DNA of 64,000 bases from Branchiostoma floridae (taxonomy: Eukaryota; Chordata; Leptocardii; Amphioxiformes; Branchiostomatidae), in NCBI RefSeq assembly GCF_000003815.2, contig NC_049993.1, positions 11,689,436 through 11,753,435 on the forward strand, read 5' to 3'. Positions 1 to 64,000 of this stretch are shown in pieces (the first letter of the stretch is position 1; every line of letters begins with the position of its first letter). A program made the translations under genes and the position numbers. The notes beneath the pieces are model-generated. The model did not search any database and was not told where the DNA came from. It saw only the letters and a list, made by a program, of their open reading frames with translations.

Positions 1-330
1 TGACAGCCTTTGGGAATGAAGGATAAGACCCCCAGTTGCTTAAGGCCCCCTCTCACTTGACGTGCGGCACGCTTGCGGCATTGCTGCGTTCGTTCATTGC
101 GTCACTGTTTTGTTGTTTTCTTCGATTTTTTATGATTCAGATATTGCGCAATACGTAAAAGTATAACATAAAAGAAGACAAAATATACAACAAGTAAGAA
201 AATTCGTTCTTTATCTCTGAAATTCGTTGAGCATCTTCCGAACGCAGCAATGCCGCAAGCGTGCCGCACGTCAAGTGAGAGGGGGCCTTAAGCAACTGGG
301 GGTCTTATCCTTCATCCCCAAAGGCTGTCA
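1..330. repeat. Foldback (inverted-repeat) element with 92-bp arms
   Basis: Positions 1-92 and 239-330 are reverse complements with one mismatch, separated by 146 bp of AT-rich DNA. The arms are GC-rich while the core is not, which is typical of a foldback MITE. The left edge coincides with the window start, so the element may be longer. No transposase reading frame is visible; open frames inside the arms are shadows of the palindrome. Confidence 0.85.
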
Positions 331-1244
331 TAAGCAAGGCTATAGCATCAGCATAGAATTTCCGCTGCAATATCAAGGAAAGTTGCCAGGAGGCCCAAAG
401 TCAATGCGACCTTTATCGGTTCAAGGCCTACCCACATACATAATGTTGTCACAATTCATCACAATAGCTTCTTGTATTATGTTGACCATTTAGGTCAAGA
501 ACAAAGACACACGCAATTTAAACACACTCATAGACGCACAGTACACAATACTATATTCACAGAAGTATAAAGGAGCTTTACCTCTATAACAAAGATCTAG
601 CTATCTTCGTAAAAGACCTCTTACATTACATTCCTGTTCCCCAGTGCCCGAGAAACAAAGAAATAGAAGCTACTGTAACGCTCATCTTACTATGAGCCAT
701 TTGTTCGATTTCGAAAAAATCTATGCAGACATAGTTTGAAAAAAAGATTGAATGTGTGGTAAACCGACTTAGCTAGCCTCGCTTTTAAGCCAGTTTATGG
801 AAACATCCAGTCAAATCAAATTAAAAAGGGCATTTTTTAAGGGGAAGGTGTGGACCATGCCGATTAGATTACGTCATATTGTCTAGGGTGATTGAACTCA
901 CAGCAAGCAAGATCCTTCAGGACAGGCCGCGGGAAGGATACGTTATACAAAAGGTCGGACATCGCATAAGGGAAGACAGCAAATGATTACATCAGGATAG
1001 CCTGGATTCTTGTCTTGTTCGCTTTGGTACCTGGGTAGCGACGTTTGAGAAGCCGACCAATGTGAACAACCACCTCTGGCTGGACTCCGGGCTACATCAG
1101 GATGAAAGTCGAGGAGGGAAATTGCATAAGACAGTGATAGAACGTATAGAATGTATCGAAAGGGTGAAAGAAAATATTGACGTATGAATGGAAAAACACA
1201 TGTACACAAGCTGTTACATCAAGATTTACCCCCTAAAGCCTACA
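331..1244. other. Gene-free stretch
   Basis: AT-rich sequence with no convincing reading frame, RNA gene or repeat that I can support. Confidence 0.5.
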
Positions 1245-1424
1245 ACATTTCCACACTGGGGCCCGGCCGGGCAATGTCGTAAACGAAAGGTATGATATAA
1301 AAGACACCAAACTACACAAGACGTAAGGAGAATAGTCATGGGCATTACTTGTGTATATTTTTACGAATACCTCTCTGTTTTCCGTTTCCACAAACAGCCC
1401 GGCCGGGTCCCGTTTTGGAAATGT
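1245..1424. repeat. 180-bp foldback element with CCCGGCCGGG arms
   Basis: The 28-bp arms at 1245-1272 and 1397-1424 are inverted repeats with 24 of 28 matches. Each carries ACATTTCC at the outer end and a GCCCGGCCGGG palindrome at the inner end. The right arm plus flank (1383-1429) recurs with few changes at 23328-23374, which shows that this is a dispersed family. Confidence 0.65.
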
Positions 1425-1429
1425 GACGT

Positions 1430-4212
1430 TAGCTAAGTCAAATATGGCCGATGAACCATCAGTTTGAAACTGTTTTTCTCGCTCGTTCCAAACGTTGTTA
1501 ATGTTGGCTGGAAACTCTGACTGTTTACTTACGTTGCCAACAACTGATCTTTTATTTCGTTCTTTCTTCTTTCTGGCGCTTTGTTTCGGGCTATTTGTTT
1601 CTCTGATACATACGGTTTACACTGTACACAGCAACCCTTGTTTCATGTTGTACTGCAACTCGTCTATGCCAATGCGGCATAAATTTGCTATAGTGTGTGT
1701 GGCGTATTTTGTACTGTAATTTTCAGACTTTCCTAAGTGTGTCTTTTGCAGTCATATACGTCGTGTTATGCAAGCAAAATAAGCATTTTAGTGCTATCGT
1801 ATGCTTACCTTGCATAAGCATGGTTCATGGTTAGGTAACAAGTATAGGACAGTACATAAGATTAAGAAGTTACTTGTTAACGGTAGAAATTCCATCAAAT
1901 ACTGTAAAGTCTTGCAAGTATCAAGTCTTGCCCCGTAGAATACGAAGTCTTTTGTGGACTAAATCAGTTCCCTAATATAGTGGTTAAAACACGCTGTATC
2001 TTATACAATTGATGTGCACTAACGTTATGTATATGTCGTCAACACTCCCAAAGCCTATCCCAAGTGAAGTCAGTTTACTTCGGGTCTTCAAAGTCTTAAA
2101 ACTGTCAACTAAACAAAAACTAAACAAAACGATATTTTGTGAACTTCTTAGTATATCCTATGGTTAGTCCTGTGTGTATAGGCTACAGGAACGCTTGATG
2201 TTTTCGACGTCGCCGTACACAGTAGTCAAATCTTCAGGTACAACCGTCAGTGGGGGGTGGATCCTTTAATCCCCGGCCATGTCATGGCGAAACGTGATTT
2301 CGTAAGACGCCACAACTGACAGGTTGACAGGATCCATTCAAGTGTTTTCTTTGCACGGGGCTATCTTATCACGTTGTTCAGTTTGACTTCGAAGATTCTG
2401 TTCAATATTTGTCTGCATTCCGCTAAGTGAGCAAAAAAAACAAGCTCGTGGTTTTCTGAGATGGCATATTGCTGTTTGTTTTAGGTAAATACACCGGTCT
2501 CTACCAGGGTTGTGGTCTGGATTTTCTCAACTTCTACCGTCGCCTTCTTAGACCATACAATTTTTTACCAGCATAAACCAGGGGACTGAGGCAGAATTTC
2601 CTCGGGGATATGTTGGCCCTGTTGCCGACGAACTGGCGTTTGTAGGCCCTGGTAACAGACTGGCTTCCACGTTACAAATGATAACAGTATAAAGTGTTTT
2701 GTATTGGTCGCAATCGATGTCATGTTTGCCACATTGTTATGTTCGTTAGATACACCATTATTCAACTACTTAAACTGTATACTCTTGTTGTAAACAACAC
2801 ACACGCCACGTCGTAATCAATAAGTTTGTAACCGATTTATTCCAAACAGTTCGTGCTCATAGTTCGTGCTCATGTATATCCTTGGTATGAAAAGTCTGAC
2901 ATGGTTTGAATGTTATTGCAATATAACACTGGATTATTTGACAAACACTGAGGCATTAATGTATGTTATTGTTGCACATTGTTTTGATGAATTAGTGGCC
3001 GATTTCAAAAACAATCAACACGTTTTGTTAGCCGATCGATGGAACGTGTAACCTGCTGCCCCTCTATACTACATGTCAATGTCATAAACTTACAATTTGT
3101 CGTATCAATACGTCTACGTGTAGCATAGCGGAACCCATTATCGTGCGGTACCCATTATCGTCCACTTTGGGTCATGTCAACATGTCAAGGTGTATCATGC
3201 GAAAGTCAGTTCTTATGAGCAATATTGGACAACATATGTATGATCCATTGTTACAGGATAAGCGTTGATAATTGTGAAAGAGTTGTTCTTTCTTTCTTTG
3301 TATGGTTCACACATTTGGCTATATCTGCGAGTTTCAAGATAAATGACGTTATGAATAATCGGACGATACAAAATGGGTACCACTATCTTACCTCTACTGA
3401 CCGCATCCATTTAATCACATTTCTTACACAAGAAAATGCTCATTTCTTCGAGATTTTGTACAAGACATTAGATATGCCATGATATGCACATTTCATATTA
3501 AAAATAAATTAACTTCAGATTATAACTACTATAGGGTACTTAAATGATATGGCTGAAATACATAGCGACCACCAAAACTGTACAAATCAACAAGGCTCAA
3601 TACGAGCATACAATTCCATGTAACGACCAACCACAGTGATTCTTACTCCAAGATCTGCTGCACCATTGGCACAATATTTTGACAACAACATATATGTAGA
3701 CCTGTTCGTTATAAATGGTTGCTACGTGTACAGGTGTGCAAATCAAGTCGCTGAATATCGTAATGGCTTTATGGTGTCTGACCATGCGCCAAAGCAACAG
3801 TGCTTCTCGGAATGAATCATTGTGCAATCATTTCTACAATGTTGGAAAATTTACAGTGTGTTTTCCATCTGGTAGGTTGTGTATATCATACGGAAATCGT
3901 AAACCCACGCGTAGCGAGTCAGTCGGCCATAACACATATTTGCGGTCTGGTTGGTAATCTTGTAACTTGGCGGCCTTCCAAATGTCGCGAACAAAACACA
4001 TGGCTTCCAAAACATTTCGCTGCGATGTCTCAATGAACACGTAACAAACTTTCAAGACTTATTTTTTAAATAAAAATTCTGTTATTGCTATCATTTTAGT
4101 CCACGTTGTAACCATTTGAAGTTCTAAAGAATGTTCCTAAACTGTGATACATACAACGTAAATCAAGAGCACTAGTATACAAACAGATGTTACAACTTAA
4201 AAAGCGCCATAG
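1430..4212. other. Gene-free stretch
   Basis: Short open frames occur on both strands, for example overlapping ones at 3715-4055, but none has an ATG in good context, splice sites or a recognisable domain. A short direct repeat of the motif ACCCATTATCGT lies near 3133-3158. Nothing else is supportable. Confidence 0.45.
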
Positions 4213-4849
4213 TTACTGTGTACTAGTGCGCATTCTGAGATATCTGCAGTCCTTCAGTTTTTCTAACTCCCTTGCAAAACTGTTGTCCACAGACTCACCG
4301 TCAATCGCAACTTTTCTCGTTCTGATGTTGTCCAGGGCCACGTCGGTATGGCGCTTTTTGCCGATGAAGTTCTTGTGTTTTTCCATGACACAGATGACAC
4401 ACGGACAGTCTTTGACCTGCGCTCCGCCGTACGATTTCGGGTTCCGATGTGCGAGGGGCTCTTCTGGAGTATAACTCCTCGGGAGTAAGGCAGGACTTCT
4501 GGGCGGACTAGTCCTCTCACACCCCACCAGGTCAGCTAGACTGGTGTGTTTCCGCTGTAGTGTTGGCCCTTGAGAAGCCGGAATTGGATTGTCGGAAGCC
4601 CGTAAGTTAGCGACTTGTTTGTGTAACGGTAGCGGATCGGGAAGGTCTCCATCCCCGGCCTTGGTCCCGCTAGCTTCCGCTTCCAAGTTATCTACAACCC
4701 CGGAGAAGGTGTTGGAGCGCTTCCNNNNNNNNNNNNNNNNNNNNNNNNNNNNNNNNNNNNNNNNNNNNNNNNNNNNNNNNNNNNNNNNNNNNNNNNNNNN
4801 NNNNNNNNNNNNNNNNNNNNNNNNAACCCCTCCTGGGTTCTCAAAACAC
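4213..4849 (-). CDS. Unrecognised protein, C-terminal part, interrupted by an assembly gap
   Basis: I do not recognise the family. On the minus strand a frame is open from the gap to a TAA stop at 4213, giving about 169 residues after the gap. It starts with a Ser/Asp/Pro-rich, probably disordered stretch containing SPPRSPALLPRS-like Ser-Pro motifs. A more ordered tail follows, with a CPCVIC cysteine cluster and then a Lys/Arg/Asp-rich segment ending in KDCRYLRMRTSTQ. Base composition is clearly more GC-rich than the surroundings, which supports real coding. No ATG is visible in frame upstream of the gap. Either the start lies inside the gap, or the exon begins at a possible acceptor (TTGCAG) just above 4849. 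The gap length of 100 is probably a placeholder, so continuity of the frame through it is not assured. It could be a terminal exon or most of an intronless gene. Confidence 0.5.
4725..4824. other. Assembly gap of 100 N
   Basis: Run of exactly 100 N, the usual placeholder for a gap of unknown size. It falls inside the minus-strand coding frame that ends at 4213. Confidence 0.95.
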
Positions 4850-4917
4850 CTGCAAGTTGATACTTTCAAAATGTTTCTACCTCCACTCCAATACACTCAC
4901 AAGGCCGTCACACACAG

Positions 4918-5110
4918 CCAATCGCGAAGAAAGCGGGGCCGTTTGTGTTGCTAATAGTTCTGCCGCTCTGAGCAGAACGCCACTGGCTTTCAATGGCCGG
5001 ACGTGCACTTTGTCCCGTTCCTGTCAAAGACTGTTGTCACAAAGCCTCCTGCTTGTCCAATTAGAGTGGTTGACTTTACTAGCTTGACTAAAGTGCGCGG
5101 GCCACGGAGT
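4918..5110. promoter_or_regulatory. Possible promoter of the gene ending at 4213
   Basis: The stretch immediately upstream (in the minus direction) of the coding frame is more GC- and CpG-rich than its surroundings. It holds two CCAAT boxes, at 4918-4922 and 5057-5061. This placement would fit a promoter, with the start codon inside the gap. No TATA box was seen. This is inference from motif content only. Confidence 0.3.
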
Positions 5111-6787
5111 CACGCCCCCAGCACAATTAGTGCCACCCGGGGACCGTTATCTAAGTTACGGACGACAAATATCATTCTAATGGTTCAGTAAGCTGTGAAC
5201 GGTGTACATAGGAGAGATAACACCCCCAGGTACATCAGCTGACACCTGTTGGTCAATCGTTTAAAATTCCTAGACAGAAGTTAAGATGTTTAAACGTTTA
5301 TGCACTAGTACTGTATATGTTAGTAAGGTTGACATTTTAGAAAGCAGCTGACAATAGTAAACGTTAATGTTACATTTTTTATTAATTCTTTTGTCAGACA
5401 CTGATTACGTTTAAGTAAGATTGATCACGTAAACAACTGTATTGCGTACAGATCCAAACAAACAACAATAACAAACACGTGTTTTACTGAGAAAGCGAAC
5501 GGGATTTCTTATCTTGTATTCACAAGGAGATTGTCTCTGACCAAACATATTTTGCCCGAAGTTGTGCCCGGTCAGAGGATTAGTCGGTAACAGTTCCTGC
5601 TCGAGTGGGAGGTTGCGACGCTACAATAACATTCACATTATTAGTGTACGTCACCCGAACAACAGGGCAAGGCTTTAAACTAGTGACAGTTGTGCCAAGC
5701 AAAAAATCTTAGCGTGTGATCAAGCCAAGGGGCACGGCATAGGGATGTCTTGCCATCCCCGTCCGCTAAGCATTTGTTACAGTTTTTGATAGCCGATCTC
5801 TCTAGCTATAGCTGTAGCCTGAACCCCGCGCACCAGGTGCGACAATAGACCTGGGCGGGCGGGAAACTCTCCAGTACCGTAGACATCACTGCAAACCCTC
5901 GATAGGCATGTACCAGGCTAATAAATCTCTACGTGCAAAAAGGAAACAACAAAACCCTCCACCACCCTTAAGGAGAGTTTAAGTGCAACCAAAAGCCCCT
6001 TGAAATCCTTGAGTTCCATTAAGGCCCCCTTAGTGAAAAGGGCTTATATAAACATTATTAATTCCTTATTGACGCCGTAGCTACATGTACATGTACGCTA
6101 GTAAGAAATGTCATTGTTGGTGTGGTATGTTTGCTCGTGGCTTTGCCGGGCCGGTTTGTGAGGTAGCCCGGCCGCTGTACCTGCGTCATGGCCACAGGGC
6201 ATCAATCATGTAGCATGGACAGATATTGGACACTAATCGTGCGGAACGACAAAGAAACGTGATGGAAAAAGTTCCGTGTTTGAAGGTGTTTCAGCCGAGT
6301 GGGGTGGGGGGCGAGCTGGCCGCCATTACAGCTTCACGTTAAAGTTACAGTGTTAGGGTTGCATCAGAATTCTGTATCTGTACATATAGCCCTTCTGTGT
6401 AACACACCAGCCTCTTAGGGTCTCAAGCATTGAAAGTAAGGCCACAGCAAGTAAATTTTATGGATGGCATCCGCGCACGCATTGATTTTCGCCTGATTTC
6501 AGAAAAAAAAAACAAGATTTTTTTTATTCAGAGTCGGTGACTTTGTCTATATTTATATTAGCTTAATCTTGCAAAGAGCAATCCGCTCTAAGGATATAAT
6601 ATTTAAGGGTTGATTAAGTGTGATCCCGGATAGAGGATTCATTATCACAACAAGATGCTAATATCCAAGCAGATGTGGTGGAAGGTCGTAACGTTTTCTA
6701 ACTTCCTCGCTACTCTGACTGTCCCTCACACCCCACATCTGATTGTGGATGGGAATTCATTACGCAAGCAGAGACCACTACTGCTCC
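5111..6787. other. Gene-free stretch
   Basis: No coding frame above background. A small GC-rich hairpin (GCCGGGCC...GGTAGCCCGGC) lies near 6147-6174. Otherwise nothing supportable. Confidence 0.45.
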
Positions 6788-7275
6788 TGTAGGCTATATA
6801 AATATATAAAAGGTGTTGTTGAGCGTTGCTGTATGTTTAAACATCTCACATTACGTTTTCTGTAGTTCTCTACAATAGAGGCGAAACTTGTTTTTCCTTA
6901 TCGACGTAATGTACTTGTAGGCTATATAAATGGTGTTTTTGAGTCTAGCTGTAACTTTAAACATCTCACGTGACGTTTTGTGTAACCATCAACAATATAG
7001 AAGAGACTTGTTGTTTCCCTGTTGAAGTAATTTGTACTTGAAGGTTATATGAAAAGTGCTTTTTTAGTGTAGATGTATGTTTAAACATCTCACATGTCGT
7101 TTTGTGTAACCATCTACAATAGAGAAGAGGTTTGTTGTTTCCCTGTCGAAGTAAATGTACTGCTATATAAGAGGCGTTAACGTTGTTGAGTGTGTAAGTT
7201 TAAACATCTCATATGACGTTTTGTGTAACTCTCTACAATAGAGGCGAAACTTGTTATTTCCCTGTCGACGTAATG
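6788..7275. repeat. Minisatellite: four diverged units of about 122 bp
   Basis: Four consecutive units begin near 6790, 6918, 7042 and 7162. Each contains a GGCTATATAAA-like sequence, then TTTAAACATCTCA, then CGTTTTGTGTAAC, a CTACAATAGAG-like stretch and TTGTTTCCCTGTCGA. The units differ by scattered substitutions and small indels, so the array is old. No reading frame runs through it. Confidence 0.8.
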
Positions 7276-7584
7276 AGACAAACAGCTCGACGCAATGTGC
7301 ATGACAAATGTCTTCACGCGAAACGAAGCATTACAAACTGGTGCGCACTCGCTTTGTTATGACATACGTAAAGGCAAACCACATCAAAGAAACTTGGGCA
7401 AGTAAATGTTTTTGAAAAGAATCTATGTTCCAAAATTTTGAAAACATGAAGGAATAGTAAACATTATAATGACGCATATGTAGGCGAGGATCATCAATCA
7501 AAAGTGATTTTTGTTGACACTCTAGAAATATGTACTCTAGATCTACCATCCTAACCCAGGATTCAAGTTAAGCGGCGTTTATGC

Positions 7585-7674
7585 GCGTATATATTCGTCC
7601 GTATAAGGTCCGTGAGGAGCCTGGTAGAGGGTCCTACTGCCATACGGACCTCATACGGACTTGAATGTATACGC
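7585..7674. repeat. Imperfect hairpin of about 90 bp
   Basis: The left arm 7585-7614 and right arm 7641-7674 are imperfect reverse complements. The shared cores are GTCCGTAT and AGGTCCGT, and the arms end in GCGTATA / TATACGC. It looks like a small MITE or foldback remnant in otherwise gene-free DNA between 7276 and 8136. Confidence 0.5.
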
Positions 7675-8136
7675 ACGTGTAATTCCTGCGTTATTAGACT
7701 GTTCATTGTCGCTTCCTAAGCAGTATCTCACTGGGCTGCCAAAAGTACGAAAGACATTCGTTCCAATTTGTCAGCTTAAATCGCGACCTTTTTTTTAATT
7801 TAAGAAAACAATCTCAATTTTCTAACTGTGTGTTCTCTCATGTTAGCTTATTTCTGTAACACGAACCATCGAGCAAGATAGGGAATCGAGGAAGCCCTTA
7901 TGAATCCCCGAAGAAGGCCGGTAACAAGGATTAATGCTTCATCCAGTGAGTCCTTTCCAAAAATACAACATCCGGACGGCGGAAGCGAATCCAGATATAA
8001 ACGGCTTACTGTTTGATGGGGTTTTGAAGCGGATGGCAGGCAAAAGAACCCTTGTTCTCAACCACAATCACGTTGGCTTTATATTGTCGTGTGATCTCAT
8101 ACTTGCAAGATGCTACAGTATAAACCACCAGGGGTA

Positions 8137-8942
8137 CGTTTTGGTACTCTCCAAGCAGAGGTTAGGCTCCGGCTNNNNNNNNNNNNNNNNNNNNNNNNNN
8201 NNNNNNNNNNNNNNNNNNNNNNNNNNNNNNNNNNNNNNNNNNNNNNNNNNNNNNNNNNNNNNNNNNNNNNNNNNNNNNNNNNNNNNNNNNNNNNNNNNNN
8301 NNNNNNNNNNNNNNNNNNNNNNNNNNNNNNNNNNNNNNNNNNNNNNNNNNNNNNNNNNNNNNNNNNNNNNNNNNNNNNNNNNNNNNNNNNNNNNNNNNNN
8401 NNNNNNNNNNNNNNNNNNNNNNNNNNNNNNNNNNNNNNNNNNNNNNNNNNNNNNNNNNNNNNNNNNNNNNNNNNNNNNNNNNNNNNNNNNNNNNNNNNNN
8501 NNNNNNNNNNNNNNNNNNNNNNNNNNNNNNNNNNNNNNNNNNNNNNNNNNNNNNNNNNNNNNNNNNNNNNNNNNNNNNNNNNNNNNNNNNNNNNNNNNNN
8601 NNNNNNNNNNNNNNNNNNNNNNNNNNNNNNNNNNNNNNNNNNNNNNNNNNNNNNNNNNNNNNNNNNNNNNNNNNNNNNNNNNNNNNNNNNNNNNNNNNNN
8701 NNNNNNNNNNNNNNNNNNNNNNNNNNNNNNNNNNNNNNNNNNNNNNNNNNNNNNNNNNNNNNNNNNNNNNNNNNNNNNNNNNNNNNNNNNNNNNNNNNNN
8801 NNNNNNNNNNNNNNNNNNNNNNNNNNNNNNNNNNNNNNNNNNNNNNNNNNNNNNNNNNNNNNNNNNNACAAAATAGAAAGCCCGATAAAAACGACTAAAA
8901 AAACAGCCGGAGCCTAACCTCTGCTTGGAGAGTACGTTTTGG
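8137..8942. mobile_element. DNA transposon or MITE with perfect 30-bp TIRs and 8-bp target duplication, interior unsequenced
   Basis: The ends 8145-8174 and 8905-8934 are perfect 30-bp inverted repeats starting TACTCTCCAAGCAGAGG. They are flanked by the direct repeat CGTTTTGG at 8137-8144 and 8935-8942, an 8-bp target-site duplication as made by hAT-type transposases. Nearly all of the interior is a 693-N gap (8175-8867), so it is unknown whether a transposase is encoded. The first 15-17 bases of the TIR match those of a 120-bp element at 10872-10991. Superfamily assignment is inference from TSD length only. Confidence 0.8.
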
Positions 8943-9955
8943 TTCGCTTTGTTATACAAGCAACCAGGTTTACACCGGGTTTACATTGTGATCGTGCACA
9001 AGCGCCGCCTAGCGCCTGCAATATACAGATGAGTAAATAAAATATATTTCAAACATGTAAGGGTTGCGGGCTATCAAGAAAACAAGGGCATTCGGAAATC
9101 GTTACAATCTTCCCTCCCCATATCTGCTTGGGGATATCATCTTTGATCCCCTTGCTCTGACCATGCCTTGTTTTAACTAAGAGTCTGTTCATGCCTACCT
9201 GTAACGGATTTGAATATAAAATCATGATATACCTTTATTTCGTACTTTGTGTAATAGTTTCTGCCATGCATTGTACCGTGTACAATTGTAAATTTAATTA
9301 ATTCTATGTTGACCACCCAAAATAAGCTATAAAATCCTAGGCACATATAGCAGCGTGTGCTTAGACTATATTTATATTCTTATCTTTAATTAGTTTGTGA
9401 TACATTGTATTATTCTTTAGATCTATTTATCTATTTTTCAATAGCTATTTTCATCTGTATATCTATGTAAAATTGCATACATACTTCTATTTTCGAATGG
9501 TTTTCTGTTTAGATACCATTTCATCTACATAACAAATTTACCTATCTTTAAATATCACTTTTTCTTTTCATCATTGCAGATCTAGATTTTCAGTTGAGCA
9601 ATCAAGAGACGCTGGTTCATCTAGTGTAAATAGTCTCACATCATTGAGTACCCCTTGTATAAAACGATTAACGAATTCCAACTGCTTTAGTTTTGATGTT
9701 CTTTTTCTATTAGACCGTTTCTTTCTACATCAAAGCGTGCGGATCTGAGGAGGGTGCATAGCCGGGAGATAGTCGCGGAATCACATCTTGAGTTCTGAAA
9801 TTAGGCGCTCGAGGCTTGCGAGTATTGCAATTAGGGGCTTAGAAGTGCCACAAAAAACCTCTCAAGTTAGTAATTGGCTCATGAATTGATTTCGTTGAAA
9901 TTATGTTTGTGCCTCGAGATCTCTGTCTCTGTCTCGCTGTCTGTCTTATTGCAGA
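8943..9955. other. Gene-free stretch left of a gap
   Basis: AT-rich DNA with no supportable gene. An AGCGCCGCCTAGCG sequence at 9001-9014 resembles a CTCF-type core. A CTCTGTCT-type simple sequence lies immediately before the gap, around 9920-9950. Confidence 0.4.
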
Positions 9956-10055
9956 NNNNNNNNNNNNNNNNNNNNNNNNNNNNNNNNNNNNNNNNNNNNN
10001 NNNNNNNNNNNNNNNNNNNNNNNNNNNNNNNNNNNNNNNNNNNNNNNNNNNNNNN
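9956..10055. other. Assembly gap, probable site of a missing receptor copy
   Basis: Run of 100 N. The sequence that begins right after it matches the receptor 3' flank starting about 65 bp after the stop codon of the receptor at 14326-15459. The coding part of another receptor copy would therefore be expected inside this gap. See the entry at 10056. Confidence 0.7.
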
Positions 10056-10740
10056 CTATGGACTTTTGTTCACCTCACAAAACTACTGAATTGTTAATAT
10101 TGTACAGTTATTTTCCTTCTTTCAAATCAATAGGCTAATATGATGATACTTTTTGTATTTTGAGGATGAGTATGTTTTGTATACGTCCTGGTAAAACAAT
10201 TTTGCAAATGTCTTTGATATATTTGATCAGATAAATTAATGTTGGTAGCACAAGCACCATTTAAGTTAATGTCAGATTTTTGAGTTGATAAGAGAATAAA
10301 CAGATTTCTTGTCATTCACAGCTCATGTTTTACAAGTGTAGTTCCTGTGTGAGTGACAAGTATGTGAGTGTGAGTTAGCCATATTTTCAATGCGACCGAA
10401 GCCTCCGGGCCGGAGCCTAGTTCGTTCTCTTTTCGGGCTGCTGTGTTCTGATTTCTATAAATGTTGTAATCTCTATCAGACAAACTACGTTGGTTGTGGG
10501 GAGAATAGTTTAGCAAGGTTTGATTTTGAAAGTTAACCTTAGCGTGGACTCACTCTCCGGCTAAGTATTCCCCTTTTTCTTAATTCTACGAACCTTACCC
10601 CGTAGGAAGGCCTGGTGGAGGCTATAGGCTACTAATGCTGTATAAATAGAATACAGTTACTTACTTAGTCGAAAACTATGAATTTTGAAAGCCGGGCCAC
10701 CCGCGCAAAGTCAGTCCACCCACGCGGAGCCTGTTTGAGA
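10056..10740. repeat. Receptor 3' flank, orphan copy
   Basis: This segment aligns over its whole length with 15523-16200 and more loosely with 19622-20170, the regions downstream of the two receptor genes. Shared landmarks are CTATGGACTT, TTTTGAGGATGAG, TATACGTCCTGGT, GAGAATAAACAGAT and GTGTGAGTTAGCCAT. A candidate poly(A) signal AATAAA at 10295-10300 is conserved at the same place in all three copies. No receptor is present upstream before the gap. Confidence 0.8.
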
Positions 10741-11990
10741 CTATCATGTGTTCTCCATGGGGCAATTAGCATATATGCACATATGTTGAGATTTCCCGCC
10801 AAATTAAACCAATCTCTGAGACAATATGGCTGCCATGATCAAGGTCGATGATACCTACTCTATACCAAAACTACTCTCCAAGCAGAGGTCGAGTCGCGGA
10901 GATATACTAGTAATCGAAAAAAATACAGAGCGTTCTGTTGCAGAGGTAGGAGGAGCTGCTCTGTATTTTGTACTAGTCTGCTTGGAGAGTATACCAAAAC
11001 TACAAGTCTCTCGTTAAGTTTTAGGAAAACATCAATGTACAGCTATCTATATCAACAATGGGTGGGAAGTATCATTGATCCACTTTGTCGATAGTGAAAA
11101 AGGTAGGACAACACCAATCTTACTACAACATGCCAGTCATTTCGAATACTTGAGTCAAAACGTTTCAGTTTGCTCAACAGGGCACCGCCCAAAATGACAA
11201 GAAGTTGTACATGATCAAGACCCAGGTCAAGACCTAGATGGGGGTGGGGGTACTCAGTTGTCCCTAGATGGGGGTGGGGGTGGGGGTACTCAATTGTCCT
11301 GTGTCTTTGAAGTTCTTTTAGTTGCATAAAATATCAAGTAACCCAATATACAACATGCGAACCATTCACACCAAACCGAGTCAAACAATAGACCGGTCCT
11401 GATTGTCCATCACAATTAGCAGCTCAGCCAATGACAGCATTGCAATTGTCAATTTGACCAAGGAGAGAGTGGCTGCATGTCCGCCAATCATTTGCATTTT
11501 CAAGTTTTATTTTGCATTCCTATGTTTTGACGGCGGTGAGAGCCACTCCGGGATTGGCCTATATCTTTACAGTTAGGGATCGATAATGATGTAAGATGTG
11601 CCTTCATTGGTTGCATTCCTTGCATGGTTTGTGATTGGAGACTATGACATCACGCATCTGCTTGAAAATGCCCCCAAACGCATAAAACCGATCGCCATCT
11701 TTTAAACCTAGGACACAAAATTTCGTTAGATATAGCAAGGACGTTATATAGAAATATAACGTTAATGCCCTTGGATGTTGTGAGCAAAATTGACTAAAAC
11801 GTAGTATACTACTTCTTTATATGTTCAAAATGTCTTTCTATCAAACTATACTTTGAAGTCGATATTGCCTATCAAGATTGAATTGCTACAAATTCACGCT
11901 TTAGGCAAATAAGGATTTTGCTTTTTGCATTTTTGTCGTATCTTCATTGCTGGCACTAAGCCCTTTGGCGAGATAATTATCCATTTCAAA
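10741..11990. repeat. Upstream block, copy A (no receptor follows)
   Basis: First of four copies of a roughly 1.2-kb block (A here, B from about 12060, C from about 16200, D from about 20400). Each begins with CACATATGTTGAGA-like sequence, then ATGGCTGCCATGATCAAGG, and later a cluster of CCAAT/ATTGG motifs. Copy A ends near 11990 after ATTATCCATTTCAAAG and runs directly into copy B, so it has lost its receptor and the proximal 5' region. A 120-bp MITE is inserted at 10872-10991. A G-rich stretch lies at 11237-11287. Confidence 0.75.
10863..11000. mobile_element. 120-bp MITE with target duplication
   Basis: The element 10872-10991 has inverted ends beginning TACTCTCCAAGCAGA and is flanked by the direct repeat TACCAAAAC (10863-10871 and 10992-11000). 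Inner sequences AATACAGAGC and GCTCTGTATT are also inverted, so the whole element can fold. It interrupts upstream block A; the related, element-free site can be seen in copy D near 20569-20590. No coding capacity. The ends match those of the larger element at 8145-8934. Confidence 0.85.
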
Positions 11991-12059
11991 GGGAGTTGTA
12001 AGTAAGTAATATTTAAACCCAATAATTCTTGGCTTTGTAACAACTTGTACCTGTTTTCG

Positions 12060-14325
12060 TCATGTCAAAAGTATTAAAAAATAATGTTTTTTTGCATAAC
12101 AGTATCCGCCAATCGTATCTTTCCCATACATATGTCCACATATGTTGAGATTTCCCGCCAAAACAGTCACAGAAACACGGCTGCCATGATCAAGGTCGGT
12201 GATACCTTCTACCGTAAGTACACGTCCCTCGTTGAGTTTTAGGGTACCATCAATGTACAGCTATCTATAGTCACGGTGCTCTATGGCAAGAATCAGTGGT
12301 GAGTACCACTGATCCATTTTGTCAGTAGTGAAAGTGGGGGAGGGGGGAATCTTACCACAACATTAGCAATACCAGTCAGTTCGAATACCTGAATCAAAAC
12401 AGAGCTCCGCCCAAAATGACAAAAACTTGGATATGATCAAGACCTGTACAGAAAGCGGTACTCACTTTTCATGCCATCCTGTGTCTTTAAAGTTCTGTTA
12501 GTTGCATGAAATGACAGGTAACAGAACAACAACATGCAAACAAATCACACCAAACCAAGTCGAACAATAGACCGGTCCTGATTGTCCATTACAATTAGCA
12601 ACTCAACCAATGATAGCATGGCAATTGTCGATTTGACCAATGAGAGAGTAGCATTGGCATTTTTATGTTCTTGTTTTGCATTTCTATGTTTTGACGGCGG
12701 TGAGAGGCGCTACAGGATTGGCCTATATCCTCACACTTTCTGGGGGTCGATGATGGATGTAAGATGTACCCTCATTGTTTGCATTTGTAGGTTTCTGATT
12801 GGAGACTATGACATCACACATCTGCTTGAAGATTGTCGCAAAACGCCTAAAGCCACCGCTCGCCATATTTTAAATCTAGGACACAAAAATTGGTTAGAGA
12901 TGCTGTGAGCAAAGCTGACGAAAATGTGATATACTACTTCTTTATGACTTCATAATGTCTTACTATCGAATGATACTTTGAAGTCGATATTGCCTATCAA
13001 GATTGAATTTCTACAAATTCACGCTTTAGGCAAATAAGGGTTTTGCTTTTTGTATTTTTGTCATGTCTTCACTGCTGGCACTTAGCCCTTTGGTGAGATG
13101 ATTATCCATTTCAAATATAATTCCAGGTGCTATAAACTCAATAATTCGTCATATCACCGTATCGGCTCTCTACGTACATGTCCCAGAACATTAACAAAAG
13201 AAGATGAAAAAAGTTAAAGAAACAGCCTTTAGATCCAAAGCACATACGCGAAACGTTTTTGGCAATCAGTTTATTTACAATGAACTTAGTACAAGTATCC
13301 GTGCGCCGATGCAGCTTCGGTCGTGTTTTCCACGATAGTAGTAATTTGAACAGAAGTAAACTACACTGTCTAGCGTAGCACAAAATCGTAAGGTACATAC
13401 ACCAAGACGTCTCACAGTGTTTGCCACTTGTAACGCTTTTGAAAGGCTATGAAAAGTATGAATACATTCCTTATCCAAGTATGTTCATTAGATCAATGTA
13501 TGGAATATTCAATCCTAAATGTCATGTCTGGTGAAGGCATATCACAATCCTTTCCCATGTATGTTTCGGCTTTCTTCGGCGGTCGCCCGAGCCTCGATCA
13601 ATGTGACAGAATCGGTTTTCATGCGAAAAATACGCGCGACCCTATGTCGATCTTAGAATCGGCCGACCTTCCAGCTTTCGCAAAGTAAGCCCGAAGATCG
13701 TCGATCACTTGCGCATCTAACGATGCACGCAGCCACTATGGCTAGGTGTGGCGTGCACACCATGTACTTATTACTAGACCTTGCGCAACTGTACAAGTGA
13801 CGTGCGTTGACCTACTCTTTCCCTACTCTTGCCAGTCCTTTCCAACGTTTTCAGAAGAAAAAAACAACTTGGCGGACCTGGACTCCCAATAGAACGTACG
13901 GATAAAAAAAACGCACGGTGGGTTGTGCCCTAGGGTTTACATTTCCTCCTACTTTCCTCCTATAGGCGTGCGTGAAGATGGTGTCTATAGCTATCGTCAC
14001 ATCAGAATATGATCCAATGAATGACCAGTCTACAAACAGCAAAGCCTCATTTGCATGATGATTGGCAGTTCTTTTGAATTGCTCCATCTCTTCTTCTATC
14101 AAGTCGAGAGGAAACTGACTGACGCTCAGACCTTTCTTTCACGTCTCTACAAGCGTACGGAAAGATAGCTTTGAGCTGTCTGCCAGGAATCTGCTTGGAA
14201 ACGATAGAGGCAACAAGAAACGACGATTTCAGTTTTTGGACATAGTCTTAATATCTAACGTTACAAACTCTGTCATTGATTGAACACGAGGGAGTCTGAA
14301 GTGACTTGCTAGCTTCTGTAGCACC
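12060..14325. repeat. Upstream block, copy B, with 5' region of receptor 1
   Basis: Copy B aligns with copy C (about 16200-18430) up to the receptor start codon. It contains five CCAAT/ATTGG-type motifs between about 12590 and 12815, followed by a TATGACATCACAC CRE-like site. The last 230 bp before the ATG are very similar between copies B and C and probably include the 5' UTR. An AG preceded by TTCTGT stands just before CACCATGG in both copies, so a 5'-UTR intron ending there is possible but unproven. Short open frames in this block are not credible genes. Confidence 0.7.
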
Positions 14326-15459
14326 ATGGATATGTGGACCGGTAACTGGAGCCATGTGAACGGGACGGATGGCGCGTTCGTCCCACAAGCGCTGGGGTTC
14401 GCCCCGGCCATTTTCACAACAATCATGCTCATTTCTCCAGTGGTGTACGGGACAGTAACCGTTGTGGGTCTGCTAGGGAACATGTTAGTAATCTACATGT
14501 TGCTGTGCCACACCAAGGCAAAGGACGCTACAAACTGTTACATTCTCAACCTGGCATTGGCTGATACTCTCTTCCTGCTCGGGGTACCCTTCATCTCAGC
14601 TTCATCCGCCATGGGACGCTGGGTGTTCGGGGAAGCCATGTGCAAGATTGTCTTGTCAATGGACACGTTAAACATGTTTAGTAGCGTGTTCATCCTGGTC
14701 GCGTTGAGCGTGGACCGCTACCTGGCCACAGTCCGCGCCAACACCCACCCCCATCTCCGCCAGAGGAAGATGGTGAAAACCGTTAGCCTGTCCGTGTGGG
14801 CAGCTGCCTTCATACTGACCATCCCCGTCATGGTGGTCAGCGGCACTACTCTGCTAGAAGACGGTACCTATGACTGCGCGCTCTACTGGCCTGACGGTAA
14901 GGTTGTGTCCTGGCACAAAGCGTTCACGTCTTATACCTTCATAATCGGGTTCGTCCTCCCCGTGTTGGTGATCAGCGTGTCTTACCTACTGGTGGTCCGT
15001 CATCTCAGGCGTAACACGTCCACACACGCCGCGGTGGCCAGAGTCTCCATCAAGATGCGGACAAAAGTGACTAAAACGGTTACGGCAATGATCATGACCT
15101 TCATAGTGTGCTGGTTGCCGTTCCACGTGTGTCAGCTGGTGGGTTTGACCACAGACGTGCGCCCTACGCCAGCAGTGCTGGTGCTGTTCCACATGACCTT
15201 GGCCATGACCTACGCCAACAGCTGCGTGAACCCCATCCTGTACGTCTTCATGAGTCAGAAGTTTCGCGGGAGCTTTCGCGCCGCGCTGCGTCTGAATCGG
15301 AAAACGTCTGCAGATCGGATGTACGTCCGCCAGAGCGCCACCGTCGCGCGCCATCGGCTGGAAATCCCCGCCTTTTTCGAGGAGGAAAAATGTGAGGTAA
15401 ATGTTGGAACTGTTCAGTGTTCAGCAGGAGTTATCTACTCGTTTGAAAGTGCTTTGTAG
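14326..15459 (+). CDS. Somatostatin-receptor-like class A GPCR, copy 1 (intronless)
   Basis: A 377-residue seven-transmembrane receptor, predicted to sit in the plasma membrane and couple to G proteins on binding a peptide. N-glycosylation sites are N7 and N12. TM1 carries GN at 51-52 and TM2 carries NLALAD with D80. C106 and C184 form the expected TM3-ECL2 disulfide. D113 sits in SMDTLNMF at the place of the ligand-binding aspartate (3.32) of somatostatin and opioid receptors. DRY is at 130-132, W158 in TM4, P212 in TM5, CWLP at 262-265, and NSCVNPILY at 298-306. ICL1/TM2 (KDATNCYILNLALAD) and TM3 (LSMDTLNMFSS) closely resemble vertebrate SSTRs. The C terminus ESAL fits a class I PDZ ligand. 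The ATG has a strong context (GCACCATGG). AATAAA occurs at 15469 and again at 15758-15763. It is 92% identical in protein to the gene at 18431. Galanin or MCH receptors are the nearest alternatives; the exact ligand cannot be assigned. Confidence 0.88.
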   Translation: MDMWTGNWSHVNGTDGAFVPQALGFAPAIFTTIMLISPVVYGTVTVVGLLGNMLVIYMLLCHTKAKDATNCYILNLALADTLFLLGVPFISASSAMGRWVFGEAMCKIVLSMDTLNMFSSVFILVALSVDRYLATVRANTHPHLRQRKMVKTVSLSVWAAAFILTIPVMVVSGTTLLEDGTYDCALYWPDGKVVSWHKAFTSYTFIIGFVLPVLVISVSYLLVVRHLRRNTSTHAAVARVSIKMRTKVTKTVTAMIMTFIVCWLPFHVCQLVGLTTDVRPTPAVLVLFHMTLAMTYANSCVNPILYVFMSQKFRGSFRAALRLNRKTSADRMYVRQSATVARHRLEIPAFFEEEKCEVNVGTVQCSAGVIYSFESAL

Positions 15460-18430
15460 AACATTACAAATAAACTGTAAGAAAATGTTCTGTTCAGGAT
15501 ATATCAATAATATTTTCAGCTTCTATGGACTTAAGTTTGGCCTAAAAACTACTACATTGTTAATATTATACAGCTATTTGAATTCTTCAAATCAATAGTC
15601 TAATATGATGATGAATGTTGTATTTTGAGGATGAGGATGTTCTGTATACGTCCTGGTGAAATACGCTTGCAAATGTCTTTGATATCCAGAGATTTGATAA
15701 GATAGATGTTGGCAGCACAGACACCAGTCAAGTTTATGTGATCAGAGTTAATAAGAGAATAAACAGATTTCTTGCCATTCCCATATCATTGTGTACAAGA
15801 GTAGTTCCTGTGTGAGTGACAAGTATGTGAGTGTGAGTTAGCCATATTTCTATTGCGACCGACGCCTTCGGGCCTAGTTCGTTCTTTTTTCTGGTTGCTG
15901 TGTTCTGATTTATATAAAACGTTGTAGTCTCTACCAGATCAACAACGTTGGTTGTATGGAGAATAGTTTAGCAAGGTTTAAGTTTGAAATGTTAACCTAA
16001 GCATGGACTCACTCTCTTGGCTAAAACTTTTTGCTTTTTGCTGAATTCTACGAACCCTACCACGTAGGAAGGCCTGGTGGAGGCAACTTACTTTGTATAA
16101 ACAGAATACAGTTACTTACTTAGTCGAAAATCATCAATTTTGAAAGTCGAGCCACCCGCGCAAAGTCAGTCCATCAGCAGAGCCTGTTTGAGACTGTCAT
16201 GAGTGTTGTCCATGCGGGTATGAATTAGCATATATGCACATATGTTGAGAGTTCCCGCCAAAACAATCACAGAGACAACATGGCTGCCATGATCAAGGTC
16301 GGTAATACCGAAAGTACACGTCCCTCGCCGAGTTTTAGGGTACCATCAATGTACAGCTTTCTATAGCAAGAATCAGTGGTGAGTATCATTGATCCACTTT
16401 GTCAATACGGTAAAAAAGGGAGGAAAACCAACCTACCACAACATGGCAGTCATTGCGAATACCTGAGTCAAAACGTTTCAGTTTGTTCAGCAGGGCACCA
16501 CCCAAAATGACAAGAAGTTGGACATGATCGAGGCCTAGACGGGGTGGCGTGGGGGGTGCACTCACTTGTCATGCCGTCCTGTGTCATTGAAGTTCTTTTA
16601 GATGCATAAAATATCACGTAACAGACTATACAACATGTGAACCATTCACAACAAGTCAAGTCAAACAATAGACCGGTCCTGATTGTCCATCACTTTTAGC
16701 AGCTCAACCAATGACAGCATGGCAATCATCGATTTGACCAATGGGAGATTGCGAGTGGCTGCATGGCCGTCAATCATCTGCATTTTTCATGTTCTTATTT
16801 TGCATTTCTATGTTTTGAGATGTGAGGCGGTGAGAGGCGCTACGGGATTGGCCTATATCCTCACACTTTCTGGGGGTCGATGATGGATGTAAGATGTACC
16901 CTCATTGGTTGCATTTGTTGGTTTGTGATTGGAGACTATGACATCACGCAGCTGCTTGAAGATTGTCGCAAAACGCCTAAAGCCACCGCACGCCATATTT
17001 TAAATCTAGGACACAAAAATTGGTTACAAACGCCGTGAGCAAAGCTGACGAAAATGTGATATACTACTTCTATATGAATTCATAAAGTCTTATTATCGAA
17101 TGACACTTTGAAGTCAATATTGCCAGTCAATATTGAATTATTACGAATTCACGCTTTAGGCAAATAAGTGTTTTACTTTTTGTATTTTTGTCATGTCTTC
17201 ATTGATGGCACTTAGCCCTTTGGCGAGATGATTATCGATTTCAAATGAATTTTCAGATGCTATAAACTCAATAATTCGTCATATCACTATTTCGGCTCTC
17301 TCAGTGTACATATGTACATGTCCAAGAACAGAAACAAAAGAATATGAAACAAATTCTAAAACTGAAGAAAGAGCCTTTAGATCCAAAGCGCGTCCGCGAT
17401 TCATTTGTGGCAATGACTTGGTTTACAATGAACTTAGCACTAGTATCCATACGCAGATGCAGCTTCGGTCGTGTTTTCCACGTCCACGATAGTAGTAATA
17501 TGATCAGAAATAAACTACACTGTCTAGCGTAGCACAAAATTGCAAGGTACATACACGAAAACGTCTCGCAGTGTTTGCCACTTGTAACGCTTTTGAAAGG
17601 CTATGAAAAGTATGATACATTCCTTATCCAAGTATGTTCATTAGATGAACGTAAGAAAAATCAGTTCTAAATGTCATGTCCGGTGAAAGCATAACACAAT
17701 CCTTTCTCGTGTATGTTTCGGCTTTCTTAGGCGATCGCCCGAGCCTTGATCAATGTGACAGGAACGGTTTTTAGGCGAAAAATACGCATGACCCTCTGTC
17801 GATCTTAAAATTGGCCGACCTTCCAGCTTTCGCGAAGCAAGCCCGAAGATCATCGATCACTTGCGCACCGAACGATGCGAGCAACCGCTCATGGCCAGGT
17901 GTGGCGTGCACACCATGTACTTAGAACTTGCGCAACCGTGCTAGTGACGTGCATTGACCTACTTTCTCCCTGTCTTGCCAGTCCTTTCCCACGTTTTCAG
18001 AAAAAAAAACGTGGTTAGAACGTACGGATAAGAAACGAACGGTGGGTTGTGCCCTAGGGTTTACTGACCTACTTTCCTCCTATAGGCCTGCGTGAAGACG
18101 TAGTCTATTACCACATCAGAGTATGATCCAATTAATGATCAGCCTACCAACATCAAAGCCTCATTTGCAAGATGATTGGCAGTTCTTGCGATTTGCTCTT
18201 GCTCTTCTTCAATCAAGTCAAGAGGAAACTGACTGACGCTCAGACCTTTCTTTCACGTCTCTACAAGCGTACGGAAAGATAGCTTTGAGCTGTCTGCCAG
18301 GAATCTGCTTGGAAACGATAGAGGCAACAAGAAACGACGATTACAGTTTTTGGACATACTCTTTATCTCTAACGTTGTCATTGATTGAACACGAGGGAGT
18401 CTGAAGTGACTTGCTAGCTTCTATAGCACC
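15460..18430. repeat. 3' flank of receptor 1 plus upstream block copy C
   Basis: 15460-16200 is the receptor 3' flank, with AATAAA at 15469-15474 and a conserved one at 15758-15763. From about 16200 the next unit starts (CACATATGTTGAGA, ATGGCTGCCATGATCAAGG) and runs to the second receptor as copy C. The tandem period between the two start codons is 4105 bp. Block C repeats the CCAAT cluster (about 16690-16935). No additional gene is seen. Confidence 0.75.
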
Positions 18431-19564
18431 ATGGATATGTGGACCGGTAACTGGAGCCATGTGAACGGGACGGATGGCGCTTTCGACCCACAAGCGCTGG
18501 AGTTCGCCCCGGCCATTGTCTCAACAATCAGGCTTATTTCTCCAGTGGTGTACGGGACAGTAACCGTTGTGGGTCTGCTAGGGAACATGTTAGTAATCTA
18601 CATGTTGCTGTGCCACACCAAGGCAAAGGACGCTACAAACTGTTACATTCTCAACCTGGCATTGGCTGATACTCTCTTCCTGCTCGGGGTACCCTTCATC
18701 TCAGCTTCATCTGCCATGGGACGCTGGGTGTTCGGGGGAGCCATGTGCAAGATCGCACTGTCGCTGGACGCCTTAAACATGTTAAGTAGCGTGTTTAGCC
18801 TGGTCTCATTGAGCATGGACCGCTACCTAGCCACAGTCCGCGCCAACACCCATCCTCATCTCCGCCAGCGAAAGGTGGTGACCGCCGTTATCCTGTCCGT
18901 CTGGGCAGCTGCCTTCATACTGACCATCCCCGTCATGGTGGTCAGCGGAACCACTCTACTGGAAGACGGCACATACGCCTGCACGCTCAACTGGCCTGAG
19001 GCTGAGGCTATATCCTGGCACAAAGCGTTCACGTCTTACACCTTCATAATCGGGTTCGTCCTCCCCGTGTTGGTGATCAGCGTGTCTTACCTACTGGTGG
19101 TCCGTCATCTCAGGCGTAACACGTCCACACACGCCGCGGTGGCCAGAGTCTCCATCAAGATGCGGACAAAAGTGACTAAAACGGTTACGGCAATGGTCAT
19201 GACCTTCATAGTGTGCTGGTTGCCGTTCCACGTGTGTCAGCTGGTGGGTTTGACCACAGACGTGCGCCCCACGCCAGCAGTGCTGGTGCTGTTCCACATG
19301 ACCTTGGCCATGACCTACGTAAACAGCTGCGTGAACCCCATCCTGTACGTCTTCATGAGTCAGAAGTTTCGAGGGAGCTTTCGCGCCGCGCTGCGTCTGA
19401 ATCGGAAAACGTCCTCTGATCGGATGTACGTCCGCCAGAGCGCCACCGTCGCGCGCCGTCGGCTGGAAATTCCCGCCTTTTTCGAGGAGGAAAAATGTGA
19501 GGTAAATGTTGGAACTGTTCAGTGTTCAGGAGGAGTTATCTATTCGTTTGAAAGTGCTTTGTAG
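18431..19564 (+). CDS. Somatostatin-receptor-like class A GPCR, copy 2 (intronless)
   Basis: Tandem paralogue of the receptor at 14326, also 377 residues and with no internal stop or frameshift. By direct comparison 30 residues differ. All class A landmarks are kept: N7/N12 glycosylation sites, D80, C106, D113, DRY 130-132, C184, CWLP 262-265, NPILY 302-306 and the C-terminal ESAL. Differences concentrate at residues 19-34 and 103-194 (TM3, ICL2/TM4 and ECL2). In ECL2, eight of the twelve residues 183-194 change, including Y187N and K192E. In TM7 YANSC becomes YVNSC. The context GCACCATGG is identical. Poly(A) signals are at 19574-19579 and 19778-19783. The clustered changes in ligand-facing regions suggest altered ligand preference, but that is inference. 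Confidence 0.88.
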   Translation: MDMWTGNWSHVNGTDGAFDPQALEFAPAIVSTIRLISPVVYGTVTVVGLLGNMLVIYMLLCHTKAKDATNCYILNLALADTLFLLGVPFISASSAMGRWVFGGAMCKIALSLDALNMLSSVFSLVSLSMDRYLATVRANTHPHLRQRKVVTAVILSVWAAAFILTIPVMVVSGTTLLEDGTYACTLNWPEAEAISWHKAFTSYTFIIGFVLPVLVISVSYLLVVRHLRRNTSTHAAVARVSIKMRTKVTKTVTAMVMTFIVCWLPFHVCQLVGLTTDVRPTPAVLVLFHMTLAMTYVNSCVNPILYVFMSQKFRGSFRAALRLNRKTSSDRMYVRQSATVARRRLEIPAFFEEEKCEVNVGTVQCSGGVIYSFESAL

Positions 19565-21613
19565 AACATTACAAATAAACTGTCAGAAAATATTCTGTTC
19601 AGGATAAATCAAAAATATTTTGAGCTTCTATGGACTTCTGATTCACCTAGCTAACAAAAGTACATTGTTAATACTTGCCGGTTATTTACCTTCTATCAAA
19701 TAGGCTAATATAATGGTACCTTATGTATTTTGAGTGACACCAGTCAAGTTTATGTCAGATTTCTGTGTTGATAAGAGAATAAACAGATATCTTGTCATTC
19801 ACAGCACATTGTGTACAAGAGTGGTTCCTGTGTGAGTGACGTGTGAGTTAGCCTCGATTCAGATCTGGCCCCGCCTTTCACAACGACCGAAGCCTCCGGG
19901 CCGGAGCCTACGTTCTCTTTCCTTCTTCTGTGTTCTGATTTCTATAAAACGTTGACTAGCTACGCTGGATATACGGAGAATAGTTTGGCATTGTTTCATT
20001 TTGAAATGTTAATCTGCTACTGTCCCTTTTTGCCTACGTCTACGATCCGTATCCATGTAGGAAGGCCTGGTCGAGGCTACGTACGTTGTACAAGGAGAAA
20101 ACAGTTCTAACGTAGTCGAAAACAATTTTGCAAGTCTGGTTTGAGGCAATACAGTAGTGGTGTTGATGAAGGTTATTAGCATATATCCAGACAGGTATTA
20201 CGAGCGATCGCGATGATGACAGTGACGCAGTGGTAGGCAAAAAGCAGGTGTTTGGCAAACGATTAATTTACATATTAACCGGTAATTTGATCTGCTAATT
20301 TAAATGTCAATTTTCAATCCAATCTGCGCTGCTGACGTCCTGGTAGGCACCAACCGCCGGATAAACAACAACAGCGATCGCTCATATGGCCTTTTAAAAC
20401 CATGTACCTCTTTTCTACATGTCAAAAGACAGAACAGTGTCCACCAATCGTATCTTTCCATACACATGTCCACACATACACATGTCCATATATGCTGAGA
20501 TTTCCCGCGAAAACAATGACAGAGACAGGATGGCTGCCATAGTCAAGGTCGGTGATATCTTCTCTATACCGGAACTACATGTCCCTCGTTTTAGGGTACC
20601 ATTAATGTAAAGTTATAGCAATCTATAGCAAGAAGTAGTGTTGAATATCATTGATCCATTTTGTCAACAGTGAAAGAAGAGGGAAAGACCAACCTTTATA
20701 ACCACAACATTAGCGATGCCAGTCAATTCGGTCAAAATTTTAGTTAGGTCAGCAGAGCGCTGTCCAAAATGACAAGAAGTTGGGCATGATCAAGAGTAGA
20801 TAGGGAGGGGTACTCACTCATGCTATTACGTGTCTTTGAATTCGAAGCTCTTTTAGTTGCATAAGATGTCACGTAACAGAATATACATCATAGTCAAGCA
20901 AACAAATCACACCAAACCAAGTCGAACAATAGACCAGTCCTGATTGTTCATCGCCATTAGCAGCTCAACCAATGACAGCATGGTAAACATCGATTTGACA
21001 AATGAGAGAGTGTCCGCCAATTATTTGCATTTTCATGTTTTTATTTTGCATTTCTATGTTTTGACGGCGGTGAGAGGCGCTACAGAATTGGCCTATATCC
21101 TCACACTTTCTCGGGTCGATGATGGATGTAAGATGTACTCTCATTGGTTGCATTTCTTGGTTTCTGATTGAAGACCGTGCATCTGCTTGAGAATTCTCCC
21201 CAAACGCCGAAACCGATCGCCATATTTCAAATCTAGGACGTTAGATGCCGTGAGCAAAATTGACAAAAACGTGGTATACTACTTCTTCATGAGTTTATAA
21301 TATCTTTCGATTCTATTAAACTATACTTTGAAGTCGATATTGCCTATCAAGATTGATTTGCTACAAATTCACGCTTTAGGCAAATGAGTGTTTGAATTTT
21401 TGTATTTTTGTCATGTCTTCATTGCTGGCAATTAGCCCTTTGGCGAGATGATTATCCATTTCCAAGAGAGCCAATGATTCTCCACATGATTTCAGTTCTC
21501 TACACGTGGCAGATCATTAACAAAAGAAGATGAAACAAAATTGAAGAAACAGCCTTTTGATAAAAGTATATGAGCGATTCATTTATGGCAATGGCTTGGT
21601 TCACTGTGGACAT
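19565..21613. repeat. 3' flank of receptor 2 plus upstream block copy D
   Basis: 19565-20170 matches the other receptor 3' flanks but has lost several segments. Copy D of the upstream block runs from about 20400 (shared start with copy B: CCAATCGTATCTTTCC) through the CCAAT cluster at about 20965-21150. It ends at the inverted repeat beginning 21614, so no receptor follows it. This is the right-hand boundary of the tandem array. Confidence 0.7.
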
Positions 21614-21652
21614 AGTGCTAGCCGTACTTTTCCACGATAGTACTTAGTAATA

Positions 21653-21723
<71 letters not shown>

Positions 21724-21767
21724 TTATATATTACTAAGTACTATCGTGGAAAAGTACGGCTAGCACT
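21614..21767. repeat. Perfect 40-bp inverted repeat around a (TA)n core
   Basis: 21614-21653 and 21728-21767 are exact reverse complements. The 74 bases between are almost purely alternating TA, hence also self-complementary. The left arm is contiguous with upstream block D and resembles the TTTTCCACGATAGTAGTAATATG stretch of block C with changes. The right arm is therefore an inverted copy. The structure resembles palindromic AT-rich repeats that extrude cruciforms. Confidence 0.9.
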
Positions 21768-24700
21768 ACATTCACACACACATAATGCGTACGTGCTGTT
21801 TTCTGATTGTCGGCCAGTGATGGAAGAGAGATCCAATAGAAACCCACAAACAACTGGGAAATACCCAATGTAAGTGAGTCAGAAAATGTCGATATCAAAA
21901 ACCTGGCTAATCTCCAAGCAGAACAAAAAGGACATTCAGCCACACAGTGGTGCCTAAAGCCTAGCTTACACATAGCCGAATCTAGCTCCCGACTCTCTCC
22001 CGACTTGAGGCTTTACTCAAGCAGACTGGCTTATATTGTAACGGCACCAATGGACAAAACACAGAAGAAGAACTTTATTACACGACAACTGTAGAGGATA
22101 CAGTGTTTGGCAACTTGTACATACAATACATACAGAACAGTTTAACTACATGGGTTACTAGTATCTAAAAATCTAAGAAACTAATCTATTTTACACATGG
22201 CATATAATATTTACAATCAGGCTAGCATGATACATGGCATGTAACAGTGGTGTGGCAGTAAGGAGGTAGACGTCAGACGGAACATCTGCTTGAAGATAAC
22301 ATGTACCAAGTGGCCAACATGCTCCACGGAATACTGAAATTTCTCTATAAAGAACACAGTGCAAGCTGCCAGGTTAACAATACCGATAATCCATAACACT
22401 TAAGTGACTTTTTTCTTCTCCTGACATGACCTGTTTCACCTCTGTATCTTTGTTGTATTGTAAACACTCTTTTGTTCCTAAGTAGCACATGTCTGATGTC
22501 TGTCAACACGTTTATTGGGTGTTGAAGAGCCCCTTTGTGTGGGACATTGCTAGCGTTACAGTCTCGAATTTTCTCGAAAGTGGGTCAGAGACACAGGTAT
22601 TTTTGCAGTGCCACTCGTATCTCACATGTTGAACGAGGATATTTCAGAAACAGCAACATGGTTGGAATTTTTTACATACAATGTCAAAGTTGTTGTATCC
22701 TACATTACGTACCCTCAATTCTTCTTATTAGTTAGTTAGAGTCGTAGGAACATTGTATTGCAATATGGCCACAATGGCTGACCATATGCATACATGGAAT
22801 GGGCTGACAGAGAGATACAAATATTAGGATTCAGGGAAAGATAAAGATGGTGTTTTGTTCTGTGGTGCTACAACGGTCTAGAACACCGATTCCTCGTGTG
22901 GTGGAATATTGTTGAAACGCTGGATTTTCTTTCATGGCCTTCAATGCTTTAACTCAAAAACACGTGCACGATACATGCGTTTCCTTGGGAGTAATTGCAG
23001 CCAATTATTTTCAATGTTAGCTGCAGCTGGAGGCATTGACGTACTTCAAACGGTGATCTCATTTCCAGATCGTTCATGTCTTTATTAATTGCACTCTAGC
23101 CTTGGGCAAATAAGTCTTTCATCTCCAAAACATAATCATAAACCCATTCAGGAATATGCGCAATTCTCACATTTGATGGCAACGACGTATGCATGGGGAT
23201 TGTATATTCTCAAGGATTTGATAAAGATTATTACAAACTACATAGTAGTAACATAAAACATAAAACGGACCCAAAATAATTCAACAGCATGTCGTGTGCA
23301 TATCTATTGGCATAAACTTTAATTTTTCGTTTCCGCAAACAGCCCGGTCGGGCCCCGGGTAGGAAATGTGACGTATGCCTTAAAGTCTCGTTCTAAGCAA
23401 GTGTGGCTGACTTCCTTTCCCGTAGAACTTGTTGCTTGTCAAAGATATCAGGTGAACGACAACAGCTAAGGTTCGAATTTCCGAACTCTTAACTCAGAGG
23501 TCGGTGCGATACAATAAGCACATACGGCATGGTTGATCAAAGCTACGGTGAACGTATTATGTTGATGTAATGTTAGGATTACGAATATGGCAAGAAAGTT
23601 GGGGTCGGTCGGAAGAAAAATGATGATTGTTTCCTGACATTTTCTTCAACCCGTTTCCAAACGTAACGATCAGACAACTTGGAGGCGAACAGCCAATACC
23701 AACTCACACAACACGACAGCAGTACAGAACATTTCTATAAACGAGATTGCGCATTGCAACTCCAAGAGACCACTTTGGGCACCGAACTATAGTACTCGGC
23801 GCAAAAAAGGTACCGCTTGGAATATCAACTTTGACCGGTCATAATCAAATAGAATGTATAATATATCGGTAGAAAGCTTGTGCAATTCTTATGATATCCA
23901 TTTTATCATTGGTGGGAGACTATTGGCTAATGTGATGAGCGATGACGGCGAAAGTTGCTTATGGATGCTTGTGGGCTACATACGATCACGAGAGGAAAAC
24001 GCCCGTGTCATTGTTCCATAATTGTGCAGTCTGTGGAAAGAAAGCTGTTGCTGTAGATGGACTTTAAGAATGGCACTTCCACAGTGTAACGATGGGAGCT
24101 AGATGGGAACTTAAAGGTTCGCTGAAAAGCTCTCAACGGTGGAACAAGTAGAGAAGACCATAAACATTTTTGCCGCTTGTAATAAGTCAGTAAAAAACAC
24201 CTCAGCTCAGAGATTACAATCTACACTTGACACAGAGAAACAATCGTTGTATTTTCCCGAGTTTACTTGTACAATGGCACCACAGACGACCTTGATACCG
24301 TACACTACAGTGCGAGAACACCTGTGATGTAACGAAATACCTGCTGGGAAATGACCTCCGTCGACCCCCAGACTTCGCCGCCGTAAACACCCTTTCAGTA
24401 GAGTTCGTGAAAGTTGAACTCACGGTTTGTTTTCTTTATAAAAGTGATAGTCTTCTATGAGGAGACGTCTGAGGAAAATAGAAAGTTATAGTCCATGTAG
24501 GTGTAGAATATTGCTGTAGAATACAGACTGTAAACAAAGATGGGGTGCACTTTGTAGTTAGAAACAAGCAAACATGTTTCCCCACTTCAAACATCTAAAT
24601 ACAACTTCATTGTCCATTGAATTATTATTGATTATAAGTGAGTCCAGCATTTCATCCTCTCTTTGTATCCACTTGTTTTTAGATGTGTTTTTAGTTCCTG

Positions 24701-26910
24701 TGCTAGGAAATATTTATATTTTGTTAATGACTAAAAACAGAAGACGAAATTCCGTACATGTAAATGTAGGTCAATTCTACCACAGCAGGAAAAAAAGCAA
24801 AGAAATAGAAAACTCTTAAGTATCCAACAAAACTATTTATCGCCCCAGGCTTTGACTGGTTTCAAAAACAACTTTTCTCTTCAAAACGAATCAATCGTTT
24901 AGGGTTACCGAGACGTCCTTTGTGACTTAAGAAGTGGTATTTCTTCGATTGTCGACAAAGGCGCAACACAGTACGATGCGTATCACTTAGAATTTGATAT
25001 TTATCATGGGAGAGATTAGAGGATTACTTTGCATGAAAAGAAATACAGGAAAGTTGAGTTAAAGCGCCACCTGGAGCCACCGCTTATCAGGATAATTGCA
25101 GCTGCAGCGTCTCCCTATCTTTTTCAGCGATGAGTACTGTTACTGAGCATAATTGTACACTTAGGGTCAGCAAAGCCATATCTGATACCTTCTTAGACGG
25201 GCCTCAAGGCAAGACACACCCACTTTCACTCTTAGAATCTGAAATAACCAGCTTCTTTTCTTATATGTAGTAGTCTCTAGAACATCTAAAATATCTCAGA
25301 ATCAGTCCTTTAAGGATCTCATTTTCATAAACATGACGTAGTGCAGCTCAAAGCAGCCGCTTTAAAAACCCCTGGCTAAGGTCTGAGGCTATATTTTGCT
25401 TACTGAGTGTTTTGGGGAAGTAGCGTTTCTTCACAAGAGATATGTTCAGTAGATGGCAATGCCGTCAGCGTATAGCATGTGAATGTTTATATGTTTTCGT
25501 TATCAATCTTATTGTTGTTCGTATTTTAAAGAACAATGGTGGATGTATCCTTGTTGTTGTTACAGTTTCTATGTTTTCATGTTGATAATAATCATTCTAT
25601 TGTCATATTTAAGAGCGATTAATTCTGCTTCTTTTTTCAGCTTTGTTGTAATGTAAGCCGGATGTATCTACTGTTCCGTTCTGTTTTCTTTAACCAGCGC
25701 AGATTACTACTGTTTAGTCACTGCTCAGTACATGGGCATTTACGGTATATGTAAAAATTACTAGTAAAAATATCAATGCAGACAGTACACAGAAAAAAAA
25801 GACACATAAAGTTTTGTACAAAACTTTTATCTCAACTAATCTTTCCACACGTAATGTATGACAAGTTTCAATAAGTTAGATATACAATTGCTAGCTGTAC
25901 ATTGTGTTAGGGGTGCATTTTCTGTACAAGTAGGGCACCTATATTCACTATTCAGGCCGGTGTTGCTGCAACAGTTACGTGTGTGTTTGTATTCCCGTGC
26001 GACTGTTGTCGTTACAGGTTAGCCAAACCTTTGGGAACAAGTGGACCATGGAAAATATTTACTCTCTTTGAGTAGTGACCCGGAAGAAGTGGACTTTTAC
26101 AAATCTACTGAACAATCAAACCTGTCCGAGCTCTCACTCGAGAAAAAAAAAATATTGTACAGTTCATGTAGATCTGGTCAGGTGCTCGCTGTGCACAGGT
26201 TTCGTAATGCTAAGGAAAATAATCTTACAGGACCACATAAGTGGCCATAATGGACAGGTCGTCTTTATACAGAAGTTGTCATGTGTACAGATTTAAGTTA
26301 ACTGTTTATGAAACTCATGCCTCATTTAAATTAGTCCATAGATGCAATAAATACGTCTGAAGTAACTTTAACATTTCCCTAAAGTAGCAATAAAGTTCCT
26401 TTATCATTAGATAAACTATCAAAGATGTAAACAGCAGATTTTCGGTATGTAGTATTTAAGAATCAAACAAATGTCAACATTGCATATTATTTCATGTTGT
26501 AAATAATGCCCGTAGCAAGCTATTTTTGTAGCATATTATACCAGTGATTTTGCGGCCCTTGTCAAACTTCATCCACTGTTATTCGTCATATCAAGAACAG
26601 TACTGTGGAAAATCGTATTTACAACGGAAGAAAGCCACATGGTGGCGACCACAGGTATTAGTTACATTGATACAGTGATAAACATCTGGCTGAACAACAC
26701 ATACCTCAACTCAAACCATGCAAGTGTCGTGTTGCAAAGATGGGGGCTGAATCAGTTCTTGTTTTTCTCACAAGTGAAACATGAACGTCGTCTTCGAATT
26801 CTACATTCTACCAGATAGTCTGCACACAGTTGGCATAAATAACAGGATACAGTTCTGATTTGTGGTATTTGTCCTGACAAAGTTTGAAAACTAGCTGTAT
26901 TGCTTTAGCA
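21768..26910. other. Gene-free stretch
   Basis: Mostly AT-rich DNA without a supportable gene. A sequence TAATCTCCAAGCAGA at 21908-21922 differs at one base from the transposon end seen at 8145 and 10872, so it may be a degenerate solo end. 23328-23374 is a half copy of the foldback at 1245-1424. 23085-23125 (TGCACTCTAGCCTTGGGCAAATAAG) resembles a retrotransposon 3' tail. 25063-25076 carries an AGCGCCACCTGGAG core like a CTCF site. Open frames near 24574 and 26041 lack supporting signals. Confidence 0.4.
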
Positions 26911-28155
26911 TCAGTCGCTTGATTTCCGTACTAAGCTCCTGATGTCCAAGTCGGAGAGGGATTCCGTCTTGGATTCCCGTCTCCGGACCCAGCGTGCCTG
27001 CTTGGCTTCCTGGATGGAGAGTTCTGGGTTGGAGGAGTGGTGCGGGTCTCCCTTCCTCAGCGCCGCTAGTCTGGGGTTGGAGAGCAGCCTGCGGTGGGAC
27101 ACGTTACCGGAGTGTAGGACGGCCTGGTTGATCATCGTCACCACCTCGTTCATCTGGCGGAGCGAGCTGATGGGAGTCCGCGGCGGCACGGGGCTCTCCC
27201 CGGACGTACTCACCACGGCCCTGTCCGTGTTCTCATGAAACTGCACCCGGAAACGCCGCTGCGTCCTCGGCGTGAGAGGGCCGATATTCTCCCGCGAGGG
27301 CGTCAGAGATCGTGGCGGCGACTTCGTCACTTTCTTAGAGTCCGACACATTTCCGTTCAAGTCCGAGTCATCTAGAGACTTTGGTCTCGGTCCTTTCGTA
27401 ACAACAAGTCTCCCTCTTCTTCTTACCACTGGGGAAGACGGTGTGTCGGGTGTGACAGGTAGGTAGTCTGAGATGATCTTAGAACTCACGGGCTTGTCGG
27501 CGTTTTCCTGCTCTATCTCCTCTGCCGTTTCTTCTTCAATAAAGTCCGGGGTCTCCGTCAGGGCCAACTTACAGACGACGGCGTCAAGATCGGCAGAACC
27601 GACGATGTTCTGCGCGTCCTCGGCTAACTCTTCGTCGGCTAGTTCCGTCAGGGCTCGCTCGAACGTGCTCGAGCCCATCGGCACCCCAGCGTTGATCGTC
27701 ACACGCTTGGACGGCTTCGGACTAGCCTGTGGAGTTGTGCCGAGCGCCGGACTCAACGAGTCAAGGCCCGGATCGGAGCCTACGACTTGTAGCGGCGGGA
27801 GAGGGTTTGACCTGCTCCGCGGAAGTCGTGGCGAGTACTCGGGAGAACTCCCGAGGGAGCCGTACGGTGTCCCGTGCCGTGGGGTGACCACTGGGGATCT
27901 CGACGGGTACGGCGACCCAGGCGTCCCCGTCCGGATGATGGGCGGCAGCAAGGGTACGGATTTCTGCATCTTCTCTTTGGACAGACTCCCCAAGAAGTCG
28001 TCTTTTTTCGGGCCCAGTCTGCCGTGGCTGGCGCTGAGCTGACGCACTTCCTCCTGGTCTCTTCTCAACATGCTGACCTGAGGTCTCTCCACATGGTTGA
28101 TGATGTAGGACTCGTCTGTACCTGTGACAGGGAGGACTTCCTTCTGAGCTGGCAT
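26911..28155 (-). CDS. Intronless disordered protein with a PP1-docking-like RVxF motif
   Basis: A 414-residue protein starting at the ATG at 28155 (A at -3) and ending TGA at 26911. The frame stays open slightly further upstream, but without an ATG. I do not recognise the family. The first 150 residues are Pro/Ser/Thr-rich with many SP/TP sites. Residues about 165-225 are acidic and possibly helical (STFERALTELADEELAED, then PDFIEEETAEEIEQE). A second SP/TP-rich basic stretch follows. RRFRVQF at about 300-306 contains RVQF, matching the consensus by which regulatory subunits bind protein phosphatase 1. A helix-prone segment (RQMNEVVTMINQAVL, about 333-347) and a basic tail ending RKSSD complete it. 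High GC and CpG against AT-rich surroundings support real coding. A TATA box lies at 28193-28200. The likely role is a phospho-regulated adaptor, possibly PP1-binding; this is inference. Confidence 0.75.
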   Translation of the reverse strand: MPAQKEVLPVTGTDESYIINHVERPQVSMLRRDQEEVRQLSASHGRLGPKKDDFLGSLSKEKMQKSVPLLPPIIRTGTPGSPYPSRSPVVTPRHGTPYGSLGSSPEYSPRLPRSRSNPLPPLQVVGSDPGLDSLSPALGTTPQASPKPSKRVTINAGVPMGSSTFERALTELADEELAEDAQNIVGSADLDAVVCKLALTETPDFIEEETAEEIEQENADKPVSSKIISDYLPVTPDTPSSPVVRRRGRLVVTKGPRPKSLDDSDLNGNVSDSKKVTKSPPRSLTPSRENIGPLTPRTQRRFRVQFHENTDRAVVSTSGESPVPPRTPISSLRQMNEVVTMINQAVLHSGNVSHRRLLSNPRLAALRKGDPHHSSNPELSIQEAKQARWVRRRESKTESLSDLDIRSLVRKSSD

Positions 28156-28192
28156 GATGCCTGGTTCTAAACACCCAGCGGCAACCAACCCA

Positions 28193-28200
28193 CTTATATA
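28193..28200 (-). promoter_or_regulatory. TATA box of the gene at 26911-28155
   Basis: On the minus strand TATATAAG starts 45 bases before the ATG. With usual spacing, transcription would start only about 10-15 bases ahead of the start codon, giving a very short leader. The surrounding 28200-28270 is GC-rich, as expected for a promoter. A full CRE palindrome TGACGTCA lies further up, near 28549-28556. Confidence 0.5.
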
Positions 28201-28279
28201 CAGGGGTAACCCGACCCGCCGCCCCGTGATATAACCCGGGCGGGGTTGTGCGTAAGCAAGCGCGGCATTTCACCCACTC

Positions 28280-31200
28280 GAGACACGCTAATGCTAAACA
28301 AATACATGTCTTAATTGTGACGAGTAAGACGAGAGGGGTTACTTAGAAATCTAGTCGACTTTGCCTTGTGTTGACCACAAAGAAAAGAGTCCCCTTGCGA
28401 CAAAACATTCTTGTTTACTTGGCGTTCGATTTATTTTCCAACCAACACCGTGTGACAAAGGTGCTGATGGTGAGGGTCCGCCTCCCTCGCCGTGTGCTCA
28501 CCGGAACTAAGTCAACTACTCACGCTCATTCCATACTGACGTCACATCATTCGATTTCTCGACACAAAAGTCGTAACTTCTCCTCAGGAACCAATGAAAG
28601 GAGTCGTAACATCCGTGCACGACAAGTGTGGTCCATCAATGATATAATTCGATCCGACATGCTTCATTTGTCCGCTGCAAAACAAATTGAGGCCGTGAAA
28701 GTACTATAGTTCGGTTAATGTGACCTGGTGCAAGCTGTCACGTTGTGTAGTTAGCAGGGCAAGTGGGTTAATAAGTCTCTTATACTATAAAGCGCACCGG
28801 CCTTTGTATGACGAGCTGTGTAAGCCACTCAGTTTTCAAAACGGACTGAAGTACTTTCTTTGATACCACGGATGTTGATATGATTATAGCATCAAGTATG
28901 TCACACTGACAGTTTCGCAGGAGTGATAGATATAGAGTTTATAGAATTATCAAAGAAACAACCCAGCGATAATGAATGCAAACATAGCAGTTGTATTTAT
29001 TTGAGTAAAGTTAGGAGCCATATGTTTTGCAGATGGTTTAGAAATTGTTAAGTTATCGTCGGTCAGAATGGATACACACGTACAAATAGTCTGTGGTTTT
29101 TTTTTACTAGTCACGGTGAGTAAGAAAAAAAAGACATTTCATATGATTTGCTGAGCTATTGTCTTTTACCTGGTGTCAATTACAAATCATGCTATGAAAT
29201 AGACATCCACGTCTTCCTTGAGAAATGCAATGCTCAAAGTTTTCTGAAATGTATGACCAGCGAAGGTTTGGTTTAGAAATAGCCAACACTAGTATTAGAT
29301 TAGAATATTGTTTATGACTGTCCATTGTCACTATGTGTATACCATGTATTTGCAATTAGCCCTCGGGCACGAACTTGCAAATAAACTTCTTATAAACTGA
29401 ACGATTACGTTACTCAAGAACCTTAACGAACATAATACGGCAATAGGGTAGAATGCCCGTCTTACATTCTGTAAGAGGTGGGAGGGGTTATAACTCAATC
29501 TATATGCCATTGTGAATTCGAAGGTCTGATATTTTCTCTAAATGGCGTCATGCAATCGTTATATAGATATGAAGTTACGTACAAGAAATTTTGTCCTGAC
29601 ATGCATGTTATCTTGTTGTCCTGACATGAACTAGTGTATGGCAATAACAAAGCGTTTCACCTGCCACATCTTTAATAGATGAAGCCTTTCTGACGCAATC
29701 TACTGACGTGACTGGTAAGTACTTTTTCATGTTCTCCGTTCATTGGTTTATTCAAATTTTTGTTTTACCGGTTGCTTGCCAGGAGACAGGACAATAACAT
29801 GTACAGACACTCCTCTTACGTTAATGACGTCAAGCTGGCAACAAAACACCAATGTCCTTCAGCTATAAGACAAAAGATTCTATTGGTCAGATAGGGATAT
29901 TCTCTTTCAAGAGATACAGGGGCATTGTGAAAGGTAACCTAAGGTCACGTCGTTCCATATATCGTTAAACGGGAAAGAAATAGACAGTTAGCTGAACGAA
30001 TCTTTCCATATGTTGCATTTGTTGTGTCCCTAATGTTGCATTTCTCTAATGTTTCATGCTAAAGTATGAAAATTTTGTATGTCGTGTCTATCTGGATGTC
30101 TATTCACCAACAGTGCAAGTCCTAACGTTACCTAATTAACGCCTGTATAAACAAACTACTCGGTCACTGACCGGTCACATTCACAAAGAAACATCCAGAG
30201 GGTCGACTGTCTGTATTTTCCAAATCCACTTCACCAACAAACCCCTATAGTATGAGGTCGTTAACAAAAATACTCGTAGCAAGACAACCTTTTGAAAAAG
30301 CAGCGTAGAGTTACAGTTACAGTACAGCAACTTTGGGCTTGCCAACCCACAGTTCTTTCTACCCTCTATCCATAAAGCACTTTCAAAACCTCAACACTTC
30401 CAACAACTGACATATAAATCTATATACCGTAGAATCGTGTATAAATGTAAAAATAACACGAATAAATTACGCATGTGTGCAAGTAGAGCAAGAAAAACTC
30501 AAAGAGTAATCGGTCAAGGACTATGCAGCCAGTAACGTTAGTTGTCCGCCATTTTGTGTTTTGTCATGAAACTCTCGCAACCTTTCAATTTACATGTACC
30601 TTTCCATTGACCTTAACGTGTAACACTTCTCACTACTGTTTCGCGACGACTTGGACAAGAGATTCGGCGGCATAGATTAATGATTTACTTTTTGTTCCAT
30701 GTTGTTCAACGATTGACTTTTGACCCTGAACCTTGATTAATGACAACATTGTGCTGATATCAGACCACCTGTTTGTTTTGGGCCACGGCCAATGACGTCA
30801 CTTCCGTTCGCACGTGACCGTCGACTGACGAGAAGTCCAAGTTTCCTAAACTTATCACTTCATCCGGGATTTTATTGTGGACACAACAGAATGACAAAGG
30901 AGATCTTCAAACCACAACGGAAGTATTCGATCGATTTTCTTAACACTTAAGATTTTCCTCCGCTTTTCTTGGTTGGGAACGCATAAATGAATGCAACAAA
31001 TATCTTGATTAATTGTGTAATCATTCAAGCATTTTTGAGTGTCGATACTCCCCGGTTATTCGTAAGCTTACTCCCTTGCAATTTTTCAGTCAACATTATG
31101 TTAGTTTTATAGTGCTGCTACATAGTTATTACAGTTTTTTAAGGCTTAGATTTGAAAACACTCAAAGCTGTTTCATTCGGTTCAGTGCCCCTCGAAGCAT

Positions 31201-31853
31201 GTGTAAATGTTTTCAAGTTGTCAGCTATGACTCTTATTCTTATTTATTGCAGTCCCTATCAGACACTTGTTCCCAATATTAGGCAATAACAATCACATAA
31301 AGCACTACTCAGGGACGCCGCTTGGCATTATCAAACAGTCCACTTGGGGTACAGTAAATATTATCATCTCCAAAATGACCGTTTTATCCTCTGCCGACGG
31401 TAGTTTTGTCACGTTTTGTCACAACAGGTGCGCAATAATAAAGGCATTTACTGTGTGGCGGTCCGGTCTTAGCCGGTAGGGTTTTGTGAAGCGCTTGTCG
31501 TCAAACTGCCAAATTGAACAATGCAGTGTGTGCAAACTTGTTCAATATTTCCCTTTCAGCTTTCATCTAGCGCTACTTACTTCTTTCACGTCGTTCGCAG
31601 TTTGCTTACCTTTCCAGTGTAAATGCCCTGATATTGCTTTGAGCTCTGTTAACTCATACACAATGTAGTTGTATTAAAACGTATTTTTTTTGGCTTACGC
31701 AATAGAGAGCTTATGTGTCACTTCGGTACCATCGTCGGACAAGTCCAATTGTCCCGGGCAAGTAAAAATGCTAATGGGACAAGTGCATGTCCTACCCCAA
31801 GTAAGGTTTTTCCATGAGTGAGATTGTGATATACTTGTTATTCTTCACAGCTA
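28280..31853. other. Intergenic stretch
   Basis: No coding exon supported; the open frame at 28368-28709 has no ATG at its start and no recognisable domain. 29351-29385 (TTAGCCCTCGGGCACGAACT then GCAAATAAA) looks like the 3' tail of a non-LTR element, and a related tail in the opposite orientation lies at 45201-45224. A promoter-like motif cluster is listed separately at 30789-30818. Confidence 0.4.
30789..30818. promoter_or_regulatory. Orphan promoter-like motif cluster (CCAAT, CRE, ETS, E-box)
   Basis: Within 30 bases lie a CCAAT box (30789-30793), a full CRE TGACGTCA (30793-30800), an ETS-type ACTTCCG (30800-30806) and a USF-type CACGTGAC (30811-30818). This density is typical of vertebrate-style CpG promoters. 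No reading frame starts close by in either direction. It could drive a 5' non-coding exon, a non-coding RNA or act as an enhancer. Confidence 0.4.
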
Positions 31854-33200
31854 TGGCATCAAGCATTGGTCAACACAGTCAAAAAGAGAGCCAACAATAA
31901 AAGAATTCTATTGATGGAAGTGAAAATTCATAGAAAAATGTTATCAAATTTTGGGCAAGTGAAAAGTTGGTTCGGGCAAGTAATTCTATTTACTTGCCCC
32001 ATTAAGGACGAGTGAATATTAGAAAACTTTTTTAACCTTGTCGTAGCTTTCATTTACTTGTAAACGAGAGATGTTTCAATGTAGCATTCTTCTTTGATCA
32101 CTTCACGTAGACTTTGCTTTGCTTTCATCTCTTCAAAGAATGTCCATGATTTATGAATGAAGGACAACTTTAATGGCGTTCTTATATAAAACAGCCTTAG
32201 GATAACCTTCAAATGTTCTGAGGACTGTTTAGCGATGGTCAGTTTTGTAGCAATATTATCTGCGATCTTTCTAGAAACGATTTTCTTTTCTTTGATTATC
32301 ACACTGTCTGCTGTTTGAAGGTTAGTGGCGTGCCCTAGGGCACGTCTCTAATGGGTTTTTAGATAAAGTTTCAAAGTCTCTACTGATGTCTTGCCCACAT
32401 ATATTCGCGAACTACCCTTAGTAGAAAGCTGTCTATCGTAACATATAGAGTTTGTAGAAAATTATTTCATATTTAATACAGTCCTTCGCCTTGTGATATT
32501 GGTATACCGAATTCATGGTCCATGTCACAATGTTATTGTTTACATTTTAACAACATTAAGCATTGGCATCAAGCATTGGTCAACACAGAAAAAGAGAGCC
32601 AACAATAAAACAAATTCTATTGCTGGAAGTGGAAATACATAGGAAAATGGGCAAATGAATTTTTATGTATTTGCCCGCGATAGGACGAATGGATGTTAGA
32701 AACTTGTTAAACCCTGTCATTTACATCGTAGCTTTCATAGCAGTTTACTTTAGGACGAGTGAACATTAGAAACCTTTCAAAACCCTGTCGTAGCTTTCAT
32801 GTACTTGTAAACGAGGGATGTTTCAATGTAGCTTTTTTCTTTGGTCACTTCACGTATGGAAAGGCTTTGATTTGCTTTCATCTCTTCAAAGACCGCCCAT
32901 GATTTATGGATGTTCACAAGGACAACTTTAATGGCGTTCTAATATAAAACAGCCTTAGGGTAACCTTCAAATGTTCTGAGGACTGTATAGTGAAGTGTCA
33001 ATTTTGTACTGTGTACCTACGACCTTTCTAGAAACGATTTTCTTTTCTTTGATTGAATATATCATAATCATACTGTCTGCTGATGTCTTGCCCAAACATA
33101 TTCACCCTTAGTAGAAGGATGGCTATCGTAACATAAGTTGTAGAGTTTCTAGAAAATTACTTCATATTGATACATATTTATACAGTCCACTGCCCCAAGT
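31854..33200. repeat. Tandem duplication of a roughly 640-710-bp unit
   Basis: 31854-32490 and 32564-33200 are diverged copies with a period of 710 bp. Both start GGCATCAAGCATTGGTCAAC and both include GATGTTTCAATGTAGC, TTTAATGGCGTTCT and TCTAGAAACGATTTTC. A minus-strand open frame of 82 codons (32054-32302) in the first copy is broken in the second, arguing against coding. Just left of and within copy 1 are repeated GGGCAAGT/ACTTGCCC words in both orientations. Confidence 0.75.
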
Positions 33201-34879
33201 GCAGTGAGACACCACCTATAGATGCGCGTCGTGCCAAAGGAAGTGTATGCCAGCGATATACCACTGACGATGAGTAAGCACGACGTCTAATGGCGATGGA
33301 CGTTGGTCAATAAATATTACGTAATGTACGTCGCGTGAATTTCCTCTCCGGAATTATCACATACAATATCATGCCTGATAAACTGCATTACACTCAACCG
33401 ATTGCTGACCTATATCCGGTTCCCACGTGGATTGTTTTTCTTGACCGGATATTGCGGCTATTCGTCAAGATCATGTGCTTATCATCAACTTCCGGGTTCC
33501 TTTTGTACTTAGTATTCTATCATTAGCATCCAGACGTAAGTTAACCTTAAGGAAGTATATGCGAGAAGGGAAAAGCTGAATTGTGCTTGTTCTTACAAAA
33601 GACGTTTGTTGATCTTGTCAGCACTTGTCGTTTTGAGGCGTAACGTAGCTGAGACCCCATCTCTGATAGAGACTGTTACACTACACTAGGCTATTGAATG
33701 GGCAAGAGCGACATCTTGTGAAGGAAAAGAGCACTACATCGAATGGTTCTCTGTGCCACCTTCGATAGGTACAAACAAAGCCCCCTGTCCAACTCTATAC
33801 CCAAAGATTATTTTCTTAAATTGATCTTTAAAGAAAGAATCGGATGATAGAAGACATAACAGAAGAAGTTTTTATTCGCCTTTAACAACAGCTTATCATA
33901 CGTAATTGATATACAACTCTAAATGCATTTTATGAATATCGTGTTTGAATACTCAAACCCAAAACTCACTGTGAAGAATATATGTGCGTGTGCGTAGATG
34001 TATGTGAATATTATATGTACATATATATATAGATATTAGGGTGGGTATACATCATTTAATTATGTACAACACTTTCTTCTGTAGCCAAAGGAATTGACGG
34101 ATACTAGTACAATTATTGTTTGTGCATGTTCTGTCCTGTACCACTACGCGTATTAAGTTTTTCATTGTTATAGTAGATATTGCACAAAAAGAAAGACAGA
34201 ATAGTGCCAGTAGTCTCAGTAATATTGATAACTATGTACATGACTCTACAAGTTCTGATTATTTTGCATAATCATCTGCTATTACATGTGCTCATCTTGG
34301 CAGTATAGCGGGCGCCGCTAGCTGGCGCTTCAACACACCCAATTCGGCTTGAAAGCGGCATCTAGGCCTGGAGGGACTGATATGGGTGGTTTGCATTCAG
34401 TAATACATGTGCAGCTTTTATGATTGTACTAATGTAATGTATCAATCATCATTTTCAACGCGTACAGATGTATGAAATGTAACAATACTGCATACTATGA
34501 CACAACAACAATCTATTTTTGCTTACCATAAAATAATCTGCTGGATACTAGTAACTCCCTAGTACCAATGGTCGGTTATGGCCTATAATGTAAATGCCAT
34601 GTCATGATGTATTTCTACCGTTATATACAAACAGATACATCTATATTGCCTATATGTGTCCTGCAACCTCTGCCCTATATAGGAGAGTCACAGTTAAAGC
34701 TAGAAAACTCCACGATATCTTTGGCCTTCGGCTGAAATCCAATGTCGACATAATTGTTGGTCCTCTTTGCAAAAATTGCAGTTAATACACATTACAATTA
34801 TGATATAGATTCTCTTGCTGTGCGTCCCCAATTCTAAAATGTTTTCACGTTTGTACAGAAAAAAAAAGGATAGATTTTG
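33201..34879. other. 3' flank of prostanoid receptor gene A
   Basis: No second gene seen. Alternating AT/GT simple sequence occurs at about 33980-34040. The final part must contain the 3' UTR of gene A; no unambiguous minus-strand AATAAA was found close to the stop codon. Confidence 0.4.
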
Positions 34880-35209
34880 TTAAACTAGCTCAGTCATCTC
34901 AATCTGATTGTTCTGAGTGCTGCCGTTCACTATAACACTGAAGTCCTCCTGAAACCGGGCAGGTCTCCCCGGTCCTTCCGTCCTACCGCCCGAACCGATC
35001 CCGCCCGAACCAATGGACGGCTCGATCGACATCCGGGCTTTTCCACACAGGATGACCCGTAAGAATCGGAAGAACAGAATCAGCAGCTCTTTCCGGAACA
35101 AGATGTAGACCCACGGGTCCAGGATCTGGTTGATGGACGCCATGTTGATCGCTAAAAGGTCTGCGGCGTGGTTAACGGCGCCCCCTGACGTGTTGTGGAT
35201 GATGCGCAC
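34880..35209 (-). CDS. Prostaglandin E receptor-like GPCR (gene A), exon 2: TM7 and C tail
   Basis: The exon starts after a good acceptor (TTTTTCATCTCCAG) at 35209 in phase 0, matching the donor at 45342. It encodes residues 291-399 of gene A and ends with TAA at 34880. It covers ECL3, TM7 with ASINQILDPWVYILFRKEL, and a 65-residue tail that is Gly/Arg-rich then acidic (ending QIEMTELV). The prostanoid-receptor signature DPW-Y is present (321-325). At residue 312 the codon AAC gives Asn where prostanoid receptors carry the TM7 Arg that pairs with the ligand carboxylate. Gene B (57490-58101) has Arg at the same place. The tail is shorter than in vertebrate EP4. Assignment to the exon at 45342 rests on strand, order, phase and homology, with a 10.1-kb intron between. 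Confidence 0.8.
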   Translation of the reverse strand: MRIIHNTSGGAVNHAADLLAINMASINQILDPWVYILFRKELLILFFRFLRVILCGKARMSIEPSIGSGGIGSGGRTEGPGRPARFQEDFSVIVNGSTQNNQIEMTELV

Positions 35210-35523
35210 CTGGAGATGAAAAATGGGAGGTTACGGAGGTGAAAGAGCAACAATTGATTGCCGTGTAACAGACAAGTGTGTGGTGCATTAGACTTGATTA
35301 AAGTCACAAAGACTTTTGAATAAGGTCGATGCTTGCATATGAGTCAGCTGATGATGACTACCCTGTGCGGTAGAGCGAAACAGGTGCACGTGGGCGAATG
35401 AAAATAGCCTGTAATAATGTTTTATGGTCACATTGAAGTCAAGTGTTGGTAATGTGTTTCATAACTGAAACTAAAATGGTAGTTGACTGGATAATGAATC
35501 ATAGAAGTCACGATCTTTGCACG

Positions 35524-35828
35524 AGCTGATTACGGTATGCAGATTTTCTAGTCTCCGGGCAGACGTGTCAGATGGATTAAAAAAAGAACAACTTGGGCAA
35601 ATAGGGACAAATAAGTTGCTTTCAGTCAGTCAGTTCAATCCTAAGCCAATTAACTCCTACTGACTTTTATTCTAGCTGATTACGGTATGCAGATTTTCTG
35701 CAGGCAGACGTGTCAGATGGATTAAAAAAAAGAAGAATTTGGCCAAATAGGGACAAATAAGTTGCTATCCATGTGTTTTCAGTCAGTCAGTTCACTCCTA
35801 GGCCCTACTAGACTTTTATTCCAGCTTG
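35524..35828. repeat. Tandem duplication, two 150-bp units
   Basis: 35524-35673 and 35674-about 35828 repeat the same order: AGCTGATTACGGTATGCAG, CAGACGTGTCAGATGGATTA, AATAGGGACAAATAAGTTGC, TCAGTCAGTCAGTTCA and CTTTTATTC. Few differences, so relatively recent. It lies in the gene A intron. Confidence 0.85.
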
Positions 35829-36949
35829 GTCAAAGTCCCCTATTAATATTCGGCCAGGCGGGAGTCTGGTAGAGACTACAGATTTGCTACAAGCTTGCTC
35901 CACTCACATCTAAATCAGTCATGAACCTGAGGGGGATACAAGCTTAGTCACGATTGGGACCGTATTATGCTTACTGCAGCGTCACCTAGCAGTGGGAAGC
36001 ATAGTGTAACTAAGTCAGTACTGCCCTGAGGAAGGTAGCGGGACTGCCGAAAGTTGGTGGAAAATCCCTTTCACTGTGCAACAAATTTAAAGAAAACAAC
36101 TTTGTTCCATTTCTGTAATGTACTGCAACCAGAGGGAGCAAATTTCAATCACAGATTGCATACCTTTCTAAGTAATCTGACGACAAGGGAACAGTAGCTT
36201 TGGTTTTGTCTGCAGTCCAAGTGTGTGCACGAGTCAGTACAGACAAAGACCCATTCATCATGGGTTACCTGCCATCACAGGTAGTACCAGACACGTCAGT
36301 AGGGAGTAGCGCACAGTCTGGATGAGCAGATCTAGCCTTACTTATGCTGTTTCATGCCATCGATCGCCCATTGGTGGTTCGCTGAGATGTACAGGGTGAC
36401 CATTAGCAATCTGACAATAGCACTAACCCCTAGACGATGTGAAAATGGTTCCCTTCAACGGTTTTAACAATCACAAGACTTTCTAAGCATAGAAAGATGC
36501 ACCTTGATAATACATGTATATATTATGTCGATATCATTTTTCAAACTCTTATCTTGATTAAGTGACCTTGAATGTACAGTGCATTGACAAGGTCGTCAGA
36601 TCCCAAAACTCTTACTTATATAGTGATAATAGCTTGAAAGGAATTCTGACATAACGCATGCATTACCTTAGATCGTATGTATGTATGTATGTCTATACTT
36701 GGAAAGTCTTGCGCATGGTGGCTATGTACCCTACCATGCAAAATGACTAGGATGAACAGTTGCACATTTATTAATTAGTACAATTATAATTACAATTATA
36801 TCCACAATTAGCCCCATAAGAGGATGTTTTCCTGTGGTCTACACGTTCATATTTACACATTGCAATTAAAACATACAGAGACATACAGTGACAGTAGAGA
36901 TCAAAAATAACATCATTAAAGGCAATATTTACAGTCCAATATCTTGCTA

Positions 36950-38245
36950 ATTGACGCCTGTGTTGTTCCACAACTGAGACATCCTGTACAGAAAGCGCCT
37001 TTTATTAGAGTTGGATTTTGGTTTTGGTAGTCTGATTTTGCAAGTAAGCAAGATTTTGCTTATTTGGTAGTCTGTTTGATACTGAGTTGTTAATCTCAGA
37101 TTAGAATGTGATTTTGTCGTACAGAAGCTTTGCTTGTTTGGTGAGCATTATTCGGACTACGAAGATATTTGGTATGTGGGTAGGGGTTGGGAAGACGAAG
37201 GTCAAGGTCAATTTTGGGCCCCCTGGTGTGTGACCTTAGTACTGCAGTGCAACTTCCGGTTTTGCTATCTCGGTGTTCTGAACATGCTATGGTCAAGATT
37301 TTTAAGTATTAGATAGCTCTTGTGCTCAGGAAAAAATGACATAAGTTTGGGCCCCCTAGCGTCTAGTTTTGGGATAGCAGGGGCATTTTTGTCAAAAACT
37401 TCTGACGAGGATAACTCAAGAAGGGAATAACAGATTTTCATGATTTTTGGTATGTAGGTACCTTANNNNNNNNNNNNNNNNNNNNNNNNNNNNNNNNNNN
37501 NNNNNNNNNNNNNNNNNNNNNNNNNNNNNNNNNNNNNNNNNNNNNNNNNNNNNNNNNNNNNNNNNNNNNNNNNNNNNNNNNNNNNNNNNNNNNNNNNNNN
37601 NNNNNNNNNNNNNNNNNNNNNNNNNNNNNNNNNNNNNNNNNNNNNNNNNNNNNNNNNNNNNNNNNNNNNNNNNNNNNNNNNNNNNNNNNNNNNNNNNNNN
37701 NNNNNNNNNNNNNNNNNNNNNNNNNNNNNNNNNNNNNNNNNNNNNNNNNNNNNNNNNNNNNNNNNNNNNNNNNNNNNNNNNNNNNNNNNNNNNNNNNNNN
37801 NNNNNNNNNNNNNNNNNNNNNNNNNNNNNNNNNNNNNNNNNNNNNNNNNNNNNNNNNNNNNNNNNNNNNNNNNNNNNNNNNNNNNNNNNNNNNNNNNNNN
37901 NNNNNNNNNNNNNNNNNNNNNNNNNNNNNNNNNNNNNNNNNNNNNNNNNNNNNNNNNNNNNNNNNNNNNNNNNNNNNNNNNNNNNNNNNNNNNNNNNNNN
38001 NNNNNNNNNNNNNNNNNNNNNNNNNNNACACCATGCATACATTGACGCCTGTGTTGTTCCACAACTGAGACATCCTGTACAGAAAGCGCCTTTTATTAGA
38101 GTTGGATTTTGGTTTTGGTAGTCTGATTTTGCAAGTAAGCAAGATTTTGCTTATTTGGTAGTCTGTTTGATACTGAGTTGTTAATCTCAGATTAGAATGT
38201 GATTTTGTCGTACAGAAGCTTTGGTTGTTTGGTGAGCATTATTCG
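36950..38245. repeat. Near-identical 205-bp direct repeats flanking a gap
   Basis: 36950-37154 and 38041-38245 match at 204 of 205 positions (G/C difference in TTTGCTTG versus TTTGGTTG). Between them are about 310 bp of sequence and the 562-N gap 37466-38027. Either a recent tandem duplication with period 1091 bp, or both ends of one locus assembled twice. Confidence 0.9.
37466..38027. other. Assembly gap of 562 N
   Basis: Run of N inside the gene A intron, between the two near-identical 205-bp repeats. Content unknown. Confidence 0.95.
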
Positions 38246-41200
38246 TCTTAAAGTGGTAAGGTTTTCCTTTGAATTGCTCCGTAAAATGTCTTCCACGACA
38301 GCTAGAAGTCCCTATTCCCATAACAATGTCGTTTGGTACCGTAACCAGTTGAACTTGAGGACCCGCCAAGAATTTGTCACCATTCCTGCAGACACTGATT
38401 AAACATTGCTGTTACAGATGAACTCCGTAATGTCAACATAGAAGTCATCCAGAGGACAATATAGGGGAAATCTCTCCTTGTGATTTTGTGTATCCCTTAG
38501 ACCCATGAATACCTAAATACACTATTCTCCATTTTTTAGTCCCAACCTAGTTTTGAAATTCGCTACACAGTTATGCACCTTTGGTGCTTTAAGCTTTGAA
38601 CTTTTAAAGTATGGGCATATATTTTTACTTACCAAACTCTGCACCATATCACGCGTATTATAATGTCTACATCATGGCATAGATAGATACATAGATATTT
38701 CTTTCAAAAACGTTCCTTAAACATCTACACGTATTTTGTATTTGCAAATTTCTATATATCCTTTCTCTTTATTTGCAGAATGTTAACGTTATAGCTGTCA
38801 TAGTGTATTGGTTGCTTAAATCAATTAATCGATTCCTAGATTAGTTGCATAGATGAATTAGGAATACTCAGTTTTGATAAGAAAACCCAACAACATTATA
38901 AAAATATCAACCTTAAAGTTATTTTCTGTGGATAAACTATCACTCCTCCCTCTTCAGTCACCTGTGATGGTACAGTCCATAGGTCACTAAGCGGGCACCA
39001 TGGTACCCTATGGGGTCTCCTATGTTGGGTAACATCGTCCAAAAATACGATATGTCGGCGGTACGTTTTAATCACAACGTCCTTTGATCTATATGTAGAC
39101 TGTACAGACGAACTATATTTGTCTACAATTTGACAAGCACCGATGAGAAGGCTACATGATTTATGAACGGGGTCACTTGATGCGTGGGAGAAAGAGTATA
39201 AGTTATGACTTGGGAGGATATAAAATCTGTAAAATTTGTTATCCAAACTTTCTGATAGTCGAAGGGATACGTTTTGTTCCGTTAGGCCGTGACCTTAACG
39301 AGGTTATAACAACAGAATGTCACGTTCTATCAGGATTCTTGCTTATCCATGCTATTCTCCACTTTATTACAGAGTTTATTATTTCTTGAACGAGTGAATC
39401 TTTCTATAATTCCTGTCAAATGTACCATATTTCATACGTGCCACCGTTTATTTAGTGTATAGGGTTATACATGGTCTACTTATACATGTCTACGCATTAT
39501 GTGAACTGTTTAGTACACCGGAACCAGCATTTGATCTAACAATTGATTTTTCTACACTGTGATTTGTCAAAGTGGCCTTGTCTGAAAGCCTAGATAACGA
39601 CCACTGAGCCCTCGAACTTTTCTAGTCTTATAGCTAACATGGGTATTGGATATGTCTAGACTTGATACGTGGTCTTATATCGAGTGTATATATAGTGAAG
39701 GAAGTGTAAAGTGTACATCAACCTAGATTTGTCGCTGAGGTTCTCTAAGTGGCTTTGGCCATTAGGTTGAGAGTTGGGTATAGATCTTCTTATGAGTATG
39801 TGTGAATCCATGCCAACAAATAAAATAAGAATGATAATTGTATTAAAAAGAGAAGCATTGCTGCCTGCGTGTAAGTGAAGCGACAGAAATATTTGAAATC
39901 ATAATTTGAAGGCATGAAAATTATAATTTCATTGCCTTCATATTTCACCTCTTGTTACTGCATTTCATAAAAAAATAGATTTTCCTGTTTAATGGTCCCG
40001 TTTATCAAACTAATATGTACGTACGCTTTGTAATAGGTCTAAACAAGCTCTCAAGTAGAATAGAATCTAACATATCATACGCATGATAGCTGGCAGTATA
40101 TATATTCTCCATATACGGGATGCTAAAATTGACCACATGTATCTACTTTTGTACTTCAAAGAATCCAGCATTTAACGTATTTGGTACCTTTTTACATGTG
40201 ATGTATGGCCCTTTGTATTTGCACAGAAGTTCCGCCCTCCCCCTAAAAAGTTGAACGTATCCAATTTGATGTGTCGTGAATATGATACAATATGCCATGA
40301 TATGTGTCTGTTATCTACTTTAAAATTCCGTCACGTTTTTACTTTCTCCTAATACTTTGTATCATGTATGTCATTCAAATCCAAACGTGATAGCCAATAC
40401 AATGTCCAAAAAAAGTCTTGACTTACACAAGACACATTCTTACCTAAAACAAAACTTTGTGACCGTCTGATCTGTAGTCTGACATTTATAGACACATCTG
40501 GGTGTTTAAAGGGCGAAAATGTCGCGTTAGTGACCCCTGTGCCCCCGGAAATTTGAACTTCATGACCCTGTCAACTCTAACGGTCTTTGTGCGTGCTTTG
40601 ATGCCCATAGCGAGGCGGGGTGGCCATCAGAAGAAGCTGTATCGTAAGTTACTAACATTAAGTCGTGTCCGGGGGCTTCACGTTCAGGTTCTGGGGTAAC
40701 CAACCGTGGTGTCCGGAACGGCCATGTTAGCACTACCGGCTAATACAGTGTCTAAACCACTAAGCTTTATAGTCTGGAAATGTCGCAGACGTTTCAATCA
40801 TATTTCTGTGTAGGTGATACTTTTGAACTATCTCATAGTCCTACCATATTGAGGGACTCAACCAGATTTGTTCTATGGTCGGCTAACTCCGCCCTAGTTG
40901 GCCGAATCTATAAAACCCGGCTTTATACAGATGCGGCGCGGATCAGTTCATATATACATATAGTGCCCACTCAAAGAAGTTCAACCCCACAATAGTGAAT
41001 GCAGTACCTTAGGCAACATAAGCAATATTAGAGCCTTAAAAGTCGAAATATTATGGATTAGGCAGTCTGTATGAAGTTGATATCTACTGCACTATATTTA
41101 CACATTTACATCATTATTTCATACTTTGAGCGGTGACCCACAAAAATTAGACTTCACGGCGTCCTAGCACCACTGCGGCATTTAATATTTGCTCATTGAA

Positions 41201-41607
41201 TGTGGAATAGAGTTGCTTCATCTTATTACGAAGAAAAGTGCCCAAAACTTGACTTTGATAATTGAAGTTCTACAACCCTGACGCGGGCTAATATTGCTTA
41301 GGTTGCCTAGTTGATTAGAAATAAGTGGTGTGTAGTCCATTGCTTTACTTTTAATTTGAGACTGTACATACAATTAGCCATAGGGAACAAGATGAATTTT
41401 TTTCCGAGTCACCAAGGGATTCTAGTTGAGTCTGGACTCAGACCATTATGAAGGGCAAGTTGGGCGTGAAATAGAAAGCGACGCAAGCTGTAAGACGTAG
41501 AAACTAAAGTAAAAATTCGTAGACGAACGGCCGGAAGCAATGCATCTGCTGGGAAATTAGAGAAAGATTGCTTCAATTCAAGAACACACAAAAACCGTTT
41601 TTATAAC

Positions 41608-41668
41608 GTTTACCGGTTTCCCATACTCCCCGCTTACGTAAGGGGGGCGCATGGGAGACTCGGTAAAC
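41608..41668. repeat. 61-bp hairpin
   Basis: Inverted arms GTTTACCGG-TTTCCCAT and ATGGGAGACTCGGTAAAC enclose a smaller CTCCCC / GGGGGG pair, so most of the sequence can fold. Likely a small MITE in the gene A intron. Confidence 0.6.
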
Positions 41669-41876
41669 TTACGACGATGGCGCCCAGGCATTTTCGTTAA
41701 ACATGGCGAAAATGATAAGCACTATTTCGACTTTTTCGCAGACAGCTTTTGTAAGATTCTTACAGTCATATGTATAATCGCGTAGGATACTATAATCCAG
41801 ACTCAACCATTGTTAACTTTAGTTAAAAGAACATGTACAGTGGCATGAAAGCTCATCTGTGTTGATGTAATCCATA

Positions 41877-42021
41877 TTGAAGATTTTCCACTGCCATGCA
41901 ACACATCAGAGTAACTGAATCATCACTCCCGAAGCGAAGAACTCAAGAAGGTCGACGGAATTGCGACTGAAAATTCGAGGTAAGCAAATTTTGGTGTTGC
42001 ATGACAGAGGAAAATCTTCAA
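41877..42021. repeat. Inverted repeat with 28-bp arms and 89-base loop
   Basis: 41877-41904 and 41994-42021 are reverse complements with two mismatches. Outer flanks also share ATGTACAG-C/TGG-like words, suggesting a longer, more diverged foldback. It lies in the gene A intron; a structured RNA is possible but unproven. Confidence 0.65.
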
Positions 42022-45000
42022 CATGTACAGCGGTGTATATAGGGCATAGATGGATATATAACAAGCTACACAAGACCTATACAATTTCTGCGTTTGTGTC
42101 AAACATCCGGCATTGACAGCAAAGCCTGATCAGTGATGTGATGAGTGACAGGAAGATGTACGACTGTCCCTCCCGTCCTGACAGCACGACAACATGCATG
42201 TGGCGCCCAGGATCTTAGACAGACATCATGCCCGTCTTAACTATCAGTACTCCGTTATTGCTTTTAGTATCTTATCTTGGGTGAGAAGTCTTCATGAATC
42301 TGTTTAAAGATCAGATAAAGCCTCTTAAACCCTGTTGGAGTAGAAAAGAAAAGAAAATGTCTCACCAAAACTTATTGCCAAGATTAGAAGATGTAGACAC
42401 GTTGCTTCGGTTTGATTTGCACGACATTAGCTTGTTCTGTATGTACGTCTTTCATGTTGTGTGCATTTTACGTTGGATGGTACAACATAACGAAATTGTT
42501 TCTGTGCATACATGTACGTACATGTACGTTGCAATGACATCCGTGTCTTCAGTATTTACACCAATGCCAAATCGTGAACTACACACAACCCAGTACCGGC
42601 AAGTGTCAATAGACATCGTTTATTGATTATCTAATCCCTTTTCTTTCTGCTTTATCTTCCTTGTTTAGTAACATTAGCTATGGAGGTTTTAAACGGCTAA
42701 TAATCTCATACATCGACTTTTTCAGCGCTCTTTATTTCCAAATGTAAAGGTTCAAATTAGCTTACAGCACATTTCAAATGTGAACAAATGGCGATAATAT
42801 CTTGTGAGGACATTTAGAATAACATGTGTGAGTTTGTAGCACAGTTCTGTTTACCAACCCCAGCTACATTGTAACAAGGTCTCCAACTTCCGTTCACACC
42901 AAGTATTGACTCGCCCTATTTACCGAATCTGTGTGTACGAATCTGTTACACATGTTACTCTGTTTGTTCCCAGACAACACGGTCAATGACTCGGTATGTT
43001 GACGCCGGAGAATTGGGTTCACTTTAGTCCATTCCAGATAAGCCCTCCCCTAGTTGACATTTCTCCCTTCTCCTTTAAGTAGACCAAAAATAATCTATAA
43101 AAATAACGTACGCGGTGGTAAGATATAAACTCAGTTGTCATAAAATATATCTTGGGGTAGCACCTAACGTTACACCACGTTAAAGGGAAACTCAACAACG
43201 CCAAAATGTTTATTTTGAAACTGACTATTTTTTTTAAATCAAATCAGCAAAATTTTGTAAAACGAGCCATGTATACTCTAGTAAATGAATAGTTCTCTAC
43301 TGCCTCCTATGTTATATGCATGGTTGAAATGATACCTACCATTCAAAACAGTATCTACGGACCCAGAACACTTTCCTCTACCATTGAGCCCTCCTTTAAC
43401 CCTTGATGTATGATTTTCAGTGTTAGTATTTTGAAATACAACCCGTGGACTGTGAAATCTTAACCCAATGTTTTTTTTTACATGCTTACATAGCCTCCAA
43501 GCCGCCCGTAAATCCTGGATTCATATTACGATAGTTGTTTGGGCCATATGGCCAGAGGCTCCGATTGATCGACCTTGCTCTGTATCATATACTAGTAATT
43601 TACGCCCTGGTTATCTCTTACTGTTGTGTCGTTTAGACACTGATAGTACATCGTAAAGGTTTACAATATTAAAAGTGAATGTTTACAGTCTCGCTGGGAC
43701 AAATATGAACAACGTTAACCTCCAAACATCGAGAGAGAGGCTAGGATATGGGCGTATCGTACATTCTTCTGTACGCTCGCATATAGTTTACCTTAGTGAT
43801 ATTGAATTAGGCTGACAAAATAATCAAAGAAAACTTAAAATACAGAATTAAATATAACCAAAAGGAAGTTTTTAAGCGATCATTCAATTTGTCTTGAGCT
43901 CTTAACTTCTTTTGTATATCAAATAGCTTCAATCTTTTTACTTGGACCTCCGAAAGGTAGTTTTCGTTCAGGTGCGATTTTTGTACAAAGTATTGTATGT
44001 TCCACAGCCATGTGTGTGTGTGTTTACATTGTAAATTATATGTGCTAACTGTTAGACCGAGTTATACACTCATATGAGCGACCATACTGAAGTCTATGTA
44101 TTTTGTCGTGTCAATAACGCAATCCATATATCACTTGCAATCGATATTCAGAGAGAAAAACGAGACCTTGCAATCGACAACCACACCACTCCAACAGGAT
44201 GCGTTTTTCCACACGGCTGTGTATGATGTATATATCCGCTCAATTGGAGTGGCGTGGGTAAAATGAGATTAGCCACTTCTGCTGCGTTAGATAGAGGTAA
44301 TGGATAGGAATGGTCGGATGGACGGAATGTGACAGAGACATATAGAAGAAGTAAACAGGGAAGATAGGAAAGAGAATGGAAGATAGAGTGGTGTATAGAA
44401 AGACAGAGGGCAGAAAATACTTTATGAACGGGGCATGAAAGAAGACGTTGGGGCTCGTCCAGAACCAATAACCTTTCGGATAGAGTTGTGGAAGAGAAGA
44501 ATATAGAAATATGAAAATAGGCCTTACAATGTAGGAGCAGACTGATGAAGTATAAAGAGTGGGGTCTGCTTTCAAATGCTACAACATTGAAGATTTGAAG
44601 TACTGTCGCAGATTAAACAATGAGAATGATAAAATGGCTTTAAAAACAACTTCCCTATTCAGCATCGATCTATATCAGATCAATAATACTTTGTCCTCAT
44701 TTGAATGACCACGGTCTAGGTGTGCAGCGTGGTGCTTACAAAGTTAAAAGGTCTAAGGTCTTCTAAGATCTTCTTCTGAAGATTCTTGTCAAACACATGG
44801 GATGTGGGGTTACGAAAGTTGTAAGTGGTAGAAGAGAGCAAGAGTCAGAAGTTATTAATACCGTTACTGTAGTATGATATTGCATATTTTACTATCGACA
44901 AACTTTGCATGAGGGCATCCCGACCACAGTGGCCATTTAGATTGACCATAGCGTGATCAGTTTCCTCTCTCTAGTGACCACCTGTCTATGGTGACCACTG

Positions 45001-45341
45001 TTTTTAAGTCTATTGAAGGACGTATGAGCTCAATACCCACGTTTGACTATATGTAAATGTATCTAGTCTCTACTAGACTTTTGTGACTGCTGGGTTGCCT
45101 ATGTGCAGCTCTAAATGCTAGCCTAACTCTTTACATGACCATTTAATACTACTTTTCGATCAACCCAAAACGTTGCTAGATACTAGACTATAATGATACT
45201 TTATTGCAAATCCATGCCCGAGGGTAACATGAAAGGAGATAAACAAATAGTGTAGAACAGTATAGAATATGTCTACTTTAGTCTAAAAGCTATCTCTAAA
45301 CTGTAACTTTGGGTATAGCTACCCATGTGTGCTGTACGTAC

Positions 45342-46211
45342 CATGATAGGTCCCCAGCAGATAGTGAAGACCACGGTCACCCCCACCAGCAGGACCACCA
45401 TCTGGATCTCTATCTCCTTCTCCTTCCGCAGCCGTCTCATCTCCCGACACGTCTGCATCTCCAGGGACCGTCTCCGCATCTTGAACATGGTGAAGATCAG
45501 CGACACGTTCAGGACAGTCGTCCCCAGGATGATGAGGATACCCGTGGCGGCGAAGGCGTAGGGGTACACCGCCTCGGTTAACGTCAGGTCCCCGGCGGTG
45601 CTGAAGAAGCACCACGTGCCCGGGTACTGGATCTCGTACCTCCCCACCCCGACAAACGGTAGGAGAGAGAACAGGATGGTGTATACCCACACACAGGCGA
45701 TGGCGATACGAGCTTTCTTACGGTCTATGTGGATGTTGTAGAAGTAAGGATGGCTCAGTGCAATGTACCGCTCAACAGCCATGACCGCTACGATAAGATT
45801 GGTGCTCAGTCCGAAAGCGACCATGTTAAAAGCGTGAAACTTACAGAGAGGTTCTCCGCCGACCCATTTGAAGTTATTGGCGTAGACTATAAGAGCGAAG
45901 GGTGAGACGACTAGCGTGCCGATGAGATCGGTCCATGCGAGGCCGGACACTAGCGTGTAGAACACTGAGCGGCGTCTCTCTCTGCGGGACAGACACAGGA
46001 CCACCAGGGCGATAACGTTACTGAGTACACCCGTCATGAACATCAGGGCAGTCTTTAGCAGGGCTGGGGACGGGTCTCGCGGCGTGATACCGTCTTCTGA
46101 GCTCGTCACGTTCAGGAGAATCTCTTCGGTGGGGGTAAGGAATCCCACCGACGTGTTCTCTACGTACGCCGCCGTCACAAAGTCTTCCTCGAAGGTCCCG
46201 GCGTCTGCCAT
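45342..46211 (-). CDS. Prostaglandin E receptor-like GPCR (gene A), exon 1: N terminus to TM6
   Basis: Encodes residues 1-290, from the ATG at 46211 (context AACAATGGC) to a donor (ATG|GTACGT) in phase 0. With the exon at 34880-35209 the protein has 399 residues. Glycosylation sites are N19 and N34. TM1 is about 48-74. C123 in TM3 pairs with C201 in ECL2. ERY at 147-149 replaces the ERC usual in prostanoid receptors and is followed by IALSHPYFY. The ECL2 block QYPGTWCF (195-202) is the hallmark of EP receptors. TM6 ends CWGPIM at the exon boundary, the same place where vertebrate prostanoid receptor genes are interrupted. The family senses prostaglandin E2 and usually signals through Gs or Gi; EP4 is the closest type by overall pattern. 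Whether this one binds PGE2 is doubtful because of the TM7 Asn in exon 2. Confidence 0.88.
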
Positions 46212-46480
46212 TGTTTGACCACGTACCACCAAGACCAAGTTCAAACGTACAAATGACCCAAGCACACCCGCTGGGCTAACGCCTTGAGCTGAAGAATACG
46301 ACTGTCAAGGTGAACGGGGTGTGTTAAACCGAGCGGCTCCTCCCGAAGCGTGTCGGGCACCAGCCCTATTAACGAACGGACGTAACATTCCCGCCCGGAG
46401 CGGAAGTAAAAGGATCAGCCCGCGCCGCCCAATCGATACAGTCTAAAGTACCAGCATTTCCTACATTCCTGGGGAGGCCC
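46212..46480 (-). promoter_or_regulatory. Probable promoter/5' UTR of gene A
   Basis: The DNA upstream of the ATG is GC- and CpG-rich compared with flanks. On the minus strand it carries ATTGGGCGGCGCGGGC and ACTTCCGC near 46400-46435, an inverted CCAAT box, a GC box and an ETS-like site. No TATA box seen. Inference from composition. Confidence 0.35.
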
Positions 46481-49400
46481 TCTACGGTACAGCACTGCAC
46501 ATGCGCGATACAGGCCACTCGATGAGGAATGTCTCACGTCTATCACATGGAAGCGTCACCTTGGACGATATTTCACGACAAGTCCTTGTGCGGTGTCATC
46601 ACAGCTCCGCGGACAAGGCGTTTTCTGGAGCTGACGTAGGAACGGCAAACGCACTCTCATGAATTCATGAAATGGCTAGAGTATTCACAAGTCTCCTTAC
46701 GCTGTGCAGACGACAGTATGAGAAAAAGCTGACAGAACAGAAGATGGCGAGAGCATATCTTCAAGTCTCCTTGCTTAAGCCTTGCAGACGACAGAATGAG
46801 ATGAAACTGACTGAACTGAAGTGAACCCGCGGAAGAGAAGAAGCGTGAAGGGGCGGTACAGGTGCACCGGTCTGTTTTTCCGGTGTCCGGTTTTGCCGAT
46901 GTTGACTTCTCTCAGTTCCGGCAAACTGTGTACTGGTCAACACCTACACAGGCACTGTCCACAGGCCTTGTTCCAAGAGTCAACAACCTTTCCTCCAGCA
47001 GTTCTGTTAAGGATTTTCACCCCCATGTAGTTCTACATATATCCACAACAACAGGGAGCCACCCCCATAAGGGTAGTTCACGGTACGAAGTCAAAAACGG
47101 TAGCGCACCACCCTTATTGTTAGGTAGAACACACGCTGTTCTGTACGTGCAAAAACAGTTCACATGCACTGCAGGTGGCGAAAACGCCTTATAACTCGTC
47201 TGTTGTTCCTGTCAATCATTCTCCTGTCGTGTGCCAAATGTAACAACATCTCTTAGCCGATAACAGACATTACGGTACACTCAGGAGGGACCGTAAAAAA
47301 GAAAGCGGGAAGGTAATAGTTTAGCACAGACACATTTGCGGTAATAACAACAGCGAGGTGCCAGGTCATCAATTTTAGTACACCATTACTATAATCAACG
47401 TACACATCTATGTAAACGTGAAGTAATCCACGAACTATAAGCATACACGTAAGCTCCAAAGACCGTTAATTACACATGCAGTATCTTTCACAACCGAGTT
47501 TCAATATGCTTCAAGTGTATTGTAGACACATTTTCAATAAACCCAGCGAAAGATAACATGTTACAAGTCAGTTGATAACCTTTGATTTGCTCAAGAATGT
47601 TCGACTGTGACCGACCTCTTGAACTTGTTGTGTTCGTATCGTGAGTTGGAAGTTAATGAACCGAGATATACCCAAACCCATCCAGTGTGAACGTTTAAAA
47701 TTACTCCTTTAGGTCTGGATTCAGGAAATTTCAGCTGATGCACGGAATATGGAGTTAAACCCGTTTTTATCTCACATACAAAACTCTGTATAAAGATAAT
47801 CAATAGCAAAGAAACGTGATGAAAATCCAGTTAGTCTGGGGCCTGGTCTCTTCGCTATGTCTATACGGACAGGCGAGAAGAAGAAGAAGAAGTATTTGAT
47901 ATGTCACCTGGCGACCCGCCAGACACAGACAGCCAGCTCTTAAAGGCCGTGTAAGACACTCTAAGGACACACAGAACACAAGCACTGGTCAGGAGGGCCA
48001 TTAGGTCGGGAGTGAAATGAGTCCCGTTGCTCACATTGGGAGATACCGCGGCCGGTTTGAACACTGTTTGCACGTTTACCATTGGTCTTCTCTAAGCAAA
48101 TTGTTTACTTTTTTTTACCATTGGTCTTCTGTGTGCAAATTGTTTACTTTTTCGGATGACTAATCCTAAACATTTATTAAAAGACACGCAGTTTTGCACA
48201 GCTTTTGACTTATGATAAGGCCCAAACTTCCTTGCAAGACACAAAATTGATTTCAGAAGTAAACTTTCTGTTAGTTTGCCTACTTTATTTGGCTCCTTCG
48301 AATTCTTGCGCCACCAATTCAATCAATCAAGACATTACTCTAAACCCCACCCTCTCTCCTCCTTTTATATGTAAGGTTTAGTATCAAATTGCATGGCCAT
48401 CCTCCTTCATTGCCAATGGTACTTCAATACACTTAAAAGCTTTTCATTTGAAAAACATGGTGTTTTTATCATCTCCATTAAGCGAGCCTCTTAAGTGCCA
48501 TGTAAAAATGATGAGTACTTAAAGTGATTATGAAAAGAGAGAGAGAGAGAAACGTCACGGAAACTTTCCTGAGTTCTACATGATACATTTCCCAAACTGA
48601 TAATCTTGACTTTGCTTTTAGCTTTTTAAAAATGATCTTACTAGGATGAATTTGTTTGTTTTGAAGATAAAAAGCCAACGGTCGAGCCATGAAACTTGTT
48701 TTGAGTTGTGCTGCAAAAAAGCGAAGTCTGTAATAGGTAAGAGTCTGAATGTGAAGGTCGTCCGGCATGCCCCCAGACCTCTATATATTATTAGACGTCC
48801 AAATCCTAAGGTAATGTAGTAGAATGTTCATATAAAACACTCCAAGGACCCACAGAAGGACTGAGTGGTTAGGTTAGAGGAGACTAGATCAACAGATCAC
48901 GAGCATTATTCCTGGCATTTCTGGCTAGACGTTGTGCACTTGGGAAAGGTACTATACACGACGTTTCTTATTCCACCGAGGTGTACAAATGGGTACCTGA
49001 CTTTGGTTCGGCAGGTGAAAGACGTTGGAAGGAGAGGGATGGGCTACACCTTCCAATGCTGTGCCCATGCTTGACGCAGACGATAACGTATACAACTCAC
49101 TGCCCTCAAAAGTACCCTTACCTGTCTGGCTTTAAGGACCCACAGATCGTAAATAGTGCCATTAGGTGGAAGCTTAACGACTGGTGGTGTCGTGGGAGGG
49201 GGGCATCCTACATTCACTCCGGGTATATAACCTCAATGTTCCTTTGCTATCTGTGTAACAATTTTACATGTATAACAGTTTCCGCCTCCGCATCACTTGA
49301 TCAGTACTCCCTGGTGGTTGTTTTGAGGACGTCAGTTTGACATTCTATAGCCTTTAGAGAAAGGTAAATGGGTAATGAACCGTAGCCTGTGCGTGTATCA

Positions 49401-51062
49401 CCCGTTCTCGAATAGAAACCCACTCACATGTGACATTGCTTTTTACATATAAGAAGCTTTGCGTCAAAAAGTAAATGTGATGTTACTTTGCACGAGAAGC
49501 TATGCGTAAATGGTGTCATATATATCCATCCTTGCAAATGATTATGGATATAACGAACTGTCAACACGCATACATAGCTCACTGCACAAACTCAAAGGAA
49601 AAATCAAGTGTATCAAAGTTAATATCCCACAGAGAACCTAAGCAGAAACATTTGTCTTTGCATTTCGTCTTTTTAATCAAGGGTTCTTGAGACGTTTTCC
49701 TTGACATCGTTGCTAGCCTGTTAACGAGAGTAGACGAGACTAGACGAGACTTCATCTTAATGTCGTAACCCCTTACACCTGTCATTTATCAAACCCGATA
49801 GGCCATGTCCTCGATTTACGAAGGTTTTTTTCCTACATCACTGTTACATATATCAAGCACATTGTATAGGTACAAATCCTGTCATTCGCAACATTAAAAT
49901 TGATATACAACCGCCTTTTCGCTAAATATCTCTCTATGCCTTTACCGAATTCTGTAAGTATCCAATAATCCCCTTAACTTTTATTACCTGCAAACGACCA
50001 TTAGAGCGGAAGTGATCCGACATGAATCAAGCGGCGACACCGTGCAGTCATTGGGTCTGATTGGGACCACTGGCCCCGCGGCACAGCGGCGCGCACGGGA
50101 AATTGAGGGAAAAGATCACTGTAAAAAATGGGTAGAAAAGTGGACATGTCGAGATATTAAACGTAAACGGATATGAATGTACCGTCTTTTTGTCTATCTA
50201 TCTATTTCTGTGTTTCTTTTTTACAATCCTTGTTTTTTCTTCTTTATGTCTTTATTTCTTTCTGTTGTCTTCCCTTCTCTTTTTCTTCTTCTTTTCTTTC
50301 TTTATCACAATATCACTGTCTTATGACCTTTTACCATTATATTTCTGGTATTTTGTCGTCAATTAGTCTGATTTTTTAGACAGTTGTCTTTCTATCTTGT
50401 TCTTTCTTTATATTCCTTTTTTCTTTCTTTTTCTTTCTTCTGCGTCTTTATCACGACATCCCTTTCTGTCTTCTAGTATTTCACCTTTATATTTCTGGTA
50501 TTTGTTAATTCGTCTCGTCAATTCTATCCTTTAAGTATCTTTTTTTCTACGATAGTTGCATCTTATGTTCCCAAGATATCTACGACTTATACAACCTGCA
50601 CAAGTTCCGTCGTTAACTACCCAGATAAGCATTCAAGGCCAAAACCACACCGCCGTAAGAATAACTCTACATTATTAGAAGTGACACTTGGTACGATTAA
50701 GAAATCCTCTCTAATATATGACAGTACGGCCGAACCTGAGCCCTCCCCGCGAACTTTCATTTTCTACCGGACATTAATTTGATTTCCCCTGATTCGGACC
50801 AACGCCACATCCTGCCAAATATATTCCTGTAAATTGAAAAACCTGTTGTGGCTCGCGGATATGAATAATGACTGTCCGGGAAAATATGCTTATCCCTATA
50901 TTACTCCAGTATGACCCGAACGTGTAAAGGTCCACTTTGCGGAAAGGCATGTTTTAATAGAAGTAATGGCAGCAACTGACCTCTGACACTACAGTCATAA
51001 ATGAAAAGTTTGGCGTGCCTTTATCGCCCACATGGGAGCTGTCAGTGTGAGTCGTGTAGAAC

Positions 51063-51404
51063 GATATTGATGTGTTCGTATCGTACATATGGAAGCGTAT
51101 TTCCTGTGTGTATCCTATGGGATAGTGGCTAGGAATAGATGCTAGTGCGTTTTGTCCTTGGGTATAGATTCCCCGCGCTGTAGAGATGATAGAAATAGTG
51201 GATTTATATAATAGTATCATTTGTACTGAGGGGTGACTGATGTTGATGCGTCCGTATCGTACATATGGAGGCGTATTTTCTGTGTGTATCCTATGCGATA
51301 TTGGCTAGCAATAGATTGTGGCGTGTCCTCGAGTACAAATTCCCCGCGCAGTAGATATGATGAAGTTATGTAAAAGGATCATCTATACTGTGCGGTGAAT
51401 AATG
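51063..51404. repeat. Tandem duplication (176-bp period) running into a gap
   Basis: Units 51063-51238 and 51239-51404 share TATCGTACATATGGA-GCGTATTT, TGTGTGTATCCTATG and ATTCCCCGCGC. The second unit is cut by the 100-N gap at 51405-51504, so more units may be hidden there. Confidence 0.8.
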
Positions 51405-51504
51405 NNNNNNNNNNNNNNNNNNNNNNNNNNNNNNNNNNNNNNNNNNNNNNNNNNNNNNNNNNNNNNNNNNNNNNNNNNNNNNNNNNNNNNNNNNNNNNNN
51501 NNNN
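51405..51504. other. Assembly gap of 100 N
   Basis: Placeholder gap directly after a tandem repeat, so probably a collapsed or unassembled continuation of that array. Confidence 0.95.
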
Positions 51505-53402
51505 ATCTATGGCTTTGGCTATTTTTGCAGACTTAGGAAATTCGTTTCGACTATAGAATGTTGATCTGAAGTTTACTGAAGTAGAGTTCAATGTAGTTGA
51601 ACTTGAGTACAAGTTTATGATCTTTTAAACACACACGTTAATGGTTTCATTCCAAGACGCGTAATGCTAATTGTCATTAATCTGAACGAAAAATGTTTTA
51701 AATTAAAAGAATCAGAATGTTTGATTTGTATATTGCCATTATGAAGTATTCTGGAGCGAAACTCTTATTTTCCCATTTTACTCTTTTGTAATGATTTTCT
51801 AGATCTAGTTATAAGTTTTTGGATGTTATCACACAGAAATGTTTGTTCCACCTAGGGCCATAGACAGACAGACATGACAGCAGAGGTACGCGTTGGATTA
51901 TTGTGTCTTTATGACACATGGAGTAAAATACCTACTCCAGTCATGAGGGGGAATACCAACTTAATCATGTTCGGGAGCGCATTCTCTGTACTGCAGCGCC
52001 ACCTAGCAGTGGGAAGTGGAACTAGTCATTATTGCATCAAGGAAGTTGGCAAAATACTACCGAAAGGCTGTCAGGTTTATTTCCTAGCTATGCCAAATAG
52101 CAAGTACTCAAGCAGCTAGATATATGATTTTGGAAACGGTCAATTGTCTTCATCTCCTTTGCATATCACTTCTAAGATATAAAAACTGCTCTCTATCCTT
52201 GAACCTTTGAACGTGGACATCAGGGATGCCATCACGGGTCACAATGGTTTCTTTCTCTCCACTCAGCCTTGTCCACCATGAGTGAGCGAAGCTATACTGT
52301 GGTGATGTTGCCGAGTGGTGTATCCCTTTTAAGGTTGTTGATGAAGGTTGCTCTTTCTGCCCCTTCTCCCTCTCCCCTCTGTTGGCTCCCATAGGATAAG
52401 CTGGCTGGCTATCAGCTCTGTATGTCGGACACAGTGTCCGGTTAGCGCCATCCTCCGTTACCTTATCCTGTCAGAAAGTCTAGGGAGGTCACCGTAGAGT
52501 ACCGAGTTCCTCACTCTGTCTGCTCTCTATAAGATCTCTTTAAACTTTAACGTCACTGACGAAAGATAACGGCTGTTATCTAAAACGCCAGACTGTTTCC
52601 AAAATCATATCCAGGTGCTTGAGCAATTGTTATTTGGCATATCTTATTACCTCGATGTCTAATCTTCATCGACGTAATTTTTTAGCTGTGCAACAAAGAA
52701 CTGTAAAGCCATACTTACTCAACTAGCTTAGATCGTGCGATTCTATTCGAGAAAAGCTAATTAAAAACATGGTACGTAGGACTTCGTTCTTCGTCGTTCT
52801 TCACTGCATTCCACTCAGGTAGAGATGATCCGTACGTGGGTGTACAGGGAACCTTCGTACGCAGGCGGTTTGACTTTATGGATGTTCTAAAACCGCAACA
52901 TCTGCCCACGTCAGCAAGCTGTTTTAAGACGATAATGCCTGAAGCGTATAGCGTGGCGTAGCGTGCGGCAAGGTTACACAAAGACGTGCAATCCGTTATA
53001 GCTCAGAGCAGTGGTGCGTTTAAAGTCATCAAATCTTTAGTGTACACGTTTTACGTACGTAGCAAGCGATCAAAAGAAACGCCGCAGGCCCTTGTGGGAG
53101 TGTACGGATGGAAACTACGGGAGAGGCATGTAAATCAAGTTTGCTCATCATCTGTAAGGTATTCTATTCATACCCAAAATCGTTTTAATTCTTCGACAAA
53201 TGACACTTTGAAGTGCATTTATATCTGGTGCATGTGATAATTGCTTATCGCGATCCTAAAACTGGTAATTCTCTTTAGACATTTTTTTACCAAAAAAAAA
53301 AAAAATCTGAAGGAATAAGATTACTAGCGATAACGCTTTTGACACGCCAAGGACCTTAGGGTTAAAATCGTACATGTACTATGAGAGTATTATACATGTA
53401 CT

Positions 53403-54290
53403 ATGAGTATATCCTTGGTGCTGAACAGCATTCACACTATGAAACACTTTTGTCTTTGTTTTCTTTATTGCAACATGGAGGTAATACAGTACACATTGGT
53501 GCCGTACTCATTTGTATTAGTACTGAACAGCATACGCATTATTACTGAACAGCATACGCATACAGCATTCACTCTATGGAACAGTTTTGTCCTTGGTGCT
53601 GAACAGTATTCACTCTGTGAAACAATTTTGCCTTTGTTGTTGGACAGCATTCACACTATGAAAAAGACCTGTCCTTGGTGCTGGTATTCACACCATAATA
53701 CAGCTTTGCCCTTAGCACTGAACAGCATTCACCCTATGAACCTGTTTTGTCTTTGGAGCTAAACCGCATTCACACTATGGAAGAGACTTGTCCTTGGTGC
53801 TGAACGGTATTCACACCATGATACAGCTTTGCCCTAAGTACTGAACAGCATTCACACTATGAAAGATGCTTGTCCTTTGTGCTGATCGGCATTCACACTA
53901 TGAACCAGTTTTGTCTTGGGAGCTGAACAGCATTCACACAGACAGCTTTGCCATTGGTATTGAACAGCATTCACACTAGGAACCAATTTTGCCCTTAGTT
54001 GCTGAACAGCATTCGCACTATGAACATTTTTGTCTTGGGAGCTGAACAGCATTCACACAGACAGCTTTGCCATTGGTACTGAAAAACATTCACACTATGA
54101 ACCAGTTTTGTCCTTAGTTGCTGAACAGCATTCGCACTATGAACAGTTTTGTCCTTGGTGCTGAACAGCATCCACGGCATGAAATAGTTTTGTCCTTGGT
54201 GCTGAACAGCATTCGCACTATGAACAGTTTTGCCCTTGGTGCTGAACAGCATCCACGGCATAAAACAGTTTTGGTATTGGTACTAAAAAA
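53403..54290. repeat. Minisatellite of about twenty 40-bp units
   Basis: Repeats of roughly CTGAACAGCATTCACACTAT followed by GAACAGTTTTGTCCTTGGTG, with variants (CCACGGCATGAAA, CAGACAGCTTTGCC). Near 54120-54280 an 81-bp pair of variant units is itself repeated. Overlapping open frames on both strands arise because the period rarely creates stops; they show no other coding sign. Confidence 0.9.
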
Positions 54291-57060
54291 GGATTCACTC
54301 AGTGGATACATTTCTGAAATATGTTTGCCTGCTCTTAAATCCTGAGCTTCAATTTTTTCCCTGCTCTTTAGCCGTTCTTTATCGTTTTGTGGCATCGCTA
54401 CAAGACGTCCCGGTCCACTTCTGATACGATACTGTGACCACAATCTGCAATGAAGACCTTGCTTTGCAAGTATGTTATGTAGTTGGTGTCTAAATCACGC
54501 CGCCTATCTAACCCATAGGGAACAACAGTGTCGTACGTTTTCATACTGAATTGTTATCTCAAGATATTCGTATTGAACTTTAAGAATCTTACTTAGCTTC
54601 CAAAGATTCAACAAGCGGTGAACCTGATATGGAACAATAAGTCGTCGGGTACTCTACTCTCAGGATAGCTTGGTCACGGAAAATAGCATTCTGTTTAACT
54701 GTTGCGACAGACTGAAAATCATGCAATAAGCTGCATTGGCATTAAAATGTCTTGCTGTGTAAGTAGTGAAAAGGCGACATCTAGCGGTAGATTCCTCAAC
54801 TGTTTATTCTCTATATCATACGTATATGGAGGCTAAAACATAACATAATTTAGTAAGGGCATTCCTGCAAAATACAGACAGATTAAAATTTAGACAGATT
54901 GCCATTTTTTTTCTTTTTGAAAATTGGCGAAAATTGATACCAGGGTAGCCTAACTGTAAGATGTGAAGACATTAACGAAACGATGCGTTAAACATGATAC
55001 ATCTTAACAGCCACCGATAGAATCCTTAACGACACTAGTGACGTCAATTCCCCCATCACTTGACGCAAGGCTCATTAGCCTTGTGTAAACAATTACGCGA
55101 ACCTAATTAGTCCTGCAAACTAACGAATCTAAAGAAGTCTCGTATGACTTACTGTTGATGTGCTAGTACCCTTTTTGGGTTAGACACTACATAAACGCCT
55201 TACTCCTTTTAGCCTGGCACGGTCATTAAAGTCCGTTTGTGGTGCTTGGAATGTCCTTCGCAAGCAAGTCGCTCGAAGGCAGTCAAACATCTACCAGTCT
55301 GTACACCCCAACTCACGACTAGATCTAACGTAGAACTGAAGTGAAGGTTCTGTTTAAGTACGTTTGTTTTTATGTGAGTTTGTTTGTATAGATGTGGATG
55401 GACAGCATAACTTCGAAAGGACCTGGGTGGATTGTCCTGTTTTCTAATATAATAGTGCAGAATCCAGGTCCCGAAAATTGAATACGTTGCACTCATCTGA
55501 CAGAAAAGGTTTGACATAAGTCTATGTGTAGAGGGGCTTTTGTGGTATCAAATTGTGCTAGCGAAGCATAATAATTAAAAGAACAACTTGCTGTTCGATT
55601 TCGTTAGCACTTCTTGTATCTTTTTTTATGCATTAGCCATTACCTTCTCGTGCGTCGGTCACGTTTTTATGCTGATTAACATACCTATAGCAGACTTTAT
55701 GTAGTTTAGTAGTTCGTCTAGCTCAGTTACTTTGATTACTGACAGCAGACCTTGTAAAGATAACCTTCAAAGTTGACCTGTTCTCGTCTAGCTTTGACAC
55801 AGAACTTCTTCAGGCAAATCATGCCATACAAACATGCAAATAAGGCCTCACAAAGGACTATATATCTTCTTTATAACTTTATTTCTCTCTGTACAGTAAC
55901 GGTACCTGAGTACATAAAACATCCATATATGCAATGACATACACGTCACAGGATTTATACAAATACATATCGTGCACAACGGTCATGTCACTGCTACTCT
56001 TGAGCTAGAATAGCGTTATGTTACATTCTTAAGGCCACACTGAGTTGATTATATAGATGACATCCTCGCGAGCATCCATTTTCGTCCGTTTTACAAAAAA
56101 AGTCTACGACCATACTCTAAATGGTACAAAGAACCTGCAAAACTTGCAAATATGTGTCGTCAATTGATTAAAGGAAAATGTATGCTGATGAGCAAATTCC
56201 TTCAATATCAAAGATATAAAAGAACACAAATACAGAATCCATTATTTAATATACCACGTCTTGAAAACTCAGCCATTTGTTCAACCTTCCTGGTTTTCAT
56301 GAGGAAGGTTACTTTTGTCCAATCTTTTCGCACGTTCGAATCAGTTTTGGATGCCCAGAGGATGTCATCCATATAATCAAATCAGCATGGCCTAATTCAC
56401 AGATTAACTAGACGTTACGTTTCACGAGACCAACTATATCTACTGTACGGTATAGGTATTTACTGTGCTAATACTGGCAAGCTATGCACACTTCTCTGTT
56501 CTTCCTGTTTGCCTGTACAAAGTTACCCTGTAATAAGTCTTTTCTTATTTACATTTATATATACTTTTATCGACTAATATCTAAACTGATAAAATATACC
56601 AGTCATAGAATGCTGATACAAAATAAAAACTGCATTTTTTCACTTATAATCACACCTAAGAAAGGTTCATTTCAGCTATAGGGATGGGGAATATTCTAAC
56701 ATGTTTAAGTTAATATCCCTCAATATCTTAACGCACGGTTTGCTAATCAAACATATCTCAAGTAGCCGTTTTCATATGCATATCGCATACTACAGCTCAG
56801 ACACAAGATACAGTAAATACTCTAATTAATGCCTAATGTTTTTTTTTCACAGAATGCTAAAGAAAACTTGTGCGCATTACAAAGATATGGGGGGGGGGAG
56901 ACAATTCGCAACCATAGATTTAAATAGTATCTTCTAATCTTTGAATGTGATGGCTGAAATGGAGAGCGATTACTATCGTGACCTTTGGTAATAAGTTTTT
57001 TTTTGCGTTTCATTTGATCCAAGTGTTGCGTATATAAAATGAGAAGTATTATGTATTTTA
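54291..57060. other. 3' flank of gene B
   Basis: AT-rich, no supportable gene. AGGCGACATCTAGCGGTAG near 54772-54790 is weakly CTCF-like. A homopolymer G run occurs near 56889. Confidence 0.4.
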
Positions 57061-57173
57061 TTACACTGCGAGTTGATACGTTTTTGGCCTTGTGAAGTCT
57101 GGGTGGCCGCCATCGTGTTGTCTGTCGGCACTGCTCTGTTCACTGTTCAATTGTCCCATGGAACGTATGGCTC
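57061..57173 (-). CDS. Possible alternative terminal exon of prostanoid receptor gene B
   Basis: On the minus strand a good acceptor (TGTTATTCTGCAG) is followed by an open frame of 36 codons. It begins AIRSMGQLNSEQSSADRQ and ends TYQLAV, with a TAA stop that overlaps a poly(A) signal AATAAA (57057-57062). GC content is higher than the flanks. Upstream, a donor GTGAGT overlaps the stop codon of gene B (57493 downward), so splicing from it to this exon is conceivable. However, that junction would read a different frame and stop after about ten codons. It may be an alternative tail, part of another transcript, or chance. Confidence 0.3.
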
Positions 57174-57489
57174 CTGCAGAATAACATACAATGTTGTAAT
57201 TCTAGCAATGTGTTATAGTTAAGTTAATTCCCACACCATATGGTGTATAGGGTGGCGCTTATCTCTGTTTCTATAGTCCTTAAGCCTCACAATTTGTGGC
57301 TAGTCCAACTATCATATTCTTTTCCAAAAGTACTGACTGTAGATAGTGTGCACTGTTATACACTCAAGACAAGATAAGACAATGAAAGATAAGAAAGTAC
57401 AAATTTACTGATGTATCATAAAAGAAAAAAAAACATGATCTTTTTAGAAATACTATTACAAATATATTTCTAGTAGAGGTAGTCAGTAC

Positions 57490-58101
57490 TCACTTTTCCA
57501 TGGTTCCCGAAGCTCTTCTCTTCAGTGTATTCGGGCTGAGGTTACTGACCGCTCCGTCTGACATAGTTCTCGTCTGCCTCTTTGACAAAGGGCTAGCTTC
57601 TGGAGTTATAGTCTCAAATTTTGTGGTAGGTTCCTCAAACACAACGTCCTCTAAGGAACTATAGATGCACCGGTCGTCATTCGGAGAAAGGGCCGGTAAA
57701 CAGTCTCGCCACGAGGGCCGGCGTTTGCTAAACGAAGACCTCCCGGATGGTCTTCTCTCGCCATTCATGTTGTTCTCGTGAGAGTTCAGATTGTCTGTCT
57801 CGTCGATCGCGTGATGAAAGATGGCGTCGGCCACCGCCAGTCTGCTCGCTCGGCCAGCGTGTCCGTTAGAAAACGTCACCATGCCCGCCTCTCGCTTGTT
57901 GTCGCTGGGTTGTTTCGGAACTTGTCTTATCTTGCAGGTCAGGTCCTTCACAATTTTGATGACGCGGTGGAAGAGTTCTCGGCGGAAGAGGATGTAGATC
58001 CAAGGGTCGAGGATCTGGTTCATGGACGCCATTCGAACGGAAACGAGATCCCACTGGATCTCACTCTCGTAGCTCGGGATCTGGTTCAGCAAGACCCGGA
58101 T
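57490..58101 (-). CDS. Prostaglandin E receptor-like GPCR (gene B), last main exon: TM7 and long C tail
   Basis: The exon follows a T-rich acceptor (T13-AG) at 58101 in the same phase and homologous position as gene A exon 2, and ends TGA at 57490, giving 203 residues. It begins IRVLLNQ, reaches TM7 with SVRMASMNQILDPWIYILFR, then has a tail of about 160 residues. R23 of the exon is the conserved prostanoid-carboxylate-binding arginine, so this receptor looks functional for a prostanoid. The long Ser-rich tail resembles EP4 and carries PKA-type sites RRPS (twice) and KRRAS near the end. Exon 1 (N terminus to TM6) is not in the window; it must lie beyond 64000. The gene lies on the same strand as gene A, consistent with tandem duplication. 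Confidence 0.85.
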   Translation of the reverse strand: MRVLLNQIPSYESEIQWDLVSVRMASMNQILDPWIYILFRRELFHRVIKIVKDLTCKIRQVPKQPSDNKREAGMVTFSNGHAGRASRLAVADAIFHHAIDETDNLNSHENNMNGERRPSGRSSFSKRRPSWRDCLPALSPNDDRCIYSSLEDVVFEEPTTKFETITPEASPLSKRQTRTMSDGAVSNLSPNTLKRRASGTMEK

Positions 58102-61100
58102 CTAAAAAAAAAAAAACATGAGAAAGGACGTGCTTAATTTTGTGTAATATAATCTTTTAAGTATTCATCCGTAAAGCAATTCATCATCTTCACTTTCACA
58201 AAAATGGCTGCCGTAAAGTCGTATGTCCATTTCCCAGCAGGTCCCCAAGGCGGTGCAATATGGGAAGTGTGAAAACGATGAATTCGACAGGTTTAGTTTA
58301 TTATAATTCACAAGACACAACTAACACGCATAGAAAGACACAACTGACACATGCAGAGAGACACACAGGTAGATACATACAAAGCACACTTAGCAAAGTT
58401 AACATGATATTCCTAGACGCTTCTGTAGTGTAAGGTTCATTGCTGTACTTGATCATCCAAAGTGCCCGAAGCCTACATGCACCTTTGAGATGGTGCCAAA
58501 AATAACAGAAAAGAAAGTCGACTGAGAACCCACTAGACCGTGTACGTATTAGCGTTTAAGTGAATGTAGTGTTGGCTTGTGCCATTGTGTCATATATCCG
58601 ACATTTGCACTTGCCCCAGGATCGAAAAATGTTCTTTACAGAGGTTTATTTGTCTGTGGTCAGGCCCAGACACTAGAACAACATGACAGGTGCCACTGGG
58701 GTGTGACAAGCATGGGAAGTGTCCTGGCTTGAGAAGGAAGTATACATCACCATAACCTTGACAAAAATCGCACAAATTAGGGAATATTGGATTGTTTCTA
58801 TGTACAACATCCTGTTTGGAATGTACTTTGCAAACTAACAGCTACAAACCAATGTGCAGGTCGAACGCATAATCAGAACATTGCATTGTTTCGTTGTATG
58901 GTATCCTGCAATGTCAGAAACGTTAGCTGGGTTTTATTGGCATACAACCTGACACAAAACATTTCGCAACTTTCTCGAGATATTTCCATTCAGCATTCAA
59001 GCATAGTATAGGTGTAAAGTTTCTCCATGTTTTGTCATCGAAAGTGACGATCCAAATACTAAACGAATGCCTGTATAATCCACTATGTAAATATAAAGGG
59101 GGCTTCTGTCTGTGAAGATAAGAAGAAAGCCTTCTGAGAACTTTACAGTCCTGAGTCATCAGCTTGGTCAAGCTCTCAGCTAAGTCAGCACACATCGCGC
59201 AGACATAGCTATGTAGCTTGATTAGATCATCAATACAGGGACGTCGTTCTGACGTCATCGCACCAGTCCCTGGCGTACTGTTGAGGTGGACTTTATCTTA
59301 AACCCCAGCTAATCATCTCTTAAGGAGCTTGTTTGTGGCTATTTGGTAGATTGGAACCGTTTGACCGGATGTAGGTTAAATGTTTCATCAAGCGCGTTGT
59401 GATTGTCCAGTCATAAATACAAATGTATGCGTAGAGGGACAACGCTCAGTTTGGACAACCGGGAATTTTCAAGGTCAACGCAAAACTTGTCATAAAATTA
59501 CGCGAGAATCCTTATCGCTAACATATCTGTCGTTCCTTTTTCAAAACTCTCAAAACGAAGTACTAATTGTTTTAGTGACTACAGTTAACTGGAGTGTGTA
59601 GATTTTATATAAGTGACAAATTAGGGCAATGAAAGCAATACACGTCAACATGCACTTGTGTGCATTTGCATTCTGAGAAACGGCACAATGTTTCGTTGTC
59701 GTAACGGTTGTTTTTCTCGGGTCTACGTTGTTTAAACTTTTGTGAGAGACATTTATGAGTGCTATATTGCGATAAAAGTTTGACGTAGGGTCATTCAAGA
59801 TTACAGGGGACTGTTTACTCAGTCCCCCCTATGAGGTGATCGGCCCCATGTTGATTTTAGCTGACGTCATTCCCAAACAATGGCGACTCGGCATAACAGG
59901 TGCTCATGTTTGGCAACTTAACCACCCTCGAGACAACAAACGGGATTTTGCAATTCCCCTGACCAAAACACTGGAAAACAAGATTGAATACAATTGACTT
60001 GTGGGTTTAGCTTACTATATGTGAGGGAATCTGTGCTAAAACTCAGACGTAGGGACCGTTCGCAAATGTTTTGTAGGGTAACAGCTACTAGTATCTAGAG
60101 CCGTACACAGAAAAAAAGGAACTTGTTGATTTTAGCTGACGTTGCTGAAAGCGAAGTAAAAGGCGTACAGAAATCTACCAGAGCAGGGGAGTGAATCTAT
60201 ATTATGTGGCCTTTGCTGTGTTGTTTTAGTAGCCAGACAGTGGCATCTTATCGCTCTGTCTGTGAGTGAGTAGGAAACACACACGTTTCTCATCAAAAAG
60301 CGATGCCAACCTCTGTTACGCTTTAGAAATACATTTGCAGGCAAACCGACCTAGTTCTGTCCATGTGTTTGGCCACACACACAAAACAACCCTGGACTGT
60401 AAGATGTCACTGTCGAGTCAGGGTGAGAATAACATTATCGTATATATAGAGAAAGAGAGAGTGACAGAAAGATGCATGGACGAAACTAAATTTATTTTTC
60501 AAGATATCTACACGTCCTCCTAGACTATCATGGCATTTTGTAGGGTAATCAAATAAGAGGAAGGCCATCAGAAGACTCGAGGTTCTATTAATACATCTTA
60601 CTCATTCATATCCTGTAGAAATTATCGCCATTGTAGGTACGCCGGAAAGGGTACTAAGTACACACTTAAAAACAGTAGGAAATTCGATCTCTATGACACA
60701 AAGTCATTTTCTTCCTGTGACAAATTTAGAAACGAATTCTGTAAAGTAGGAAACTGTAGGTATAAGCATCGTGCTTACAATTAACATGCCACCCACAAAA
60801 TAAATATCCTGAGGAAGACCTGTGTTTTTCAAATGTTAAAATACTTCCTACACCCTAGGGAAGTGTACATGGCGATGTCGATCTCCGGTTTGTCCTTGGG
60901 CCACACAGTCGTGCAAGTACTCCAAATGGGGCTACAGCTACCGGTAGTGATGTGTATGTTTTAGTTGCTGAGTGCTATACAGAGAAGGCAGTATGTATAT
61001 GGTATTTTGCATGACCAGGCCGGGGTTTTGAACCGAATGCAGAGCAACCACCGGTCACTAAACAGTCTGTGTGCATCGTGGAATGTCCATTGTAACACGA

Positions 61101-64000
61101 TAACACATCAACTAGAAGTAGGGAAACGCTTCACGGAAGTTTTAGAGGCGAGGCGGACCAAAACCGCTAAGGTTTACTGGACATAGACTCATAGGTAAAC
61201 AGTAGATATGTTTACATGCTTATGTAAGGTAAGAGGTATTTTCACTTGAGATGTTTGGATCTGATTGCTCTTTCTTGGAAGCTAAAGGAATGAGGACATT
61301 TAAATTGTAGCCTAAGTACCCTAAACAAGAATGGTATACTTACATAGTAACAACTACAAAGATGGTATCCTTGGGTCTACCCCAAGTACCCCAAGTGCCT
61401 TTGCCTTAGTTGCCACATTGGCTCAAGCTGGTGTTCAGAAAAAAGGTTATTTTGACATTGCCAAGTTGAACTTGTATTGCATTGTGTTTCGTCTTGAACT
61501 AACAGACAAAAAGTGTATATTATTAGAGCTTTGAAAACCCTGTGTAAATGACCCTTCAAATTATGTATATATATCTATCTATATACTTAGATATCTATTA
61601 ACACTTGATTCGCCTTTTGACTACGTGCATTCGACCATGCAAGCAACAGAAACTCAATACCATAGTTCCTTTAAATATATGTATACAGTGCACCTTTCAT
61701 CAAAGGAAGTGTTTTGATACTCAAAAGTATTTGTGACAAGACTAGCATATCACACATTATAATTCCCACTGGTAACCAAACATTTAAAAAGAAATTTTTC
61801 AAATTTCAATGTTGGAAGACCTGCTGTTTTACTGTTTATAGCTGTTATGACAAAAGTTGTCTAATGTCATTACCGCTACATCGTGGTTCATTCATGTATA
61901 TATCTGGAGTAGTTTATGCATAGTTATATTCCGAATTGAATATTTTGTGTGATACGTGTTCATATGGGCGCACATATACAAATTTTGCCAAGGGTATTCT
62001 ATATGTGTGGACGACAGAGTCGTAGATTTGATTTACTCAACTGGCCCGCCTAATTAACTATTGGACCTTGTACAGCTTTAAATTTAGACCTAATCATATC
62101 AATGTGTAAGGGACAAGGCTTGTCCTAGCTTTCTAGCCTTGAATTAATGTGATTCACAGAATTTTCTAGAAAAAAAATTGAAATTTCATTATGATATGGT
62201 CTGCCACATGCCGACGTGATACGAAGCATCAACTTGGAAGAGGATAATTGAATCTACGATAACGTGCTCCGCGTGTTGAGTCAGCCTCCCACAAGACGCC
62301 ACACAGAAATGTTGACGACCGAAAACTGATCTATCAAGGAGCAGTTTATAAACTTAAAAGCCTTCCCAAACAGAGTCAGCACACATCGGCCGCTATTTCC
62401 GTCTCTCTGAATGTCTTACGGCGTCGTAAAGATGACACTACGCCGGGTTCACGGTCGGTTATGCACAGTTGAGTGTTTGAACAAGCCGCTCGGCATGTGA
62501 GCATGGACTTGGACAAGCGCCAGTCTGTCCTGCGTATTCCTTAACTTCAGAACTGAGACCAGACGTCAGCTGTTACTGAGCTATTTTGACCAATCTATCT
62601 TCAACTTCACTAATTAGACAACAGACCTTCATACAAGCTCTATAATTTTTTTTTTTGGATAACACAATGATTAAGAATGACATCGCGACCAATTACGCTT
62701 TGAGATGTCCTGAAGTGACCTTGAAGGAATACTGCCAGAGTAAAGTAAGCGTGTAATTCAACTCCATGTGTATCTGAACGTGTTGGTGAAGAATTTCACC
62801 TCACGCAGATGGTGAGAGCTCCAAAATCTCGCGGTTTTTTGATCCCACACGTCTCGAACTAATACGAGAATTAGGAAATCTGTGAAGTGTGCCGACCACA
62901 GAGCTCACGGTGTTTGCATCCAGCATTTGGGATGTTTTGAGTTTCCGGTACTACTGAAAGTGAGAAAGTCAGAGAGCTCTGAAATGTTTTAAGATTGATG
63001 TTCTTTCGTATGATTTTTTTTCTACATCAGCCTTGGTCGTTGCTGTATATAATGTTCTCTAGCGAACTGTTAACAGACAGATTTTAAGTGGACAGTTGCA
63101 ATATTTCAAGAGAAGAAAATACAGTGTCTTCAATATTTTACTGGTGGCGTTTTATAAACTGGCCACCCATAGGCCACATAATCGACCATATTGTTATCCA
63201 CTTACCTGGCCTTTAAGCTTGCGGCTTATTTGCGACTTAGCAACGCCCACTCGGGATTACACGGGTTTAGGTCGGATTAAAAAACTGAAAGCCATTGACC
63301 ATCAATCATGAGAATCTCTCACATAGGAATGTCATCAATAAAGTGTGAGGTCGTTAAGATGGTCAGTTTGGTGCTACCTTAGGTTGACTGTCCTTAATTG
63401 TATGTACCTTCCAATTGTTTACCTATTTGTTCTGAGTGGTTTCGGGCCAATAAGACTGACCTAGATAGATGGAGATGGATCTTTTGTCTCTTTAGACGTC
63501 TTGGAGTAAAGAAACACGCGAAAGCACTTAAGCCAGGGGGACGTCAGAAACTACCAGTTAACTGTCTTTTCTAAGACTGTCTAGCAGTGAAGATGCTTAA
63601 AGAGAAGACTTGTGATTTCAGTCTTGGCGCCGGAATCTTTTCTCAATGACCAAGACAAACGAACCATGTGCCAAACGATGCTACCACAGTTTAACCATCA
63701 GTTATCTTTGACTGTTAGCTAAGCACTCAGAAGTCAGCAAACAGAGGGAGGGGAGGGGAGGGGTGACTACATCGCTTGAGCTGCTGGACAATCAAAATTG
63801 GGGGAACAATTTTTCTGGTACACTGAAAGGGATTGAATTTTCACACGTCCGTGGAGTCTAATCCTGTGTGACACCGTACGTGTTTAATCGGTATTTACGG
63901 GTGTCGACCTGAAAGAGTGATTAAGATAGGGAACGTGAGGAGTGTTTTAGAGTCCATAAAATGCACCTGTTGCTACTTTTCAATAACTTATGACAACACT
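58102..64000 (-). other. Probable intron of gene B (at least 5.9 kb)
   Basis: Begins at the acceptor of the exon 57490-58101 and shows no receptor exon up to the window end. No other coding exon is supported. Contents are ordinary AT-rich DNA, with a G-rich GGGA-type run at 63746-63763. Confidence 0.5.

Follow-up and report, generated by a model that had tools for sequence, protein, structure and literature searches.

A lancelet prostanoid receptor gene with asparagine in place of the TM7 carboxylate-binding arginine

Prostaglandin receptors classically anchor the carboxylate of their ligand with Arg 7.40, in the seventh transmembrane helix (TM7). We report a prostanoid receptor gene of the lancelet Branchiostoma floridae (gene A) that has asparagine at this position. 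The gene lies on the minus strand of the 64,000-nucleotide stretch of DNA that was analysed (the window, C15:11689436-11753435), where the codon AAC of Asn312 occupies positions 35144-35146 (minus strand). Judged from its sequence, gene A is a family member by descent and is outside the class that binds acids through Arg 7.40. Our preferred reading, which we hold tentatively and at somewhat less than even odds, is that gene A codes for a working prostanoid receptor with a rebuilt grip on the carboxylate, and that acid prostanoids still bind to it.

Results

Gene A is an open two-exon prostanoid receptor gene

The spliced protein of gene A has 399 aa. Exon 1 (45342-46211, minus strand) encodes 290 aa from the N-terminus to the end of TM6, and exon 2 (34880-35209, minus strand) encodes the 109 aa of ECL3, TM7, helix 8 and the C-tail, up to the stop. 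Between them lies a phase-0 intron of 10.1 kb (35210-45341, minus strand) at the same position as in gene B and in the paralogues whose junctions were read. Both splice sites are in phase 0: exon 1 ends in ATG followed by the GT donor GTACGT, and exon 2 starts at 35209 with GTGCGC after CTCCAG, the acceptor AG being preceded by a pyrimidine tract. Human prostanoid receptor genes have an intron after TM6, and gene A has this feature of the family.

Comparison with solved structures in the PDB places exon 1 closest to EP4 (9e-52), then to IP, EP3, DP1, TP, EP2, EP1 and FP. For the TM7 part of exon 2, the top solved relatives are 22 prostanoid receptor chains, and the next is the oxytocin receptor at E 0.06. 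In the tree, gene A is likewise placed with the known prostanoid receptors. The lid motif of prostanoid receptors in ECL2 (around T/S-W-C-F) is present as QYPGTWCF, intact as an earlier note on this DNA had described it.

Searches of the window with tblastn and with a TM7 profile built from 14 sequences revealed no second TM7 exon for gene A outside a run of 562 Ns (37466-38027), which lies within the gene A intron and could conceal an exon. The profile matched two prostanoid TM7 exons at E <1e-20, those of genes A and B, and everything else in the window scored at E >=0.19; the N run is the only blind stretch of the intron, with no profile match elsewhere in it. In the 513-Mb genome assembly (431 contigs), exon 1 of gene A has one match of full identity and a next best of 50%, with no second near-identical copy among the matches listed.

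The window holds other features besides these receptors. Two tandem single-frame rhodopsin-type receptor genes (14326-15459 and 18431-19564, plus strand; Pfam 7tm_1) encode 377 aa each, are 92% identical and are presumably somatostatin/galanin-like, as we judge from their appearance. A long open frame (26911-28269, minus strand; 452 codons) encodes a Pro-, Ser- and Arg-rich sequence and has no Pfam match at E 0.001, and a minisatellite at 53562-54273 consists of about 18 copies of a 41-base unit (alternatively, of 119-base units).

The simplest history has an ancestral arginine at 7.40 that gene A lost

Residue 312 of the spliced gene A is Asn, in the context DLLAINMASINQILDPW, and its alignment column is unambiguous. 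The reading of AAC in the earlier note was confirmed on the minus strand, as was its description of the arginine as nearly invariant: Arg 7.40 is found in all eight human prostanoid receptors and in six of the eight lancelet TM7 exons found. In the alignment of seven lancelet and seven human sequences it is present in 12 of 14, and in 14 of 16 once EP3 and the C1 gene are added (EP3 was read apart, the C1 gene and the third C9 gene were found later and are absent from the alignment, and the middle of C9b is missing from it). The exceptions are gene A (Asn, AAC) and the paralogue C8c (Cys, TGT). Since all six Arg codons differ from AAC by two or three bases, Asn312 is not a one-base error.

In the tree, a branch with support of 100/100 divides gene A, gene B and the human receptors from the C8/C9 clade, without resolving the order among gene A, gene B and the human group. 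Because Arg 7.40 occurs on both sides of this deepest split, Arg is most simply ancestral and Asn derived, and the arginine would most simply have been lost independently in gene A and in C8c.

The remainder of the gene A pocket is largely kept

Gene B and seven human receptors all carry the same residue at 28 columns, and gene A departs at just 2 of these (L242M and R312N), so that R312N is an isolated change. Under the same test, the other eight sequences show 0 to 4 departures each, at 26 to 30 columns, and gene A is thus as well kept as working human receptors. With this count, an open frame and sound splice sites, gene A does not look like a gene in decay, in keeping with what the earlier note had assumed. 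Single 'invariant' positions are also broken in human receptors, as in TP, with His for Tyr 2.65, and in DP1, with Cys at the column of gene A residue 148 (the Arg of ERY), which shows that family members can lose such a position and still work.

Gene A shares the ECL2 motif PGTWC, Tyr 2.65 and the TM7 motif DPW with human EP1-EP4, FP, TP, IP and DP1, and differs from them in having Asn at 7.40, Lys at 1.38 and Met for Leu at 242. Tyr 2.65, the Thr and Trp of ECL2, Met 3.32, Trp 6.48, Ser 7.43 and Gln 7.46 are all kept in the pocket, which is not wholly conserved, 2.61 being Ala in gene A versus Thr in EP4. The signalling motifs ERY and DPW and Trp 6.48 are intact, and the decoy role suggested by the earlier note finds no support in the sequence.

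In the parts of PMC10169810 that we consulted, the ligand carboxylate in FP is salt-bridged to R291 and hydrogen-bonded to T184 (ECL2) and Y92 (2.65), and receptors mutated at these residues are less active; the same FP contacts appear in the consulted parts of PMC10709307. By these assignments, two carboxylate contacts are kept in gene A, namely Tyr110 (2.65; 45882-45884, minus strand), which fits the family pattern of Tyr (His in TP) at this position, and Thr199 in the PGTWC motif of ECL2 (45615-45617, minus strand). Consulted sections of PMC13039517 report that the TP mutant R295F loses potency about 200-fold, that Arg 7.40 of TP contacts the TM1 backbone at the helix's outer end and closes the gap between TM1 and TM7, with similar TM1 contacts in EP2, EP3 and EP4, and that the His at 2.65 of TP is charged in simulation, a precedent for changed anchors. 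Ile 1.38 of EP2 is one of the residues lining the entrance to the pocket, the region in which an antagonist ring stacks on Arg 7.40 (PMC12669672, in the part consulted). Outside human receptors, the portions consulted of PMC8835781 (shrimp), PMC8415482 (mosquito) and PMC7509579 (EP/IP review) contain no residue-level data on Arg 7.40.

Lys53 is a candidate replacement charge in TM1

Three columns of the alignment have a Lys or Arg in gene A and no basic residue in any other row (gaps in rows being allowed): 53 in TM1, and 347 and 366 in the C-tail. Lys53 (AAG, 46053-46055, minus strand) is therefore the sole private Lys/Arg of the 7TM core, and counting the register from Asn65 (1.50) puts it at 1.38. 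At column 53, four human rows (FP, TP, EP1 and DP1) have no letter, the start of TM1 being missing from them; three of these, FP, TP and EP1, were read by hand. Residue 1.38 is Ile in EP2 and EP4, Phe in FP, TP and EP3, Leu in EP1 and Thr in IP, and it is Ser or Thr in the other six aligned lancelet proteins. Gene A has one or two extra residues at the start of TM1 near Lys53, which we take as a mark of private change and which also make the 1.38 register less sure. Given that Ile 1.38 of EP2 lines the entrance region near Arg 7.40, Lys53 probably adjoins 7.40, so that the charge that was lost and the one that was gained probably sit side by side.

Gene B and a further group of lancelet paralogues

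The earlier note had contrasted gene A with a gene B in the same cluster that retains Arg at 58033-58035 (minus strand). This codon is indeed an Arg codon, CGA, but the window contains only exon 2 of gene B (57490-58101, minus strand); exon 1 (C15:11754498-11755271) is located outside it, about 1 kb beyond its end. Gene B is 50% identical to gene A over gene A residues 49-290 and has its intron and strand in common with it, whereas it keeps Arg 7.40, has Ser at 1.38 and Lys at 2.54 (as in DP1), and possesses a longer C-tail. Its TM7 exon encodes 203 aa, compared with 109 aa in gene A and 74-75 aa in the paralogues.

The genome search with exon 1 returned 94 matches at E <= 0.001, of which 28 were read (eight loci and 20 more); 2 of the 20 additional matches have a prostanoid-like ECL2. 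Seven further prostanoid-like genes were found, three on C8, three on C9 and one on C1 (L003, L004, L007, L005/L012, L006/L014, L013/L016 and L036/L038). A locus on C2 (24% identity) was dropped from this group, its ECL2 not being prostanoid-like. Counted from the 28 of 94 matches read, the genome has at least nine such genes, including A and B, and at least eight TM7 exons. For C8a, the top eight solved relatives are all chains of prostanoid receptors (EP2, IP, EP4 and DP1), with a neuromedin receptor in ninth place.

Like gene A, the C8/C9/C1 genes have a phase-0 intron after TM6 where this was read (C8a, C8b, C8c and C9a, as well as gene B), and Arg 7.40 is present in five of their six TM7 exons found, including that of the C1 gene (DFLAARLMSFN). 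They differ in having NP for DP in TM7 and SYCMF, TWCMF, SWCMF or TFCMF in ECL2; in addition, the three C8 genes have a His aligned at 2.65. In C9b, the C1 gene and the third C9 gene, the part ahead of TM7 is interrupted further, and a two-exon structure therefore does not hold strictly for the group. These seven genes may form a sister group of the prostanoid receptors.

The third C9 gene (C9:13391238-13392753, exon 13391238-13392098, minus strand) has its extra break in TM2. No TM7 exon of its own was found in the stretches read nearby, and a run of 615 Ns lies between it and C9:13377.5 kb; its last exon may be shared or may have been lost. Because the TM7 exon at C9:13377.5 kb could belong to the third C9 gene, the assignment of that exon to C9a is uncertain.

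C8c (L007; C8:10000731-10004420, TM7 exon at about 841-665 of the locus, minus) is the second gene without Arg 7.40, its Cys codon TGT being one change from CGT. It departs at 8 of the 80 columns that are identical in four relatives, including an Ala-to-Glu change in TM3, compared with 3/75 and 5/77 for its closest sisters and 41/113 and 26/98 for the more distant C9a and C9b. These counts favour relaxation of C8c; the loss of Arg 7.40 can thus go with relaxation, a caution for gene A.

Discussion

The loss of Arg 7.40 in gene A, as pointed out in the earlier note, is real, derived and isolated, whereas it does not by itself establish the non-carboxylate ligand or decoy role that the note considered plausible. 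Three points that it had not considered are the retention of Tyr 2.65, the restriction of Lys53 to gene A and the ability of an amide at 7.40 to hydrogen-bond. With Tyr 2.65 kept, an amide of this kind at 7.40 and Lys53 probably near, an acid ligand is plausible, and we favour rebuilt acid recognition over a non-acid ligand. We propose that a prostanoid would enter the gene A pocket with its acid end at the corner formed by TM1, TM2, TM7 and ECL2, where the acid would be held by Tyr110, Thr199 and the amide of Asn312, and where Lys53, in the first turns of TM1, would perhaps supply the charge lost from TM7. Acid prostanoids would then be recognised at a changed affinity, and esters or amides would be better tolerated. 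The G-protein preference of gene A may also have changed; in EP3D, replacement of the TM7 Arg by Gln reportedly kept Gi coupling and lost Gs coupling.

Several observations speak against a rebuilt grip. Lys53 may face lipid or solvent, its register being counted across a helix start with extra residues, and a single private Lys may be due to chance, basic residues being common at helix ends. Altering Arg 7.40 in human receptors costs much potency, and C8c, the other lancelet gene without this arginine, appears relaxed. On the present sequences we are doubtful about the possibility that the gripping charge now sits in TM1 (Lys 1.38) instead of TM7 (Arg 7.40 replaced by Asn), or that it was abandoned and neutral esters or amides of prostaglandins are bound instead.

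A changed ligand, the reading that the earlier note preferred, would explain why the permanent cation is gone from 7.40 and the remaining pocket is kept: Asn312 would hydrogen-bond the neutral head group of a glyceryl ester, ethanolamide or lactone of a prostanoid, or of another lipid. We regard this as unlikely, at roughly one chance in four, for the acid contacts of Tyr 2.65 and the ECL2 Thr are retained as well and a private Lys is close by register. Less probable still is a ligand-poor or constitutive receptor with high basal activity or a role in heteromers, for which acid recognition would be dispensable. The lowered agonist potency of human receptors altered at Arg 7.40 and the G-protein-side motifs ERY and DPW kept in gene A fit such a receptor, but a pocket well conserved apart from 7.40 is unexpected without a bound ligand.

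Early decay, with gene A a duplicate losing function and Asn312 among the first hits, has a parallel in the relaxed C8c; we judge it improbable, as gene A has an open frame and sound splice sites, its 2/28 departures are within the range of its relatives and AAC requires at least two substitutions from Arg. Finally, an error of the gene model or assembly is the least probable of these explanations: the 562-base gap could accommodate a TM7 exon of 109 aa or 74-75 aa (not one of gene B's 203 aa) with the true Arg, or Asn could be a sequencing artefact, but both the phase and the junction of the exon at 35209 are right, the family TM7 profile matches no other exon for gene A in the window, no single base change turns AAC into an Arg codon and no second near-identical copy of exon 1 is listed in the genome.

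In the literature searched, we found no paper on a lancelet prostanoid receptor without Arg 7.40; a survey of amphioxus GPCRs (PMC2246102), in the part consulted, names the prostaglandin group only in a figure legend. What is new here is that the only private Lys/Arg in the 7TM core of gene A, Lys53 (1.38) in TM1, probably lies beside the position at which the family's arginine was lost. A natural receptor that is without Arg 7.40 and has a largely intact pocket could reveal which contacts are replaceable. Dedicated receptors for neutral prostaglandin derivatives are still debated, and gene A is a candidate for such a receptor. Gene A suggests that variation of the pocket was under way in an invertebrate relative of vertebrates, and, if the reading is true, nature would with the moved or surrendered charge have run a swap experiment on a contact that ranks among the most conserved in the family.
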